From positions 496,001-560,000 of the forward strand of contig NZ_FMXT01000001.1 of NCBI RefSeq assembly GCF_900104335.1: DNA of 64,000 bases, written 5' to 3'. A program made the position numbers and the translations under genes. Shown piece after piece: positions 1 through 64,000 of this stretch (position 1 is its first letter; each line of letters begins with the position of its first letter). This stretch comes from Pseudobutyrivibrio sp. YE44 (GTDB taxonomy: Bacteria; Bacillota; Clostridia; Lachnospirales; Lachnospiraceae). The notes below the pieces were generated by a model, which saw nothing but the letters and a program-made list of their open reading frames with translations, was not told the DNA's origin and searched no databases.

Positions 1-637
1 CATACTTTGTCTTCTCAAGGGCAATATCAATACCTGTTGAGTTTGTATAAAGAGTATGCTCAGATTTTCCTGTTCTGTAAGTACCTGCACTGCCCTTCTT
101 TCCTTCAAGCTGAAGTGCATTAAGGTTCTGTACAAGACCACCATCAATAAGCTCGAAAGCTGCTGGGTTACCACCTGCATGCATATAAACTGCATCGTAC
201 TCACTAGCAAAGTATACATAGTAAGGACGAGCACTACGTACATTACCAATCTGATCAAGACCTGTATAGTCATCAAAGATAGCCATCATACGTGTGATAC
301 CACCTTCAACAACACACTCATAAATTACACCTGCATTACCAATACCATACTGTGGTAAACATGCCTTTGTATTTTCGATCATTACAGCAACTGGACGCTG
401 TCTTCCATAGGTAGGATCAACCCATTCACCTGATAAATAACTTCTAACTTTTCCATCCTCTGATACCTGATCAAAGAATGCTTTTGTGTTGTCTACTGCC
501 TCAGCTGAAATATCTTCCTGATTATCAGCAATCTCAGAAGCAGCGTCTCCAATATCCGCCTGGTCCTTCTTACCACAAGCACCAAGCGAAAGGGCCATTG
601 AAAGAATAAGCATAAGTGATACTACTCTTTTTTTCAT
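1..637 (-). CDS. DUF3048 (YerB-like) lipoprotein, partial
   Basis: The 3' end lies outside the window, leaving about 212 N-terminal residues. A lipoprotein signal is clear: MKK, a hydrophobic stretch, then the lipobox LGAC with the acylated Cys at residue 21, so it should sit on the outer face of the membrane. After an acidic linker comes a DUF3048/YerB-like pattern: RPVAVMIENT, GVIYECVVEGGITRMMAIF, IGNVRSARPYYV and DAVYMHAGG. AAGGAG lies 10 nt before ATG. It is the last visible gene of the rlmH-pdp-phoH-HD-ybeY run, 20 bp after ybeY. The biochemical function of this family is not established, and none is assigned here. Confidence 0.85.
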   Translation of the reverse strand, partial: MKKRVVSLMLILSMALSLGACGKKDQADIGDAASEIADNQEDISAEAVDNTKAFFDQVSEDGKVRSYLSGEWVDPTYGRQRPVAVMIENTKACLPQYGIGNAGVIYECVVEGGITRMMAIFDDYTGLDQIGNVRSARPYYVYFASEYDAVYMHAGGNPAAFELIDGGLVQNLNALQLEGKKGSAGTYRTGKSEHTLYTNSTGIDIALEKTKY

Positions 638-657
638 AAACCAGTGTCTCCTTTTCC

Positions 658-1155
658 TTAATCTCGAGAAATATTTAGAAGACCTAATATTTCCCTTTGT
701 TTTTCTTCCATGATAGATGCCTCAGCTTCTGTCATGTGATCAAACCCAAATAAATGTAACATACTATGGGCTATAAGAAAAGCATACTCTCGAAGTACAG
801 AATGTCCATATTCCTCAGCCTGTGAGATAATGCGAGGAACAGATAAAACAATGTCTCCAAGAATTACTTCTCCTGTCTCAGGATTAAATAAATCATCATT
901 TGATTCAATAGCATCAAAAACACCAGGAGCCTCGTATTCAATCATTGGAAATGATAATACATCCGTAGGTGCATCAATATTTCTAAACTCTTTATTGATG
1001 CTTTGAATCCCATCATTATCAGTAATAGTGATGCTAACCTCTGCTTCAAAAGGAAATTTTAATAAATCCATAGCAGTGTTAATAACATCATTAGCTACTT
1101 TCTCATAATCAAAATCAAAACTAAATTCGCATTCGCTTTCTATAAAAACTGTCAT
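658..1155 (-). CDS. ybeY: Endoribonuclease YbeY (16S rRNA maturation)
   Basis: A metal-dependent endoribonuclease of the UPF0054 family, involved in 16S rRNA 3'-end maturation and ribosome quality control in the cytosol. At 165 residues it has the usual family length. The metal-binding signature is intact near the C-terminus as AHSMLHLFGFDHM, giving the H-x3-H-x5-H pattern. The central segment INKEFRNIDAPTDVLSFPM is the conserved family strand region. Its ATG overlaps the stop of the upstream HD-like gene by 4 bp, so the two are translationally coupled. The phoH-(HD)-ybeY order is the usual Firmicutes arrangement. Confidence 0.96.
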   Translation of the reverse strand: MTVFIESECEFSFDFDYEKVANDVINTAMDLLKFPFEAEVSITITDNDGIQSINKEFRNIDAPTDVLSFPMIEYEAPGVFDAIESNDDLFNPETGEVILGDIVLSVPRIISQAEEYGHSVLREYAFLIAHSMLHLFGFDHMTEAEASIMEEKQREILGLLNISRD

Positions 1156-2345
1156 GCTAATATATCCTCGTTGGCTAATATTTCTCTAATGGCTAAAAAC
1201 TGGTTCATAGTAAGACCAGAATTATCATAAAAGCCTTTCTGAGATAGCTCATTAATAGTTTGATAAATAACCATATTTTGATTCCAAGAACTACTCATTT
1301 GGTCTTTATCAAATAGTTCAACCTTGGTTACTACTGAATCTACCATGTGGACGATAGCTGATTCTTTAGTACTAGGTAGATAGATTATTCCACCGTACTC
1401 TGCAAGGATTTGGGTAACATCAGATGGAAAACAATTATCATTGGCAATTTTAAGAGCATTGTCAATCATTGGTTCCCCTTCGATTTTACCAAGTCTGTAA
1501 TAAAAGCCACCGCAAGCTGCCAAGGGAGCATTGGCATTTATAGCCTCTGCACACTTTCTAGAAAAAACAGATACCCTGCTGGCGTGCTGATATTCAATAT
1601 AGGAAAACTTTCTGATTTCCTGTACCAAGCTGTAATCAGGAACTAAAAATTCATCGTAAATATTTAGCTGCGCTTCCTCCACATATTTTGTAAATAAAGG
1701 TATAACAATCACAGATAATAAGCTTGCTATAAAACCTTCTGCTAAAGCGAAAACAAAAATAGATAAGGACAGCTCTAAATAGTTGAAATAATAAAAAATA
1801 ATGGATAACAGGGTTGTTACTGAAAATATCAATACTAAGGTATATAACCTTTCAACCCCTTCTTTCTTTTCAATAAAATGTGATAACACATTTCCAAAGG
1901 CAACCATCAACGCATAACAAATAACAATATATGTGTTGTAGTCCATACATATGGCTGTGATTATAACCATGTATAAGCTGATAACATTAGAAATAGTATC
2001 ATCAAACACTGTGCTAGCCAAAATCGGCAACACTATAAATGGTGCGAAAAAATCTGGCGCCACCATTGCGCAGATAATTGTAAATGCCCATGCTATCAAA
2101 ATTATAAATGTTATTTTGCCATAGGTAATAAAATTGTATTCGGGAAGTGCCCCCTCCAACCGTTTACGAATCAATAGCAATATAAACAGGCAAAAGAAAC
2201 AGGCATTAATTGCCGCCACACATATAAACTTATCTACTAAAACCGAATTCAACAAGCACAATAAAGTGTTAGCAATTATAAAAATAAATGCCATCCCGAT
2301 AGTATAACCTATTCTTATGGATGAAAATCTATTAGTATGCTTCAT
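1152..2345 (-). CDS. PgpH/YqfF-like membrane protein with degenerate HD domain
   Basis: Membrane protein of 397 residues. Roughly six or seven hydrophobic segments fill residues 10-220, followed by a cytosolic C-terminal domain. Position between phoH and ybeY, and residual similarity (EAINANAPLAACGGFYYRLGKI; TKESAIVHMVDSV), mark it as a relative of the 7TM-HD c-di-AMP phosphodiesterase PgpH/YqfF. Two features are odd. The usual large extracytoplasmic domain is absent, since PgpH proteins are about 700 residues long. The HD motif expected as YHDIGK reads YYRLGK at 282-287, and the downstream HH reads YG at about 317, while H254 and D336 remain. Phosphodiesterase activity therefore looks unlikely, and a structural or ligand-sensing role is inferred. 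Confidence 0.75.
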   Translation of the reverse strand: MKHTNRFSSIRIGYTIGMAFIFIIANTLLCLLNSVLVDKFICVAAINACFFCLFILLLIRKRLEGALPEYNFITYGKITFIILIAWAFTIICAMVAPDFFAPFIVLPILASTVFDDTISNVISLYMVIITAICMDYNTYIVICYALMVAFGNVLSHFIEKKEGVERLYTLVLIFSVTTLLSIIFYYFNYLELSLSIFVFALAEGFIASLLSVIVIPLFTKYVEEAQLNIYDEFLVPDYSLVQEIRKFSYIEYQHASRVSVFSRKCAEAINANAPLAACGGFYYRLGKIEGEPMIDNALKIANDNCFPSDVTQILAEYGGIIYLPSTKESAIVHMVDSVVTKVELFDKDQMSSSWNQNMVIYQTINELSQKGFYDNSGLTMNQFLAIREILANEDILA

Positions 2346-2348
2346 GAG

Positions 2349-3332
2349 TTATTTTGACCTTTTTTTATTTTCTAGCTTTTTCTCATGTGTTTCGTATGCA
2401 TTAACAATCTTTTGAACTAATGGGTGTCTAACAACATCCTTAGAATCAAGGGTACAGATTTTAATATCATCAATGTTTTTAAGGACCTTCATGGCATCGT
2501 CTAAACCTGATTTAACGCCATTTGGTAAATCCTTTTGAGTTTGATCTCCAGTGATAACAGCCTTAGAACCAAAACCTATTCTTGTAAGAAACATCTTCAT
2601 TTGAGCTGGAGTTGTGTTTTGGGCTTCATCAAGAATAATAAAGGAATTATCTAAAGTACGACCTCTCATGTAAGCAAGAGGAGCTACTTCTATAAGCCCC
2701 TTTTCCATATTCCTTTGAAAAGCTTCAGCACCCATTATTTGATAAAGTGCATCGTATAAAGGTCTAAGATAAGGATCCACCTTACTCTGTAAATCACCTG
2801 GCAAAAATCCAAGCTTCTCTCCTGCTTCAATAGCTGGACGAGTAAGAATGATTCTTGAAACCTCTTCGTTTTTAAAAGCTGTTATAGCCTTTGCCATGGC
2901 AAGATATGTTTTTCCAGTACCAGCTGGACCTACACCAAACACTATCATGTTGTTAGTGATGGCATCTACATATTTCTTTTGACCTAAAGTCTTAGGTGCA
3001 ACAGGCTTACCAGTAGTTGTATGACAGATTATCTCGCCTCTGGCTTCTGATACATCATGACTTTCAATTTTTTCTTTTTCTATTGACATAACATAATTTA
3101 CATCCTGTGTTGTAATTGTATTCCCTTTTTTTGATAAAGCTAAAAGCTCATCCACAACCACCTTTGCATGCTCAGCATGACTTTTTTCACCTACAAGTTT
3201 TATCTCATCATTTCTTAAAATAAATGATACAGACATCCCCTGTTCGATGGTCTTAATATTCTTATCAAACTGTCCAAATATATTATCTATGTGGTCTGAT
3301 GGAATACTGATATTTAAAGAAAAATCACTCAT
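2349..3332 (-). CDS. phoH: PhoH-like ATPase
   Basis: Cytosolic P-loop ATPase of the PhoH/YbeZ family, functionally linked to YbeY and RNA metabolism, though its exact role is unsettled. An N-terminal KH-like part (residues 1-90) precedes the ATPase domain with Walker A GPAGTGKTY near residue 140 and Walker B IILDEAQN near residue 235. The open frame extends 12 nt upstream to a TTG, but the ATG at 3332, one base after the pdp stop, gives the usual start and is preferred. The gene is 327 residues long. The downstream neighbours, the HD-like protein and ybeY, are its standard genomic partners. Confidence 0.95.
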   Translation of the reverse strand: MSDFSLNISIPSDHIDNIFGQFDKNIKTIEQGMSVSFILRNDEIKLVGEKSHAEHAKVVVDELLALSKKGNTITTQDVNYVMSIEKEKIESHDVSEARGEIICHTTTGKPVAPKTLGQKKYVDAITNNMIVFGVGPAGTGKTYLAMAKAITAFKNEEVSRIILTRPAIEAGEKLGFLPGDLQSKVDPYLRPLYDALYQIMGAEAFQRNMEKGLIEVAPLAYMRGRTLDNSFIILDEAQNTTPAQMKMFLTRIGFGSKAVITGDQTQKDLPNGVKSGLDDAMKVLKNIDDIKICTLDSKDVVRHPLVQKIVNAYETHEKKLENKKRSK

Positions 3333-3333
3333 A

Positions 3334-4638
3334 CTACTCAACAATATCGATAATCAATTCTGGATGCTCACACTTATCTGGACTAATGATAGTAGCATTC
3401 TTAATCATATCCATAGCATGAGGAATCTTAGACTCATCATTTGCGTGAATATAGCAAATAGGTTCACCCTTTTTGATTTCATCTCCCACTTTCTTATTTA
3501 AAATAATGCCAACAGCCATATCTATAACATCTTCGAAGGTTTCTCTACCTCCGCCTAAAGACATAGATGCAAGACCAATAGCTTCTGCCTTGATAGCATG
3601 AACATAGCCATCTGCTTCGGCAACAACAGGTACAACATGCTTTGCTGGAACAAACTTTGATAAATCCTTTGCATAAGAAGCGTCTCCACCTTGAGCTTCG
3701 ATAAATTCTACAAACTTATCAAAGGCTTTACCACTTGCAACAGCTTCTTTCATTAATGCCTTTGCCTTAGCCTTATCAGTCTCAATGCCAGAGAAAACAA
3801 TCATCTGTGAGCCAAGCTCATAGACAACAGTCATTAAATCCTCTGGACCCTGACCGTTCAATGCATTAATCGCCTCAATGACCTCTAAATCATTACCAAT
3901 TGCATATCCTAAAGGTTCATCCATATCTGTAAGGACTGCAGCGATTTTTTTATCAGCGCGCTTACCGATATCAACCATAGATTTAGCAAGCTCTAAAGCT
4001 GATTCTTTATTCTTCATAAAAGCACCATCGCCAACAGTAACATCAAGTACAATGGCGTCAGTGCCGGCAGCAAGCTTTTTAGACATAATAGAGCCAGTAA
4101 TAAGAGAGATTTCATCTACAGTAGCAGTTACATCACGAAGCGCATATAACTTCTTATCTGCAGGTGCTAAATTCTTAGACTGACCTGTAACGGCGATTTT
4201 GATAGAGTTAACCTGGTTAATAAACTGCTCTTCTGAAAGAGAAACATTAAAACCAGGAAAAGCCTCAAGCTTATCAATTGTTCCACCAGTGTGACCAAGG
4301 CCTCTACCACTCATTTTAGCAACAGGTACACCGATAGATGCAATAATAGGTCCCAAAACAAGTGTTACTTTATCTCCAACACCGCCAGTAGAATGCTTAT
4401 CAATTTTAACGCCATCTATAGATGATAAATCAAGGATATCACCTGAATCTCTCATAGCCATAGTAAGATCATAGCGTTCTCTAACGTTCATGCCGTTAAA
4501 GTAAATTGCCATTAAAAGAGCTGAAATCTGATAATCAGGAATATCGCCATTAGTATAACCATTGATTATATGATAAATTTCTTCTGTAGAAAGCTCTTCT
4601 CCAAGTTTTTTCTTTTCAATTAAATCGTACATTCTCAT
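3334..4638 (-). CDS. pdp: Pyrimidine-nucleoside phosphorylase
   Basis: Catalyses phosphorolysis of thymidine, deoxyuridine or uridine to the free base plus (deoxy)ribose 1-phosphate in pyrimidine salvage. At 434 residues it matches the Firmicutes Pdp/DeoA family. It carries the phosphate/substrate signature KHSTGGVGDK at about residues 81-90 and SGRGLGHTGGTIDKLEAFPG just after, the hallmark of thymidine phosphorylases. AAAGGGG lies 10 nt before the ATG. It sits 29 bp after rlmH and abuts phoH, so it is probably in the same transcript. Distinguishing thymidine-specific from broad pyrimidine specificity is not possible from sequence alone. Confidence 0.93.
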   Translation of the reverse strand: MRMYDLIEKKKLGEELSTEEIYHIINGYTNGDIPDYQISALLMAIYFNGMNVRERYDLTMAMRDSGDILDLSSIDGVKIDKHSTGGVGDKVTLVLGPIIASIGVPVAKMSGRGLGHTGGTIDKLEAFPGFNVSLSEEQFINQVNSIKIAVTGQSKNLAPADKKLYALRDVTATVDEISLITGSIMSKKLAAGTDAIVLDVTVGDGAFMKNKESALELAKSMVDIGKRADKKIAAVLTDMDEPLGYAIGNDLEVIEAINALNGQGPEDLMTVVYELGSQMIVFSGIETDKAKAKALMKEAVASGKAFDKFVEFIEAQGGDASYAKDLSKFVPAKHVVPVVAEADGYVHAIKAEAIGLASMSLGGGRETFEDVIDMAVGIILNKKVGDEIKKGEPICYIHANDESKIPHAMDMIKNATIISPDKCEHPELIIDIVE

Positions 4639-4667
4639 GGTAAAAAACCCCTTTTCATATAATTGCC

Positions 4668-5147
4668 TTACTTGTGATAAGGTTCGTTTTTCATTATTCG
4701 CATAGCCCTATAGATTTGCTCTAAAAGAACAACTCTCATAAGCTGGTGAGGAAAGGTCATCTTAGAAAAAGAAATCTGATAATCGGCTCTTTTCAGAACC
4801 ATATCAGAAAGCCCTAAGGAACCTCCAATTACAAAACTAATTGTACTTTTGCCTCTAATTCCTAAATCTTCTATGTAGTTTGAAAAAGCAACGGAATCCA
4901 TTTGTTTGCCAAGAATAGCAAGAGCAATAACAAAATCTCTTTCGCCAATAGCTTTTAGAATACGCTCTCCCTCTTTATCTTTAACTATCTGGATTTCAGT
5001 GTCTGAAGCATTCTCAGAAGTCTTTTCATCAGCCACCTCAATTATCTTTACACTGCAATATTTTGATAGTCTTTTTGTATACTCATCTATTGCTTCTCTA
5101 TAGAATTTTTCTTTTATTTTTCCTACGCAAAGTAGATTAATATTCAT
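4668..5147 (-). CDS. rlmH: 23S rRNA (pseudouridine1915-N3)-methyltransferase RlmH
   Basis: SPOUT-family methyltransferase that methylates pseudouridine 1915 of 23S rRNA on assembled 70S ribosomes using S-adenosylmethionine. At 159 residues it has the standard length. The knot region carries FVIGGSLGLS at about 105-114, and the C-terminus ends YRAMRIMKNEPYHK, the strongly conserved substrate-binding tail. It is the first gene of the run leading to the DUF3048 lipoprotein, with a candidate promoter in the 250-bp gap upstream. Confidence 0.96.
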   Translation of the reverse strand: MNINLLCVGKIKEKFYREAIDEYTKRLSKYCSVKIIEVADEKTSENASDTEIQIVKDKEGERILKAIGERDFVIALAILGKQMDSVAFSNYIEDLGIRGKSTISFVIGGSLGLSDMVLKRADYQISFSKMTFPHQLMRVVLLEQIYRAMRIMKNEPYHK

Positions 5148-5158
5148 GGTATTTATTT

Positions 5159-5196
5159 TAGACTATTTCATATGATTACACAACATATATAGTCTA
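5159..5196. repeat. Inverted repeat TAGACTAT / ATAGTCTA upstream of rlmH
   Basis: Two perfect 8-bp arms separated by 22 bp; the right arm overlaps the proposed -10 box of the rlmH promoter. It could be an operator or a 5'-leader hairpin. No regulator is recognised. Confidence 0.4.
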
Positions 5197-5214
5197 AAGA
5201 ATCATAAAGCACAA
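5186..5214 (-). promoter_or_regulatory. Candidate promoter of the rlmH operon
   Basis: On the minus strand TTGTGC and TATATA are separated by 17 bp, about 40-65 bp upstream of rlmH. The -35 is only a partial match to the sigma-A consensus. It is the best candidate in the gap after the upstream terminator. Confidence 0.4.
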
Positions 5215-5268
5215 GATATTATTTATCATTAACAAGAGCCTAAAATAAAGGATTTTTTCAAAAAATAA

Positions 5269-5296
5269 AAAGACACGCCTGCGGTGACGTGTCTTT
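5269..5296 (-). terminator. Intrinsic terminator after the zinc-ribbon/TPR gene
   Basis: A 9-bp perfect stem AAAGACACG/CGTGTCTTT with a 10-nt loop, followed on the minus strand by TTTTTATTTTTT. It closes the ftsK-fhs-zinc-ribbon transcript. Confidence 0.85.
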
Positions 5297-5405
5297 CAAA
5301 GGGAGAATAATGTTATGAAAAATGTATCTCTTAATGAGATGCATTTATCTTACTAATAAATTATGTTCAAAAAGAGTGATATCTGTGAAATTTCTGTGAA
5401 CAATA

Positions 5406-6575
5406 TTATGGATTATAAATATAATCACCATGGAATATTGAACTTGAATTTCCCTTGTCGTCTACAATCACAATAGATAAAACGCTTGATCCCTTGATTA
5501 TTGAAAATGGACCAGTATATTCTGTACCAAAATTCTTAGGATTTGTTCCATCCCATGTATAATATGCTTTACATCCCTCTGGCACTTCTATAGAAATCTG
5601 AACCTGCTCTGTATATGTTCCAGGAGCTGGACTCACAACAGGCTCAGCCACCTTAGCCGCCTTTATATTATAGGTTTCTGAAACTACTTCTGAGTACTCG
5701 CCCTTATCATTTAAGGTTACAGCCTTTACCACAGTCTCACCTTCAGCAAGCTTAATAGATTTAGAATAAAGCTTACCAGAGGTGGTAGGATTTTTACCAT
5801 CTAAAGTATAGAAAATCTGATATTTCTTATTATCTGAGACAGTTAATTCTAATTCTACTTCACCTTCGTACTCTCCACCCTTAAGACTAAACTCAGGAGG
5901 GCTAGTAATATACTCAGAGAAAATCGAAGAAATATCATCATTAGGAGCCATTTGCATTAGCTCATAAATACCTTCCATATCTCCTAACTCAGAATAGGCA
6001 TCAACCAGATATGTATAAATAGCTTTATTATCTGACTCGTAGTCTAAAGCTAATGACAAGTATTCAATAGCCTTGTCATATTCCTTTACTTTGTAATACA
6101 TGCGGCCTACGCCGTAAATCGCTTCAAAGGAATCTTTATCAGAATTGTAAGCCTCCTCAAAATAACCAAGAGCTTTTGCGTACTGTTTATTTGATTCCGC
6201 CTCGATGGCTTTGTTCATTAAGCTATCGTAGGAATGACTTCCAAGGAACGGAATAATAACGATAACTCCAAAGAAAACAATAACTAAAAAAGCTATAATC
6301 TTCTTAAGGAAATCCTTATTTCGAATAATTGCATTAGTGGAACCACTTGTGGTTTTGTTATCAGTTTTAGGTTTAACAACAGGAGGTTTTGCTACCGGTT
6401 TATAAACTCCAGTAGCAAAACGATCATCCTTTGATTTATCTTTATCTTCTACAACTCGAGATAACAGCTCTTCTTCTAAAACATCATAATTTGGCACAAG
6501 CTGAATAGACTCCCCACAGGATGGGCAGTAAATAAGTCCAGATTCAATTTCAGCTCCACATTTTTTACAAATCAT
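5406..6575 (-). CDS. Zinc-ribbon, TPR and chitobiase-like-domain membrane protein
   Basis: 389-residue protein of no assigned function. Domains in order: an N-terminal zinc ribbon with two CxxC pairs (MICKKCGAE, YCPSCGES); a charged linker; one membrane segment at about residues 92-110; two or three TPR units (about 125-215, e.g. YAKALGYFEEAYNSDKDSFEA and YDKAIEYLSLALDYESD); and two repeats of the chitobiase/hexosaminidase C-terminal type, each with FYTLDGKNPT or YYTWDGTNPK followed by an Ig-like strand pattern. Topology is probably a cytosolic zinc ribbon with TPR and Ig-like modules outside. It follows fhs with almost no gap and ends at a strong terminator. A structural or protein-protein role at the envelope is inferred. 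Confidence 0.75.
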   Translation of the reverse strand: MICKKCGAEIESGLIYCPSCGESIQLVPNYDVLEEELLSRVVEDKDKSKDDRFATGVYKPVAKPPVVKPKTDNKTTSGSTNAIIRNKDFLKKIIAFLVIVFFGVIVIIPFLGSHSYDSLMNKAIEAESNKQYAKALGYFEEAYNSDKDSFEAIYGVGRMYYKVKEYDKAIEYLSLALDYESDNKAIYTYLVDAYSELGDMEGIYELMQMAPNDDISSIFSEYITSPPEFSLKGGEYEGEVELELTVSDNKKYQIFYTLDGKNPTTSGKLYSKSIKLAEGETVVKAVTLNDKGEYSEVVSETYNIKAAKVAEPVVSPAPGTYTEQVQISIEVPEGCKAYYTWDGTNPKNFGTEYTGPFSIIKGSSVLSIVIVDDKGNSSSIFHGDYIYNP

Positions 6576-6576
6576 C

Positions 6577-8247
6577 CTAGAATAATCCTGTTATTACTCC
6601 ATCATCAGTAACATCAATATTGTTAGCTGCTGGCTGTTTTGGAAGACCAGGCATAGTCATGATACTTCCTGTAACAGCAACAACAAATCCCGCACCAGCA
6701 GATGCGTATACTTCACGAACATTTAAGGTAAATCCTTCTGGTCTACCAAGCTTTGCAGCATCATCAGAAAGAGAATACTGGGTTTTAGCCATACAAACAG
6801 GGAAGTTGCCCATTCCAAGCTCTTCTATTCTCTTTAATTCCTTTTCTGCAGCTGCAGAATAAGAAACATCAGCTGCACCATATATTTCAGTGGCAACAGT
6901 TTTAATCTTATCTTTAAGAGAAAGGCTATCCTCATAAAGTGGTTTAAAGTTACTCTCCTTATTTTCGAGAACAGAAAGTACCTTCTCAGCAAGGGCTACG
7001 CCACCTTCTCCACCTTTTTCCCATACTTCAGAAAGAGCGAACTCACAACCTCTTTCCTCACAGAAATTTCTAACAAACTCAGTTTCAGCTTCTGTATCAG
7101 TAACAAAAGAATTAAGAGTTACAACAACAGGTACGCCGTACTTCTGAAGATTTTCAATATGCTTTTCAAGGTTAACAATACCCTTCTTTAAAGCATCTAA
7201 ATTCTCATTTGTAAGTTCTGCTTTAGGAACACCACCATTATATTTAAGAGCACGAACAGTAGCAACAAGCACTACTGCATCTGGTGATAATCCAGCCATT
7301 CTACACTTAATATCAAAGAACTTCTCGGCTCCAAGATCTGCGCCGAAACCAGCCTCTGTAATAGTGATATCTGCCAGCTTCATAGAAGCCTTTGTTGCAC
7401 GAACTGAGTTACATCCGTGTGCAATATTAGCAAATGGACCACCATGTACAATAGCAGGTGTGTGTTCTAAAGTCTGAATAAGATTTGGCTTTAAAGCATC
7501 CTTCAGAAGTGCTGCCATAGCACCAGTTGCCTGTAAATCATCTGCTGTAACAGGCTTTCCATCGAAAGAATATGCAACAATAATTCTTCCTAAACGCTTC
7601 TTTAAATCATGCATATCGTCTGCAAGACAAAGAATAGCCATAATTTCTGAGGCCACGGTAATAACGAAATGATCTTCTCTAACCATTCCATCCATCTTTG
7701 AACCAAGACCTACTACAATATTTCTAAGAGCTCTGTCATTCATATCAAGACATCTCTTCCACACAACCTGACGTGGGTCAATTCCAAGTGAATTACCCTG
7801 TTGAATATGATTATCAAGCATTGCAGCTAAAAGATTATTAGCTGAAGTAATGGCATGAAAATCACCAGTGAAATGAAGATTTAAATCTTCCATTGGAACA
7901 ACCTGTGCGTATCCGCCACCTGCGGCACCACCTTTGATACCAAAACAAGGACCTAAAGATGGCTCTCTAAGAGCAAGACAAGCCTTCTTTCCTAAAACAC
8001 CCATAGCCTGTCCTAATCCAACAGAGGTGGTAGTCTTTCCTTCTCCCGCTGGAGTTGGATTAATAGCAGTAACAAGAACAAGCTTGCCATTCTTATTGCT
8101 TTCGATTTTACTTAAAAGCTCATCAGAAAGCTTTGCCTTGTACTTACCATAAAGCTCTAAATCATCTTCGGTAATGTTTAAGGAACTAGCTACCTCCTTA
8201 ATATGTACCATCTTTGCTTCTTGTGCGATTTGAATGTCTGACTTCAT
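6577..8247 (-). CDS. fhs: Formate-tetrahydrofolate ligase
   Basis: ATP-dependent ligation of formate to tetrahydrofolate giving 10-formyl-THF, which feeds purine synthesis and, in acetogens, the methyl branch of the Wood-Ljungdahl pathway. The 556 residues match the family. The ATP-binding loop [16 protein letters not shown] lies at about 64-79, with conserved [23 protein letters not shown] following and a C-terminal [10 protein letters not shown] motif. It begins 17 bp after ftsK and is co-transcribed with it. No other one-carbon genes are adjacent, so a purine/one-carbon supply role is as likely as acetogenesis. Confidence 0.97.
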
Positions 8248-8264
8248 TTGACTAACTCCCTTAC

Positions 8265-11015
8265 TTATGCATTAATTAGTTCTTCAAACTCTGAAATTGC
8301 CATGCGAATTTCTCTTGGCTTTGTTCCCATTTCTGGACCTACAACACCAGCTTCTGCCAGCTGATCCATAATACGGGCGGCTCTATTAAAGCCGATTCTG
8401 AAATTTCTTTGCAGATAACCAATAGACCCCTTTTGATTTTCTATGACAAGACGTCCTGCATCCTCAAACAGCGGATCCCTTGAATTATCAGGCTCCCCTG
8501 AGCTTATAGACCCAGAGACGTTCTCAGAGTTTTCAATATGTGTTTCAATTTCCGAATTATAATCAACCGCGTCATTGTTGTTCTTAAGGAACTCAACAAC
8601 AGCGCTTACTTCGTCATCGCTAACAAATGCGCCCTGGACTCGAACAGGGTTAGACAAATATTGTGGAGCATAAAGCATGTCTCCATTTCCAAGTAGGTTT
8701 TCAGCACCGTTCTCATCAATAATTACACGAGAATCTGTACCATTTGAAACCTTAAAGGCAATACGTGAAGGAACATTTGCCTTAATAAGACTTGTAATAA
8801 CATCAACAGTTGGTTTCTGTGTTGCAATTACAAGATGAATTCCCGCTGCTCTAGCTTTCTGTGCAAGACGAACAATGGAATCCTCCACATCCTGCTTTGC
8901 AACCATCATAAGGTCAGCAACCTCATCAAGGATAATTACAATCTGAGGCATCTTTTCACGCTTACCTTCAGGGAAATCCTCAGGCAATAAGTTATTTTCA
9001 ACTTTTTCATTGAAGCCTTCTAGGTTTCGAACATTAGCTTGCTGCATAAGAGCATATCTATCATCCATTTCCTTAACAGCCCAATGTAAGGCTCCTGCTG
9101 CCTTCTTTGGATCTGTTACAACAGGAAGAAGAAGATGCGGAATACCATTGTAAACGGAAAGCTCTACAATCTTAGGATCAACCATTATCATTTTCACATC
9201 GTCTGGTGAAGCGTGATAAAGGATACTCATGATCATTGTATTAACGCATACGGACTTTCCTGAACCAGTAGCACCTGCAATAAGCAAGTGAGGCATCTTT
9301 TCTATATTTCCAACCATTACGGTTCCAGAGATATCCTTACCTACGCAGAAGGAAATTTTTGACTTTGCGCCCTTAAACTCCTTAGAGGAAACAAGTTCCT
9401 TGAAGCTTACCATAGATTTAACCTTATTAGGAATTTCAATTCCTATGGCAGATTTACCAGGGATTGGAGCCTCTATACGAAGATCAGTAACAGCCATATT
9501 AAGCTGTAAATCATTTTGAAGATTTACAACCTTATTTACTCTTGTGCCTTCAGCAATTGCTATCTCAAAACGAGTAACAGAAGGACCAAGTGTAACCTCT
9601 GTAACATTTGCCTTTACACCAAAATTTCCAAGCGTACGCTGGAGAGTATTTGCCTTTTCCGTTAGATATTCTTTAGAATCAGCACCAGTATTTTTAGCAT
9701 CCTTTAATAAATTAAGTGGTGGATACTTATATGGTTTCTTTGGCTTTTTACTATCTGCATCAATAGAAGCCTGCATAGATGCTGAAGACGCCTCTATTTC
9801 ATCAGCAGTAGAAACAGATGCTCTAGCCTTCTTAGGCGAAGCCGATGGGCTAGGTTCTTCAGGAATAGGTGCGCTTGTAACAGGAGCTGCCACCTCTGGT
9901 TCCATAGCTGCTGGTGCAGATGGAGTGTTAATAACAGGTGTCTTAAATACCATCTGATGATCAGCCTGCTCTTCTATAACTTCCGAAATGTCAATCTTTG
10001 GAAGTTCCTCAGAAGGAGTTTCAAAGCTATGTGAACTACGAGACTTTTTATCTGATGATCTAAGTCTATGGCGACTAGTTTTTGTAACTTCCATAGATTT
10101 CTCTTCACCAGATAAATTAAATCTAATCTCATTAATATCATCACTTGGTTCCATAGATTCTGCATAATCTGGAACCAGTGTTGTGTTTGAAGTAACACCA
10201 GAATGCTTTCTGTCTCGGCGATTACCATCAGTTTGCTGAAGCTGATGATACTCTAATTCTTTATCCTGTTGAATTTTATCAATAATAGCCTGTCTCTCAG
10301 GATTATATCTAACCTTATTGGCTTCACGTTCCATTAACTGACGTTCTCTACGCATTCTTCTTCTAGCGTTTGCTCTGTCAGCATGACGTCTTGAGGATTG
10401 TTGTACTCTATCAAAAGCAAATCTTTCGATAATAATAATGGTACAAACAATCATAACTATAACATCGATTAGATACGCACCAAATAAACCAAAGCTATCA
10501 TATATACCAAATACTATTGCGCCTCCAACTAAGCCACCACCAATGTGATGTTCCTTTGCATATGAAAATGCATCTATTGGAAGCAATATATTTTGACCAT
10601 TAATAAACAACTCTACAAAAGTTGTAAGGAAAATAAGCAAAACAAAACCGGCCACAATTTTTGCAACTGCAACCTTATTTCCATAATTTGAAATTATAAA
10701 AAACGCTGAAAAAGCAACCATAAATGGCAGAATATATTGGATTATACCAAATACGCCAAAAAGAAAATCTGCCACAGCATTACCAGCCATTCCACCAATA
10801 CCAAAATTGCTTATGCATAAAAGAATACATGCAGCAATTGATGCCCAAAGCACAATTTCCTTAGAAGAATCCTCAAAAAATGGATCTTCAAATTCTACCT
10901 CTTGTTTTTTACTTCTAGTTGATTTAGCTTTAGTGGAAGTTTTGGTACTTTTACTGCGGGTATTTGACCTGCTATTTGAGTTTTTTCTAGAATTATTCTT
11001 CCCTTTTGTTGCCAA
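8265..11015 (-). CDS. ftsK: DNA translocase FtsK/SpoIIIE
   Basis: Septum-associated DNA pump that moves chromosomal DNA during division or sporulation. With the chosen start it has about 916 residues. It has a Lys/Ser-rich N-terminus, four membrane segments (about 40-210), a long Pro/Ala/Ser linker, the RecA-like motor with Walker [14 protein letters not shown] near 580 and Walker [14 protein letters not shown] near 695, and a C-terminal winged-helix gamma domain that reads KOPS-type sites ([23 protein letters not shown]). The longest frame starts at a TTG at 11036 without a site. The TTG at 11015 has GAGG 7 nt upstream and gives MATKGK, so it is preferred. Confidence 0.93.
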
Positions 11016-11048
11016 ATTTAAAACCTCATTACACAATAATTATCATCA

Positions 11049-11078
11049 AAAAGAGAATAGAATTAACTATTCTCTTTT
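11049..11078 (-). terminator. Hairpin between glgA and ftsK
   Basis: A 12-bp perfect stem AAAAGAGAATAG/CTATTCTCTTTT with a 6-nt loop. On the minus strand the T-rich 3' arm gives only a short U tract and ftsK begins 33 bp later, so read-through into ftsK is possible. Confidence 0.65.
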
Positions 11079-11093
11079 CTAGCATTATATTTA

Positions 11094-12542
11094 TTAACCT
11101 ATCAAATAGTTATAAATATTTTCGTATTTTTCTTTTTGTACAGCCCAAGAATAGTTCTTGTTCATGCCACGCTCAATCATCTTATTCCACTGAGCTTTTT
11201 TCTCAAAATAGATATACTTACTGTAATTGACTGTATTGAGAAGCTCATCTCCATTGTAGTTTGCAAAAGAGAAACCATCTCCAGTCTTAATATACTCATT
11301 ATAAGCCTCTACAGTGTCCTTAAGACCACCTGTTTCACGAACGATAGGCACAGTACCATATCTAAATGAAATAAGCTGTGTTAAACCACATGGTTCGAAT
11401 CTTGAAGGCATTAAGAAGGCATCTGCTGCCGCATAAAGTCTGTGAGCCATGGCATCATCATAACTAATGTTTGCAGAAATCTTCTCAGGATACTTCCATG
11501 CATAATGTCTAAACATGTTTTCGTATTTAGATTCACCAGTACCAATAACTACAAGCTGTGTAAAATCGTCTACGATACCTTCAATACAATAATTAATCAA
11601 ATCAAGACCTTTTTGATCAGTAAGTCTTGATATAAGACCAATCATATACTTCTTAGGATCAACTTCTAAACCAAGCTCCTGCTGTAATTTAGTCTTGTTA
11701 ATCTTTTTGTTCTTTCTAAAGTTAGAAATGTCGAAATTCTTATAGATTTTCGAATCGGTAGCTGGATTGTATACAGCATTATCTATACCGTTAACAATAC
11801 CCTGCATATCATAATGACGAGCTCGAAGTAAACCGTCTAAGCCCTCACCGTAATATGGAGTCTGAATCTCATCACAGTAGTTAGATGAAACTGTTGTAAT
11901 GTAGTCAGCATAAACTAAGCCGCCCTTAAGCATATTTCCACATTTCTTGTATTCAAGCTTGTCAGGAGTGAATAAATCTACTGGCAAACCAGAAATACCT
12001 GAAACTGTCTTTGTGTCCCACATACCCTGGAACTTAAGGTTATGGATAGTCATAACAGACTTCATGCCCCAGAAGAACTGGTCTCCCTGAAAATCAGTCT
12101 TAAGATATACAGGAATGAAACCTGTCTGCCAATCATGGCAGTGAATAAGATTTGGCTGAAAACCAATAAGTGGTAACATTGAAAGAACAGCCTTGTCAAA
12201 GAAAATAAACTTTTCTAAGTCCCATCTATCCTCTGAATAAGGATAAAAACAATCAAAATAGTCATGATTGTCTATAAAGTAAAAAGTAACACCATCTAAT
12301 TCATACTCAAAAACACCAACATATTTTGTGCCCACAAGTGGCCCCATATTCATCTGAAAGCTAGTAAGGTATTTGAAATCCTTTTTATACTTTTCAGGAA
12401 TGAATGTGTAATATGGCAAAACCACTCTAACATCAAAATAGTCCTTACAAAATTCCTTTGGTAATGCACCAACTACGTCAGCCAAACCTCCAGTTTTTAC
12501 AAATGGTACACACTCGCTTGAAGCGAATAAAATTTTGTTCAT
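11094..12542 (-). CDS. glgA: Glycogen synthase (ADP-glucose type)
   Basis: GT5-family glycosyltransferase that extends alpha-1,4-glucan chains from ADP-glucose. The 482 residues match bacterial GlgA. It has the N-terminal ADP-glucose-binding motif KTGGLADVVGALP at residues 16-28, DWQTGFIPVYL at about 143 and the C-terminal catalytic segment SRFEPCGLTQL at about 381. No glgC, glgB or glgP is adjacent, so it is an isolated glycogen gene between yebC and ftsK. Starch synthase activity is the same family chemistry and cannot be separated by sequence. Confidence 0.95.
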   Translation of the reverse strand: MNKILFASSECVPFVKTGGLADVVGALPKEFCKDYFDVRVVLPYYTFIPEKYKKDFKYLTSFQMNMGPLVGTKYVGVFEYELDGVTFYFIDNHDYFDCFYPYSEDRWDLEKFIFFDKAVLSMLPLIGFQPNLIHCHDWQTGFIPVYLKTDFQGDQFFWGMKSVMTIHNLKFQGMWDTKTVSGISGLPVDLFTPDKLEYKKCGNMLKGGLVYADYITTVSSNYCDEIQTPYYGEGLDGLLRARHYDMQGIVNGIDNAVYNPATDSKIYKNFDISNFRKNKKINKTKLQQELGLEVDPKKYMIGLISRLTDQKGLDLINYCIEGIVDDFTQLVVIGTGESKYENMFRHYAWKYPEKISANISYDDAMAHRLYAAADAFLMPSRFEPCGLTQLISFRYGTVPIVRETGGLKDTVEAYNEYIKTGDGFSFANYNGDELLNTVNYSKYIYFEKKAQWNKMIERGMNKNYSWAVQKEKYENIYNYLIG

Positions 12543-12599
12543 TGTATTATCTTCCCCTTAAAATTTTTTATAACCCTTCCGCTGAACGGGACAAATCAA

Positions 12600-13328
12600 T
12601 TACTCGTCCCAGTTATGGTAAACGTTTTGAACGTCATCATCTTCATCAAGAAGATCAAGAATCTTGTTGATCTTGTAGAGATCCTGCTCATCTGAAAGCT
12701 CTACATAAGTCTGAGGAATCATTGTAACCTCAGCATCTGCCATAGGAATGTTCTCAGCCTCAAGAGCTTCTCTTACTGCAGAGAAATCCTCTGGTGTTGT
12801 GTAGATTTCGAAGCAATCCTCTTCCTCAGAGAAATCTTCAGCACCTGCATCAAGAGCAACCATCATCAAATCATCTGCATCCATAGAGCACTCTTCTTTA
12901 GATACAATAATCTGTCCACGGTTATCAAACATAAATGATACACAACCAGGTGTACCGATGCTTCCGCCACCCTTTGTAAATGCGTTACGAACATTGGCAG
13001 CTGTACGGTTACGATTATCTGTAAGACAATCTACGATAATTGCAGTACCGTTAGGACCATATCCTTCGTATGTAACTGACTCGTAGTTAACAGCGTCAGC
13101 ATTACCAGCAGCCTTCTTAATACCACTTTCGATTGTAGCGTTAGGCACGTTGTTTGCCTTTGCCTTTGCAATTACATCACGAAGCTTTGAATTATTATTA
13201 GGGTCTGGACCGCCTTCCTTAACTGCTACAGCAATCTCTCGACCAATTATTGTAAAAATCTTTCCCTTTGCAGCATCATTCTTCTCTTTTTTGTGCTTAA
13301 TATTAGCAAATTTTGAATGTCCTGACAT
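12600..13328 (-). CDS. yebC: YebC/PmpR-family protein
   Basis: Cytosolic 242-residue protein starting [19 protein letters not shown], the diagnostic N-terminus of the YebC/TACO1 family. Members have been described as transcriptional regulators and, more recently, as factors that help ribosomes through difficult sequences such as polyproline. Which applies here cannot be read from the sequence. It has its own ribosome site and lies between the CBS-domain gene and glgA with short gaps on either side. Confidence 0.95.
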
Positions 13329-13389
13329 ATAATTATTTACCTCTTTTCTTCAATCTAAATCTCAAAAAATTATATCAAAAACGAAGTTC

Positions 13390-14274
13390 TTATTCAACGT
13401 GGCTTTTCCTACGAACAAATACTTCACCAATAACCTTTTCTGAGACATTTTTTACATAAAATATAAAATTGTCGTCTTCCAGTTTGAAAGCAGACCCATC
13501 CTCAGGAATTTTTCCAAGTAAGGATATTAAATAGCCGTTTAAGGTTTCATAATCCTCAGACAGCTTCATATTAAGGATTTCCTCCACCTCTTCCAAAGTG
13601 GTGCTTCCATCCATAATGAAGGTATCTTCCGTTCTAACCTCTATTGAGGCTTCCTCTTCATCATGTTCATCCTCTATATTTCCTACAATCTCCTCTAAAA
13701 TATCCTCTAGAGATAATATACCAGAAACCTGTCCATACTCATCCATTACGATTACCATATGGCGCTTCTTTGATTGCATTTTGGCAAAAAGAGTATTTAT
13801 CCCATGGGTTTCGGGAACAAACTCAGCCACAGACATAAGATCCTGTAAGTCTAAAATCCTTAAATTATCAATATCCTTATCATAGTAAGTAAGAATATCC
13901 TTAATGTGTATGATACCGATAATATTATCCAAATCCTCTAGATAAACAGGATAACGACTCATATTGTTCTCATTAATAAAGGATATAGCCTCTCTAAGAG
14001 TCATATTGCCATCAATTGCAACGATATTCTTCCTGTGAGTCATAATATCTTTAACATCTGTATCTGAAAATTCAAAAATATTTTGAATCATTGCAGCCTC
14101 AGACGCCAATATATTACCATCTTCATGACCTTCATTTACAAGAGAAATTACGTCTTCCTCGGTAACATTCTCCTGTTTAGACTTTCTGTAAAGAATAATG
14201 ATTGCAATAAGCTCAACGATAGCAATACAGCAAAGAAGAATAATTAAAATATAGGGATTCGACCCGTCGTCCAT
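13390..14274 (-). CDS. Hemolysin C/CorC-like CBS-domain protein
   Basis: 294-residue protein with one N-terminal membrane segment (residues 8-28), then a CBS pair (about 75-200: VKDIMTHRKNIVAIDG, MSRYPVYLEDLDNIIGIIHIKDIL, HMVIVMDEYGQVSGILSLEDILEEIVGNIEDEHD) and a C-terminal CorC/HlyC transporter-associated domain (about 212-290). The architecture is that of the short TlyC/CorC-like proteins. Full-length relatives carry a multi-helix DUF21 domain, replaced here by one anchor. The family is linked to divalent cation transport and membrane integrity; the true hemolysin label is historical. It has its own ribosome site; the terminator just upstream at 14340-14365 closes the rex pair. Confidence 0.85.
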   Translation of the reverse strand: MDDGSNPYILIILLCCIAIVELIAIIILYRKSKQENVTEEDVISLVNEGHEDGNILASEAAMIQNIFEFSDTDVKDIMTHRKNIVAIDGNMTLREAISFINENNMSRYPVYLEDLDNIIGIIHIKDILTYYDKDIDNLRILDLQDLMSVAEFVPETHGINTLFAKMQSKKRHMVIVMDEYGQVSGILSLEDILEEIVGNIEDEHDEEEASIEVRTEDTFIMDGSTTLEEVEEILNMKLSEDYETLNGYLISLLGKIPEDGSAFKLEDDNFIFYVKNVSEKVIGEVFVRRKSHVE

Positions 14275-14339
14275 TAATAGCTCCTTTCCAAATGAAAATT
14301 ATTATTAACAACATTATTTTACCATATGTAACAAAAAAA

Positions 14340-14365
14340 GACTAAGTATTATAAAATACTTAGTC
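14340..14365 (-). terminator. Intrinsic terminator of the rex operon
   Basis: An 11-bp perfect stem GACTAAGTATT/AATACTTAGTC with a 4-nt loop, followed on the minus strand by TTTTTTT. The stem overlaps the stop codon of the coiled-coil gene. Confidence 0.93.
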
Positions 14366-15103
14366 CTCATTAGAGTCATTATTGTCGTCGGATCCTTTAG
14401 ATTCCTTGGAAACTGCATCCAAATCAACATCTTCTAATTCTATGTTAGACAAATCAGCACCATTTTCACCATTGGAACCTTCTGGAGCTTCAGCTCTATC
14501 ATCAGCAATTCCAATATAAAAATCACCATTTTGCATATCAAAAAGATTTAATACTTCCATGCCAAAAACATCGTGCATATAAGAATAAATCTCTTTATTG
14601 TTAATTTCTCTATTATGCTTTCTAATAACATTCTTTTTTAACTGGATTCTAACATCTTTAATCCAATTAGTAATTTCCTCAGCTTCATTGGAGTTTGTAC
14701 GAAGCTTATCATAACAATAGTCCATGGTGGCCATCATAAGCTCTTTATTAACTTCGCTTGTTTGAGCAGGTAAATCCTTTTGCTCGTCCTCTGCTGCCGC
14801 AATACGCTCCTTACATTCTTCCAACAAACGTTTGTCATCATCAAGCTTTTTTGACACAAGATCAGATGTGCCCTCCATATTGGACATAACAGAGGCCATA
14901 AGATTTTCTTTAACTTTTTTAAGATCTTTGAGCTCTTTTTTTAGCTCAGCTTCTCTTTTGAGGAGCTCATTTTCCTTTGCTTCAAGCTCTTTAACATCAT
15001 CAGGCTTTCCACCTAAAGCAAAAAGTCGGTGCCATTTTTGATCTAAAATAAGCATAGGTATTTTTATTTTAGAAATAGCACTTTGAAAATCATGATCTGA
15101 CAT
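14360..15103 (-). CDS. Coiled-coil protein of unknown function, linked to rex
   Basis: 247 residues, no recognised family. Residues 35-70 (KELEAKENELLKREAELKKEL) and 85-120 are heptad-rich and strongly charged, indicating coiled coils. A mixed helical region follows (about 125-190, with YCYDKLRTNSNEAEEITNWIKDVR), then a short segment ending in FDMQNGDFYIGIADD and an acidic, low-complexity tail rich in Asp, Glu and Asn. There is no signal peptide or membrane segment, so it is probably cytosolic. It starts 10 bp after rex and ends in a strong terminator, so it should be made whenever rex is. Function unknown. Confidence 0.8.
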   Translation of the reverse strand: MSDHDFQSAISKIKIPMLILDQKWHRLFALGGKPDDVKELEAKENELLKREAELKKELKDLKKVKENLMASVMSNMEGTSDLVSKKLDDDKRLLEECKERIAAAEDEQKDLPAQTSEVNKELMMATMDYCYDKLRTNSNEAEEITNWIKDVRIQLKKNVIRKHNREINNKEIYSYMHDVFGMEVLNLFDMQNGDFYIGIADDRAEAPEGSNGENGADLSNIELEDVDLDAVSKESKGSDDNNDSNED

Positions 15104-15113
15104 AAAATACCAC

Positions 15114-15743
15114 CTACTTTTTATGCTGAGTAATATTATATGACAACTGCATCAAACTATCTGAAAGATGTACATTTTCGATAACTACATCTGGAATATC
15201 ATCCAAATCAACATGAGCAAAATTCCAAATAGCATGAACCCCTAAAGAAACAAGCTTTAAGGCTGTAGATTTTGCGTTAGCCTTTGGCAAGGTAAGTGCT
15301 GCAATCTCTACATCATTATTTTTAACGAAATCTGGCAGTTCGTCAAGCATTTGAATCGGAAGATCTCTAACCATCTTGCCTTTAAGCTCAGGATTGGTAT
15401 CAAACAAACCAATGATCTTGAAACCAACTCGTTCAAATTTAACGTATCCAGCAATAGCTTGACCTAAGTTACCAGCGCCAATAACAATAACATTGTGAGT
15501 TTCATTTACTCCAAGGATATTGCCAATTTCATCGTGAAGATATGCCACATTATATCCATAACCCTGCTGACCAAAGCCACCAAAATTATTTAAATCCTGT
15601 CTAATTTGGGATGCAGTAACATGCATTCTTTTGCTTAAATCATTAGAAGAAATGCGTTCAACTCCATCATCAAGAAGCTCTCCTAAGTATCTATAATATC
15701 TAGGAAGTCTTCTAATTACTGCCTGCGAAATTTGTTTGTCCAA
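15114..15743 (-). CDS. rex: Redox-sensing transcriptional repressor Rex
   Basis: NADH/NAD+-responsive repressor of fermentation genes. At 209 residues it has the family length. An N-terminal winged helix (about 1-80: VIRRLPRYYRYLGEL, SKRMHVTASQIRQDLNNFGGFGQQGYGY) is followed by a Rossmann domain with GAGNLGQAIAGY at about 91-102. The start is TTG, fixed by a perfect AGGAGG 8 nt upstream. A Rex operator overlaps its promoter, so autoregulation is expected. It shares a transcript with the downstream coiled-coil gene. Confidence 0.97.
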   Translation of the reverse strand: MDKQISQAVIRRLPRYYRYLGELLDDGVERISSNDLSKRMHVTASQIRQDLNNFGGFGQQGYGYNVAYLHDEIGNILGVNETHNVIVIGAGNLGQAIAGYVKFERVGFKIIGLFDTNPELKGKMVRDLPIQMLDELPDFVKNNDVEIAALTLPKANAKSTALKLVSLGVHAIWNFAHVDLDDIPDVVIENVHLSDSLMQLSYNITQHKK

Positions 15744-15812
15744 AATGTACGCCTCCTAAATTTACGGTTCTTATAAGCTGTTAAAAAGCCCACAAAAAAT
15801 CCAACTAAAATA

Positions 15813-15841
15813 ATTATAGATTTAGGCTATAACTTTGTCAA
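15813..15841 (-). promoter_or_regulatory. Consensus promoter of rex
   Basis: On the minus strand a perfect TTGACA (15836-15841), 17-bp spacer and perfect TATAAT (15813-15818), about 70 bp upstream of the rex TTG start. Confidence 0.92.
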
Positions 15842-15868
15842 CAAATTAACAATTTCGTTATAGCCTAA
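15822..15868. repeat. 12-bp inverted repeat enclosing the Rex operator
   Basis: Perfect arms TTAGGCTATAAC (15822-15833) and GTTATAGCCTAA (15857-15868) flank the operator symmetrically. The left arm lies inside the promoter spacer. There is no U tract, so a simple terminator for the upstream ABC-F gene is unlikely. Confidence 0.8.
15835..15852. promoter_or_regulatory. Rex operator (ROP)
   Basis: TTGTCAACAAATTAACAA fits the Rex consensus TTGTkAA-N4-TTmACAA with one arm mismatch. It overlaps the -35 hexamer, which is ideal for NADH-relieved repression. Confidence 0.88.
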
Positions 15869-15882
15869 TTAGAAGTCTTAAA

Positions 15883-17796
15883 CTAAAGAGAGCTACTAAC
15901 CTCTTCCCATTCCTGATATAGCTCTTCTAGTCTATCATTTATTTTGTTTTGTTCAGCCGTAAGCTCGTTTAACTTAGCTGAGTTTGTCATGTTTTCTGGC
16001 TTTACAAACTCCTCATCAATAGCAGCCTTTTTTGCTTCAAGTTTTTCAATTTCAGCTTCGATTTTATCTATGCGATTTTGAAGCTTTCTTTTTTCTGCTT
16101 CGATTCGCTTCTGTTCTTTAAAATCAAGCTTTGCAGCTGTTTCGGCTGATGTATTTGTAGATGAATTTGAAATATCACCTAGCCCATAAAGCTGCTCTTT
16201 TTTAGCAATGTAATCATCGTAATTTCCAAGATACTTCGTAAGCCCACCATCTGATAATTCAAGGATAGTGTTAGCAGTTTTATTAACAAAATATCTGTCA
16301 TGACTTACATAAAGTAAGGTTCCATCATACTCATTCAAAGCCTCTTCAAGCATCTGCTTTGAATCCATATCTAAGTGGTTTGTAGGCTCATCCAAAATAA
16401 GCAAATTAGATTTTGAAAGCATAAGCTTAGCCAAAGAAACTCTTCCTCTTTCGCCACCGGATAAATCGCTAATACGTTTAAAAACATCATCCTCAGTAAA
16501 CATAAAAGCTGCTAATGTATTTCTTACCTTTGTTTCTGTAAGAAATGGATAGGCATCATGCAGCTCACTAAAAACAGTGTTGGTTTCGGTGAGTCCCTGC
16601 TGTTCCTGATCATAATAACCAACAGTTACATTTGCACCGAATTTAATTTCACCAGTTTCGAAGTCAGTAAGACCATTGATGCATTTAAGGATGGTTGTTT
16701 TACCTGTACCATTATCACCTAGAATGGCTATTCTATCCCCCTTATGAACCTTAAAGGATAAATCCGTGAAAATATTTTTATCTTCATACGATTTGGTTAC
16801 ATGGGAGAAATCCAGTACATCCTTACCGCTTTCCTTTTCTATTTCAAGAGTAAGACGCATTTTTGGAGCCTCCTTGTCAGGAGCATCCATAACTTCCATC
16901 TTATCAAGAAGCTTTTTTCGGCTTTCGGCTCTCTTTATAGATTTTTCTCTATTATATGATTGTAGTTTTTCAATTACTGCTTTCTGATGCTCGATTTCCT
17001 TCTGCTGCTTTTCATAAGCATTGGTATAGGAAATCTGTGCAATTTCCTTCTGCGTTACAAATGCAGAATAATTACCAGTATACACGCTAGTTCTTCCATA
17101 GGATAAATCCACAACATGATCTGCTATTTTATCAAGGAAATATCTATCATGAGCAACAATTACAACCGCCCCCTTATAAGAAGAAAGATATCCTTCAAGC
17201 CACATGATTGACTTTAAATCCAAGTGGTTAATAGGCTCATCCAAAAGAAGTAAATCAGGAGTTGAAGCCAAAAGTCTACCAAGACTAACTCTTGTTTTTT
17301 GACCTCCAGAAAGCTCCTTCATGCTTTTTTCGAAATCTTCCTGCTCAAAACCCAATCCTTTAAGAATACCTACAGCTTCTGAACGAAATGTATAGCCGCC
17401 CTGCAAATCAAATTGATGCTGAAGCTTATGGTAATTATCCATAAAACTTGTCATTTCAGAAGGATCAAGGGAGCTCATTTGCATTTCCATTTCAGAAAGC
17501 TTCTTTTCCATGGAAAGCAAATCTTCTCTGGCACCAAGAACTGTATCAAGGATATTACTACCAAATGCATCTTCTTGATACTGAGCCAAATATCCCATTG
17601 TAGCATCCTTCTTTAAGGTGACTTCTCCATCATCAGCAGGTAATTCACCAATTATTATCTTAAGAAGTGTAGACTTGCCAGTTCCGTTATTGCCAACAAT
17701 AGCAACCTTAGAGCCTTCATCTACTGTAAATGTAGCATCTTTAATTATACTATCCTCGCCAAAGGATTTATAAATATGAGAAACGTTTAATAACAT
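15883..17796 (-). CDS. ABC-F family ATPase (ribosome-associated)
   Basis: 637-residue soluble tandem ABC ATPase with no membrane domain. ABC1 has Walker A GNNGTGKST (about 36), signature LSGGQKTRVSLGRLL and Walker B LLLLDEPINHLD. ABC2 has GDNGTGKTT (about 358), LSGGERGRVSLAKLML and LLILDEPTNHLD. The inter-domain linker (about 240-310) and a C-terminal coiled coil (about 555-635, KRKLQNRIDKIEAEIEKLEAKK) give a Uup/YdiF-like layout. ABC-F proteins act on ribosomes as translation factors, and some members give antibiotic resistance. Nothing here specifically indicates resistance. The gene is separated from pnp by a terminator. Confidence 0.93.
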   Translation of the reverse strand: MLLNVSHIYKSFGEDSIIKDATFTVDEGSKVAIVGNNGTGKSTLLKIIIGELPADDGEVTLKKDATMGYLAQYQEDAFGSNILDTVLGAREDLLSMEKKLSEMEMQMSSLDPSEMTSFMDNYHKLQHQFDLQGGYTFRSEAVGILKGLGFEQEDFEKSMKELSGGQKTRVSLGRLLASTPDLLLLDEPINHLDLKSIMWLEGYLSSYKGAVVIVAHDRYFLDKIADHVVDLSYGRTSVYTGNYSAFVTQKEIAQISYTNAYEKQQKEIEHQKAVIEKLQSYNREKSIKRAESRKKLLDKMEVMDAPDKEAPKMRLTLEIEKESGKDVLDFSHVTKSYEDKNIFTDLSFKVHKGDRIAILGDNGTGKTTILKCINGLTDFETGEIKFGANVTVGYYDQEQQGLTETNTVFSELHDAYPFLTETKVRNTLAAFMFTEDDVFKRISDLSGGERGRVSLAKLMLSKSNLLILDEPTNHLDMDSKQMLEEALNEYDGTLLYVSHDRYFVNKTANTILELSDGGLTKYLGNYDDYIAKKEQLYGLGDISNSSTNTSAETAAKLDFKEQKRIEAEKRKLQNRIDKIEAEIEKLEAKKAAIDEEFVKPENMTNSAKLNELTAEQNKINDRLEELYQEWEEVSSSL

Positions 17797-17811
17797 AGTC
17801 TTTCCTTAAAA

Positions 17812-17840
17812 AATGCGCCTGACAAAACGCCAGGCGCATT
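17812..17840 (-). terminator. Intrinsic terminator of pnp
   Basis: A 10-bp GC-rich stem AATGCGCCTG/CAGGCGCATT with a 9-nt loop, followed by TTTT on the minus strand, 29 bp after the pnp stop. Confidence 0.93.
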
Positions 17841-17868
17841 AAAAATCTAGTTAATATTTCAGTTTGTT

Positions 17869-19950
17869 CTACTGAACATCCTTGATTGAGAAGCTAATGC
17901 GTCCCATCTTGTCCTTGCCAAGGCAAACAACCTTAACAGTATCTCCAAGTGTAAGAACATCCTCGACTCTGTCGATTCTTTCCTTAGCAATCTTAGAAAT
18001 GTGAACCATTCCTTCCTTACCAGGAGCGAACTCGATAAATGCACCGAATTCCTTGATGCTTACGACCTTACCTGTGAGGATCTGATCCTTCTCAAAATCA
18101 GTAGTAATGATTTCAATCATTCTCTTTGCCTCATCCATCTTAGCAGCGTCTGTGCCACAGATAGAAACATTACCCTCATCAGTAATATCAATCTTAACAT
18201 CGCATCTAGCAATGATTTCGTTGATTGTCTTACCACGCTGTCCTACAACATCACCAATCTTTTCTGGATCAATAGAAAGCTGGATAATCTTTGGAGCAAA
18301 CTCACCAACCTGTGGACGTGGCTCAGCAATTGCCTTGCTCATGCAGTTGTCCATGATGAAGAATCTAGCTTCACGACAACGAGCGATAGCACCCTCAACG
18401 ATTGGACGTGTAAGACCGTGAATCTTAATATCCATCTGGATAGCTGTGATTCCTTCCTTAGTACCAGTAACCTTGAAGTCCATGTCACCAAAGAAATCTT
18501 CAAGACCCTGAATATCTGTAAGAAGTACGAAATCGTCATCTGTATCGCCTGTAACAAGACCACAAGAAATACCAGCAACCATAGCCTTAAGCGGAACACC
18601 AGCAGCCATAAGTGACATACAAGATGCACATGTTGAAGCCATTGATGTAGATCCGTTTGACTCAAATGTCTCAGAAACGGCACGGATTGCATATGGGAAC
18701 TCTTCAGGTGTTGGAAGTACAGGAAGAAGTGCTCTCTCTGCAAGTGCACCATGACCAATCTCACGACGTCCTGGCCCACGAGATGGCTTTGTCTCACCTA
18801 CTGAATATGCAGGGAAGTTGTAGTGGTGCATATATCTCTTCTCTGTAACAAATGCATCAAGACCATCAATCTTCTGAGCCTCTGAAAGAGGTGCAAGTGT
18901 TACAACATCACAAATCTGTGTTTGACCACGTGTAAACATTGAAGAACCGTGTACACGAGGAATAATATCAACCTCAGCTGCAAGTGGTCTGATCTGGTCG
19001 AGCTGACGACCATCTGGACGCTTGTGATCCTTAAGAATCATCTTACGAACTGTCTTCTTCTCATACTGATAAATAGCTTCGCCAAGAACTGCAAGCCATT
19101 CTTCATTCTCTGCAAATGCTTCCTCAAGACGTGCAGTGATGTTGCGGATGTTCTCCTCGCGAACCTGCTTCTCATCTGTAAATACAGCTTCTTCCATCTC
19201 TGCTGGAGGAACGATTTCCTTCATCTTTGCAAAAAGCTCTTCTGGAATAGCACAAGATGTGTACTCATGCTTTGGTTTACCGCATTCCTTAACCATCTCG
19301 TCAATGAAAGCGATAATTGTCTGGTTAACATCGTGGCACTTGTAAATAGCCTCAATCATCTTATCCTCAGGGATGATGTTTGCGCCGGCCTCAATCATGA
19401 TAACCTTTTCACGAGTTGATGCAACAGTAAGCTTAAGGTCTCCCTTATCCCACTGCTCCTGTGAAGGGTTAACGATTAACTCACCATTAACCATACCCAT
19501 CTGTGTCATAGCACATGGGCCATCAAATGGAATATCAGAAATACATGTTGAAATTGCAGCACCAAGCATAGCAACAAGCTCTGGACGGCACTGTGGATCA
19601 ACAGCCATAACCATATTGTTGAGTGTAACGTCGTTACGATAATCCTTTGGGAAAAGTGGACGCATTGGTCTATCAATTACACGCGATGTAAGAACTGCGT
19701 TCTCAGATGCCTTTCCCTCTCTCTTATTGAAACCACCAGGAATCTTACCTACTGCATATGTCTTCTCTTCGAACTCTACTGAAAGTGGGAAGAAATCGAT
19801 TCCATCACGTGGCTTATCAGATGCTGTAGCAGTTGAAAGAACTGTTGTATCACCATACTGAATAAATGCTGCACCATTAGCCTGTGCTGCAACTCTGCCG
19901 ATATCTACACGAAGTGTTCTACCAGCTAAATCCATTGTAAATGTCTTCAT
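17869..19950 (-). CDS. pnp: Polynucleotide phosphorylase
   Basis: Phosphorolytic 3'-5' exoribonuclease and degradosome component. The 693 residues include two RNase PH cores (residues 1-210 and about 300-530, the second with SNGSTSMASTCASCMSLM near the active site), a KH domain with the GxxG-type loop IGDVVGQRGKTI (about 565-576) and an S1 domain (about 620-690, GKVVSIKEFGAFIEFAPGKEGMVHISKI). All parts are intact. It follows rpsO, a nearly universal neighbour, but a terminator and a long hairpin element separate the two here. Confidence 0.97.
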   Translation of the reverse strand: MKTFTMDLAGRTLRVDIGRVAAQANGAAFIQYGDTTVLSTATASDKPRDGIDFFPLSVEFEEKTYAVGKIPGGFNKREGKASENAVLTSRVIDRPMRPLFPKDYRNDVTLNNMVMAVDPQCRPELVAMLGAAISTCISDIPFDGPCAMTQMGMVNGELIVNPSQEQWDKGDLKLTVASTREKVIMIEAGANIIPEDKMIEAIYKCHDVNQTIIAFIDEMVKECGKPKHEYTSCAIPEELFAKMKEIVPPAEMEEAVFTDEKQVREENIRNITARLEEAFAENEEWLAVLGEAIYQYEKKTVRKMILKDHKRPDGRQLDQIRPLAAEVDIIPRVHGSSMFTRGQTQICDVVTLAPLSEAQKIDGLDAFVTEKRYMHHYNFPAYSVGETKPSRGPGRREIGHGALAERALLPVLPTPEEFPYAIRAVSETFESNGSTSMASTCASCMSLMAAGVPLKAMVAGISCGLVTGDTDDDFVLLTDIQGLEDFFGDMDFKVTGTKEGITAIQMDIKIHGLTRPIVEGAIARCREARFFIMDNCMSKAIAEPRPQVGEFAPKIIQLSIDPEKIGDVVGQRGKTINEIIARCDVKIDITDEGNVSICGTDAAKMDEAKRMIEIITTDFEKDQILTGKVVSIKEFGAFIEFAPGKEGMVHISKIAKERIDRVEDVLTLGDTVKVVCLGKDKMGRISFSIKDVQ

Positions 19951-19980
19951 GGTTTTCTCCTTATAAACTTAAATTATATT

Positions 19981-20079
19981 AAGCTCTAACCCGAAACTAC
20001 TGAAAATGAAGCGAACTTCTAAAACCTCGACTCATTATGAGTCCTTCGCTAACAAATTCAGTGGCTTCGGATTGGGCTC
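19981..20079. repeat. 99-nt nested hairpin element between rpsO and pnp
   Basis: Outer arms 19981-20004 and 20057-20079 pair over about 23 bp allowing G-U. Inside lie AGCGAA/TTCGCT (20010-20015, 20045-20050), and the tip is the perfect GACTC/GAGTC hairpin (20029-20043). No U tract follows, so it is not a terminator. It lies in the pnp 5' region and could serve RNase processing or be a dispersed repeat. Confidence 0.75.
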
Positions 20080-20101
20080 GAAAACTAAATCATAGAAAAA
20101 T

Positions 20102-20123
20102 GAGCGGAGAATACACTCCGCTC
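20102..20123 (-). terminator. Intrinsic terminator of rpsO
   Basis: An 8-bp stem GAGCGGAG/CTCCGCTC with a 6-nt loop, followed by ATTTTT on the minus strand, just after the rpsO stop. Confidence 0.9.
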
Positions 20124-20130
20124 TTATAGA

Positions 20131-20397
20131 TTACTTTCTTAAGCCAAGACGCTCAATAATTGAACGATATCTCTCAATATCAGTGTTCTTAAGGTATGCA
20201 AGAAGGTTTCTTCTCTTACCAACCATCTTCATCATACCACGACGTGAATGATGATCACCTGGGTTAGCCTTAAGATGCTCTGTAAGCTCTGAAATACGAG
20301 CTGTAAGAACTGCAATCTGAACCTCTGGAGAACCTGTGTCACCAGCTGTTCTAGCGTACTCATTGATAATCTGCTGCTTCTTCTCTTTTGTAATCAT
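20131..20397 (-). CDS. rpsO: 30S ribosomal protein S15
   Basis: Primary 16S rRNA-binding protein of the small-subunit platform. Its 88 residues contain the family signature [32 protein letters not shown], which holds the rRNA-contacting H-D-H-S-R-R-G stretch. AGGAGG lies 7 nt before the ATG. It has its own promoter and terminator, so it is monocistronic, with pnp downstream as a separate unit. Confidence 0.98.
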
Positions 20398-20491
20398 TTT
20401 AATTACCTCCTATAAAAACTATTAATATGCCATAACTAAGGAAAAGGTCGGAGTGTCCTAAACCTGAGTTACAGTAAAATCATACCTTAGT

Positions 20492-20520
20492 ATAATATCA
20501 CAGGGATTTAAATCTGTAAA
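20492..20520 (-). promoter_or_regulatory. Promoter of rpsO with about 90-nt leader
   Basis: TTTACA (20515-20520), 17 bp, then TATTAT (20492-20497) on the minus strand. The leader contains a small AGGT/ACCT stem, a possible S15 autoregulatory site, but it matches no S15 leader class I can verify. Confidence 0.7.
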
Positions 20521-20536
20521 TAATTAAATAAAATGT

Positions 20537-21130
20537 CTATCGTTTAATTAAATCCTCAAGTTTATAATGTAAAACATTACCAAGTTTGCCACCATTGACA
20601 TAGATTGTGGAATAATCATAATTTACCGCGTAATACAACTCTCCTGTCTTCTCATCCACATTCCCAAAAGAAATAAAAATCGAGGAATCCGAAGAGTCTG
20701 TAATTATTGCAACTGGCGACTCTTTGACAAGACCATATTTCTCAGGGTCTTCCCCTTCTATTACGTCAATATATTTAACATCTGAAAGATAATTAAGTAC
20801 ATAATCGATTCTTTTTTCATCTATCTTAATATTAGGATTATCTGTATATTCCCAACCCTCGCCCTTTTTTGAGAAATTTAAAACTACATCATCTTCATCC
20901 GTCATAGAAAAAGTGTAAATTTCCTCTTTAGGCATAAGAATTATGTTATTTCCCGAGTCGTCTTCTAAGCTTTTTTCATCTAATACTTTTGCCGGATCTT
21001 CTGAGTCTCCAAAAAGATTGCTTCCAATGTCACCGAACAAGGTTCCAAGAATAATAAAACCAAAGGCAACAACCAGAATTATAATAAATACAGCAATCTT
21101 AAACCCCTTTGATTTAAATGTCTCCCCCAT
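20537..21130 (-). CDS. Membrane-anchored DUF4340-type protein
   Basis: 197 residues: one N-terminal membrane segment (about 11-35, IAVFIIILVVAFGFIILGTLF), then an extracytoplasmic domain. The pattern GWEYTDNPNIKIDEKRIDYVLNYLSDVKYIDVI, EKYGLVKESPVAIITD, FISFGNVDEKTGELYYAVN matches the DUF4340 repeat (W..., x-x-YGL-x-x-P, strand with GxxxxxTGxxYY). Full-length DUF4340 proteins sit with gliding-type ABC exporters in other bacteria; none is present here, so the role is unknown. It lies between the purA terminator and the rpsO promoter with its own ribosome site. Confidence 0.72.
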   Translation of the reverse strand: MGETFKSKGFKIAVFIIILVVAFGFIILGTLFGDIGSNLFGDSEDPAKVLDEKSLEDDSGNNIILMPKEEIYTFSMTDEDDVVLNFSKKGEGWEYTDNPNIKIDEKRIDYVLNYLSDVKYIDVIEGEDPEKYGLVKESPVAIITDSSDSSIFISFGNVDEKTGELYYAVNYDYSTIYVNGGKLGNVLHYKLEDLIKR

Positions 21131-21157
21131 AACTCAACTCCTTTATTTTAAATAAAA

Positions 21158-21190
21158 AAATTGCTTTACAAATATATTGTAAAGCAATTT
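21158..21190 (-). terminator. Intrinsic terminator of purA
   Basis: A 13-bp perfect stem AAATTGCTTTACA/TGTAAAGCAATTT with a 7-nt loop, with TTTTTTT on the minus strand, 7 bp after the purA stop. Confidence 0.93.
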
Positions 21191-21197
21191 TAAAATA

Positions 21198-22472
21198 TTA
21201 TCTATAGATTATATCATCTCTACCTGGTCCGTTTGAAACCATAGTAATTGGAAATCCAATTTCCTTTTCAATAAACTCGATATACTTGCGACAATTCTCA
21301 GGTAAGTCTTCATACTTCTTAATGCCACGAATATCGCATTTCCAACCTGGAAGTGTCTTAAGAACAGGCTTTGCCTTCTCAAGCTTTGATGTAACTGGGA
21401 AGTCTGTTGTAACCTCTCCATCAATTTCATAACCTACACAAACAGGGATTTCATCAAGATATCCAAGGACATCCACTACTGTGAAAGCTACATCTGTTGT
21501 ACCCTGCATTCTGCAGCCATACTTTGATGCAACGCAGTCAAACCATCCCATTCGACGTGGACGACCTGTTGTAGCACCAAATTCGCCACCGTCTCCACCA
21601 CGACGTCTAAGCTCATCTGCTTCATCACCAAAGATTTCTGAAACAAATGCGCCGGCACCTACTGCAGAAGAATATGCCTTACATACAGTAACAACCTGCT
21701 TAAGCTCCTGAGCTGGAATACCAGCACCAATACAACCGTAAGGAGCAAGTGTTGAAGATGATGTAACCATAGGGTAGATACCGTGATCCGGATCTTTAAG
21801 TGTTCCAAGCTGTCCTTCAAGAAGGATTGTTTTATTTTCCTTAATTGCATTCCAAAGATATGCTGAAGTATCGCATACATATGGAGCAATCATATCTCTG
21901 TATTCGTGTAATGTATCAAGAAGCTCTTCTGGTGTAAGAAGTGGCTTATGATACAAATGCTCTAAAAGAACATTTTTCTGGTCACAGGTACGAACTACCT
22001 TTTCCTTAAGAAGCTCTTCATCGAAAAGTTCCTGAACCTGATAACCAATCTTTGCATATTTATCTGAGTAGAAAGGAGCGATACCACTCTTTGTGGAACC
22101 AAAGGATGCTTTTCCTAAACGCTCTTCTTCGTACTGATCAAAAAGGATATGGTATGGCATAACAATTTGTGCACGATCAGACACTAAAATGTTTGGCTTT
22201 GGAACTCCCTTCTCAACGATGGAGTTAATCTCTTTAATAAGAATAGGAATATTAAGAGCAACACCATTGCCAATAATACTTGTAGTGTGATTATAGAATA
22301 CACCTGAAGGTAAAGTGTGAAGTGCGAACTTACCATAGTTGTTAACTATTGTATGACCTGCGTTTGCTCCACCTTGGAAACGAACTATAATGTCTGCGTC
22401 TGCAGCCATCATGTCAGTAATTTTTCCTTTGCCTTCGTCGCCCCAATTGGCGCCTACAACTGCTTTTACCAT
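21198..22472 (-). CDS. purA: Adenylosuccinate synthetase
   Basis: GTP-dependent conversion of IMP and aspartate to adenylosuccinate, the first committed step to AMP. The 424 residues match the family. The P-loop GANWGDEGKGKITD is at residues 7-20, the IMP-binding segment FQGGANAGHT at about 32-41, and GATTGRPRRMGWFD near 300. AGGAGG lies 7 nt before the ATG. It begins 24 bp after degV, suggesting a shared transcript, and ends in a strong terminator. Confidence 0.98.
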   Translation of the reverse strand: MVKAVVGANWGDEGKGKITDMMAADADIIVRFQGGANAGHTIVNNYGKFALHTLPSGVFYNHTTSIIGNGVALNIPILIKEINSIVEKGVPKPNILVSDRAQIVMPYHILFDQYEEERLGKASFGSTKSGIAPFYSDKYAKIGYQVQELFDEELLKEKVVRTCDQKNVLLEHLYHKPLLTPEELLDTLHEYRDMIAPYVCDTSAYLWNAIKENKTILLEGQLGTLKDPDHGIYPMVTSSSTLAPYGCIGAGIPAQELKQVVTVCKAYSSAVGAGAFVSEIFGDEADELRRRGGDGGEFGATTGRPRRMGWFDCVASKYGCRMQGTTDVAFTVVDVLGYLDEIPVCVGYEIDGEVTTDFPVTSKLEKAKPVLKTLPGWKCDIRGIKKYEDLPENCRKYIEFIEKEIGFPITMVSNGPGRDDIIYR

Positions 22473-22496
22473 AACAATCCTCCTAAATGTTTAAGA

Positions 22497-23369
22497 TTAA
22501 TCTATATCAATCAGCTTCTTTGTGACGGTGCAAGCTAAAGCACCAGGGCCAATATGGCATGAAACTGATAATGATAACGGATCTATCCAAATCTCTTTAC
22601 CAGGGAATTCTTGAAGCAGCTCTTCTTTAAACTTCTCAGCTGCCTCCTGGTTCTGAGTGTGAGCAATAGAAATTACAACTTCGTCTAAATTTTCAGTTTT
22701 GAGAACTTCTTTCATATCCTTCTTTAAGGCTTCAATCATTGTAACCTTTGCTGCCTTCATGGTACGAGCCATGCTATATTTATCAAGCTTCTGGCCATAG
22801 ATAGAAAGAACTGGTTTAATCTTTAAAAGGGAGCCTATAGCTGCAACAGCAGGTGTAAGTCTACCACCCTTCTTAAGATATTCAAGTGTATCTACAGTGA
22901 TGTAGATTGTAGATGCAGACTTAATTGACATAAGAGCATCGCAAATTTCTTGACCGCTCTTACCTTCATCAGCAAGCTTTTTAGCTTCTAAAGCAGAAAG
23001 CTTCTGAGTAACTGAAATGCGCTGATTATCTACTACTATGACTCTTCCATCATAGTCTTCAGAAAGCATCTTTGCAGTTGCACATGATGATGAAAGTCCT
23101 GAAGACATTGGAATGTATACTAATTCATCATAATCCTTGAGGATTCTATCCCAAGTATCCATAAGATTGCCTGTAATAGGCATTGATGTAGTGATTTCCC
23201 CACCCTGTGTAAGCTTCTCATAGAACTGATCCTGGGTTAAATCAATATCCTCATAATATAATTGTCCATCAATATAAAAAGGCATTGGCTCAACAAAGAT
23301 TCCAAGCTCCTTGGACTCTGCTTGAGTAATGCCACTATTGCTATCTGTAAGTATTGCTACTTTGCTCAT
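22497..23369 (-). CDS. DegV-family fatty-acid-binding protein
   Basis: 290-residue DegV/FakB-type protein. It starts KVAILTDSNSGITQAESKELGI and carries the fatty-acid-binding loop GEITTSMPITGNLMDTW, then YIPMSSGLSSSCATAKML. Family members bind one fatty acid and, with a FakA kinase, supply acyl phosphate for phospholipid synthesis. No fakA is adjacent and DegV paralogues are common, so the ligand is undefined. It precedes purA and follows an unusually long structured gap after groEL. Confidence 0.93.
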   Translation of the reverse strand: MSKVAILTDSNSGITQAESKELGIFVEPMPFYIDGQLYYEDIDLTQDQFYEKLTQGGEITTSMPITGNLMDTWDRILKDYDELVYIPMSSGLSSSCATAKMLSEDYDGRVIVVDNQRISVTQKLSALEAKKLADEGKSGQEICDALMSIKSASTIYITVDTLEYLKKGGRLTPAVAAIGSLLKIKPVLSIYGQKLDKYSMARTMKAAKVTMIEALKKDMKEVLKTENLDEVVISIAHTQNQEAAEKFKEELLQEFPGKEIWIDPLSLSVSCHIGPGALACTVTKKLIDID

Positions 23370-23415
23370 TTTATCACCTCATTTATTATTTGGTAAAACA
23401 AAAGCACCGAGGTTT

Positions 23416-23447
23416 ATATTAACATAGTTGAGGTTTAATTGAAACCT
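23416..23447 (-). promoter_or_regulatory. Candidate degV promoter with palindrome
   Basis: A -10-like TAATAT (23416-23421) lies downstream of the perfect inverted repeat AGGTTT-N5-AAACCT (23431-23447), which would overlap a weak -35 (TTCAAT). The palindrome could bind a regulator; none is recognised. Confidence 0.4.
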
Positions 23448-23549
23448 TTAAAGCCAATAAAATCAAGATTTTTGGCGGTATTGAAAACTACGTGAGGTAG
23501 AGGATTAGGCCATCTAAGTATTGGGGGGTAAAATGAAATAGAAATTCCT

Positions 23550-23708
23550 GCTGTTAAACATGTATTCATATTTTCCGAGCTTTTCATGGTTTCTACTGAC
23601 TAAATAAAATAGACATTCTTGTCTGCCTACACATATATTCGCATTTGGCTCCCTTCGGGACCCTATCAGTTGCTTTGCAACTGTAAATGCTCATACTTGT
23701 TTGACAGC
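23550..23708 (+). ncRNA. Candidate structured RNA in the groEL-degV gap
   Basis: Outer arms GCTGTTAAACATGTAT (23550-23565) and ATACTTGTTTGACAGC (23693-23708) pair over 16 positions with one G-U and one U-U as plus-strand RNA. Inside lie a hairpin AGACA-TTCT-TGTCT (23611-23624) and a small three-way junction closed by GCATTT (23641-23646) and AAATGC (23685-23690) that holds a cUUCGg-capped hairpin (23652-23659) and AGTTGC-TTT-GCAACT (23669-23683). A strong terminator with T7 follows on the same strand. The UUCG loop and G-U pairing favour the plus strand. No convincing plus-strand promoter was found. It could instead be a dispersed intergenic repeat. Confidence 0.45.
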
Positions 23709-23800
23709 CAAATCTTAATTTATAAAAAAATGAGGCCTCTTTTCCAAATAAATTTGGACAGAGACCTCATTTTTTTATAAATACGAATGTCTATTTTATT

Positions 23801-23801
<1 letters not shown>
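23602..23801. repeat. 17-bp perfect inverted repeats bounding a 200-bp segment
   Basis: AAATAAAATAGACATTC (23602-23618) recurs inverted at 23785-23801, the outer end touching the groEL stop codon. Both ends adjoin TA. Terminal inverted repeats of a miniature element or a long-range RNA stem are both possible. Confidence 0.7.
23718..23782. terminator. Very strong bidirectional terminator after groEL
   Basis: An 18-bp perfect stem (23718-23735 with 23765-23782), with A7 and T7 inside the arms, extended by CTC/GAG and CCAAAT/ATTTGG towards a 2-nt loop. It works in either direction: it ends groEL on the minus strand and would end the candidate plus-strand RNA. Confidence 0.93.
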
Positions 23802-25441
<1,640 letters not shown>

Positions 25442-25461
25442 CTACCTCTTTTCCCAATTTA

Positions 25462-25746
25462 TTATTCTACAACTGCAAGAATGTCATTCTGACGAACGAT
25501 GATGTACTCTTCGCCCTCAAGCTTTACCTCTGTACCTGCGTACTTAGAATAGATAACCTTCTGACCTTCCTTAACCTGCATTGTGATTTCCTTACCATCT
25601 ACAACCCCGCCAGGTCCAACAGCGATAACCATAGCCTCCTGTGGCTTTTCCTGAGCAGCTGATGCAAGGATGATTCCTGACTTTGTAGTCTCCTCTGCCT
25701 CACATTGTTTTAAAACAACTCTGTCTGTTAATGGAACTAACTTCAT
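25462..25746 (-). CDS. groES: Co-chaperonin GroES (10 kDa)
   Basis: Lid of the GroEL chamber. The 94 residues begin MKLVPLTDRVVLKQCEAEETTKSGIIL, with the mobile loop in that stretch, and end with EEYIIVRQNDILAVVE. AGGAGG precedes the ATG. It is the first gene of the groESL operon and sits just after the CIRCE element. Confidence 0.99.
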   Translation of the reverse strand: MKLVPLTDRVVLKQCEAEETTKSGIILASAAQEKPQEAMVIAVGPGGVVDGKEITMQVKEGQKVIYSKYAGTEVKLEGEEYIIVRQNDILAVVE

Positions 25747-25783
25747 TTTATATTACCTCCTAAATTACTAATCATCTCATCTG

Positions 25784-25810
25784 TTAGCACTCTTTTATCT
25801 CGAGTGCTAA
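25784..25810. promoter_or_regulatory. CIRCE element (HrcA operator)
   Basis: A perfect TTAGCACTC-N9-GAGTGCTAA just downstream of the groES promoter, so HrcA repression relieved by heat or unfolded protein is expected. hrcA itself is not in the window. Confidence 0.98.
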
Positions 25811-25821
25811 CCACAAAAAGT

Positions 25822-25850
25822 ATAATAGCATTCTAATGAAAAAGATTCAA
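25822..25850 (-). promoter_or_regulatory. Promoter of groESL
   Basis: On the minus strand TTGAAT (25845-25850), 17 bp, TATTAT (25822-25827; TATACT is an overlapping alternative). The start site would fall next to the CIRCE element. Confidence 0.85.
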
Positions 25851-25885
25851 GCCAAAACCGCAAGTAAATATCAAAAGAATGCTAT
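25825..25885 (-). terminator. Possible hairpin after the Mbeg1-like gene
   Basis: A 10-bp perfect stem ATAGCATTCT/AGAATGCTAT with a 41-nt loop, followed on the minus strand by TATACTTTTT. The long loop makes it a weak terminator, and it overlaps the groESL promoter. Confidence 0.35.
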
Positions 25886-25903
25886 AAGACTCTCTTTATT
25901 TTA

Positions 25904-27040
25904 TTATTTTCTCACTATTGCATTTATTGGAAGCTTTGAAAGTATAGAATTCTTAAGACTATCGCCGCCAATCGTTGCAAGCTTTTTAAATACATCGATA
26001 ATTAAAGCTTGGTTTTCAGGCTCAAGGGCCTGAATCTCTTTTGTTAAGCTTGCCAAGGTAAAGACCTTGTTAGATGTAATATGTGACATCTTATAAGCGC
26101 CTGAAGAAGCCAGTGATGCAAAAAATACATCTCCAAAGGCTGCCCTGGTTTCATAATCAAAATGAGTAATCCAGGTTTTAATTATTTCATCTATCATCTT
26201 TGATGATGCAACAACATCCTCTGCATAATCAAAATGGTTTCTAGATACATTCCAGCTTAACAAATCATGCTGAGCAATCCCCTTAGTATTGGTTTTAACA
26301 ACACTTGTTTTTGCCTTACTGTACATCATCATTCCTACAATAGATTCATCTGGAATAAATCTATGTATCCGTTTAACAATAGTTTTGTACTCAGGCATTT
26401 TGAGAATCTCCGGAATAAATCCCGGCCCATCATGATTATAAATATCGATAATGATATCTTTTATGTGTGATTTAGAGAAAACACAACCATATATAGCAAA
26501 ATTACCACCTTTAGAATGCCCGCCTACTCTTAGAGGCTTCATGGTACGTGAAAAATTACGATTGAGATATTCCACTGCCTTCAGCTGGCCTCCAGTACCT
26601 TCTGAAAAAGACATGTTGAAATCTTCCTTCCAACCGATAAGAGTATCATCTGTACCTCTAAAGGCAACATAAATTGTTCCATCTGGAAGATAAAAGGTAC
26701 AAACTGCAAACTGGCTTTGAGTTTCAGCTTCGATTTCATTTACAAAACCGGCAAGCTTCATGCCGCCATAACGCTTAGAGCCAGCCATCTCACGCATCAA
26801 AAAAGGAGCATACTTAGTATGGGTAGCCATAGAAATAAGCTCCTCATCAGAATAGCGTTCAAAAAACAAATTGCAAGCATCTTCAATTGATATCTTTTCC
26901 TTTAGCCCTGGTCCGGGAACAATGCCATCAAAATTAGAGTACACAAGTTCACAAAGAACTGCACTGTCAACCTCATTGAAAGGATCTATATCAAAGGGCA
27001 CGTCACCACGCCAGACTAAGTAATCTTGTAAATTTGCCAT
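25904..27040 (-). CDS. Mbeg1-like (DUF2974) alpha/beta hydrolase
   Basis: 378-residue lipase-like protein. The nucleophile elbow is VGGHSKGGNFAIYG (about 178-190), where GHSKG is the GxSxG motif with the catalytic Ser. The N-terminus (DYLVWRGDVPFDIDPFNEVDSAVLCELVY) and GTIYVAFRGTDDTLIGWKEDFNMSF, with the oxyanion-type FRGTD, match the Mbeg1-like/DUF2974 family. There is no signal peptide, so it is probably cytosolic. It ends the run starting at parE and lies 8 bp after the HdeD-like gene. Substrate unknown. Confidence 0.85.
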   Translation of the reverse strand: MANLQDYLVWRGDVPFDIDPFNEVDSAVLCELVYSNFDGIVPGPGLKEKISIEDACNLFFERYSDEELISMATHTKYAPFLMREMAGSKRYGGMKLAGFVNEIEAETQSQFAVCTFYLPDGTIYVAFRGTDDTLIGWKEDFNMSFSEGTGGQLKAVEYLNRNFSRTMKPLRVGGHSKGGNFAIYGCVFSKSHIKDIIIDIYNHDGPGFIPEILKMPEYKTIVKRIHRFIPDESIVGMMMYSKAKTSVVKTNTKGIAQHDLLSWNVSRNHFDYAEDVVASSKMIDEIIKTWITHFDYETRAAFGDVFFASLASSGAYKMSHITSNKVFTLASLTKEIQALEPENQALIIDVFKKLATIGGDSLKNSILSKLPINAIVRK

Positions 27041-27048
27041 TTAGCTAA

Positions 27049-27777
27049 TTAATCCTCAAAATACGAATCTGAATCAGATGTAGCATTACTTGAATAGTTT
27101 TCATAAACAGGTTCATCTTCAAAAATAGACTCACCAGCAACGGTCTGTCCCATTGGAGAATCCTCAACATTGCGATTGTAATTACGGTTAGCGTCTTTCT
27201 TATGACTACCTAATCCTATAACCATAAGAAGTAAGGATAAAATAGCCAAAGCCCCTGCACCGATAAGGTAAATGCATCCAACAAGGCTTCCCTCAAAGAA
27301 CTTAATTGGGAATAAGAAGAAGTATACGCTTGCGGCAATAGTTGCGCCACCAAATACTAAGCAAAAAAGCCAAGACACTTTCTGAATGTGGAATAAAGCA
27401 AAAGATTGCTGAAGCATAATAGCTCCAAGCACAATACCAATTAGACATACAAGTCCATCAATAAAGCCTGAAACCATATTCGCATTAAAGATAGATAAAG
27501 CGCCAATTATAACTAAAATTACGCCCATGGTGAATCCATAGTTAGTAATTCTAATGTATTCATGATGAAAGAAGTATTTAATCATGTACCAAGCGCCAAA
27601 ACATATAAAAAGAATGCCAACACTAAGTACAGAGTATGAATAAACAAGGCTAGCAATAAATTTTGTATCTAAAACTAACATACAAATTCCTAATGCTAAC
27701 ATTGCAATTGAGGTAACAACATGTGCTACAAGTGCCACCTTTGAATCTTTAATTTCTTCGTTATTAGTTTTTGTCAT
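27049..27777 (-). CDS. HdeD-like (DUF308) multi-pass membrane protein
   Basis: 242 residues with five or six hydrophobic segments between about residues 15 and 190, followed by a charged cytosolic tail rich in Asn, Ser and Asp. The spacing of short helical pairs resembles HdeD/DUF308 proteins. The longest frame begins with a TTG at 27789 that actually lies on the ribosome binding site; the ATG at 27777 with GGAGGG upstream is chosen. It sits between a CPBP protease and the Mbeg1-like hydrolase. Function not assigned. Confidence 0.75.
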   Translation of the reverse strand: MTKTNNEEIKDSKVALVAHVVTSIAMLALGICMLVLDTKFIASLVYSYSVLSVGILFICFGAWYMIKYFFHHEYIRITNYGFTMGVILVIIGALSIFNANMVSGFIDGLVCLIGIVLGAIMLQQSFALFHIQKVSWLFCLVFGGATIAASVYFFLFPIKFFEGSLVGCIYLIGAGALAILSLLLMVIGLGSHKKDANRNYNRNVEDSPMGQTVAGESIFEDEPVYENYSSNATSDSDSYFED

Positions 27778-27793
27778 GATTCCCTCCAATTAT

Positions 27794-28438
27794 TTAGTAA
27801 CTAAGCATAATTACTAATAGATTTAATAATCCATGGGTCAGTATGCAAAGAACAATTCTCTTGTTTTTCACATACATAAGCCCAAGCAAAATACCAATAA
27901 TTAATGCATAAATAAATTGTACTATATTATTATGCATAATACCAAAACAAATTGAAGATAATACCACAGCAGGCCACATTCCGTACCATAAATACAGCTG
28001 ACCTGCAACGATCCCTCGAATTAACAGTTCTTCTAAAATAGGAATTACAATAGCATTGCAAAGTATTTTAACTACTAGACTTCCATCCGACAAAGTCTCA
28101 CTTGCCCGCTCAAATCCATCTGAATAATCTAATAAACCACTTTGAGTTATAACAAAATTTAACATCAAGCCTATTGTAACGACTGTCACCACCCAAAGAC
28201 CACAGAAGAACCATTCTTTGCGAGTTTCTATTGGCTTTGGTATAGGCTTTGGAACCGTTTTGTAAATAATATACATTGGAATTATGCAAATAGTGCCTGC
28301 TATAAGCAGACACATAAGCTTTCCTAACTTGTCTCCGTATGAATCAATTAAGAGTCCAACTCCCAATTGATATAATACGAAATAAACAAGTAATGGATAT
28401 ATAATTTGTACTACGCGATTAAACTTAATTTGACGCAA
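27794..28438 (-). CDS. CPBP-family intramembrane metalloprotease
   Basis: 214 residues, about six membrane segments. Motifs of the CAAX protease/bacteriocin-processing family are present: EELLIRG (EExxxR, about residue 135), a Phe/Gly-x-x-H segment CFGIMHN (about 165) and a late asparagine-bearing helix LTHGLLNLL (about 198). In bacteria such proteins act in bacteriocin self-immunity or other membrane proteolysis; no bacteriocin gene is nearby. It starts with TTG, overlapping gph by 14 bp with GAGGTG upstream. Confidence 0.85.
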   Translation of the reverse strand: MRQIKFNRVVQIIYPLLVYFVLYQLGVGLLIDSYGDKLGKLMCLLIAGTICIIPMYIIYKTVPKPIPKPIETRKEWFFCGLWVVTVVTIGLMLNFVITQSGLLDYSDGFERASETLSDGSLVVKILCNAIVIPILEELLIRGIVAGQLYLWYGMWPAVVLSSICFGIMHNNIVQFIYALIIGILLGLMYVKNKRIVLCILTHGLLNLLVIMLSY

Positions 28439-29078
28439 TGTAATCTAACACCTCATCTGGATAATCAACTACAGCAATTGCAGAATGCTCTTCCATTTCC
28501 TGTCTAGTACCAGAGCCCCAGGTAATACCTAAGCAATCGATACCAGCATTATTGGCACCAATACAATCAAACTTTGTATCACCAATAAGAACTGTCTCAT
28601 CCTTTTGATGCCATGGAGCACGCTTAAAGCAAAGCTCAATAACCTCTGCCTTTGTATCGATTTTTGCATCTAAAGTAGCTCCACAAATATCAGTAAAATA
28701 TTTGTCGATTCCAACAGACTCAAGAATCTTTCTGGCGGTAGGTTCTGGCTTTGAAGTGCATACGAATAAGCAATAGCCCCTCTTAACCAAGGCTTCTAAA
28801 AGTCCTTCTACTCCCTCAAAAACCTCTACATCCAAGCAGCCATTTTCTTTATCATACAAATGACGGTAATAGGCTACCGCATCCTTAAAATCCTCATCCT
28901 TTACATGAAGATAATTGGGAAAAGAATATGTAAAAGGAGGCCCTACACATTTGCGGAAGGTTTCATAATCAGGACATTCGTACCCAAATTTATCAAGAGT
29001 CTTTTTTAGACATCCAATAATACTAGGAGCAGAATCAATCAAAGTTCCGTCTAAATCAAAATATACATTTTTAATCAT
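28425..29078 (-). CDS. HAD-superfamily phosphatase (phosphoglycolate phosphatase-like)
   Basis: 217 residues with all HAD motifs: motif I FDLDGTLIDS (7-16) with both catalytic Asp, motif II FVCTSKP (about 108), and motif III/IV KPEPTARKIL and IGDTKFDCIGANNAGI (about 165). The cap sits between motifs I and II (subfamily IA). Phosphoglycolate or pyrophosphate hydrolysis is typical, but the substrate is undetermined. It starts immediately after the parC stop, so it is translationally linked to the topoisomerase operon. Confidence 0.88.
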   Translation of the reverse strand: MIKNVYFDLDGTLIDSAPSIIGCLKKTLDKFGYECPDYETFRKCVGPPFTYSFPNYLHVKDEDFKDAVAYYRHLYDKENGCLDVEVFEGVEGLLEALVKRGYCLFVCTSKPEPTARKILESVGIDKYFTDICGATLDAKIDTKAEVIELCFKRAPWHQKDETVLIGDTKFDCIGANNAGIDCLGITWGSGTRQEMEEHSAIAVVDYPDEVLDYIASN

Positions 29079-31319
29079 TTACTTCTTAACTCCCTTTGTA
29101 TCTCTAGAACCAACATGAAGTCGATTCAAAGCTACTGTCTTATCTTTAACCTTAATTTCAAGGTTTTCACCTTCACCAATTACATGAATATCGACAAGTT
29201 CATCGCCCTTAGCAAGCTTAATTCCTCTAACACCAACGGCAGTCTTCTTCTTTTCTGGAATTGTAGCTCCATCAATTCTAAGGAACATATCCTTTGCCGA
29301 CTGCATTACTACTGTAGAGCCTTCCTCAAGAAGCTTAACACAGATTACTTCATCACCATCGTTAAGTTTTGTTGCTGCAATAAGCTTTCTAGAAACATCA
29401 AACTCACTACCAGCTACAACCTTAATCATAGCCTGCTTAGTACCAAATACTAACTTCTTAGAAACAATGTGTTCCATTGAATCTGCAAGCAAGAGATTTT
29501 CCTTTGTAAGGTCAATCTTCGAGCCTTTTTCAGCAGTATCTATAGGCTGACCCTTATCTCTAAACTTACCAAATGGTAAACTCAATACCTTAATGGTGTG
29601 CATGTCACCCTTATTGGTAAACAAACAAATCTTGTCAGTATTTTTACAGAATACAATCTTTTTGCACTCAGCATCAGCAGCCTCTTTATTACGCTCATAG
29701 GTTGGCATATCAACAACTCTTGCATAAGCAAATCTATCAATAAGAACCGCAACATCAATAACCTCGATAGGCTTCTCTTCTACAACAGCCTCCTCCACGT
29801 TATCGATAACTGTACGACGATCTCTAGCATATTCCTTTTTAATAGCCTGAAGGTCTTTGATAATAACCTTTGCCATTTCAGCCTTAGAACCAAGAATCTT
29901 TGTATAGCGAGCAATCTTTTCTAAAGTCTCATCATACTCAGCCTTAAGTGCCTCAATTTCGAGACCAATCAAACGATGAAGTCTCATATCAAGGATAGCT
30001 TGAGCCTGACGGTCAGTAAACCTAAGCTCCTCAGCTGCTGCCTTTGAAGCCTGTGATTTAAACTTAATTCCAGCGGTAACACCATCTACAAGACATGCCT
30101 TAGCCTGCTTAACATCCTTTGAACCTCTAAGGATTTCGATAATAAGGTCAATAACATCACAAGCCTTGATTAAGCCTTCCTGAATTTCCTTTTTATCCTG
30201 CTCCTTGCCAAGCAAGTGAGTGTACTTTCTTGTGCAAAGCTCATACTGGAAGTTTACGTGATGTCTGATAATTGGCACGATACCAAGAGTTTCTGGCTTT
30301 CCATCAGCTACAGCAAGCATATTTACACCGAACGTATCCTCAAGACGAGTCTTTTTATATAAAAGATTAAGTACATTCTGAGCATCAGCGCCCTTACGAA
30401 GCTCAACGATGATTCTCATTCCATCCTTTGAAGACTGGTTGGAAATATCAGTAATATCATTTGTCTTTTTGGTCTCAACAAGCTGATAAATATCGTTAAG
30501 GAACTTTCCAATATTGGCACCAATCATAGGATATGGAATTTCGCTAATTACGATCTGTTCCTTACCACCCTTAATCTTTTCGATTTCAGCCTTACCACGA
30601 ATCTTGATTTTACCAACACCAGTTGAGTAAATCTCAAGCAAATCATCCTTATTAGTGACAATACCACCAGTAGGGAAATCTGGCCCTGGGATGATTTCCA
30701 TCATCTCAGCTGTGTTGATATCAGGATTTTTCATGTAGGCAATAACACCGTCAACAACCTCACCAAGATTGTGTTGAGGAATAGATGTAACCATACCAAC
30801 TGCGATACCGTCTGAACCATTGATAAGCAAGTTTGGAACACGTACCGGAAGAACCTCAGGCTCCTTTTCAGTCTCATCATAGTTAGGAACAAAATCCACA
30901 ACATTTTTGTCCAAGTCTCCAAGGTAAACCTCCTGGGCTACCTTTGCAAGACGAGCCTCAGTGTAACGCATAGCAGCAGCCCCATCACCTTCGATGGAAC
31001 CAAAGTTACCGTGGCCATCCACAAGCGGAAGGCTCTTCTTGAAATCCTGACTCATTACAACGAGGGCTTCATAAATTGAGCTATCACCGTGTGGATGATA
31101 TTTACCCATTGTATCACCTACGATACGAGCTGATTTCTTATATGGTTTATTGTAATCTACCTTCAACTCGTACATGTCGTAAAGAGTACGACGCTGTACA
31201 GGCTTAAGACCATCTCTAACATCTGGAACTGCACGGGCAAGAATAACAGACATTGAGTAGTCAATGAAGGATTTTTGCATTATCTCAGAATACTCTGTAC
31301 GAATAATTTCACTAGGCAT
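29079..31319 (-). CDS. parC: Type IIA topoisomerase subunit A (ParC-like)
   Basis: 746 residues. The breakage-reunion domain has DVRDGLKPVQRRTLYDMY, HPHGDSSIYEALV (quinolone-determining region, Ser and Glu present), and the catalytic Tyr in AAAMRYTEARLAKV near residue 118. The C-terminal beta-pinwheel follows. The GyrA box (QRRGGKG) needed for negative supercoiling is not seen at its usual place near residue 535, where the text reads PTYERNKEAADAECKK. That and the Glu in the quinolone region favour topoisomerase IV over gyrase. It overlaps parE by 8 bp. A second, diverged gyrase cannot be excluded. Confidence 0.83.
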   Translation of the reverse strand: MPSEIIRTEYSEIMQKSFIDYSMSVILARAVPDVRDGLKPVQRRTLYDMYELKVDYNKPYKKSARIVGDTMGKYHPHGDSSIYEALVVMSQDFKKSLPLVDGHGNFGSIEGDGAAAMRYTEARLAKVAQEVYLGDLDKNVVDFVPNYDETEKEPEVLPVRVPNLLINGSDGIAVGMVTSIPQHNLGEVVDGVIAYMKNPDINTAEMMEIIPGPDFPTGGIVTNKDDLLEIYSTGVGKIKIRGKAEIEKIKGGKEQIVISEIPYPMIGANIGKFLNDIYQLVETKKTNDITDISNQSSKDGMRIIVELRKGADAQNVLNLLYKKTRLEDTFGVNMLAVADGKPETLGIVPIIRHHVNFQYELCTRKYTHLLGKEQDKKEIQEGLIKACDVIDLIIEILRGSKDVKQAKACLVDGVTAGIKFKSQASKAAAEELRFTDRQAQAILDMRLHRLIGLEIEALKAEYDETLEKIARYTKILGSKAEMAKVIIKDLQAIKKEYARDRRTVIDNVEEAVVEEKPIEVIDVAVLIDRFAYARVVDMPTYERNKEAADAECKKIVFCKNTDKICLFTNKGDMHTIKVLSLPFGKFRDKGQPIDTAEKGSKIDLTKENLLLADSMEHIVSKKLVFGTKQAMIKVVAGSEFDVSRKLIAATKLNDGDEVICVKLLEEGSTVVMQSAKDMFLRIDGATIPEKKKTAVGVRGIKLAKGDELVDIHVIGEGENLEIKVKDKTVALNRLHVGSRDTKGVKK

Positions 31320-33237
31320 CTATTTCAGCCTCCTTAGCGTGTTTGTATATAAATTCCTTACGAGGTGCAACGTCGCTTCCCATTAAAAGTTCAGTAACCT
31401 CAGAAGCCATAAGCGCATCTTCAATTTCCACCAGCTTAAGCTTACGACGCTCAGGATCAAGTGTTGTTTCCCAAAGCTGATCCTTATCCATCTCACCTAA
31501 ACCTTTGTATCGCTGAAGAGTAAATGATTTTCCTTCCATCTTCTTACGATACTTTTCAAGGGCAACATCATCATAAAGGTATTCTTCCTCCCCCTTTGAT
31601 GGAATTGCTTTGTAAAGAGGTGGCATAGCAATATAAACATGACCTTCCTTAATAAGCTCTGGCATGAATCTATAGAAGAAGGTTAAAAGAAGTGTGCTGA
31701 TATGAGCACCGTCCACATCGGCATCGGCCATAATAACAATCTTGTCATAGCGAAGCTTTGAAATATCAAAATCGTTACCATAACCCTCTGAGAAACCACA
31801 ACCAAAGGCATTGATAAGTGTTTTGATTTCAGCGTTTGCTAAAACCTTATCCATTGAAGCCTTTTCAACGTTAAGAATCTTACCACGGATTGGCATAATA
31901 GCCTGATACATACGATTTCTAGCCATCTTAGCAGAACCACCTGCTGAATCTCCCTCTACGATGAAGATTTCACATTTGCTGGCATCTCTAGACTCACAGT
32001 TAGCAAGCTTACCATTCTGGTCAAAAGAAAACTTCTGCTTTGTAAGAAGGTTTGTCTTTGCTTTCTCTTCGGATTTACGAATCTTAGCACTCTTTTCAGC
32101 GCATGAAATAATTGCTTTTAAGGTTTCAAGGTTTCTATCGAAGAAAAGGACAAACTCGTCCTGGCACACCTTTTGAGTTGCCTTTGAGGCATCTGGATTA
32201 TCAAGCTTTGTCTTTGTCTGACCTTCAAATCGTGGATCTGGATGCTTGATTGATACAATTGCTGTAATACCATTTCTAACATCTGCACCTGTAAAGTTTG
32301 CATCCTTTTCCTTAAGGATTCCAAGCTCTCTGGCATAGTTATTAATGACTGTAGTAAGTACAGTCTTAAAACCTGTAATATGTGTACCACCCTCAGAGTT
32401 GTAAATATTATTACAGAAACCAAGAATGTTTTCTTTGAATTCGTTGCAGTACTGGAAAGCAACCTCAAGCTCTACATCATCTGATTTACCAGTAAAATAA
32501 ACCACGTCGTGAAGAGTCTCTGCGGACTTATTAATTTCCTTAACAAAGCCTCTGATTCCCTCTGGCTCATGATAGGTAACATAATCTGGCTCTTCTCCAC
32601 GAAGATCTGCATAGTTAATAGTCAAACCTGGATTAAGATATGCTGTTTCATGAAGACGAGACTTAAGATCATCTTCCTTGAAATAAGTCTTTTCAAAGAT
32701 TTCTGGGTCTGGTAAGAAATTAATCTTTGTACCGTGTTTATTTGTCTTTGCTACCTTTGGAAGCAAACCATCAACAAGCTTTTCTGTAGGTACACCTCTC
32801 TCATATCTATCATGATGAACGAATCCCTCTCTAGAAATGTCTACCACCATGTATTCAGACAAGGCATTAACAACTGAAGAACCTACACCATGTAAACCAC
32901 CGGAAGTCTTGTAAACGCTATCGTCAAACTTACCACCAGCATGAAGGGTAGAAAAAACAAGACGTGCAGCAGGAAGTCCCTTCGCGTGCATACCAACTGG
33001 AATTCCTCGACCATTATCTTCTACAGTACAGCTGCCATCCTTCTCAAGTGTGACATAAATAGTGTCACACTCTCCTGCAAGATGTTCGTCTACAGAGTTA
33101 TCTACAATTTCGTATATAAGATGGTTAAGACCTTTTCTAGAGGTAGAACCTATATACATACCAGGGCGCTTTCTAACCGCCTCAAGTCCCTCTAAAACAG
33201 CAATACTGCTTTCATCATAGGTAACCTTTTTTGCCAT
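31312..33237 (-). CDS. parE: Type IIA topoisomerase subunit B (ParE-like)
   Basis: 641-residue ATPase/TOPRIM subunit. The GHKL ATP site has EIVDNSVDEHLAG, DNGRGIPVG and GGLHGVGSSVVNALS. TOPRIM motifs are FIVEGDSAGG and IMADADVDGAHI, with the conserved C-terminal LQRYKGLGEMDKDQLWETTLDPERR. It pairs with ParC for chromosome decatenation. The assignment to ParE rather than GyrB follows its partner, as the family split is hard to make from motifs alone. A terminator for dut lies just upstream. Confidence 0.85.
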   Translation of the reverse strand: MAKKVTYDESSIAVLEGLEAVRKRPGMYIGSTSRKGLNHLIYEIVDNSVDEHLAGECDTIYVTLEKDGSCTVEDNGRGIPVGMHAKGLPAARLVFSTLHAGGKFDDSVYKTSGGLHGVGSSVVNALSEYMVVDISREGFVHHDRYERGVPTEKLVDGLLPKVAKTNKHGTKINFLPDPEIFEKTYFKEDDLKSRLHETAYLNPGLTINYADLRGEEPDYVTYHEPEGIRGFVKEINKSAETLHDVVYFTGKSDDVELEVAFQYCNEFKENILGFCNNIYNSEGGTHITGFKTVLTTVINNYARELGILKEKDANFTGADVRNGITAIVSIKHPDPRFEGQTKTKLDNPDASKATQKVCQDEFVLFFDRNLETLKAIISCAEKSAKIRKSEEKAKTNLLTKQKFSFDQNGKLANCESRDASKCEIFIVEGDSAGGSAKMARNRMYQAIMPIRGKILNVEKASMDKVLANAEIKTLINAFGCGFSEGYGNDFDISKLRYDKIVIMADADVDGAHISTLLLTFFYRFMPELIKEGHVYIAMPPLYKAIPSKGEEEYLYDDVALEKYRKKMEGKSFTLQRYKGLGEMDKDQLWETTLDPERRKLKLVEIEDALMASEVTELLMGSDVAPRKEFIYKHAKEAEIDA

Positions 33238-33280
33238 AATAATTACTCTCTTTCAAATATACTTTATAAAACCACGAAAA

Positions 33281-33304
33281 GGCGTCTGGTTTACTCCAGG
33301 CGCC
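33281..33304 (-). terminator. Intrinsic terminator of the nrdDG-dut run
   Basis: A 9-bp stem GGCGTCTGG/CCAGGCGCC with one G-U pair and a 6-nt loop, then TTTT on the minus strand, 14 bp after the dut stop. Confidence 0.88.
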
Positions 33305-33317
33305 AATTTGTTATGAT

Positions 33318-33755
33318 TTAATGTTTTCCTGTGGAGCCAAAACCACCTGCGCCCCTAACAGTATCTGTAAGCTCGGAAACTTCTGAAAACTCTACAGAAA
33401 GGAATGGTACAACCACAAGTTGTGCAATCTTTTCTGCTGGAGTTACAACTCTCTCAATCTGGCTATCATTATGGAGAGCTACCTTAACCTCTCCTCTGTA
33501 ATCTGAATCTACAACGCCAACACAGTTAGCAGGTCTAAGACCTTCCTTTGCTGATAATCCGGATCTGGCGAAAACCCCACCAAAATATCCTTCAGGGATT
33601 TCCATTGCAAGGCCTGTTCCAATCATAAGAGTCTCATGTGGAGCGATTCTAACCTCCTCAGAGATGTCTGCAAATAAATCGTAACCTGCAGCGTACTCAG
33701 AGCCTCTTTCTGGAAGCTTAGCAGAAGGAGTAAGCTTAGTAATATTAATATTCAT
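33318..33755 (-). CDS. dut: Deoxyuridine 5'-triphosphate nucleotidohydrolase
   Basis: Hydrolyses dUTP to dUMP and PPi, keeping uracil out of DNA and feeding dTMP synthesis. 145 residues from the ATG at 33755 (AGGGAG 8 nt upstream); the longer frame to a TTG at 33782 only overlaps nrdG. All five dUTPase motifs are visible: AAGYDLFAD, RSGLSAKEG, VVDSDYRGEV, KIAQLVV and the C-terminal RGAGGFGSTGK. It follows nrdG, a logical partner in dNTP supply. Confidence 0.97.
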   Translation of the reverse strand: MNINITKLTPSAKLPERGSEYAAGYDLFADISEEVRIAPHETLMIGTGLAMEIPEGYFGGVFARSGLSAKEGLRPANCVGVVDSDYRGEVKVALHNDSQIERVVTPAEKIAQLVVVPFLSVEFSEVSELTDTVRGAGGFGSTGKH

Positions 33756-33772
33756 GTATAAAATCTCCCTTT

Positions 33773-34264
33773 TTAGTCGCAAAATAGAACGATTTGATCA
33801 AGCTTTCTTGTCTGAGGTACATCAATAACGCGCTGATTAATGCTCCCTCTCCATTTAGCCTGTAAATCTATCTTATCAATTTCAAATTCTCCGTCAACCA
33901 GAACATCGATATATTCCATAATTTCTAGAGACTTGATTTCCTCATAGGTGAACCCAGTGTAAAGCCAGACGGTCTTGCCGGGAAACCTCTCCCTAATTTC
34001 CCGGGCAAGCTCCGTCACTTCCTTACGATTTCCAGGAAACAATGGGTCACCTCCACTAAATGTTATTCCTGAAATATAATCTCTAGACAATACTTCAAAT
34101 AATTCATCCTTAGCAGCCTGGTCAAATTTCAGACCGCCCTCTGGATCCCAAGTGATAGGATTTTGACATTGCTCACAACGATGGTCACAACCTGATACCC
34201 AAAGCACAGCTCTAAGTCCATCACCATTAAGCATGTCGTCTTTTGTTATATTATGGTAATTCAT
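33773..34264 (-). CDS. nrdG: Anaerobic ribonucleotide reductase activating protein
   Basis: Radical-SAM enzyme that generates the glycyl radical on NrdD. At 163 residues it is the standard size. The cluster motif is SGCDHRCEQCQNP (CxxxCxxC, about residues 25-37), with the SAM-binding GGDPLFPGN following. It lies 135 bp after nrdD across a nested hairpin, and 17 bp before the dut start, so it is probably co-transcribed from the nrdD promoter. Confidence 0.96.
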   Translation of the reverse strand: MNYHNITKDDMLNGDGLRAVLWVSGCDHRCEQCQNPITWDPEGGLKFDQAAKDELFEVLSRDYISGITFSGGDPLFPGNRKEVTELAREIRERFPGKTVWLYTGFTYEEIKSLEIMEYIDVLVDGEFEIDKIDLQAKWRGSINQRVIDVPQTRKLDQIVLFCD

Positions 34265-34304
34265 TTACATTATTCTCCAAATTTACTTCACATTTTCTCA
34301 CACT

Positions 34305-34365
34305 AACAATCATCAGATACTCTTCCAGTGACTAGATGTCACTTTCAGAGATCTAATAGATTGTT
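34305..34365. repeat. Nested hairpin between nrdD and nrdG
   Basis: AACAATC/GATTGTT closes a stem also containing AGAT/ATCT, CTCT/AGAG and AGTGAC/GTCACT around a TAGAT loop. No U tract follows on the minus strand, so it is probably an intercistronic stabiliser or attenuator rather than a terminator. Confidence 0.7.
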
Positions 34366-34399
34366 ATTTAGAAAATGTTCTTATATCTGTGCTATGAAT

Positions 34400-36523
34400 T
34401 TACATAGACTTACGATCGGCAATTTCCGCCATCTTTGCTTCGTTAAGACGTGTATCACCCTTTACACGGGAGTATGAAAGATAGCCATTCATTCGATCGA
34501 TTTTTGTGAGATTCTTGCTGCCGCAAACTGGACAAACATCCATCTCAAGTTCTTCATGTCCGCAGTCATCGCAGTATGAAAGGGAAAGGTTTACACCTTC
34601 ATAGAAGCCCTTTGCCATTGCTCTGCGAACAAGAGTCTTAACAGCCTCGCGGTTGTAGTTGATTGGGTAACGAACATATTGAATCTTTCCACCGTTTGAA
34701 AGCTCCCAGAAACGACCTTCCTTATCCTGCTTTTCAATTGGTGTAATATCTTCTGTAACATGGCAGTGGAAAGAATTAGAAACATATTCTCTGTCTGAAA
34801 CATTCTCAACAATACCATACTTATTTCTAAACTGTTTTACCTGAAGGCCGCAAAGGTTTTCAGCTGGAGTGCCATAGATAGCGTAAAGATTGCCATCCTC
34901 TTCCTTAAACTGATTAACCTTTTCATTTATGTGCTTAAGCACTTCAAGTGCAAACTCTCCATCCTCAACAAGGGATTTGCCATTGTAAAGCTCCTGAAGC
35001 TCATTGAAAGCTGTAATACCAAAGCTTGCTGTTGCAGCCTTAAGAAGTGGCTTAATCTTGTCGTGGAAGCCAAGGTGTCCACCATAAAAACCACCCTCAC
35101 AATAAGCAAGAGGATTTGTAGAAGCACGCATCTCTCCAAGGTAAGCATAGGTACGGATATGAAGCTTTCTAATCATCTCAAGGTAGTAATCAAGCACCTC
35201 GTAGAAATCCTTTGATTCCTGACGAGACTTAGCAAGAATCATAGGAAGGTGAAGGGAAACAGCGCCGATATTAAAACGGCCAATAAATACTGGCTGATCG
35301 TTTTCATCAGCAGGTGTTCTTCCGCCACGCTCATACCAAGGTGAAAGGAATGCACGACATCCCATAGGTGAGATTACCTTGCCATATTTCTTGTACATGC
35401 TGGCAATATATCCCTCACCAGTAAGTGAAAGCCAATCAGGATACATTGTCTTTCTAGAGCAATCAATACCTGCTTCAAAAACATCCTCAAGCTCGCCACC
35501 TGGTCCATGAAGGTTTTCATCATACAAGAATACAATCTTAGGGAAAAGAACTGGCTTTTTAAAGCCCGGCTTACCCTGACCGATTGAACGAACCTTAAGA
35601 CATGCCTTACATGCCATCTTTGCAAAAACAGATGTACCAAGACCGATTGTAACTGTGATAAATGGATAATCGCCACGGGAAGATGCAACGGTATTGAACT
35701 TGTACTCCCATCCTTGGAAGCCCTGCTCCATATCACGATGAACCTCGCTCATTGCAACCTCTTCAGCCTTAGCCTTATCTATTCCAAGCTCAAGATACTT
35801 GTTTAAATATTTGTCATAAGAAATCTGAGCATACTTCTCTAAAATCTGGTCAGCCTGTGGGATAGTAAAACCACCGTACTGCTGGCTGGCTGCAGAAAGA
35901 ACAATATCTCCAATAACATCAAAGGCAACATCAAGACTCTTTGGCTCGTTATAGAAGATGTTACCCATTTCAAAGCCACCTTCAAGAACTGTCTTAACAT
36001 CAAATAAGCAGCAGTTCATGGTGTCACGTCTAGCGTTCATATCATGAATATATATGTAGCCATCTCTGATAGCCTGAACTTCCTCTGTTGTAAGGAAGAA
36101 TTTCTTGTAAAGCTCGCGGTTAAGCTCGTTAAAAATCAGTGAGCGCTTGGTAGAAACAAGGGCAGAGTCAGTGTTTGAATTTTCCTTGTCACCAATGTAC
36201 ATGATGTTCTGAGACTTTTTATAAACATCATCAAGCATCTGTACAAAGTCCTGCTTATAGTTACGGTAATCTCTATAAGACTTCGCAACCATAGGATTAA
36301 CACGCTCCAAAGCACCCTCAACAATGTTATGCATTTGTGCAATCTCAATCTTCTCAAGGCCAAGTTCCTCCACTCTTTCCTCAACAAATTGACAAATGAA
36401 GCGTTCCTGCTCTGGAGTAAATTTAACTAGTACACGGGTGGCTGATTTGCCAACTGCCTCAACTACCTTCTGTACATCAAATGGCTCAAGTGCGCCATCT
36501 TTTTTAACAACAAATCTGTTCAT
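34400..36523 (-). CDS. nrdD: Anaerobic (class III) ribonucleoside-triphosphate reductase
   Basis: Oxygen-sensitive glycyl-radical enzyme reducing rNTPs to dNTPs. About 707 residues from the ATG at 36523 (GGAGGG 4 nt upstream); an earlier in-frame start at 36577 lacks a site and falls within the regulatory region. An N-terminal ATP cone (VVKKDGALEPFDVQKVVEAV) gives allosteric control. The C-terminus has a four-Cys zinc site (CDDCGHEEL, CPVCGSKN) and the glycyl-radical loop RMNGYLSY. It is controlled by NrdR-type sites around its promoter and followed by nrdG. Confidence 0.97.
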   Translation of the reverse strand: MNRFVVKKDGALEPFDVQKVVEAVGKSATRVLVKFTPEQERFICQFVEERVEELGLEKIEIAQMHNIVEGALERVNPMVAKSYRDYRNYKQDFVQMLDDVYKKSQNIMYIGDKENSNTDSALVSTKRSLIFNELNRELYKKFFLTTEEVQAIRDGYIYIHDMNARRDTMNCCLFDVKTVLEGGFEMGNIFYNEPKSLDVAFDVIGDIVLSAASQQYGGFTIPQADQILEKYAQISYDKYLNKYLELGIDKAKAEEVAMSEVHRDMEQGFQGWEYKFNTVASSRGDYPFITVTIGLGTSVFAKMACKACLKVRSIGQGKPGFKKPVLFPKIVFLYDENLHGPGGELEDVFEAGIDCSRKTMYPDWLSLTGEGYIASMYKKYGKVISPMGCRAFLSPWYERGGRTPADENDQPVFIGRFNIGAVSLHLPMILAKSRQESKDFYEVLDYYLEMIRKLHIRTYAYLGEMRASTNPLAYCEGGFYGGHLGFHDKIKPLLKAATASFGITAFNELQELYNGKSLVEDGEFALEVLKHINEKVNQFKEEDGNLYAIYGTPAENLCGLQVKQFRNKYGIVENVSDREYVSNSFHCHVTEDITPIEKQDKEGRFWELSNGGKIQYVRYPINYNREAVKTLVRRAMAKGFYEGVNLSLSYCDDCGHEELEMDVCPVCGSKNLTKIDRMNGYLSYSRVKGDTRLNEAKMAEIADRKSM

Positions 36524-36572
36524 GATACCCTCCGAATATATAAAAACAAAACAATTATTATTTGAATATTCT

Positions 36573-36650
36573 GTCAATATCTAGTTGATTTTAATAAAAA
36601 ACTACTAGATATTGTGTTGATAGATTTATACTACCACCACATTATCTAGT
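36573..36650. promoter_or_regulatory. Three NrdR-box-like sites upstream of nrdD
   Basis: Sites at 36573-36586 (GTCAATATCTAGTT), 36604-36617 (ACTAGATATTGTGT, opposite orientation) and 36637-36650 (CCACATTATCTAGT). Starts are 31 and 33 bp apart, about three helical turns, the spacing typical of NrdR box pairs. The third sits inside the promoter spacer. nrdR is not in this window. Confidence 0.8.
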
Positions 36651-36656
36651 AGTCAA
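36628..36656 (-). promoter_or_regulatory. Promoter of nrdD
   Basis: On the minus strand TTGACT (36651-36656), 17 bp, TAGTAT (36628-36633). The spacer is filled by an NrdR-like box. Confidence 0.8.
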
Positions 36657-36734
36657 TAGAATTAGATACCACTATATAAAGTTTAACAATTCAGACACAA
36701 ATGGTCATAAATAACTATTTTGAGTCTTTATATA

Positions 36735-38084
36735 TTAGTATACCTTGTATTTGTCCTCGATTTCTTGCATGGTATCTGATAAATAGCTATCATAGGAATT
36801 TCTATTTTCAGAAACAACACCTCTATACATTTCTTCGTCATCTCCATAACCGAAGCAAACGCCGTAACCAAAATAGTAATCTCCAGCAAAGTTTCCAAAA
36901 TAATTAAAATCACTACAGTCACAAGATCCATCTGTAAGCTTATATAGATTTCCAAACATTACCGGAATGTATACCTTCTGATGATCAAGACCGCCACCAG
37001 TAGTAGAAACAGAAGCTGTATAAACTAAATAATATTCATCTGGTAAAGTAAAATTATCATCATGATATACATTAAAAATATCACCTTCATAATTAATATC
37101 TTCTATAATAAGACTAGTATCATTACCAGGTAAATAATACTGAATACCCCATTCAGCAACTTCCTTAAACACATCTCTGTTCTCATCTGTGATTTCAGAA
37201 TAATCTCTAAGGCGCTGACAGCCTATATATTTTTCAAATATACCACCACACTCATACTGGCTATCATTTGATCCATCTCTATTTTCATCACGTCTTACAC
37301 ATGTAAGGAACATATTTATAGCCGAGTCACCGTCTCTGGCTCCAGAAAAATCAGAACCATAACCCATGTCACCCCATTGCAACTCACCATTTACTCTTTC
37401 AAGATTAGAAAATGCTCCAACCTTTAAACGCTCTCTTTCTGATCCATAAATTGAAACAGTTTCTGAGTACACAAGCAAAAGATCATTACCTTTCACTCCT
37501 TGTTCTGTATCATTAGCGTGAAAGATATATCCTGCAAATTCAGCCTTAGAAATAAGCTCTCCATCTGCATATTCCTCATCATCAGCAAGCTGTGAAGCAA
37601 AACTATCGAAACAAATTTCTTCAAACGCCTTATATTCATCTTCTGTAACTTGACTATAGCTTGTAAGGAAGCCTTCCTTAAGAGAATCATCTTCCTCAGT
37701 TTCTTCTTCAGAATCCTTTGAATCTGCTACTTCTTCAGTAGTCTCAGTTGTTTCGTTAGCCTTGCCAAGCTTAGAATCCTTAATCTTCTTAAAAGCAAAA
37801 CCACCAACAGCTAAAATTAAAACAAGCGCAATGATAGCTGCAACAATAATAATCACAAGAGTTTTATTTGAACCCTTATTTGATGCAGCAGTGTTTCCAG
37901 CAACTGGAGCCTGCTGTGGCGCTGGCATTGGAGCTGGTGCTGGTGTTGGTGCTGGTGTTGGTGCAACTGGAGCACTATTATTAGCCTCTACTGGCTTTGG
38001 AGCTTCCTGTTCAACAGGCTGTCCACAATTCTCACAAAACTTATTCCCTGGAGCAATCTCTGCTCCACAATTAGTACAAAACAT
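36735..38084 (-). CDS. Zinc-ribbon membrane protein of unknown function
   Basis: 449 residues. An N-terminal zinc ribbon (MFCTNCGAE, FCENCGQP), a Pro/Ala-rich linker with short APTP/APAP repeats (about 38-60), one membrane segment (about 77-97), an acidic Glu/Thr linker, and a large extracytoplasmic domain (about 130-449) rich in Tyr, Asp and Gly. That domain contains Cys residues (CVRRDENR, ECGGIFEKYIGCQR, CDCSDFNYF) that could form disulfides. No family recognised. It is 18 bp after the lipoprotein gene and probably its partner. The zinc ribbon plus TM layout recalls the gene at 5406-6575, but the outer domains differ. Confidence 0.7.
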   Translation of the reverse strand: MFCTNCGAEIAPGNKFCENCGQPVEQEAPKPVEANNSAPVAPTPAPTPAPAPMPAPQQAPVAGNTAASNKGSNKTLVIIIVAAIIALVLILAVGGFAFKKIKDSKLGKANETTETTEEVADSKDSEEETEEDDSLKEGFLTSYSQVTEDEYKAFEEICFDSFASQLADDEEYADGELISKAEFAGYIFHANDTEQGVKGNDLLLVYSETVSIYGSERERLKVGAFSNLERVNGELQWGDMGYGSDFSGARDGDSAINMFLTCVRRDENRDGSNDSQYECGGIFEKYIGCQRLRDYSEITDENRDVFKEVAEWGIQYYLPGNDTSLIIEDINYEGDIFNVYHDDNFTLPDEYYLVYTASVSTTGGGLDHQKVYIPVMFGNLYKLTDGSCDCSDFNYFGNFAGDYYFGYGVCFGYGDDEEMYRGVVSENRNSYDSYLSDTMQEIEDKYKVY

Positions 38085-38102
38085 TTATATACCTCCAAAT
38101 GC

Positions 38103-38888
38103 TTAATTTACAGCTCTATAAAAATTCTTGAAATAAACTACATCTGCATCTTCTCCACCAAATGAATCATTGTAAAGAGATACGCTATTGCCCCAGTTGG
38201 CATTTTCTCCCTGTAGAATATTTCCATCCTTGTCTAATACTGCAGCAAAACCATCATGATAGTCACAATCAAGTCTGGCATCAGCTTTCTGAGAAGCCTC
38301 AATGTAGTAATCTCCTGAGCTATCAAGATCTAAAGTAACTGTTTGCTCATATGGTATATACAGCTTATCAGATTCAGAAACCTCAAAGGTGTTCCATTCT
38401 ATATCACCAGATGGCTCCTTTAACTTAAAATACAAATCACTACAGATAGTTGCCTTAGGTCCCAATTCAACATCAGATTCACCAAGATCCTTTTCGATTT
38501 CATCTGTTGAATTTTTAGCACCGCCCTTATAGGTGATTTTTACAGCTTCATCCGAAAGATTTGTAAAAGCAACTACAAGATGGTTAAAACCTTTGTACTC
38601 ATACTTTGTTTCAGATACAACAATATCAGGATACTCCTTAGATGGCGAATAAGTTACCATCCAATTAACCTTGTTATAGTCTGAGTCCAAATCCTTTAAC
38701 TTTTTTATAGTCTCCCTTGAAAGAGGATACTCATCAGCAACCTGTTCACCAAACTCTGATGATTCTTCACTTTTAGGAACTGGCATACCAGCACGTGTAG
38801 GTGACACTCCTTCAACTCCGCAGCCAGTAAAAGAAACCACTGTGCTAATAAGCGCCATGGTCAGCATAAATAGCTTTGTTTTTTTCAT
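38103..38888 (-). CDS. Lipoprotein of unknown function
   Basis: 261 residues from the ATG at 38888 (GGAG upstream). The longest frame begins at 38999 without signal features. MKKTKLF and a hydrophobic core lead to FTGC, with lipid-modified Cys near residue 22, then a Ser/Pro/Glu linker. The mature part has a beta-rich pattern (VSETKYEYKGFNHLVVAFTNLSDEAVKITYKGG, DYYIEASQKADARLDCDYHDG) suggesting an Ig-like fold. It is first in a two-gene unit with the zinc-ribbon protein. No family or function recognised. Confidence 0.7.
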   Translation of the reverse strand: MKKTKLFMLTMALISTVVSFTGCGVEGVSPTRAGMPVPKSEESSEFGEQVADEYPLSRETIKKLKDLDSDYNKVNWMVTYSPSKEYPDIVVSETKYEYKGFNHLVVAFTNLSDEAVKITYKGGAKNSTDEIEKDLGESDVELGPKATICSDLYFKLKEPSGDIEWNTFEVSESDKLYIPYEQTVTLDLDSSGDYYIEASQKADARLDCDYHDGFAAVLDKDGNILQGENANWGNSVSLYNDSFGGEDADVVYFKNFYRAVN

Positions 38889-39101
38889 TACATTATTCTC
38901 CATATCTATATTTAATATTAGCAGGCAAACCATATTTGCTAGTTTAAAATGATACACATAGTTATCACTAGTAACAAAAGTAACAACCATTTGCCGCATC
39001 TTATATAAACCTCAAATAAAAGAATTTGCCACATAGACATTTCTAGGATAACATATGATTCACAAATTAGCCACAAATATTTCACAAAATATTAACAAAA
39101 A
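38889..39101. other. Gap upstream of the lipoprotein gene
   Basis: Together with the gpsA terminator this makes a gap of about 300 bp. It is AT-rich, with repeated TTTGTGAA-like words on the minus strand and a partial palindrome GTTA-N7-TAAC at 38961-38975. A promoter for the lipoprotein pair must lie here, but no site is convincing (best: TTGTGG-N17-TGTTAT). Confidence 0.4.
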
Positions 39102-39168
39102 TCCCTGGCTTGCAAGTTACGTATTTCTTCTGGTTTTCCAGTAAAAAACGTCACTCACAAGTCAGGGA
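39102..39168 (-). terminator. Branched terminator of gpsA
   Basis: An 11-bp stem TCCCTGGCTTG/CAAGTCAGGGA with one G-T pair encloses a second hairpin CTGG-TTTT-CCAG. TTTTTG follows on the minus strand. The insert in the loop is unusual. Confidence 0.8.
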
Positions 39169-39192
39169 CTTAAAACTGCTCTATTTATTTAA

Positions 39193-40200
39193 TTACCATT
39201 CCAAATCAGAAGTTTCATCCTTCTTAGATCTGGTCATAAGCTCGTACACAGCATCCTTTGTATCCATTCCATCAAATAGAACTGCATTTACCACATCAAC
39301 GATTGGCATTTCAATGCCGTACTTTTCAGCAAGCTTTTTGGCAGCCTTTGCAGAGTATACCCCCTCTACTACCATGGCTACCTTTTCCATGGCCTCATCC
39401 TTAGACATGCCCTGGCCCATATAAAAACCAGCCATTCGGTTTCTAGAATGCATTGATGAACAGGTAACAATAAGGTCGCCAACACCTGTAAGACCTGAAA
39501 GTGTCTCTGGTAATCCTCCCATTGCAACTGCAAGGGCTGAAATCTCTTTAATTCCGCGAGTAATAAGTGCGGCCTTTGCATTATCACCAAAGCCAAGTCC
39601 ATCAGACATACCGGCAGCAAGTGCAATAACATTTTTTAGTGCTGCACCTACTTCTATTCCTTTTACATCTGGAGAGGAATATACTCTGAAGTATTTGTTC
39701 ATAAAAAGATTCTGAACAAATAGTGAGGTCTGACGATCAGTAGAGCCAGCCACCACAAGAGTTGGCTTAAATACAACAACCTCTTCTGCGTGACTTGGAC
39801 CAGATAATACGCAGATACGTTTATCCTCGCCTAAAACATCTTCAAGTATTTCTGTCTGAGTGAAAAGAGTTCCCTCTTCTATACCCTTTGTAACTGTAAT
39901 GAAAATCTGATTTTCATTAACAAAATCTTTAATCTTTTCTGCAGTCTCTCTTGTGGCCTTTGAAGGAACTGCCATAAGAATAACATCTGCTGTTTTTGTA
40001 GCAGCTTCAATATCTGCTGTAAATATCATTGATTCAGGAAGCTTTACGCCTTTTATTTTGTCGCTGGTATGAGTGTCGTTCATCTGATCCACCTGCGACT
40101 GACGGTGGGACCAAACGGTTACCTCATGTCCATTCTTGTTAAGCATGACAGCAAGGGCTATACCCCAGCTACCTGCTCCTAGTACACTAATTCTTGCCAT
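39193..40200 (-). CDS. gpsA: Glycerol-3-phosphate dehydrogenase [NAD(P)+]
   Basis: Makes sn-glycerol 3-phosphate from dihydroxyacetone phosphate for phospholipids. 335 residues. The Rossmann motif GAGSWGIALA is at 7-16, with VTKGIEEGTL and SGPSHAEEVV (about 130-140) and the catalytic Lys region GVALKNVIALAAG-like (EVGAALKNVIALAAGMSDGL). It follows plsY, its pathway successor, across two long hairpins, and ends at the branched terminator. Confidence 0.97.
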   Translation of the reverse strand: MARISVLGAGSWGIALAVMLNKNGHEVTVWSHRQSQVDQMNDTHTSDKIKGVKLPESMIFTADIEAATKTADVILMAVPSKATRETAEKIKDFVNENQIFITVTKGIEEGTLFTQTEILEDVLGEDKRICVLSGPSHAEEVVVFKPTLVVAGSTDRQTSLFVQNLFMNKYFRVYSSPDVKGIEVGAALKNVIALAAGMSDGLGFGDNAKAALITRGIKEISALAVAMGGLPETLSGLTGVGDLIVTCSSMHSRNRMAGFYMGQGMSKDEAMEKVAMVVEGVYSAKAAKKLAEKYGIEMPIVDVVNAVLFDGMDTKDAVYELMTRSKKDETSDLEW

Positions 40201-40241
40201 TCATATACCTCTAGTCTTTCGAATAGTTACGCTGGTCACGC

Positions 40242-40312
40242 ATACAATATTATAGCGCCCTTTTTCTCATCGTTTTCACTATACTCTCGAAAAAGGGCAC
40301 TACAAATTGTAT
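40242..40312. repeat. Intercistronic hairpin 1 between plsY and gpsA
   Basis: ATACAAT/ATTGTAT outer arms and a perfect 10-bp GCCCTTTTTC/GAAAAAGGGC (40257-40266, 40289-40298) with a 22-nt loop. No U tract on the minus strand. Confidence 0.75.
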
Positions 40313-40338
40313 CCTACCAGCTTTTCTTTCAAAAAATA

Positions 40339-40426
40339 AGCCGATAGTTGAAAACCTCTAGGTATAACTTTCGCGAAGCATTCTTTAGCTACGTAGTTAT
40401 ACCTAAAATTATCAACCTAATCGGCT
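40339..40426. repeat. Intercistronic hairpin 2 between plsY and gpsA
   Basis: Outer arms AGCCGATAGTTGA and TCAAC-CTA-ATCGGCT, and inner perfect TAGGTATAACT/AGTTATACCTA (40359-40369, 40395-40405). The loop contains GCGAAGCATTCT, shared with the element in the rnc-smc gap. No U tract, so not a terminator. Confidence 0.75.
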
Positions 40427-40461
40427 ATATTACTTACAATAGTCGCTGTCCACCATAAACG

Positions 40462-41124
40462 CTACGCGCGTGTTTCTGGGTGGAACGAGAATTTGTTCTC
40501 GTTTCCGTTGAGAAGACGCTTGATGTTTGCGTGATGTAACGTAATTCCAAGCGCTGCTACGAAGATGCAGATAACCACAACTTCGGTAAGTTCGGTGCCT
40601 TCAAATGGGAGAATCCCAAAATGTGCAGCCAATACGATTTCGATTGCAAAAGAAAGAACACCAATGATAGAACCAAGAGATACGTATCTGGTAATTGCTA
40701 CAATTGCAATGAAAATACATGCTGGAATAAACACTGCCTTTGGAAAGAAAGCAATGATAAAGCCAAGTGTAGATGCAATTCCTTTTCCACCCTTAAACTT
40801 CATATAGCAAGGGAAATCGTGTCCGAGAACACAACCAAGCCCTGCATAAATCATATAAATATTTGGCCATGCATCACCATTCTCTACGAAACGGCTAAAG
40901 GTAAGCCATACAAAAAGCCCTGCAACAATACACTTTGTACAATCCCATGCTAAGGTGATAAGTCCCGCTGGAACACCAAGATTACGCATGGTATTTGTAG
41001 AACCAACATTTCCGCTGCCAACTTTAGTTAAATCGATATGCTTTGACTTGCCAATCAAATAGCCCATCAAAATCATACCAAAGCAATAACCAATTAATAC
41101 TGCAATAATTCTCCCAATTATCAT
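40462..41124 (-). CDS. plsY: Acyl-phosphate:glycerol-3-phosphate acyltransferase
   Basis: Integral membrane enzyme that transfers the acyl group from acyl-phosphate (made by PlsX) to glycerol 3-phosphate, the first step of phosphatidate synthesis. 220 residues, about six or seven helices. Family motifs are GSGNVGSTNTMRNLG (35-49) and GHDFPCYMKFKGGKGIAS (about 100-117). The ATG overlaps the der stop (TAATG). With plsX, acpP and gpsA it covers phospholipid initiation within this window. Confidence 0.96.
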   Translation of the reverse strand: MIIGRIIAVLIGYCFGMILMGYLIGKSKHIDLTKVGSGNVGSTNTMRNLGVPAGLITLAWDCTKCIVAGLFVWLTFSRFVENGDAWPNIYMIYAGLGCVLGHDFPCYMKFKGGKGIASTLGFIIAFFPKAVFIPACIFIAIVAITRYVSLGSIIGVLSFAIEIVLAAHFGILPFEGTELTEVVVICIFVAALGITLHHANIKRLLNGNENKFSFHPETRA

Positions 41125-42449
41125 TATTCGTTTTCCTTCCTCTCTCTAATTATAAATTTCAGAGATGTACCTTCGAAACCAAATGCATCTCTGATTCGGT
41201 TCTCAAGATATCTAACGTATGAGAAATGCATCAAATACTTCTCATTTACAAATATAACGAAAGTAGGTGGTTTAACAGCAACCTGTGTGGTATAGAAAAT
41301 CTTAAGTCTCTTCCCCTTGTCTGTAGGTGGCTGCTGAAGAGCAACTGCCTCAGTAACAATTTCATTAAGAACACCAGTTGCAATACGCATTGAGTTGTTT
41401 TCAATAACAGCATCAATTGTCTCGTAAATCTTTCCTAAACGCTGTCCACTCTTTACAGAAATGAAAAGGATTGATGCGTAAGGCATGAAGGAAAGAATCT
41501 GACGAATCTTTGTCTCATGCTCCTTCATGGTCTTGTCATTTTTCTCAATGGCATCCCACTTGTTTACACATATAATTATACCCTTTCCACGCTCATGAGC
41601 AATACCAGCAATCTTTGCATCCTGCTCTGTTACACCCTCAGTGGCATCAATCATAATGATTACAACATCAGCCTTTTCAACGGATGCAACAGCACGAACA
41701 ATTGAATAGCGCTCAAGGTCTTCTTTAATTTTGCTCTTACGACGAAGTCCAGCTGTATCAATAAAAATATAATCCTTGTGATTATAACGAACTCTAGTAT
41801 CTACAGCATCTCTGGTGGTACCAGCAATATCTGAAACAATAACACGGTCTTCACCACAAAGCTTATTAATCAATGAAGATTTACCTACGTTTGGCTTTCC
41901 AATTACAGCGATACGAGGAGTGTCATCCTCTTCCTCATCTCCTGATGGCTCTGGGAAGTAGCTAACAACCACGTCAAGCATATCACCGAAACCAAGACGA
42001 GAACTTGCAGAAATTGGAATAGGATCACCAATTCCAAGATTATAGAACTCGTAAACATCAGCCATATCACGCTCGAAGCTGTCTACCTTATTTACCACAA
42101 GAATAACAGGCTTGTGACTGCGACGAAGCATATCAGCTACCTTTGAATCGCTATCCTGTAAGCCTTGCTTTACATCTACAAGGAACACAATTACATCAGC
42201 TGTATCAATAGCTATCTGTGCTTGCTCTCTCATCTGAGACAAAATAATATCCTTAGAATCTGGCTCGATACCGCCTGTATCAATCATGGTGAAATCATAA
42301 TTAAGCCAACTTACATCAGCATAAATTCTATCTCTAGTTACACCTGGTGTATCTTTAACAATTGAAATACGCTCTCCTGCAAGTGCATTAAAAAGCGTAG
42401 ATTTTCCAACATTTGGGCGGCCAACAATAGCCACTACTGGTCTTGCCAT
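41124..42449 (-). CDS. der: Ribosome-assembly GTPase Der (EngA)
   Basis: 441-residue tandem GTPase for 50S assembly. G domain 1 has GRPNVGKST (9-17), DTGG and NKVD. G domain 2 has GKPNVGKSS (about 183), DTAG and NKWD. A C-terminal KH-like domain holds [17 protein letters not shown] and the end [14 protein letters not shown]. It overlaps plsY by one base and follows the DUF512 gene by 3 bp, an arrangement common in Clostridia. Confidence 0.97.
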
Positions 42450-42452
42450 ACG

Positions 42453-43778
42453 TTACCTCTCTTTTCCTATTATCGCGAGTACTAAATCTCGACCGTCTGA
42501 TTGTACAATACGAGTCTTTACTTGTAAAGCCGACTCAAGCTCAGACAAGGTTATATCATCAAGGAATACTTCCTCTTGTGCACGAAGCATTGTGCAGGAT
42601 AAAAGAAGATTATCTCCTAAATCCCTATCTTTCAGTTGGGCTATTAAATCCTGCCCTGTAATAAGTCCTGAAACTGTGATTTCCTCACCAAAGAAATCAT
42701 TAGTTATAGGAACAACTTCAACAGTTACCTTGTTAAACTTTTCAGTTATTAAATCACCAAGCTCCTTCATAAATGGAGCCGCAAGCTTTCCTGTTGCAAT
42801 GGTAACTTTTCTGCGTTTCATAAAGAAAGGCTTCTTTATATCTTCCAAAGCATCTAAAACCTCTTCCTTCAGAAGTCGAAGCATTCCAACACCATTTTCC
42901 AACTGGATAAATCCATCATATCTATCTGCCTCTGGAAGTGGACGTCCTGCAAGAATATACCATTCATCAGAAGCCTGAACGAAGTGGTTTCCAAACTTTT
43001 CCATAGCAATCTGCTGCCATTTTTCAATTTGATCAATTACAGCGCCAGCTTCTTCTGCTGTGTAGGTCCTAAGAGGAAATAATCCATCTCTATACTTTGT
43101 GATTCCCACGGGAACCACAGACATCGAACTCATAACCGGAGCGAACTGCATTAAATCCCCTATGGTTCTATCAAGCTCAGGCCCATCGTTTAAGCCCGGA
43201 CAGGAAACCACCTGGGCATTCATAGGAATCTCAGCCTCGTAAAGCTTTCGAATCTTTTCTAAAATATCTCCAGCAAAACGATTATGTAATAGCTTCATAC
43301 GAAGCTCTGGATTAGTTGCATGTACCGAAATATTAATAGGTCCAAGCTTATATGCAATAATTCTATCTAAATCCGCCATCTTCATATTTGTGAGGGTAAC
43401 ATAATTGCCCTGTAAAAACGAAAGACGGGTATCATCATCCTTAAAATAAAGAGTTTCTCTCATGCCAGGTGGCATCTGATCTATAAAGCAAAAGGCACAT
43501 TTGTTTGAACAGGATTTGTAATCATCCATAAGACCATTACAGAAAATTACGCCTAAATCCTCGCCATCCTCCTTTTTTACAAAAGTGGTGGAGGTGCTGC
43601 CATCCTCATGAAGAAGCTCTACAGTAATATCAGCGTCATCACTGTAATAGTGATAATCAAAAATATCTACAAGCTCAACATTATTTATCTTTGTAATTAT
43701 ATCTCCAGGAACAAGGCCCGCCAAATCAGCTGGGCTTCCCTCCATTATTTCCTTAATTTTATGACTTGAATTTAACAT
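42453..43778 (-). CDS. PDZ and radical-SAM-like DUF512 protein
   Basis: 441 residues: an N-terminal PDZ-like domain (1-75, GSPADLAGLVPGDIITKINNVEL), then a radical-SAM-like core with CSNKCAFCFIDQMPPGMR (CxxxCxxC at about 90-97), and the C-terminal DUF512 region (about 270-435, GNHFVQASDEWYILAGRPLPEADRYDGFIQLENGVGM). The enzyme reaction for this clostridial family is unknown. It sits directly upstream of der in many Clostridia, suggesting a translation or RNA role, which is inference. The ATG overlaps the yraN stop. Confidence 0.9.
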   Translation of the reverse strand: MLNSSHKIKEIMEGSPADLAGLVPGDIITKINNVELVDIFDYHYYSDDADITVELLHEDGSTSTTFVKKEDGEDLGVIFCNGLMDDYKSCSNKCAFCFIDQMPPGMRETLYFKDDDTRLSFLQGNYVTLTNMKMADLDRIIAYKLGPINISVHATNPELRMKLLHNRFAGDILEKIRKLYEAEIPMNAQVVSCPGLNDGPELDRTIGDLMQFAPVMSSMSVVPVGITKYRDGLFPLRTYTAEEAGAVIDQIEKWQQIAMEKFGNHFVQASDEWYILAGRPLPEADRYDGFIQLENGVGMLRLLKEEVLDALEDIKKPFFMKRRKVTIATGKLAAPFMKELGDLITEKFNKVTVEVVPITNDFFGEEITVSGLITGQDLIAQLKDRDLGDNLLLSCTMLRAQEEVFLDDITLSELESALQVKTRIVQSDGRDLVLAIIGKER

Positions 43779-44131
43779 ATTGGTATATACTCAAATGCAT
43801 TTTTAAAATGCGATAAATGTCCTTCCTCTATTGCTACAACATCAAACCTGACACTGGTGTCTGAGCTTACGTGATTCATCATCATATAAACATCAGCACA
43901 GCGAGAAATCTTTCTCTTTTTATTATAATTAACAGCCTCTACAGCAGAACCAGTCCTTTTGTTTTTGCGATATTTTACCTCAACAAAGACTAAGTAATCA
44001 CCATCTTTTCCAACAATATCAACCTCTCCCATTTTGCAGTAAAAGTTCTGCTTAAGGATTTTCATTCCATTGTTTTTGAGATAATCAGCTGCAAGCTGTT
44101 CAAAATCATTTCCTTGTTTTCTATAATTCAT
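43772..44131 (-). CDS. yraN: YraN-family (UPF0102) nuclease-like protein
   Basis: 119 residues with a restriction-nuclease-like core: GMKILKQNFYCKMGEVDIVGKDGDYLVFVEVKYRKNKRTGSA-type pattern, in which G-E-V-D and VEVKYR supply the E-D-ExK metal ligands. The family is a putative Holliday junction resolvase/endonuclease of unclear function. It lies 12 bp after the FlhB-like gene and overlaps the DUF512 gene by 7 bp. Confidence 0.92.
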   Translation of the reverse strand: MNYRKQGNDFEQLAADYLKNNGMKILKQNFYCKMGEVDIVGKDGDYLVFVEVKYRKNKRTGSAVEAVNYNKKRKISRCADVYMMMNHVSSDTSVRFDVVAIEEGHLSHFKNAFEYIPIC

Positions 44132-44143
44132 AAAATGTAAATC

Positions 44144-44434
44144 TTATCTTCCAAGCTTCGCCTTCAGCTTTTCCATATCATTAACGAAAACTAAAATCTC
44201 CGCTACAACCTCATAAAGCTCAGGTGGTATGGCATCTCCAATATTTAGCTTGCTCAAAGTCTCCGCCAGCTCATTGTCCTGATAAAAAGGGACATCAGCT
44301 TTCTTTGCTTCTTCTATAATTTGTTCTGCAACATATCCTTTTCCAGAAGCAAGAATTTTAGGCGCAGCATCCCCAGCCTCATAAGAAAGAGCAACCGCTG
44401 TTTTATTCTTATCAAAGCTTTTCTCTTCAGCCAT
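44144..44434 (-). CDS. FlhB C-terminal-domain homologue (YlqH/FlhX-like)
   Basis: 96 residues corresponding to the cytosolic C-terminal domain of FlhB/YscU export switches, without the membrane part. It has KTAVALSYEAGDAAPKILASGKGYVAEQIIEEAKKADVPFYQDNELAETL, where full FlhB has NPTHYAVAL and PxVxAKG. The NPTH autocleavage site is absent (DKNKTAVAL). FlhB C-terminal proteins interact with FliK-type rulers, and the gene directly upstream is FliK-like. The same pair (ylqG-ylqH) follows rnhB in Bacillus subtilis. Confidence 0.88.
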   Translation of the reverse strand: MAEEKSFDKNKTAVALSYEAGDAAPKILASGKGYVAEQIIEEAKKADVPFYQDNELAETLSKLNIGDAIPPELYEVVAEILVFVNDMEKLKAKLGR

Positions 44435-44447
44435 TACCTAGCCCTCA

Positions 44448-46319
44448 TTATGCTCTCATATCAAAGCTATATCTATGCACTAAGCCCTCATTAAGACCTT
44501 TACCTTCTATTGGAGGCGAACCTAAAAAATCCTCAACAAAATCTGCCTTATCCTCTCCACAGGTCAACTCAGAAGACACTGTAAAGCCCTTGGCTTCTAG
44601 GCGTTCAGTAAGTAAATCCAAGTTGTCCTCAATAAGCTTTAAGGAAGATTCATTTGCCAAATTCCATTTGCATCCAACCTTTGTTTCCTTGAGAGAAATA
44701 AACACGTCAGTTGGACCTAAATATTCCATATCAAAATGCAGGAATGCGGTAATTTCCTCACCAGCCTCATAGCTACTCTTTTTGTTTTGACGAACATAAA
44801 GCATACTGTCGGTGTTCTGGTTGTACATCTTCAGCGGAATCTGAACGAAATTGTACATCTCATTTGCAGAATTCATAAAGTTGATATTCTGCTTGATCTC
44901 ATTAGTTTGATTTTTAATCGCATCACTGGCTTTATTGTTAAAGCTAGATATCAATCGCTCTAAAGCCTCAGTCTGCTTAAGAACACGCTCATAAAGCTTT
45001 GAAATCTCACCTGGCTTCGTAACATCCTTCGGCTCCATAGTAAAGCTATCTGTAATAAGATTTTTAAGCAAACCTCTATAAAGCGGAGCCTTTATTATAT
45101 CATTTAATGTGGATTTTGGAATATCTGGATGATTTTCTAAGTAATCAGATATCTCTCTGAATACCTCTTTAATATTTGCATCAGTTTTTAGAGTTCCATC
45201 TTCCCCAAAAATCTCAAGATTATCTTTTGGGAAATCTGGAAGATTATTCAAAATCGCATTAAAGGAATTAATCTGCTTTTCACCAGCAAAGTTGTTTAGC
45301 ATCTGTATTCCAGATTCCTCAGTGGTGACAATTTGCTGGGCTGTTGTTTGGGCTGCCTGTCCTTCTGCTGCCTTGGAAGCCTCTGGATTAACTTGCAGTG
45401 CCTCAGCATTAGCCCCAATTTTATTTTGAGGATTAATATTATTAGATATCCCCTCAAAACCTTTGTTATTTAACTCTATACCATCAGCTTTGGTTGAAAA
45501 ATTTTCTGTAGGAACAACTTCCACCTTAGGCTGCTGATTAGTAGTTGCTTCAGCCTCTACATTTTCCTCTGTTAAAGTAACGTTACCCTCTGACGTCTGT
45601 TCAGTGACTTGCGATTCAAGATTTACAACACTTCCCTCTACAAAGATAGCCTTTAACTGACTATTGATATTTATAACATCGGAAGCCGTCAATTCCTCAG
45701 AAGTCATCAATTCTGGAAGCATATCGGCTATAACCTGAAAATTATCAGAAAGCACCGCTTTGTCATTAGCATAATTAGTAAACATACTAATGTTGTCAGG
45801 TGTAATGTCCAAACCATGCTTCGCCATTGTAACAAGTGTCTGAGGATCCACCTCAGGATTATTAAGGACAATTCTATGCATAGCTGCAAGATTCTCTGGA
45901 TTAATAGGCATTGAATTTTGCATCATGGAATTCACCATACTGATATTCTTTTCAGAAACAGAAATATTGGCTAAATCCAAAGCCTTTAGAAGTGTAGGAT
46001 TGGCTTCAAGTCCACCAAGATTAACTGGACGAATTTGAATTAAATTACCATCATTGCTTTTTACTTCAAAAAAAACAGACTGTCCAGGCACAAGATTAAC
46101 ACCAGAATCAAGGCGAGCAGTCATAGTCTGACCATTAGCCAGACCGATTGTCACCTTACCATTTTCAATGGAATTAACAGAACCCTCAAAGACTTCACCT
46201 TCCTTTAAGGTGTCAGCGGCGGTTCCAGTGAGGGACTGTGATGCTGCCATTTTTGTACGTGCTGCAGCATCATTAATCATTCCTCCATTGTATGGATTGA
46301 AACCTGTGTTAATATTCAT
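44448..46319 (-). CDS. FliK-like hook-length-control family protein (YlqG-like position)
   Basis: About 623 residues from the ATG at 46319 (GGAGAG upstream; the longer frame to 46367 lacks a site). A Gly/Asn-rich N-terminus and a small beta domain (residues about 40-105, EGEVFEGSVNSIENGKVTIGLANG) precede a long helical and Gln/Thr/Ala-rich middle. The C-terminal domain (about 515-600: QIPLKMYNQNTDSMLYVRQNKK, FLHFDMEYLGPTDVFISLKETKVGCKWNL) resembles the FliK C-terminal fold. Paired with the FlhB-like gene. No flagellar genes are nearby, so a flagellar role is unproven. Confidence 0.78.
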   Translation of the reverse strand: MNINTGFNPYNGGMINDAAARTKMAASQSLTGTAADTLKEGEVFEGSVNSIENGKVTIGLANGQTMTARLDSGVNLVPGQSVFFEVKSNDGNLIQIRPVNLGGLEANPTLLKALDLANISVSEKNISMVNSMMQNSMPINPENLAAMHRIVLNNPEVDPQTLVTMAKHGLDITPDNISMFTNYANDKAVLSDNFQVIADMLPELMTSEELTASDVININSQLKAIFVEGSVVNLESQVTEQTSEGNVTLTEENVEAEATTNQQPKVEVVPTENFSTKADGIELNNKGFEGISNNINPQNKIGANAEALQVNPEASKAAEGQAAQTTAQQIVTTEESGIQMLNNFAGEKQINSFNAILNNLPDFPKDNLEIFGEDGTLKTDANIKEVFREISDYLENHPDIPKSTLNDIIKAPLYRGLLKNLITDSFTMEPKDVTKPGEISKLYERVLKQTEALERLISSFNNKASDAIKNQTNEIKQNINFMNSANEMYNFVQIPLKMYNQNTDSMLYVRQNKKSSYEAGEEITAFLHFDMEYLGPTDVFISLKETKVGCKWNLANESSLKLIEDNLDLLTERLEAKGFTVSSELTCGEDKADFVEDFLGSPPIEGKGLNEGLVHRYSFDMRA

Positions 46320-46378
46320 ACGCTCTCCATGAACCAGTTTGCAATCAAATGGTTCTTTTATAAGCAATAACTTGACCG

Positions 46379-47143
46379 TTAAACAAAGTTACCGATAAAA
46401 GATTTTCTATGAATAGGACAAGGTCCATATTTTTTAAGAGCCTCAATATGTTCAGAAGAACCATAGCCCTTATTACTTGCAAAATGATACTCAGGATAAA
46501 TATCGTCATATTCAACCATCATTTTATCTCTTGTAACCTTTGCAATAATACTTGCAGCACCTATAGATATAGACTTTGCGTCACCTTTAATAATTGGAAC
46601 CTGAGGAATTGTTACTCCAGGAATTGTAACAGCATCGTTCAAAAGAAGCTGTGGCTCTACACTACCCAAGGAGATGGCCTGACGCATAGCTTCGTAAGTG
46701 GCCTGAAGTATATTAATCTCATCAATACGCTCCTCAGAAACCACTCCAATGCCTACCGAAATAGCCTTAGCCATTATTTCCTCGTAAAGCTCCTCACGTT
46801 TAGCTGCTGAAAGCTTCTTAGAATCATTGATGTATAAAATATCACAGTCCTTTGGGAGGATAACACAAGCTGTTACAACCGGGCCAGCCAAAGGGCCACG
46901 GCCAACCTCATCAATACCACCTACATACTCATATTTTTCCCAATACTGGTATTCATATTCTTTGAGCCGTTCGATACGCTCTTTTTCAATTCTCAGCTTC
47001 TCCATTTTCTTTTGAGCCTGACCAATGATTTTAGACACCCCTGGTCTTCCGTCATTGATATATTCCTCTATAAAAGATGGAAGAAGTTCGATTGATGATT
47101 CCTTGAATTCCTTTTGAATATCGGTAATTTTCTTTTCGCCCAT
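46379..47143 (-). CDS. rnhB: Ribonuclease HII
   Basis: Removes ribonucleotides and RNA from RNA-DNA hybrids. 254 residues from the ATG at 47143; a TTG four codons earlier would overlap lepB by 8 bp. An N-terminal helical extension (about 1-75) of the Firmicutes type is followed by the catalytic domain with GIDEVGRGPLAGPVVTA (Asp-Glu metal ligands), NDSKKLSAAKRE and AKVTRD near 205. It lies between lepB and the FliK-like gene. Confidence 0.96.
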   Translation of the reverse strand: MGEKKITDIQKEFKESSIELLPSFIEEYINDGRPGVSKIIGQAQKKMEKLRIEKERIERLKEYEYQYWEKYEYVGGIDEVGRGPLAGPVVTACVILPKDCDILYINDSKKLSAAKREELYEEIMAKAISVGIGVVSEERIDEINILQATYEAMRQAISLGSVEPQLLLNDAVTIPGVTIPQVPIIKGDAKSISIGAASIIAKVTRDKMMVEYDDIYPEYHFASNKGYGSSEHIEALKKYGPCPIHRKSFIGNFV

Positions 47144-47147
47144 AACA

Positions 47148-47849
47148 CTAGTCAATATTGTCTACAAGGCCAAATTTAGAGAAAGGATATACTCTTACCC
47201 AAGCCTTACCAACAATGTCATCTCCCTTTATATTTCCAACAGCTTCAAATCTTGAATCTGTACTGTTGTTTCTGTTATCACCAAGAACAAAGAATTCATC
47301 TTCGCCAAGATAAATCTCTGTGCTAGCTATACCTGCATTACGAATAACCTCAGTACCATATTCCTCTGGTAAAAGTTCATCATTTACATAAATATTTCCA
47401 GAAGCATCAATTCTAACAGTTTCTCCAGGAAGACCTATCACTCTTTTTATATAATAGGTGTTTTCCTCGTATTTATATGGAAATACAACAACATCAAAAC
47501 GTTCAGGGTCATGTATACGATAGCTAATTTTATCTACAATTAGATTATCACCATCTGAAAGAGTATCCTCCATGGAGCTTCCACTAACCACAGTACGCTG
47601 ACCAATAAACTGTGTGATAACAAATACTATTAAAAAGCACACAGCAACATTAATAACAACGCTGAGAATCTCTCTTAATATCCCCTTAGTAGTAAGAGGC
47701 TCATCTTCTTCAAAAACCTCACCATTTTCCTTGGCACGAGTCTTTTCATTATCTTTTGATTTAGAAGGACTATCATTTACTCTCTGTCTAGCTTTTTCAA
47801 TATCCTTTTTAATCTGTTCTTCATCATTAAAGTCGATTACGTTCATCAT
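47148..47849 (-). CDS. lepB: Type I signal peptidase (first copy)
   Basis: 233 residues. A charged cytosolic N-terminus of about 65 residues precedes one membrane anchor (about 68-90) and the extracytoplasmic catalytic domain. The catalytic Ser is in VVSGSSMEDTL and Lys in YYIKRVIGLPGE; the GDNRNNSTDSR box is present. Start ATG overlaps the rbgA stop (TAATG). A second signal peptidase lies on the other side of rbgA; both have complete Ser-Lys dyads. Confidence 0.95.
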   Translation of the reverse strand: MMNVIDFNDEEQIKKDIEKARQRVNDSPSKSKDNEKTRAKENGEVFEEDEPLTTKGILREILSVVINVAVCFLIVFVITQFIGQRTVVSGSSMEDTLSDGDNLIVDKISYRIHDPERFDVVVFPYKYEENTYYIKRVIGLPGETVRIDASGNIYVNDELLPEEYGTEVIRNAGIASTEIYLGEDEFFVLGDNRNNSTDSRFEAVGNIKGDDIVGKAWVRVYPFSKFGLVDNID

Positions 47850-48688
47850 TATGGCCTTTCAAGTGAAATATTTCCTAAGCTACCATTTCGAAATTCATCA
47901 ATCAGTACCGCTGCTGCTTTATCAAAATCCAGCTCAGAACCTTTTTTTACAAAATTTCTCTTTTGTGCAATCTCAGTAATTATCTCATGATTAACTGCAC
48001 TTTCGTCTACTTCATATCTCTGTTTTAAAACACCACTATATTCTTTTGTCAAGAAATCACAAAGCTCCAAAGCAAGCTCTCTAGTCTCAATAATCGCATC
48101 ATTGATTGAACCAATAAATGCAAGGTGAAGACCAACTGTATTGTCCTCAAACTTAGGCCAGAGAATACCAGGAGTATCTAATAATTCAACAGACTTATTT
48201 AGCTTAATCCATTGCTTTCCTTTAGTAACGCCTGGCTTATTACCAGTTTTGGCAACTGCACGTCCAGCAAAAGAATTAATAAAAGTTGATTTTCCTACAT
48301 TAGGTATACCAACAACCATTGCTCGAACCGGACGGTTCTTAATTCCACGCTTTCTATCACGTTCGAACTTTGCAGCACAAACTTCATCTAAAGTGGCCTG
48401 AACACCTTTCATGTTCTTTCTATCTCTAGAATCAAGCTCTACACAATAAAATCCTTGCGATTTAAAGTATTCCTTCCATTTCTGATTTACACCCTTATCA
48501 GCCAAATCAGATTTATTTAATAAGATTAATCTAAGCTTTCCATTAGCAAGTCCGTTTATATCAGGATTCCTGCTTGAAACAGGACATCTGGCATCTATTA
48601 CCTCTATAACTAAATCGATAAGCTTTATATCTTCCTGCATTTGACGCTTTGCTTTCGTCATATGCCCAGGATACCATTGAAACTCCAT
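47849..48688 (-). CDS. rbgA: Ribosome biogenesis GTPase RbgA (YlqF)
   Basis: Circularly permuted GTPase needed for late 50S assembly. 279 residues. The motif order G4 (LNKSDLAD, about 58), G1 (GIPNVGKST, about 128), G3 (DTPG, about 174) shows the permutation. The N-terminus MEFQWYPGHMTKAKRQM is the conserved family start. C-terminal helical ANTAR-like region present. It is sandwiched between two signal peptidase genes with overlapping or very short junctions. Confidence 0.97.
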   Translation of the reverse strand: MEFQWYPGHMTKAKRQMQEDIKLIDLVIEVIDARCPVSSRNPDINGLANGKLRLILLNKSDLADKGVNQKWKEYFKSQGFYCVELDSRDRKNMKGVQATLDEVCAAKFERDRKRGIKNRPVRAMVVGIPNVGKSTFINSFAGRAVAKTGNKPGVTKGKQWIKLNKSVELLDTPGILWPKFEDNTVGLHLAFIGSINDAIIETRELALELCDFLTKEYSGVLKQRYEVDESAVNHEIITEIAQKRNFVKKGSELDFDKAAAVLIDEFRNGSLGNISLERP

Positions 48689-48697
48689 ATATCACCT

Positions 48698-49294
48698 CTA
48701 AAATGGATATCTCATCCATACTTTTCCTAAAATATCTTCACTGGCAACAAAACCAACACTTTCATATCTTGAATCCTCAGAAGAATTTCGGTTATCTCCA
48801 AGTACAAAGTACTGATCCTCCATTAATTCAACTGGAGAAGCAGCGATACCAGGATTTTCTATACGTTCTACCTCAAGATTCTCTTTGTACAGTTCATCAT
48901 TAATATAAATGCGACCGTTATTAATATAAATAGTGTCACCTGGCAAACCAATAATTCTTTTAACACTATAGCTGGCATTAACATTAGATTTTGGTTTGAA
49001 GGCTATAACATCCCCTGTGCTTGGTTTAGAAAGCTTATAAGCCACTGTATTAATAAGCAGTTTGTCAGAAGTCTGATAGGTTGGCTCCATAGAAGCATTG
49101 GAACACTCCACCTGCTTTCCAAAAGCTAAAACAATACCATAAGCTAACAGGATAACTGCTGCCAACTGAAGTGCAAATATACCAACATATTTAGCTTTAT
49201 CAAAATCAAATTTTCTACGTCTACGACGGAAATTTAAACCATCTTTTCTCTTACCAAATTTTTTGTTAAATATCTCTTTTATTGAAAAAAACAT
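48698..49294 (-). CDS. lepB: Type I signal peptidase (second copy)
   Basis: 198 residues. A basic N-terminus with RRRRKFDFDK precedes one anchor (about 38-58). The catalytic Ser is in CSNASMEPTY and Lys in YSVKRIIGLPGDT; GDNRNSSEDSR box and C-terminal GKVWMRYPF. It is shorter than the copy after rbgA, with a much shorter cytosolic tail and a Cys just before the Ser motif. First gene of the lepB-rbgA-lepB-rnhB run, after the rplS terminator. Confidence 0.95.
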   Translation of the reverse strand: MFFSIKEIFNKKFGKRKDGLNFRRRRRKFDFDKAKYVGIFALQLAAVILLAYGIVLAFGKQVECSNASMEPTYQTSDKLLINTVAYKLSKPSTGDVIAFKPKSNVNASYSVKRIIGLPGDTIYINNGRIYINDELYKENLEVERIENPGIAASPVELMEDQYFVLGDNRNSSEDSRYESVGFVASEDILGKVWMRYPF

Positions 49295-49389
49295 ACAACT
49301 TTCCCTTTTAATCCTTAGTATAAATATACCTCATTTTCAGTATAATTTCCATTAAAAGTCACAATGTTAACAATTTGATAATAAAGTAA

Positions 49390-49418
49390 AAGAACAGCCA
49401 CAATAAGTGACTGTTCTT
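49390..49418 (-). terminator. Intrinsic terminator of rplS
   Basis: Stem AAGAACAG/CTGTTCTT extended by CAC/GTG after one mismatch, AATAA loop, then TTCTTTTACTTT on the minus strand. The next gene (lepB) is about 100 bp further on. Confidence 0.85.
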
Positions 49419-49430
49419 GGAATACCGAGA

Positions 49431-49781
49431 TTAGATTCTCTCCTTAACCTTAGCCTTCTTACCTGTGAGATCTCTGAGGTAGTAAAGCTTAGCTCTACGA
49501 ACTTTACCCTTACGAACTACTTCGATCTTCTCAACGTTAGGGCTGTGGAGTGGCCATGTCTTCTCAACACCAACACCGTTTGATGACTTACGTACTGTAA
49601 ATGTCTCACGGTTGCTGCCGCCCTGTCTCTTAATAACTGTACCCTCAAATACCTGAGTACGTGTACGGTTACCCTCGACGATACGACCATAAACCTTAAC
49701 TGTGTCTCCAACCTGGAACTCAGGAAGCTCTGACTTAAGCTCAGCAGCTTCGATGTTTCTAATAATCTCGTTTGCGTTCAT
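49431..49781 (-). CDS. rplS: 50S ribosomal protein L19
   Basis: 116-residue protein at the 30S-50S interface. Conserved features include [77 protein letters not shown]-type C-terminus. It has its own promoter about 90 bp upstream and a terminator after it, although trmD directly precedes it as in other Firmicutes. Confidence 0.98.
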
Positions 49782-49864
49782 TTTAATTCCTCCTAAACTT
49801 CGCGACGTTCTTGAAATGCCCTATTACAATTCAGCGGACCATCTCTTCTTTTAGCAACTCACTT

Positions 49865-49893
49865 ATATTAACACGTGAGCGTACATATTTCAA
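49865..49893 (-). promoter_or_regulatory. Promoter of rplS
   Basis: On the minus strand TTGAAA (49888-49893), 17 bp, TAATAT (49865-49870). It gives a leader of about 75 nt, long enough for an L19-type autoregulatory leader; I cannot confirm a match to that family. Confidence 0.8.
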
Positions 49894-49922
49894 TAAATTT
49901 TATAAATAATTCGTAAAATTCA

Positions 49923-50621
49923 TTATTTATTCTCTTCCAAATACTTTGCATATAAATCTGGACGACGCTCTTTAGTTCTAAGAATTGACTGTTCTTTTCT
50001 CCAAGCATCTACCTTGGCGTGGTCGCCAGAAAGGAGAATTGGTGGAACCTTTTTATCATTCCAAGTTTCAGGACGTGAATACTGAGGGTATTCCAATAAA
50101 TTGTTTTCTAAGGATTCATCCTCTCCTGACTCAGAGTTTGTAAGTACACCTGGCACCATTCTTGAAATTGCGTCTATCATTACAAGTGCAGGAAGCTCGC
50201 CACCTGTAAGTACGTAATCGCCAATCGAATAGTATTCATCAACTATTTCTTCTAGCACTCTCTCATCAATGCCTTCATAGTGGCCGCAAAGCAAACATAT
50301 ATCTTCCTTAAGTGCCAACTCCTTTGCTGCAGGCTGAGTGAATAACTGGCCCTGTGGAGTAAGATAAATGCAGTGCACCTTATGCCCAGCTTTTTCACAG
50401 ACAGCTTTATAGGCATCATATATAGGCTGAGCCTGCATAACCATACCTGCACCGCCTCCATAAGGGTAATCATCAACCTTTTTATGTTTATCGAGAGTAT
50501 AATCCCTTATATTGATAGCCTCAAAAGAAATTGCCCCGGCATTCTTAGCACGTCCAAGAATACTTGTATTAAGAGCGTCCTCTATCATTTCCGGAAATAG
50601 GGTTAAAATATAATATTTCAT
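49923..50621 (-). CDS. trmD: tRNA (guanine37-N1)-methyltransferase
   Basis: SPOUT methyltransferase that makes m1G37 in tRNAs and prevents frameshifting. 232 residues. Knot motifs are LLCGHYEGIDERVLEEIVDEYYSIGDYVLTGGELPAL, and ENNLLEYPQYSRPETW is the substrate-binding segment. It starts 1 bp after the rimM stop. It precedes rplS in the usual rimM-trmD-rplS order. Confidence 0.98.
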   Translation of the reverse strand: MKYYILTLFPEMIEDALNTSILGRAKNAGAISFEAINIRDYTLDKHKKVDDYPYGGGAGMVMQAQPIYDAYKAVCEKAGHKVHCIYLTPQGQLFTQPAAKELALKEDICLLCGHYEGIDERVLEEIVDEYYSIGDYVLTGGELPALVMIDAISRMVPGVLTNSESGEDESLENNLLEYPQYSRPETWNDKKVPPILLSGDHAKVDAWRKEQSILRTKERRPDLYAKYLEENK

Positions 50622-50622
50622 A

Positions 50623-51141
50623 CTAATCCATCAACCCCTTTAATAAATGAATATCAACTCTTCTGCTTTCTACATCAACCTTTAAAATGCAGTCTTTGAT
50701 AGCAGGCAAAAGCACATTACCACCATTAACAAGCTCAATATCATATACATCGTTAGCACCAGTTTCCATAATATCGGAAATAACACCAAATTTAGTGTCA
50801 GGAGCTTCATCAGTATATACCTCACAGCCTATTAAATCGGCAATGAAATATTCGTCAGCTTTAAGCTCTACACGATTTTCCTTAGTAACATAAAGGCCTT
50901 TTCCTTTATATTTTTCTATATCATTAATATTATCTATTCCTTTAAACTTGAGGATAACAAGATTCTTCTGAGGACGAGCATTTTCAACTTCAAGCTCAAT
51001 ATACCCTTCCTTTCCTCCATCTAATAAAAGATGCTTCATGCCCTTAAAGCGTGAAATATCATCTGTAAGAGGGAAAACCTTTACCTCGCCTTTTATTCCG
51101 TGTGTTTGTGTAATTGAACCTACCTGAAATAAATCTTCCAA
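50623..51141 (-). CDS. rimM: Ribosome maturation factor RimM
   Basis: 16S rRNA processing factor binding S19. 172 residues: an N-terminal beta barrel (QVGSITQTHGIKGEVKVFPLTDD) and a C-terminal PRC barrel (EYFIADLIGCEVYTDE, DVYDIELVNGGNVLLPAI). The start is TTG, fixed by AGGAGG 6 nt upstream. A terminator hairpin separates it from khpA, so it probably has its own promoter in the short gap or depends on read-through. Confidence 0.96.
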   Translation of the reverse strand: MEDLFQVGSITQTHGIKGEVKVFPLTDDISRFKGMKHLLLDGGKEGYIELEVENARPQKNLVILKFKGIDNINDIEKYKGKGLYVTKENRVELKADEYFIADLIGCEVYTDEAPDTKFGVISDIMETGANDVYDIELVNGGNVLLPAIKDCILKVDVESRRVDIHLLKGLMD

Positions 51142-51213
51142 AATAGCCTCCTAAAAATAATAAATAGCTTTTTGTAAAAATATTAAAACAAATAATTTGA
51201 TAATAAAAAATTA

Positions 51214-51240
51214 ATGGGCCCAAAATGAATTTAGGCCCAT
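51214..51240 (-). terminator. Intrinsic terminator of khpA
   Basis: A 7-bp stem ATGGGCC/GGCCCAT with a 13-nt loop, then TAATTTTTTATT on the minus strand. It splits the classic rpsP-khpA-rimM-trmD order into two units or attenuates read-through. Confidence 0.82.
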
Positions 51241-51250
51241 CAAATAATAG

Positions 51251-51487
51251 CTAGTTAACATCTACAATATCAACTATAACTTTTTTGTCAATCTTTGAGG
51301 CTGCAGCCTTAACAACCGCACGTATAGCCTTTGCGATTCTACCCTGTTTTCCAATAACCTTTCCCATATCAGAAGGTGCAACGCGAAGCTCAACAACAAT
51401 TGACTTAGCGTCCTCTTTCTCGGAAACAACAACCTCTTCTGGATTGTCTACAAGTGACTTAGCAATTACTTCAACTAATTCTTTCAT
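51251..51487 (-). CDS. khpA: KH-domain RNA-binding protein KhpA
   Basis: 78-residue single KH domain with the GxxG loop in VIGKQGRIAKAIRAVVKAAAS (about 52-72). KhpA pairs with KhpB in Firmicutes and affects cell division and RNA stability. A GTG one codon upstream is the other possible start; GAGG suits both. Located after rpsP, the standard position. Confidence 0.94.
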   Translation of the reverse strand: MKELVEVIAKSLVDNPEEVVVSEKEDAKSIVVELRVAPSDMGKVIGKQGRIAKAIRAVVKAAASKIDKKVIVDIVDVN

Positions 51488-51518
51488 CACTATATTCCTC
51501 TACCTTTCGATTGAATGA

Positions 51519-51761
51519 TTACTGTACTCCTGCCTGCTTGAAAAGTCTAGCAACAGTCTCAGTTGGCTTTGCACCGTTTGCAATCCACTTCTTAGCTGCC
51601 TCAGCGTCAACTGTAACCTCAGCTGGCTCCTGATTTGGATCGTATGTACCGATCTCATCGATGTTTCTACCATCACGTGGTGCTCTAGCGTCTGCTACTA
51701 CGATTCTGTAGATTGGTCTCTTCTTCTGACCCATTCTCTTTAATCTAATCTTTACTGCCAT
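51519..51761 (-). CDS. rpsP: 30S ribosomal protein S16
   Basis: 80 residues. The conserved [27 protein letters not shown]-terminus and [10 protein letters not shown] motif identify S16, needed for 30S body assembly. GGAGG precedes the ATG. It lies 57 bp after ffh and 28 bp before khpA, in one transcript with ylxM-ffh. Confidence 0.98.
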
Positions 51762-51818
51762 TTTTAATTCCTCCTAAATGAATAAAACAATAAAATATTT
51801 GCACTTATGTGCTATGGG

Positions 51819-53159
51819 TTAAAATGGAAAGCGCATTCCGCGTCGTCCCTTACCCATCATATTTGGCATCTGCTTCATCATCTTCTTTGATTGCTCAAAT
51901 TGTTTAATGAAGCGATTAACCTCTGCAATATCTAAACCAGCTCCAGCAGCAATTCTGTGCTTTCTGCTAGGATTTAGTAATTTTGGATTTTCTCTTTCTG
52001 CAGGTGTCATCGAAAGAATGATTGCCTCAATATGAGCAAGTTTCTTATCATCTACTGCATTTTCAAGCTGAGCCATCTGTGATGAATTGATTCCTGGCAT
52101 CATTCCAAGAATGGATGTTAATCCGCCAAGCTTCTTCATCTGCTCCATTGAAGTGAGATAATCGTTAAAATCAAAGGATGCTTTCTTAACCTTTTTAGAA
52201 AGAGCTAAAGCTGCATCTTTATCGATTTCTTGTTCTGCCTTCTCAATTAAAGAAAGCACATCACCCATTCCAAGGATTCGGCTTGCCATTCTGTCAGGAT
52301 GGAACTGCTCCAAATCTGAAAGCTTTTCACCCATACCTGCGTAAAGAATAGGCTTTCCCGTAACTGCCTTGATTGAAAGGGCTGCACCACCTCGTGTATC
52401 ACCATCAAGCTTTGTGATAATAACTCCGTCAATACCAATCTTTTCATCAAAGGTCTGTGAAACATTAACTGCATCCTGACCTGTCATGGCATCAACTACC
52501 AAGATGGTATTAAGGATTTCGATGTTTGACTTGATAGACTCAAGCTCGTTCATCATATCCTCATCTATATGAAGACGACCAGCTGTATCGAAAATAACTA
52601 CATCAAAGCCGTTCTTCTTAGCATACTCAATAGCCTCTTTAGCTATTTTAACTGGCTTCTCCTTGTCTCCAAGAGAGAAAACCTCAACTCCTTGTTTCTT
52701 TCCATTGACCTGTAACTGATCAATAGCAGCTGGACGATAAATATCGCAAGCTACAAGAAGTGGTTTCTTACCACGCTGCTTAACCTTACCAGCAAGCTTT
52801 GCTGTGGTAGTTGTTTTACCAGCACCCTGAAGACCAACCATCATGATAGTGGTTATTGCGCCCCCTGTGCCGTAAGTAATATCAGTAACATCAGAACCCA
52901 TCAGATTAACAAGTTCTTCGTTAACTATCTTTATAACCATCTGCCCAGGATTTAAGCCATTCATTACATCTGAACCAATGGCACGTTCTGTGACAGTGTT
53001 AACAAACTGCTTTACTACTTTAAAATTTACGTCCGCTTCAAGAAGGGCCATCTTAACTTCCTTTAAAGCTGCTTTTACATCAGCTTCGGTAAGTCGTCCC
53101 TTGCTTCTAAGATTTTTAAAAACACCTTGAAGCTTCTCTGATAGTGAATCAAAAGCCAT
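51819..53159 (-). CDS. ffh: Signal recognition particle protein Ffh
   Basis: 446-residue SRP54 GTPase that binds signal peptides and 4.5S/6S RNA. N domain (1-95), G domain with GLQGAGKTTTTAKLA (about 107-121), DTAGR and TKLDGDTRGG, and a Met-rich M domain (about 300-446, ending MPNMMGKGRRGMRFPF). It follows ylxM by 3 bp; its receptor ftsY lies upstream beyond ilvA. The SRP RNA gene is not in the window. Confidence 0.98.
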   Translation of the reverse strand: MAFDSLSEKLQGVFKNLRSKGRLTEADVKAALKEVKMALLEADVNFKVVKQFVNTVTERAIGSDVMNGLNPGQMVIKIVNEELVNLMGSDVTDITYGTGGAITTIMMVGLQGAGKTTTTAKLAGKVKQRGKKPLLVACDIYRPAAIDQLQVNGKKQGVEVFSLGDKEKPVKIAKEAIEYAKKNGFDVVIFDTAGRLHIDEDMMNELESIKSNIEILNTILVVDAMTGQDAVNVSQTFDEKIGIDGVIITKLDGDTRGGAALSIKAVTGKPILYAGMGEKLSDLEQFHPDRMASRILGMGDVLSLIEKAEQEIDKDAALALSKKVKKASFDFNDYLTSMEQMKKLGGLTSILGMMPGINSSQMAQLENAVDDKKLAHIEAIILSMTPAERENPKLLNPSRKHRIAAGAGLDIAEVNRFIKQFEQSKKMMKQMPNMMGKGRRGMRFPF

Positions 53160-53162
53160 ATA

Positions 53163-53498
53163 TTATAATTCCTCTAAAATCGAGCTAGATAAACGTGATA
53201 TTTCTGACAAGGTTTCTTTATCGGGATTTCCTGAGGTAAGTTCATTTATTCTCACAACATCTGCTCGAATGTTCATGAATTTCTCAACCAAATGAAGTCT
53301 TTCTTCATAATCCTCTAACTGGTGGTCACAACGCTTAAGTAAATCGTGAACCCCTTGTCTGGAAATGGATAAGGTGTCTGCAATTTCAGATAAAGACAAA
53401 TCTTCTAATACACTCATTTCATAAACATTTCTCTGGTGCTCTGTTAAAAGCTCTCCATAGAAATCATATAAATAACCAGATTTAATCTTATCTTCCAT
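53163..53498 (-). CDS. ylxM: YlxM-family helix-turn-helix protein
   Basis: 111-residue protein with a sigma-70 region-4-like HTH (about 18-65: LLTEHQRNVYEMSVLEDLSLSEIADTLSISRQGVHDLLKRCD). YlxM is an accessory SRP factor encoded just before ffh in Gram-positives, as here. The C-terminal 40 residues are helical. Whether it binds DNA or SRP components cannot be told from sequence. Confidence 0.95.
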   Translation of the reverse strand: MEDKIKSGYLYDFYGELLTEHQRNVYEMSVLEDLSLSEIADTLSISRQGVHDLLKRCDHQLEDYEERLHLVEKFMNIRADVVRINELTSGNPDKETLSEISRLSSSILEEL

Positions 53499-53542
53499 GA
53501 CTCTCCTTTATCACCGCAGACTAATATACTATATAAACAAAC

Positions 53543-53570
53543 AGGTGTCAAGTACAAATACTTGACACCT
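53543..53570 (-). terminator. Perfect hairpin between ilvA and ylxM
   Basis: A 12-bp perfect stem AGGTGTCAAGTA/TACTTGACACCT with a 4-nt loop. The following minus-strand sequence GTTTGTTTAT is only moderately U-rich, so termination may be partial. Confidence 0.75.
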
Positions 53571-53582
53571 ATAATTACACAT

Positions 53583-53612
53583 CATCAGCCACCTTCGGTG
53601 ACAGCTTCCCCT
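53583..53612. repeat. Possible dispersed gut-Clostridia intergenic repeat
   Basis: A small hairpin CACC-TTCG-GGTG lies inside a GGGGAAGCTG...CAGCC-type context just after the ilvA stop. The wording resembles short repeats common between genes in human-gut Clostridia, but this is from memory and only one copy is here. Confidence 0.35.
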
Positions 53613-53623
53613 TAAAAGAAAGC

Positions 53624-54835
53624 CTAAAGTGAAGTTCTAACAATCTTTGGCTTGTAGCCACCTTCGTCAAGAGCCTTAATAATCTGGCCCTTATGATCTG
53701 TACCAAAAGCTTCTAGTGTAATTCGAAGCTCAACAGCAGCCGAACGATTTGTAGTAACAAACTGATTATGCTCTAGCTTGATTACATTTCCCTGATTATC
53801 TGCTATTACCTGTGAAACCTTAGCAAGCATACCAGGCTTATCAGGAAGAAGTACGGAAACTGTAAAGATTCTGTCTCTAAAAATCAAGCCTTGCTGAACA
53901 ACAGAAGACATTGTAATGACATCCATGTTACCACCTGAAAGTACTGATACTACTCTCTTGCCTCTGCAATCGAGATGGTTCAATGCTGCCACAGTAAGAA
54001 GTCCTGAATTTTCTACAATCATCTTGTGATTTTCAACCATATCTAGGAAGGCTACAATAAGCTCATCATCATCAACCGTGATAATCTCATCAATATTATC
54101 CTGAAGATATGGGAAAATATTGGTACCTGGTGTCTTAACTGCGGTACCATCTGCAATTGTATTAACAGAACCTAAGGTTGTAACCTCACCTTTTTCAAAG
54201 GATGCTTTAAGTGAAGCTGCACCACTTGGTTCAACACCTATAACTTTAATCTTTGGATTTAAAAGCTTTGCAAGTGTAGATACACCGGTAGCAAGTCCGC
54301 CACCACCTATTGGAACAAGAATGTATTCTACAAGAGGAAGCTCCTTGAAGATTTCCATAGCAATTGTACCTTGACCTGTTGCAACAGCTAAATCATCAAA
54401 AGGATGAATAAAAGTATAGCCGTGCTCATCAGCAAGTTTATACGCATGTTCACATGCCTCATCGTATACATCGCCATAAAGAACGACATCAGCTCCATAA
54501 CTCTTTGTACGATTAACTTTAATAAGCGGAGTTGTTGTTGGCATAACGATTGTAGCCTTTACTCCATATTTTGCAGCTGCATAAGCAACACCCTGGGCGT
54601 GATTTCCAGCTGAAGCTGTAATCAATCCTTTTGCTCTTTCGTCATCAGTGAGTGTGCTAATTTTATAATAGGCACCTCTGAGCTTATAAGCACCAGTAAG
54701 CTGCATGTTTTCAGGCTTAAGATAAACATCATTACCTGATTTCTCGCTGAAATAATCGCTGTAAACTAGTTTCGTCTCGTGTGTGACCTCTGTAACAATT
54801 CTAGAGGCTTCTTCAAATTTGTCCAAAGTTAACAT
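53624..54835 (-). CDS. ilvA: Threonine ammonia-lyase with ACT domain
   Basis: PLP enzyme converting threonine to 2-oxobutanoate and ammonia. 403 residues from the ATG at 54835 (GGGAG 9 nt upstream; the longer frame to 54883 overlaps ftsY). The PLP Lys is in LTGAYKLRGA (about 46), the phosphate loop is PIGGGGLATG (about 184), and a single C-terminal ACT domain (about 325-403) suggests allosteric control. It is inserted between ftsY and ylxM-ffh, where most Firmicutes have no gene. Biosynthetic versus catabolic role is open. Confidence 0.93.
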   Translation of the reverse strand: MLTLDKFEEASRIVTEVTHETKLVYSDYFSEKSGNDVYLKPENMQLTGAYKLRGAYYKISTLTDDERAKGLITASAGNHAQGVAYAAAKYGVKATIVMPTTTPLIKVNRTKSYGADVVLYGDVYDEACEHAYKLADEHGYTFIHPFDDLAVATGQGTIAMEIFKELPLVEYILVPIGGGGLATGVSTLAKLLNPKIKVIGVEPSGAASLKASFEKGEVTTLGSVNTIADGTAVKTPGTNIFPYLQDNIDEIITVDDDELIVAFLDMVENHKMIVENSGLLTVAALNHLDCRGKRVVSVLSGGNMDVITMSSVVQQGLIFRDRIFTVSVLLPDKPGMLAKVSQVIADNQGNVIKLEHNQFVTTNRSAAVELRITLEAFGTDHKGQIIKALDEGGYKPKIVRTSL

Positions 54836-54857
54836 GTCTTTTCTCCCTCTACGACTA

Positions 54858-55787
54858 TTAATTTTCAGCGTAGAACAAAGCATTCACAAAATCGTCTGCG
54901 TTGAACTTTTCTAAGTCGTCTATTGTTTCTCCAACACCAATGTATTTTACTGGCAATTTTAACTCAGATTGTATTGCAATTGCAATACCTCCTTTTGCTG
55001 TTCCATCAAGTTTTGTGAGAACAATACCAGAAATATCTGTAACCTCAGAAAATTCCTTAGCCTGAACAAGAGCATTTTGTCCTGTTGTTCCATCAAGAAC
55101 AATAAGTGTCTCCCTGTAGGCCTCTGGGAATTCCTTTGAGATAGTGTTGTTAATCTTAGAAAGCTCATTCATAAGATTTTTCTTATTGTGAAGACGCCCT
55201 GCTGTATCAACCAGGAGAACATCTATGCCACGTGCTTTTGCTGCATGTACCGCATCAAAAACCACGGCTGCTGGATCAGACCCTTCTGGCCCTCCAACGA
55301 AATCCACTGATGCTCTTTCAGCCCATTCCTTAAGCTGTTCAGAGGCAGCAGCTCTGAAGGTATCAGCACCGGCAACCATTACCTTCTTACCATTAGCTTT
55401 AAGCTTTCCAGCCAATTTGCCAATGGTGGTGGTCTTGCCAACACCATTTACACCAATAACAAGTACAACAGAGGTCTTTTTCTCAAAATCAAAGCTGGTT
55501 TCATCCAGTGCCATCTGTTGTTTAATTTCGTTAATCAAAAACTCTTTACATTCTGTAGGTTCTTTAATGTGTTCTTTTTTAACTGCATCCCTTAAATCAT
55601 CAAGGATTGTCTCGGTTGTTCGAACACCAATATCACCCATGATAAGGACTTCTTCAAGTTCTTCATAGAAGTCCTCATCTATATTTGTAAATCCATTGAA
55701 AACATAATCCATGGATTTAATAAAATTGTCTCTAGTCTTTGTAAGTCCATTTACAAGACGTTTCCAAAAGCTTATCTTTTCTGCCAT
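54858..55787 (-). CDS. ftsY: SRP receptor FtsY
   Basis: 309-residue membrane-associated GTPase that receives the SRP-ribosome complex. N domain (1-95) and G domain with GVNGVGKTTTIGKLAGKL (about 113-130), DTAGRLHNK, and TKLDGTAKGG near 258. The long acidic A domain of E. coli FtsY is missing, as in many Gram-positives. It starts 2 bp after smc and is translationally coupled to it. Confidence 0.97.
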   Translation of the reverse strand: MAEKISFWKRLVNGLTKTRDNFIKSMDYVFNGFTNIDEDFYEELEEVLIMGDIGVRTTETILDDLRDAVKKEHIKEPTECKEFLINEIKQQMALDETSFDFEKKTSVVLVIGVNGVGKTTTIGKLAGKLKANGKKVMVAGADTFRAAASEQLKEWAERASVDFVGGPEGSDPAAVVFDAVHAAKARGIDVLLVDTAGRLHNKKNLMNELSKINNTISKEFPEAYRETLIVLDGTTGQNALVQAKEFSEVTDISGIVLTKLDGTAKGGIAIAIQSELKLPVKYIGVGETIDDLEKFNADDFVNALFYAEN

Positions 55788-55789
55788 TT

Positions 55790-58700
55790 CTAATCATCCA
55801 ATTGCGATTCAATAAGGTTAACTGATACAAGGGCTGAAACACCCTTTTCCTGCATGGTAATACCAAAAAGTCTATCTGCAGCATTCATAGTACCACGACG
55901 GTGGGTAATGACAATAAACTGAGTATTCTTGGTAAGCTTATGCAAGTAATTAGCAAATCTATCAACGTTTGCATCATCAAGAGCCGCTTCAATCTCATCT
56001 AAAAGACAGAATGGAGAAGGCTTAAGATTTTGAATTGCAAATAAAAGTGCTATAGCTGTAAGTGATTTCTCACCACCGGACATCTGCATCATATTGATGA
56101 GCTTCTTTCCAGGTGGCTGGGCATTAATAATAATACCTGTCTCTAATAAATCCTCTTCATCTACAAGGGCAAGGGAACCATGACCACCGCCAAACAATTC
56201 TTTGAAGGCTTTATCAAACTCACGCTGAATATCCTTGAAACCTGCCTCAAATTGCTTACGCATTCCCTCATCAAGTTCCTCAATAATACGAACAAGCGAT
56301 GCTTCTGCTTCCACCAAATCATCATGCTGTCCCTTAAGGAAATTGTAACGCTCAGATAGTTCCTTGAACTCTTCAATAGCATTAACATTAACATTTCCCA
56401 TTGACTTAATAGCATTTTTGATTTTGTTTGCATCCTTTTTCATCTGATCCAAATCATTAAATTCTGGATCTTTAAGGTCTTCAGCATTATGGTATGTGAG
56501 TTCGTACTCATTCCACATGTAATTATTCTGATATGCGATTGCATCGTTTATCTTTTCTTTTTGCGAATCTAAACGATAGCATTCCTTATCCAACTCAGTA
56601 ATTCTATCTGAAATTTCCTGACGCTGTTCGAAGAAATTCTTGTGAGAACTATTTAACTCGTCACGTTTAGCAATAGTCTCTTTTATATCTGCCTCAAGCT
56701 TTCCAAAGGAAGTATCAGATGCAGAAATTGTATTTTTTATTTCCTCGATACGATTCTTCTTTGCTTCAGTTTCTTCTTTTGTAGATAATGCATTCTCTTT
56801 AATTGTTGCAATATCATTATTGCATTTATCAATTTCTGAAGTAACACGTTCGATGTTCTGACGAACGAAATCAACATTACTTCTAGCATAAGCTTCCTCG
56901 TTTAAGACTTCTGACATAGTTCTATTAACTGATGTCTCCATATAAGTCTTCTCATCCACCTCATCAGAAAGCTTCTGGATTTCAGCTTTGAGCTCTGCCT
57001 CTTTGGTCTCAGATTCCTGCTTTTCGAAATCAATTTCTTTCTTTCCAGCAGCAATTTCTGTTAACTGTGCTTCAAGCTCTTCACTTTCCTTCGAAAGACC
57101 TTCATAGGCAGTTAAGCTTTCTTTCTTCTGCTCGTTTGCTCTATCAAGACCAAGCTTTGCTGTATTTAAAGCAATAGCTGCTTCATTGAGCTTAGCTGTG
57201 TTTTCTTCTCTATCTGATTCTAACAATGCAGCAGCAGTATCAATCTCATCAAAGTGAGCTTTAAGCTTGTCCATTTCTTCAGAAAGAACATCAAGCTTAG
57301 CTTCAAGTTCTTCAATCTCACGATTTCGACCAAGAAGATTAGACTTGTTCTTGAAATGACCACCAGTCATAGAACCACCTGGAGCCAAGTATTCTCCATC
57401 AACTGTAACAATATGGATACTGTAATTGTTCTTCTTTGCTAAGGAAATAGCCGAATCGATTGTATCGGTAACAACAACTCGACCAAGCAAATAAGCTACA
57501 ACACCGTCAAATTTGCTATCACAAGAAACAAGTTCAGAAGCAAGTCCTAAAACGCCCTTTTCTTTAAGAACCTCCTGCTTTTTAAAGTTTCCTCTACCAT
57601 CAACAGATGTAAGTGGAAGGAAGGTTGCTCTACCAAGCTTGTTTTCCTTTAAGAAACCAATAAGTTTTTTAGCGCAGGCTTCATCTGCAGTAACAATATT
57701 TTGAATGTTACCGCCAAGGGCTGTCTCAATTGCCATTTCATATTTTTTCTCAACATGAATGAGGTCTGATACTACACCTTCGATTCCGGCAATCTTTCCC
57801 TTTTGCTCCATTACTTTACGAGTTGAATTACCATATCCCTCGTAACGTTCTGCAATATTCTTTATAGACTCAAGTCTTGTCTGAACACGAGCGAATTCAT
57901 CCTTTTTACTTTGTAAAGCATCAGATGTTTCTTTGCTTTTCTTCTTCCAATCAAGAGCTTTCTCAGCAAATTCTTTATCTTTATCCTGAAGCTGTAAAAG
58001 ATTTTCCTGAGCCTGCTTAAATTCATCCTCAGCAAGAGAAACTGCTACATCCAAATCTTCCTCTCTAGTTTTTCTTTCTAGGAGGCGTTGTGTAAGCTTT
58101 GCCTTACGGATATTGGTTTGCTCTAACATCGTTTCAAGACGCTGCTCTTTTGACTTAATAGAAGCTCTATTACTAAGAAGCTCCATAATAGCCTTATTAT
58201 TTGCATCAATCTTTTCGTTGTTTGAATTGATTGCAGACTGTAACTCATTATAATTTGTCTTTACAGAATTAAGTCTTGCAATAGCATCCTCTAAAGTCTT
58301 GTCCAAGGTAGCCTTTTCTGCTGAAAAATCTGCAAGCTGCTTTTCTTTTTCAGCCTTATCTGCCTCGATTTCAGCAACACGACTTGCCTGAACCTCTTCT
58401 GACGCGTTTGCTGAACGAATCTGCTCTTCAAGAAGAGCGATTTCATTTTCAAGCTTACCTTTAAGCAAAGTAGAGTCTGACTGTTCCTGCTTTAAGCTTT
58501 CAATTTTTTCATCTAACTCTGTGATTTCCTGCTCAAGAGAATCGTACTTAACTCTAATTTCTTCCTGAGCATTCTTACTTGCTTCTAACTGCTCAGCAGC
58601 GATTTTAGAATTCTTTTCTACTTCCTCTAAGTTGCCAGAAAGTCTATCCACCTCAAGTAAGAAGGCGTTAACATCGATTTTCTTCAAATCTTCTTTGAGC

Positions 58701-59350
58701 TTTAAATATCTCTTAGCATCTTCCGATTGCTTTTCAAGTGGCCCAATACGACGTTCTTGTTCAGAAAGAATATCATTAACACGAACTAAATTCTCTCGCT
58801 CGCTTTCAAGCTTCTTAACAGAAGCTGCTTTACGCTTTTTGTATTTAACAATACCTACAGCTTCATCGAAAAGCTCTCTTCTATCTTCCGGCTTTCCTGA
58901 AAGAATTTTTTCAATCTGACCCTGTCCAATGATTGAATAGCCTTCTTTACCGACACCAGTATCATAAAAGAGCTCAGAAACATCCTTTAATCGACATGGT
59001 GCACCATTCAAAAGATACTCGCTCTCACCTGAACGATATACGCGACGAGCAATTGTAACCTCTTCATAATCAATTGGTAACACATGGTCGCTGTTATCCA
59101 TTGTAAGGGCAACATAAGCATAAGAAAGAGGGCTTCTGGTCTCTGTTCCAGCGAAAATAATATCCTGCATGGAAGCGCCTCGAAGCTGCTTAGCTGACTG
59201 CTCACCAAGTACCCATCTAACGGCATCAGCAACGTTACTCTTACCAGAACCGTTTGGACCAACAATGCCTGTGATTCCATTATGAAATTCGAATTTCATC
59301 TTCTTTGCAAAAGACTTGAATCCGTAGACCTCTATACTTTTTAAATACAT
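55790..59350 (-). CDS. smc: Chromosome segregation protein SMC
   Basis: 1186 residues, the full SMC length. N-terminal Walker A GPNGSGKSN (32-40), coiled coil about 170-500, hinge about 510-680 (GYGNSTRKVMEQKGKIAGIEGVVSDLI, APGGSMTGG), returning coiled coil to about 1000, and a C-terminal head with signature MSGGEKSLTAIALLFAI and Walker B CLLDEIEAALDDANV. It acts with ScpA/ScpB, which are not in this window. It follows rnc across a hairpin-bearing gap. Confidence 0.98.
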   Translation of the reverse strand: MYLKSIEVYGFKSFAKKMKFEFHNGITGIVGPNGSGKSNVADAVRWVLGEQSAKQLRGASMQDIIFAGTETRSPLSYAYVALTMDNSDHVLPIDYEEVTIARRVYRSGESEYLLNGAPCRLKDVSELFYDTGVGKEGYSIIGQGQIEKILSGKPEDRRELFDEAVGIVKYKKRKAASVKKLESERENLVRVNDILSEQERRIGPLEKQSEDAKRYLKLKEDLKKIDVNAFLLEVDRLSGNLEEVEKNSKIAAEQLEASKNAQEEIRVKYDSLEQEITELDEKIESLKQEQSDSTLLKGKLENEIALLEEQIRSANASEEVQASRVAEIEADKAEKEKQLADFSAEKATLDKTLEDAIARLNSVKTNYNELQSAINSNNEKIDANNKAIMELLSNRASIKSKEQRLETMLEQTNIRKAKLTQRLLERKTREEDLDVAVSLAEDEFKQAQENLLQLQDKDKEFAEKALDWKKKSKETSDALQSKKDEFARVQTRLESIKNIAERYEGYGNSTRKVMEQKGKIAGIEGVVSDLIHVEKKYEMAIETALGGNIQNIVTADEACAKKLIGFLKENKLGRATFLPLTSVDGRGNFKKQEVLKEKGVLGLASELVSCDSKFDGVVAYLLGRVVVTDTIDSAISLAKKNNYSIHIVTVDGEYLAPGGSMTGGHFKNKSNLLGRNREIEELEAKLDVLSEEMDKLKAHFDEIDTAAALLESDREENTAKLNEAAIALNTAKLGLDRANEQKKESLTAYEGLSKESEELEAQLTEIAAGKKEIDFEKQESETKEAELKAEIQKLSDEVDEKTYMETSVNRTMSEVLNEEAYARSNVDFVRQNIERVTSEIDKCNNDIATIKENALSTKEETEAKKNRIEEIKNTISASDTSFGKLEADIKETIAKRDELNSSHKNFFEQRQEISDRITELDKECYRLDSQKEKINDAIAYQNNYMWNEYELTYHNAEDLKDPEFNDLDQMKKDANKIKNAIKSMGNVNVNAIEEFKELSERYNFLKGQHDDLVEAEASLVRIIEELDEGMRKQFEAGFKDIQREFDKAFKELFGGGHGSLALVDEEDLLETGIIINAQPPGKKLINMMQMSGGEKSLTAIALLFAIQNLKPSPFCLLDEIEAALDDANVDRFANYLHKLTKNTQFIVITHRRGTMNAADRLFGITMQEKGVSALVSVNLIESQLDD

Positions 59351-59399
59351 ATATTTCTCCCTAAACTTTTCTCTACTCCCCAGTCCATCTATAATCCAC

Positions 59400-59485
59400 G
59401 CCTGTTACGCTGACAATCATTATGATTTCTACGCTCAGCGTAGAATGCTTCGCTTTAGAAATATAATAGATTGTCAACTACAGGC
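59400..59485. repeat. Nested hairpin between rnc and smc
   Basis: GCCTGT/ACAGGC and GACAATC/GATTGTC close a stem whose loop holds the perfect hairpin TTCTACGC-TCA-GCGTAGAA and AGAATGCTTCGC, a 12-mer also present in hairpin 2 of the plsY-gpsA gap. No U tract. It lies on the rnc message 20 bp past its stop. Confidence 0.75.
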
Positions 59486-59504
59486 TGATTTTAAATACGA
59501 CGAT

Positions 59505-60206
59505 TTAAATAATTTTAATAGAGTCCTCCTTGTGGAGACGCATGAGGGCTTCGTAGGCTGCTTCTTGTTCTGCCGCCTTCTTTGTGCTTCCAACACCTGT
59601 ACCAAGCACTCGATTTCCAACCATAGCACGAACCTCAAATTGCTTTGCATGATCAGGACCGGACTCACCCATCAACTCATAAGAAAGTGCTTCTTTGAAA
59701 TTTCCCTGAACAACTTCCTGTAGTCTAGTCTTACTATCATAAAAGAGCTGTTTATGCTCAATATCATTTAAAACAAAGCGGTGAATATAGGCAGAAGCAG
59801 GCTCCATACCGCCATCTAAGAATATGGCACCTATAGTAGCTTCAAATGCATCAGACAAAATAGACTTTCTAGTACGTCCACCTGTCATATCTTCTCCTTT
59901 AGAAAGAAGAACATAATCTCCGAGATTAATCTCCTTACAGATATAGGCAAGTGTTGGTTCACAAACAATACTTGCTCTAAGTCTTGATAATTTACCTTCG
60001 TTTAAGTCGGTATAATTTAGATACAAAAACTCACTCGAAACTATTTCAAGCACAGCATCACCAAGAAACTCTAATCTCTCATTATCTGAGAGCTTTTTCA
60101 TGTGATGTTCATTTGCATATGAACTGTGTGTAAGCGCCTGACGTAATAAGCTTTCGTCTCTAAACTCGTATCCGATGGTCTTTTGAAATTCTTTTAAATC
60201 CTTCAA
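59505..60206 (-). CDS. rnc: Ribonuclease III
   Basis: dsRNA endonuclease for rRNA and mRNA processing. 233 residues: endonuclease domain with the signature NERLEFLGDAVLEIV (about 42-56) and SDAFEATIGAIFLDGG, and a C-terminal dsRBD (about 157-225, with GVGSTKKAAEQEAAYEAL). The start is TTG with GGAG 8 nt upstream. It follows plsX-acpP after a terminator-like hairpin and precedes smc, the Firmicutes order. Confidence 0.97.
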   Translation of the reverse strand: MKDLKEFQKTIGYEFRDESLLRQALTHSSYANEHHMKKLSDNERLEFLGDAVLEIVSSEFLYLNYTDLNEGKLSRLRASIVCEPTLAYICKEINLGDYVLLSKGEDMTGGRTRKSILSDAFEATIGAIFLDGGMEPASAYIHRFVLNDIEHKQLFYDSKTRLQEVVQGNFKEALSYELMGESGPDHAKQFEVRAMVGNRVLGTGVGSTKKAAEQEAAYEALMRLHKEDSIKII

Positions 60207-60267
60207 AATTTATCTCCATTTCATTTCGGTGATTAAGAACTAATTATAGCCTTAATGAGTTTAAAAT

Positions 60268-60290
60268 GGTGTCCAGCATAGCTGGACACC
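60268..60290 (-). terminator. Hairpin terminator after acpP
   Basis: A 10-bp perfect stem GGTGTCCAGC/GCTGGACACC with a 3-nt ATA loop; minus-strand tail ATTTTAAAC has a short U run. Probably partial termination before rnc. Confidence 0.75.
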
Positions 60291-60303
60291 AGCAGTATCA
60301 TGA

Positions 60304-60540
60304 TTATTTTTCAGCAACTGTTTTCTTGATGAGCTCTACAGCGTCGCCAACTGTTGAAAGCTTCTCAGCAGCATCTGTATCAACTTCGATGTTAAGCTTC
60401 TCCTCAACACCCATGATAATCTGAAATACATCAAGAGAATCAGCTCCAAGATCATCTACAAATGTTGTAGTTTCCTTGATTTCAGCTGTATCTACATTAA
60501 GTACATCAGCAATAATCTCCTTTAATAACTCGAATTCCAT
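60304..60540 (-). CDS. acpP: Acyl carrier protein
   Basis: 78-residue acidic protein with the phosphopantetheine site DDLGADSLDVFQIIM (Ser at about residue 37). It carries acyl chains for fatty-acid synthesis and PlsX. AGGAGG lies 7 nt before the ATG. It is directly after plsX (3 bp), but no fab genes adjoin, unlike the fabHDG cluster in many bacteria. Confidence 0.97.
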   Translation of the reverse strand: MEFELLKEIIADVLNVDTAEIKETTTFVDDLGADSLDVFQIIMGVEEKLNIEVDTDAAEKLSTVGDAVELIKKTVAEK

Positions 60541-60543
60541 GTT

Positions 60544-61566
60544 TTAATCCTCCTTATTTTTTTCTATAACAATATTGTCTCTTATAAGCTCGTTAATTCT
60601 TTGCTGTTTAAAGGTTATACACTGGAAAATAGTGTTCTTAACCTCTCCAGCCTTGGCACTACCATGAGTCTTTACAACAAGACCATTTAAACCAAGTAAT
60701 GGTGCTCCACCATATTGTGTTGCATCAAAAGATTTAAGTGTAGTTTTTAATGCAGGAAGTGCAAGTGCTGCACCAATCTTCGAGCGAAGTGTGCTCATAA
60801 GACCACCCTTAATAACACTGATTAAGGTAGTAGCAACACCTTCATATAATTTAAGCAATGCATTTCCAACAAAGCCATCACAAACAATAACATCAGCAGC
60901 ACCAGCAGGAATCTCTCTTGCTTCAATACCACCAATAAAGTTAATATCCTTACACTCTTTAAGTAAAGGCATAGTCTCTTTTACAAGGGCATTACCTTTC
61001 TCTTCTTCAGCACCATTATTAACAATTGCAACCCTAGGATTTTTAATTCCAAGAGCCTGTTCCATATAAATGCTTCCCATCTTGGCAAACTGAACAAGAT
61101 GACTGCTTCTGCAATCAACATTAGCACCTGAGTCAGCCAAAAGACAAACGCCAGTCTTTGTAGGGATTATAGCGCCAAATGGTGCTCTCTCTATACCTCT
61201 AATACGACCAACAATTCCTAAACCACCCACAAGAAGTGCTCCAGAATTTCCTGCTGAAACAAATGCATCAGCCTGGCCTTCTTTAACTAAATGAAGACCT
61301 ACGACCATAGAAGAATCCTTTTTCTTTTTTATAGCCATAACAGGATGCTCAGCTGTTTCAATAACTTCAGAAGCATTTTTTATTTCAATTCTGTCTTCAG
61401 GATAAGAGTAGGCTTTAAGTTCATTTTTAACAACCTCCTCTTTTCCTACAAGAATAACTTTAACTTGCTTGTTAAGATTAACTGCATCAACTGCGCCTTG
61501 AATCATTTCTGAAGGAGCATTATCCCCTCCCATAGCATCAAGAGCTACTACTGTTAATTCACTCAT
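60544..61566 (-). CDS. plsX: Phosphate acyltransferase PlsX
   Basis: Makes acyl phosphate from acyl-ACP for PlsY. 340 residues with the N-terminal VVALDAMGGDNAPSEMIQGAV and ADAFVSAGNSGALL, and GAIIPTKTGVCLLADSGANVDC, all conserved in the family. Promoter with an overlapping palindrome upstream. Cotranscribed with acpP; plsY and gpsA are about 20 kb away in this window. Confidence 0.97.
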   Translation of the reverse strand: MSELTVVALDAMGGDNAPSEMIQGAVDAVNLNKQVKVILVGKEEVVKNELKAYSYPEDRIEIKNASEVIETAEHPVMAIKKKKDSSMVVGLHLVKEGQADAFVSAGNSGALLVGGLGIVGRIRGIERAPFGAIIPTKTGVCLLADSGANVDCRSSHLVQFAKMGSIYMEQALGIKNPRVAIVNNGAEEEKGNALVKETMPLLKECKDINFIGGIEAREIPAGAADVIVCDGFVGNALLKLYEGVATTLISVIKGGLMSTLRSKIGAALALPALKTTLKSFDATQYGGAPLLGLNGLVVKTHGSAKAGEVKNTIFQCITFKQQRINELIRDNIVIEKNKED

Positions 61567-61612
61567 ATTATTCCCTTTCTGCAGAATAAGATTATGATAG
61601 TCTCATTCTTTC

Positions 61613-61633
61613 ATACTTTTAAAAGTATACTTT
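61613..61633. promoter_or_regulatory. Palindromic candidate operator on the plsX promoter
   Basis: ATACTTTTAAAAGTAT (61613-61628) is a perfect 16-bp palindrome overlapping the second palindrome AAAGTATACTTT (61622-61633) and the -10 box. A fatty-acid regulator (FapR or FabT type) is plausible, but the sequence is not their textbook site. Confidence 0.55.
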
Positions 61634-61652
61634 ATATGGGGTAATATTTCAA
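61624..61652 (-). promoter_or_regulatory. Promoter of plsX-acpP
   Basis: TTGAAA (61647-61652), 17 bp, TATACT (61624-61629) on the minus strand, with a leader of about 50 nt. Confidence 0.85.
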
Positions 61653-61718
61653 TAAATACAATCTTCTATAAGGATGGTAATTATTATAAAAAATCATTTA
61701 TTCTTTTCAAGAAAAAAA

Positions 61719-61739
61719 CCTCTCGGAAAACCCGAGAGG
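61719..61739 (-). terminator. Intrinsic terminator of yceD-rpmF
   Basis: An 8-bp GC-rich stem CCTCTCGG/CCGAGAGG with a 5-nt loop followed by TTTTTTT on the minus strand, 9 bp after the rpmF stop. Confidence 0.96.
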
Positions 61740-61747
61740 CTTATTAA

Positions 61748-61927
61748 TTACTCAACTGTAATGATCTCTTTCTTGTTGTAAGATCCGCAGTTCTTGCAAA
61801 CTCTGTGAGGAACCATAAGCTCGCCGCACTTGCTGCACTTAACGAGTGTTGGATTGCTCATCTTCCAATTTGCTCTTCTTTTATCTCTTCTTCCCTTAGA
61901 AGATTTGTTCTTTGGACAAATAGACAT
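61748..61927 (-). CDS. rpmF: 50S ribosomal protein L32
   Basis: A short gene of 59 codons. It starts MSICPKNKSSKGRRDKRRAN, includes the four-Cys zinc site CSKC...CKNC (31-34, 44-47) and ends NKKEIITVE. It follows yceD with one base between the two frames, the nearly universal bacterial yceD-rpmF pair. A strong terminator follows. Confidence 0.98.
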   Translation of the reverse strand: MSICPKNKSSKGRRDKRRANWKMSNPTLVKCSKCGELMVPHRVCKNCGSYNKKEIITVE

Positions 61928-61928
61928 G

Positions 61929-62459
61929 CTATTTCACCTCCTTAAAGCTATTAAAGACATCTAAAAATTGTGCCATTCTAGGATCTAAGACTGTATCGTC
62001 ACAATCACAAGACTCAGTGTTTCGATTCTTGCCACAGACTGGGCAAATACCCTTACAGTCATCCTGGCACAATATCTTTGCCGGGAAATTCACTAAGATC
62101 TCGTTTAAAATAAGTTCATCTACGTCGATATCCTCACCATCAACAAAGGAGTAAGGACCTTCCTCTTCGTCTGAAACCACCTGCCCCTCAGAAACCTCAA
62201 CAGTTTCGTCAACAGAAACAGGAACAACGAAGGATACAGGAGCTAAACATCTATCACATGCACCTGAAACCTCAGCCTCAGTAGAAAATGTGATATGTAG
62301 CTTGCCTGAACCAATCATAGATAAAACTACATCAAATGGCTCTACGTGATTGATAGAAAACTCACTGCCAAGATAAGAAAACTCTTGTATATCACATACT
62401 CCAGTAAACTTCTTACTTTGATCAGCTAATGAAGTAATATCTTTAATAGAAATCTTCAT
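61929..62459 (-). CDS. yceD: YceD/DUF177 protein
   Basis: 176-residue protein of the DUF177 family, linked to 23S rRNA/L32 metabolism. The centre has LHITFSTEAEVSGACDRCLAPVSF and the C-terminus a Cys-rich patch CQDDCKGICPVCGKNRNTESC-type segment followed by DPRMAQFLDVFN, typical of the Gram-positive members. It has a consensus promoter and shares the message with rpmF. Confidence 0.94.
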   Translation of the reverse strand: MKISIKDITSLADQSKKFTGVCDIQEFSYLGSEFSINHVEPFDVVLSMIGSGKLHITFSTEAEVSGACDRCLAPVSFVVPVSVDETVEVSEGQVVSDEEEGPYSFVDGEDIDVDELILNEILVNFPAKILCQDDCKGICPVCGKNRNTESCDCDDTVLDPRMAQFLDVFNSFKEVK

Positions 62460-62485
62460 AAATATCTCCTATCCACACTTTGTCA

Positions 62486-62514
62486 ATTATACATAGCAAA
62501 AATATAGTTGTCAA
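62486..62514 (-). promoter_or_regulatory. Consensus promoter of yceD-rpmF
   Basis: Perfect TTGACA (62509-62514), 17 bp, perfect TATAAT (62486-62491) on the minus strand, in the 79-bp gap after ackA. The 5' leader is about 20 nt. Confidence 0.93.
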
Positions 62515-62538
62515 ACATTTTCTTAAAATTTTAATAGA

Positions 62539-63735
62539 TTATTTACCAGAAACAATTTCTGCTGTATCTCTAGCAATCATAACCTCTTCGTTTGTAGGAA
62601 TAACGAATACCTTAACCTTAGAGGCATCAGATGAAATAAGCTTGTCTTCGCTTGGTCCATCATTTCTAGAAGCATCGATTTCAACGCCCATAAATCCAAG
62701 ATGATCACATACAGCCTGACGAAGGCCTGCGTTGTTCTCTCCAAGACCAGCTGTGAAGCAAATCATATCAACACCGTTCATAGCAGCTGCATAAGCACCA
62801 ATATATTTAGCTACGCGGTATGCAAGCATATCCATAGCAAGCTGAGCTCTGTCATTGCCCTCTGCTGAAGCAGCAAGAAGGTCGCGGAAATCAGAAGAAA
62901 CACCTGAAACACCAAGTACACCTGACTCCTTATTAAGAACATTCATAACACCTGCGAAATCAAGGCCATCTTTCTTTGCCATGTACTCAACAGCTGAAGG
63001 ATCAATATCACCTGAACGTGTACCCATAACAAGACCCTCAAGTGGAGAAAGACCCATTGAAGTATCTACAGACTTACCATTCATAACTGCACAACAAGAT
63101 GCACCGTTACCAATATGGCAAACAATAATCTTTGAGTTGTTAATATCAGCTCCTGCGAACTCGCATACACGCTTTGATACATAGCTGTGTGATGTGCCAT
63201 GGAAACCATAACGACGAACACCATACTGCTCATAATATTTATAAGGAACTGCGTACATATAAGCTTCCTTAGGCATTGTCTGATGGAAAGCTGTATCGAA
63301 CACACCTACCTGTGGCTTACCTGGCATAAGTTCTCGACATGCATTAATACCAATAATGTTTGCTGGGTTATGAAGTGGAGCAAGATCGTTACACTCCTCT
63401 ACAACCTTAATCATCTCATCTGTAATGAGTGCTGAAGCAGCAAACTTCTCGCCACCATGAACGACTCTGTGACCTACAGCATCGATTTCATCAAGTGATG
63501 CAATAGCGCCTGTCTTATCATTTGTAATAGCATTGATTACAGCAGCAACAGCCTCCTTGTGTGTAGGCATTGCAATGTCAGTAATTTCCTTATCAAGGCC
63601 TTCCTTCTGATATACGATACGTCCATCGATACCAATTCTCTCGCAAAGGCCCTTGCAAAGAACCTGCTCGCTCTCTGAATCAATAACCTGATACTTAAGA
63701 GATGAACTACCACAATTAATAACTAGAATCTTCAT
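62539..63735 (-). CDS. ackA: Acetate kinase
   Basis: Acetyl phosphate + ADP to acetate + ATP, the ATP-yielding end of acetate fermentation. 398 residues from the ATG at 63735 (AAGGA upstream); the longer frame to 63834 would run through the promoter. N-terminal NCGSSSLKYQ, GHRVVHGGEKF, VFDTAFHQTMP and C-terminal CFTAGLGENN are all conserved ASKHA-type motifs. pta, its usual upstream partner, is not present; the divergent neighbour is tmcAL. Confidence 0.98.
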   Translation of the reverse strand: MKILVINCGSSSLKYQVIDSESEQVLCKGLCERIGIDGRIVYQKEGLDKEITDIAMPTHKEAVAAVINAITNDKTGAIASLDEIDAVGHRVVHGGEKFAASALITDEMIKVVEECNDLAPLHNPANIIGINACRELMPGKPQVGVFDTAFHQTMPKEAYMYAVPYKYYEQYGVRRYGFHGTSHSYVSKRVCEFAGADINNSKIIVCHIGNGASCCAVMNGKSVDTSMGLSPLEGLVMGTRSGDIDPSAVEYMAKKDGLDFAGVMNVLNKESGVLGVSGVSSDFRDLLAASAEGNDRAQLAMDMLAYRVAKYIGAYAAAMNGVDMICFTAGLGENNAGLRQAVCDHLGFMGVEIDASRNDGPSEDKLISSDASKVKVFVIPTNEEVMIARDTAEIVSGK

Positions 63736-63802
63736 ACTAAAATATTCCTTTCTTGATATTATATAAAATCTTTCTTTAATAATTGTTTCAAACAACCATT
63801 TA

Positions 63803-63830
63803 ATTATAACACTTAAATTTGTCATCTCAA
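63803..63830 (-). promoter_or_regulatory. Promoter of ackA
   Basis: TTGAGA (63825-63830), 16 bp, TATAAT (63803-63808) on the minus strand, giving a leader of about 60 nt. Confidence 0.65.
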
Positions 63831-63849
63831 CCACATTTTAATGTATAAT
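63819..63849 (+). promoter_or_regulatory. Promoter of tmcAL
   Basis: TTGTCA (63819-63824), 19 bp, TATAAT (63844-63849) on the plus strand. Its -35 box abuts the ackA -35 box, so the divergent promoters are face to face and may compete. Confidence 0.6.
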
Positions 63850-63881
63850 AAGTGAATAAAAGTATTTTCGGAGGAACATAA

Positions 63882-64000
63882 ATGGTTGTAGGAATAGTTG
63901 CAGAATATAATCCATTTCATAACGGCCACAAGCTACAATTAGATTACGCAAAAAATGTTTTGGGAGCTTCACAAATTGTAGTGGCAATGTCCGGCAGCTT
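63882..64000 (+). CDS. tmcAL: tRNA(Met) cytidine acetate ligase TmcAL, partial
   Basis: Only the first 39 codons are in the window: MVVGIVAEYNPFHNGHKLQLDYAKN, then VVAMSGSF. The nucleotidyltransferase HxGH motif appears as HNGH. TmcAL (formerly YlbM) activates acetate with ATP and acetylates the wobble cytidine of elongator tRNA-Met. GGAGG lies 7 nt before the ATG. It is the only clear plus-strand gene, divergent from ackA. Confidence 0.9.
   Translation, partial: MVVGIVAEYNPFHNGHKLQLDYAKNVLGASQIVVAMSGS

What the first reader, a model, noticed from the sequence alone, without database searches (positions are those of the whole stretch)
44144..46319. Orphan FliK-like and FlhB-C-terminal-like pair in a housekeeping operon
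The two proteins that set hook length in flagellar export occur together between rnhB and yraN with no other flagellar genes, and the FlhB piece lacks the membrane domain and the NPTH autocleavage motif. The same rbgA-rnhB-ylqG-ylqH order occurs in Bacillus subtilis, so the pair is anciently conserved here without a known role.
Basis: partly seen in the sequence, partly recalled or inferred. Interest (0 to 1): 0.5.

Follow-up and report, generated by a model that had tools for sequence, protein, structure and literature searches.

The report
Second flagellar switch pair, FliK2–FlhX
Two genes that look out of place among housekeeping genes encode what seems to be a spare copy of the parts that tell a bacterial flagellum when to stop building its hook; in the genomes sampled the pair occurs only with flagellar genes, so it is probably an accessory part of the flagellum.

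Summary
In detail: a 96-aa FlhB-C-terminal-like protein (FlhX type) and a 623-aa FliK-like protein (here called FliK2) lie between rnhB and yraN, without NPTH or membrane domain. The reading "no known role" is mostly wrong. The genome has a large fla/che cluster about 45 kb away with its own FlhB and FliK. In 293 class genomes FlhX occurs in 94 of 119 flagellated and 0 of 174 others; in 249 phylum genomes it was never seen without FlhB (152 of 206, 4 more unclear). In almost every locus examined FliK2 precedes FlhX, while the neighbours vary: rnhB-yraN, rnhB-sucC (Bacillus), ccm genes (Pseudomonas aeruginosa), a flagellin gene, or unrelated genes. FlhX groups apart from FlhB, and 63 of 63 lack one residue that 28 of 28 FlhB keep. 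FliK2 ends in a conserved hydrophobic-[D/N]-x-[K/R]-hydrophobic tail, like the FliK tail that a 2026 paper proposes acts on FlhB's cleaved domain. Most likely it is a second, pre-cleaved copy of the flagellar specificity switch. FlhX itself is known (H. pylori "spare part"), and a P. putida pair is reported as FleQ-activated. Added here: the quantified linkage, the pairing across phyla and the tail. Structure prediction failed, then was closed.

The parts
44144..44434 (-). flhX (ylqH type): free-standing FlhB C-terminal domain, 96 aa, begins where FlhB strand b2 begins; lacks membrane domain, strand b1 and NPTH
44448..46319 (-). fliK2 (ylqG type; 'FliK2' is my label): FliK-like protein, 623 aa; N-terminal OB/TOBE-like domain, region weakly like DUF6240, C-terminal Flg_hook (T3S4) domain, terminal pentapeptide FDMRA
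44448..44465 (-). codons of the conserved C-terminal tail F-D-M-R-A plus stop
   Evidence: sequence
44435..44447 (-). 13-base gap between fliK2 stop and flhX start (4-base gene overlap in B. velezensis and P. aeruginosa)
46379..47155 (-). rnhB, upstream neighbour (context only)
43772..44131 (-). yraN/UPF0102, downstream neighbour (context only)

Best explanation
The pair is an accessory module of the flagellar type III export apparatus: a second copy of the FliK-FlhB specificity switch in which the FlhB half (FlhX) is born already 'cleaved'. [quoted passage not shown] FliK2 would act on it through its T3S4 domain and terminal pentapeptide, as FliK acts on FlhB. Shown here: homology, occurrence only with flagellar genes in the samples, pairing, grouping of FlhX apart from FlhB, conserved tail. 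Inferred: docking on the gate, FliK2-FlhX binding, effect on hook length or substrate switching. The housekeeping operon is taken to be only its address.
For: (1) Class sample, 293 genomes: FlhX in 94 of 119 flagellated and 0 of 174 others (Fisher p 9e-54, relatedness ignored). Phylum sample, 249 genomes: 206 have a FlhB-type match; 152 have FlhX together with FlhB (in G314, G356, G416 and G467 only an incomplete FlhB was seen), 50 have FlhB alone, 4 of one family (f82) are unclear, 43 have neither. (2) In the window's family, G218 and G230 lack FlhX, FlhB, Flg_hook, FlhA and flagellin alike. (3) A FliK2 precedes FlhX in the 30 best-scoring class loci (30 of 30), 79 of 80 close relatives, 18 of 20 divergent class loci (16 by profile, 2 by place and tail only) and 20 of 20 phylum loci (16 by profile, 4 by place and tail only); also in P. 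aeruginosa (Flg_hook 67.4 bits), B. velezensis (by place and tail) and Acetoanaerobium, where a flagellin gene follows. (4) All 25 FlhX-less flagellated class genomes have exactly one Flg_hook protein; 74 of 94 FlhX-bearing ones have two or more. (5) Tail: D/N at -4 in 51 of 51 genomes, two of which were recognised by the tail itself, and in 19 of 19 readable phylum loci. PMC13344023 (abstract and section 14 read) proposes that the last five residues of FliK act on FlhB-CCD. (6) P. [quoted passage not shown] (7) HP1575 'spare part' (Wand 2006, title only, in reference lists).
Against: Twenty-five of 119 flagellated class genomes and 50 of 206 phylum genomes do without FlhX, so it is not essential. 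No interaction, secretion or phenotype was tested. G196 and G189 (the latter in the window's own family) have FlhX without a FliK2 beside it. G060 has FlhX, flagellin and main FliK, but neither FlhA nor FlhB was found; I took this as an assembly gap, though loss is not excluded. Pfam does not find Flg_hook in the B. velezensis FliK2. One main FliK (B. velezensis) lacks the tail. No SigD-type site was found in the window (exact pattern), so co-regulation with flagella in this organism is not shown. The N-terminal domain of FliK2 is OB/S1-like, not a known hook ruler.
Confidence: 0.72

Rival explanations
1. A housekeeping factor of ribosome or RNA metabolism that borrowed flagellar domains; FliK2's OB/S1-like domain binds RNA and the rbgA-rnhB operon reflects function.
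For: Position beside rbgA/rnhB in many Bacillota; weak similarity of the FliK2 N-domain to RRP5 and TOBE domains.
Against: FlhX absent from all 174 non-flagellated class genomes and from the 43 phylum genomes without FlhB; the pair sits elsewhere in many lineages; FleQ-activated in P. putida.
Confidence: 0.05
2. A passive 'spare part': FlhX simply backs up a damaged or missing FlhB C-terminal domain, and FliK2 is a redundant second hook-length ruler of the same kind as FliK.
For: H. pylori HP1575 (title only); FlhX corresponds to the FlhB-CC fragment; FliK2 has a T3S4 domain and tail.
Against: FlhX-specific features (one residue missing in 63 of 63), a distinct FliK2 tail (K/R at -2 in 44 of 51 against 2 of 22 main FliK) and a different N-domain suggest a specialised job.
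Confidence: 0.18
3. The pair controls a non-flagellar export activity of the flagellar gate, such as secretion of other proteins.
For: It occurs only with FlhB yet is often encoded away from flagellar genes.
Against: No candidate substrate; I did not search systematically for linked secreted proteins.
Confidence: 0.05

Closest known systems
FlhX / HP1575-type FlhB C-terminal homologues (NCBIfam TIGR00789; YlqH of B. subtilis, name recalled)
   Same: Free-standing FlhB-CC, no membrane domain, no NPTH; same operon place in B. velezensis; the tree places the B. velezensis and P. aeruginosa proteins with it apart from FlhB.
   Different: Scores 104.1 bits on TIGR00789, below its 117.35 cut-off; 0 of 293 class genomes and 1 of 249 phylum genomes have a match over it.
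FlhB (and needle SctU)
   Same: C-terminal globular domain, shared G, P and Y positions.
   Different: No transmembrane part, no b1 strand, no NPTH; one residue (Y, H or F in FlhB) missing in all 63 FlhX.
FliK
   Same: Flg_hook/T3S4 domain over the Pfam cut-off; C-terminal hydrophobic-[D/N]-x-x-[A or aliphatic] tail.
   Different: OB/TOBE-like N-domain, basic residue at -2, separate branch of the T3S4 tree (90/92, not decisive), encoded outside the fla/che cluster here.
P. putida PP4328-4329 and Campylobacterota flhX-fliK
   Same: FliK homolog and FlhB-domain protein encoded together (PMC5026340; PMC9321776; passages only).
   Different: No mechanism in the passages seen; sequences of these loci were not compared here (P. 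aeruginosa was).

Membership tests
Pfam PF01312 Bac_export_2 (FlhB superfamily) | profile match over curated cut-off | tested here: met
   69.8 bits against 24.4, C-terminal part only
FlhB proper | N-terminal transmembrane domain | tested here: not met
   96 aa, matches positions 261-335 only
FlhB proper | NPTH autocleavage motif | tested here: not met
   absent from the window protein and from 63 of 63 FlhX
TIGR00789 flhB_rel | score over curated cut-off 117.35 | tested here: not met
   104.1 bits; not filed under this model
FlhX group (descriptive) | groups with other free-standing FlhB-CC proteins apart from FlhB | tested here: met
   63 FlhX against 28 FlhB, support 98/89; few columns and long branches
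FliK | Flg_hook (T3S4) domain over cut-off | tested here: met
   34.9 bits against 29.8
FliK | C-terminal switch tail | tested here: met
   FDMRA; D/N at -4 in 51 of 51 FliK2 and 20 of 22 main FliK
FliK | secreted ruler that sets hook length | not testable with these tools
   needs genetics and electron microscopy
FliK | binding to an FlhB C-terminal domain | not testable with these tools

The most novel reading that the evidence does not exclude
The pair is a reset switch. If ejection of FlhB's cleaved domain turns the export gate irreversibly to filament mode (PMC13344023), then FlhX, which lacks strand b1 and is never tethered, could refill the empty site and return the gate to hook/rod mode, with FliK2's tail pairing with FlhX where FlhB strand b1 would sit and later removing it. 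FliK-family tails (hydrophobic-D-x-x-A) would then work by mimicking FlhB strand b1 (A-D-V-V-I). This would let old basal bodies be re-used or repaired. The similarity of tail and strand is short and was not tested against chance.
Probability: 0.12. Interest if true: 0.65.

Novelty: new member of a known kind. Interest (0 to 1): 0.36.

Why it matters
How the flagellar export gate changes substrates is a long-standing question. A natural, pre-cleaved FlhB domain with its own FliK partner, kept in widely different bacteria and seen only where flagellar genes exist, is a ready tool for taking that switch apart in a laboratory organism such as B. subtilis. It also argues that 'FlhB-like' and 'FliK' genes outside flagellar clusters should be annotated as one flagellar module.

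Tried and rejected
Considered and rejected: random resemblance (both partners over Pfam cut-offs); a truncated FlhB pseudogene (a separate group with its own one-residue deletion); FlhX in non-motile Clostridia (none in 174 class genomes; the two weak hits G025 and G243, E 5e-4 and 8e-4 with PF01312, were not found with TIGR00789 or Flg_hook, and both lack FlhA and flagellin).

Led nowhere: SigD-type promoter search (0 exact matches); solved-structure search with the FliK2 C-terminus (one chance-level hit). Literature: ylqH is named in 6 papers, of which I opened one, PMC9235176 (passages), which lists it as a type III secretion gene in Aliarcobacter; FlhB with ylqG gave 0 papers; a Bdellovibrio FlhB search gave 0.

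Mended on checking: from the tables I first counted 95 FlhX genomes in the class; one search shows that G028's second match is a 28-residue fragment on another contig, probably the rest of a split FlhB, so the count is 94 of 119. In the phylum sample, 4 genomes of family f82 have second matches in open frames of 197-461 residues and are set aside as unclear. In one search a faulty filter kept one FlhB row and only 17; one search used all 28, with the same grouping.

Limits: the loci examined for pairing were mostly the best-scoring ones, not a random draw. Of the 20 FlhX genomes with a single Pfam Flg_hook hit, 18 were fetched (16 have a FliK2 beside FlhX) and 2 (G068, G271) were not. The profile used to find FliK2 was built with the tail included. 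Fisher tests ignore relatedness. The tail/strand resemblance of the novel case was only looked at by eye.

Full report
What is there. On the minus strand between rnhB and yraN lie a 623-aa FliK-like gene (FliK2, my label; 44448-46319 from its ATG) and, 13 bases later, a 96-aa gene matching only the last quarter of FlhB (FlhX, 44144-44434). FlhX aligns with FlhB from just behind the NPTH cleavage site. According to the FlhB crystal-structure paper PMC3640470 (passages), NPTH lies between strands b1 and b2 of a four-stranded sheet, so FlhX corresponds to the cleaved fragment without strand b1. The closest named relatives of the window's FlhX are from Pseudobutyrivibrio. In its own genome 23 of 28 B. 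velezensis fla/che proteins have hits at 586.9-619.3 kb on the same contig, about 45 kb from the pair (540.1-542.3 kb); that cluster holds a full-length FlhB and a separate FliK.

Does it follow flagella? In an even sample of 293 class genomes, 119 have flagellar genes (FlhB, or main FliK and flagellin); 94 of these have FlhX, against 0 of 174 others. A short second match was printed for 91 of the 94 and for the other three (G068, G231, G271). Two genomes showed FlhX without FlhB. G107 has part of FlhA, flagellin and main FliK. G060 has flagellin and main FliK, but no FlhA or FlhB was found; I count it as an incomplete assembly. In 249 phylum genomes, 206 have a FlhB-type match: 152 have FlhX together with FlhB (in G314, G356, G416 and G467 only an incomplete FlhB was seen), 50 have full-length FlhB alone, 4 of family f82 are unclear, and 43 genomes have neither. 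The two samples share at least ten genomes. In the window's family, G218 and G230 lack both partners, FlhB, FlhA and flagellin together. The link is one-way: 25 of 119 flagellated class genomes lack FlhX.

Is it a pair? The 25 FlhX-less flagellated class genomes have one Flg_hook protein each; 74 of the 94 FlhX-bearing ones have two or more. Of the 20 apparent exceptions I fetched 18, and 16 carry a FliK2 beside FlhX that the Pfam search did not list; G196 and G189 do not. FliK2 precedes FlhX in 30 of 30 best-scoring class loci, in 79 of 80 close relatives, most of them titled as Lachnospiraceae, and in 20 of 20 phylum loci, by profile in 16 and by place and tail only in 4. Among the 80 close relatives rnhB is seen in 72 and yraN in 76; some of the contigs are short.

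The address changes, the pair mostly does not. B. velezensis has rbgA-rnhB-fliK2-flhX-sucC, with its fla/che genes starting 11 kb on; Pfam finds no Flg_hook in that FliK2, so it rests on place and tail. P. aeruginosa has the pair divergent from ccm genes, with a clear Flg_hook domain. Acetoanaerobium has a flagellin gene directly after it. Several clostridial genomes with a fused FliR-FlhB-length protein have it next to a metallophosphoesterase gene (two of these genes checked with Pfam). Others have it among unrelated genes. PMC9321776 mentions flhX-fliK outside the main cluster in Nitratiruptor, and PMC5026340 reports a P. putida operon of a FliK homolog and an FlhB-domain protein activated 1.8-fold by FleQ. 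Passages only were read from both.

Features of the two proteins. FlhX forms one side of a branch against FlhB from Clostridia, Bacillus, Actinobacteria and Proteobacteria (63 against 28 rows, support 98/89; few columns, long branches), and 63 of 63 lack one residue that 28 of 28 FlhB keep (24 Y, 3 H, 1 F). FliK2 ends in a short tail: hydrophobic, then D or N (51 of 51 genomes, two of them recognised by the tail itself), any residue, K or R (44 of 51), then V, I, A or L. In the 19 readable phylum loci, not part of the 51, D/N stands at -4 in 19 and K/R at -2 in 16. Main FliK has the same frame (D/N 20 of 22, final A 18 of 22) but K/R at -2 in only 2 of 22 (Fisher 4e-10). Among the close relatives F-D stands at -5/-4 in 77 of 78 readable upstream ORFs, the odd one being an unrelated ORF, and the full F-D-x-[K/R]-A in 72. 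Conservation falls off before the tail (entropy 0.7-2.6 bits at the last five positions against 2.9-3.7 for the twenty before). The N-terminus of FliK2 resembles OB/TOBE domains (TOBE in 24 of 54 members), followed by a region weakly like DUF6240 (17 of 54).

How it probably works. In PMC13344023 (abstract and section 14 read) the cleaved FlhB domain holds the gate in early mode, and the last five residues of FliK are proposed to remove it. FlhX is that domain without the need for cleavage, and FliK2 carries the same kind of tail. I therefore read the pair as a second, pre-cleaved copy of the specificity switch. FlhX was not found in that paper's main text. H. pylori HP1575 is titled a 'spare part' for a deleted FlhB-CC domain (Wand 2006; only the title was seen, in reference lists; the paper is not held). 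Docking, binding and phenotype are inferred.

Verdict. A real, widespread, flagellum-associated two-gene module whose FlhX half is known. New here, as far as the searches in one open-access library show, are the quantified one-way linkage, the pairing across phyla and the FliK2-specific tail. Interest moderate.

Noticed in passing
L176 4280-5983 (B. velezensis NZ_CP083716.1): The FliK2 (YlqG-type) protein is annotated 'glycosyl transferase'; Pfam finds no glycosyltransferase in it, so this is a likely misannotation; its tail is VDVKI.
   Followed up: partly
L181 12161-13501 (B. velezensis main FliK): The fla/che FliK of this Bacillus (Flg_hook at 326-402) lacks the hydrophobic-D-x-x-A tail (ends EMEEE), while its FliK2 has the tail; in Bacillus the tail may sit only on FliK2 (one sequence).
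   Followed up: no
G016, G017, G043, G157 (class sample): Three PF01312 matches, apparently FlhB plus two FlhX copies, in genomes of families f20 and f21.
   Followed up: no
G300, G338, G370, G442 (family f82, phylum sample): Two TIGR00789 matches in unusually long open frames (589-785 and 197-461 residues); may be fused FlhB and an extended FlhX.
   Followed up: no
L148 (G196): flhX follows rnhB directly with no fliK2, in a family where another genome (G118) has no FlhX; possibly FliK2 is lost first.
   Followed up: no
window 47148-47849 and 48698-49294: Two signal peptidase I genes (Pfam Peptidase_S26) flank rbgA in the window.
   Followed up: partly
FliK2 residues 114-188 (window about 45756-45980, minus strand): This region of FliK2 weakly matches DUF6240 (17 of 54 members), which may be a FliK2-related family.
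   Followed up: no
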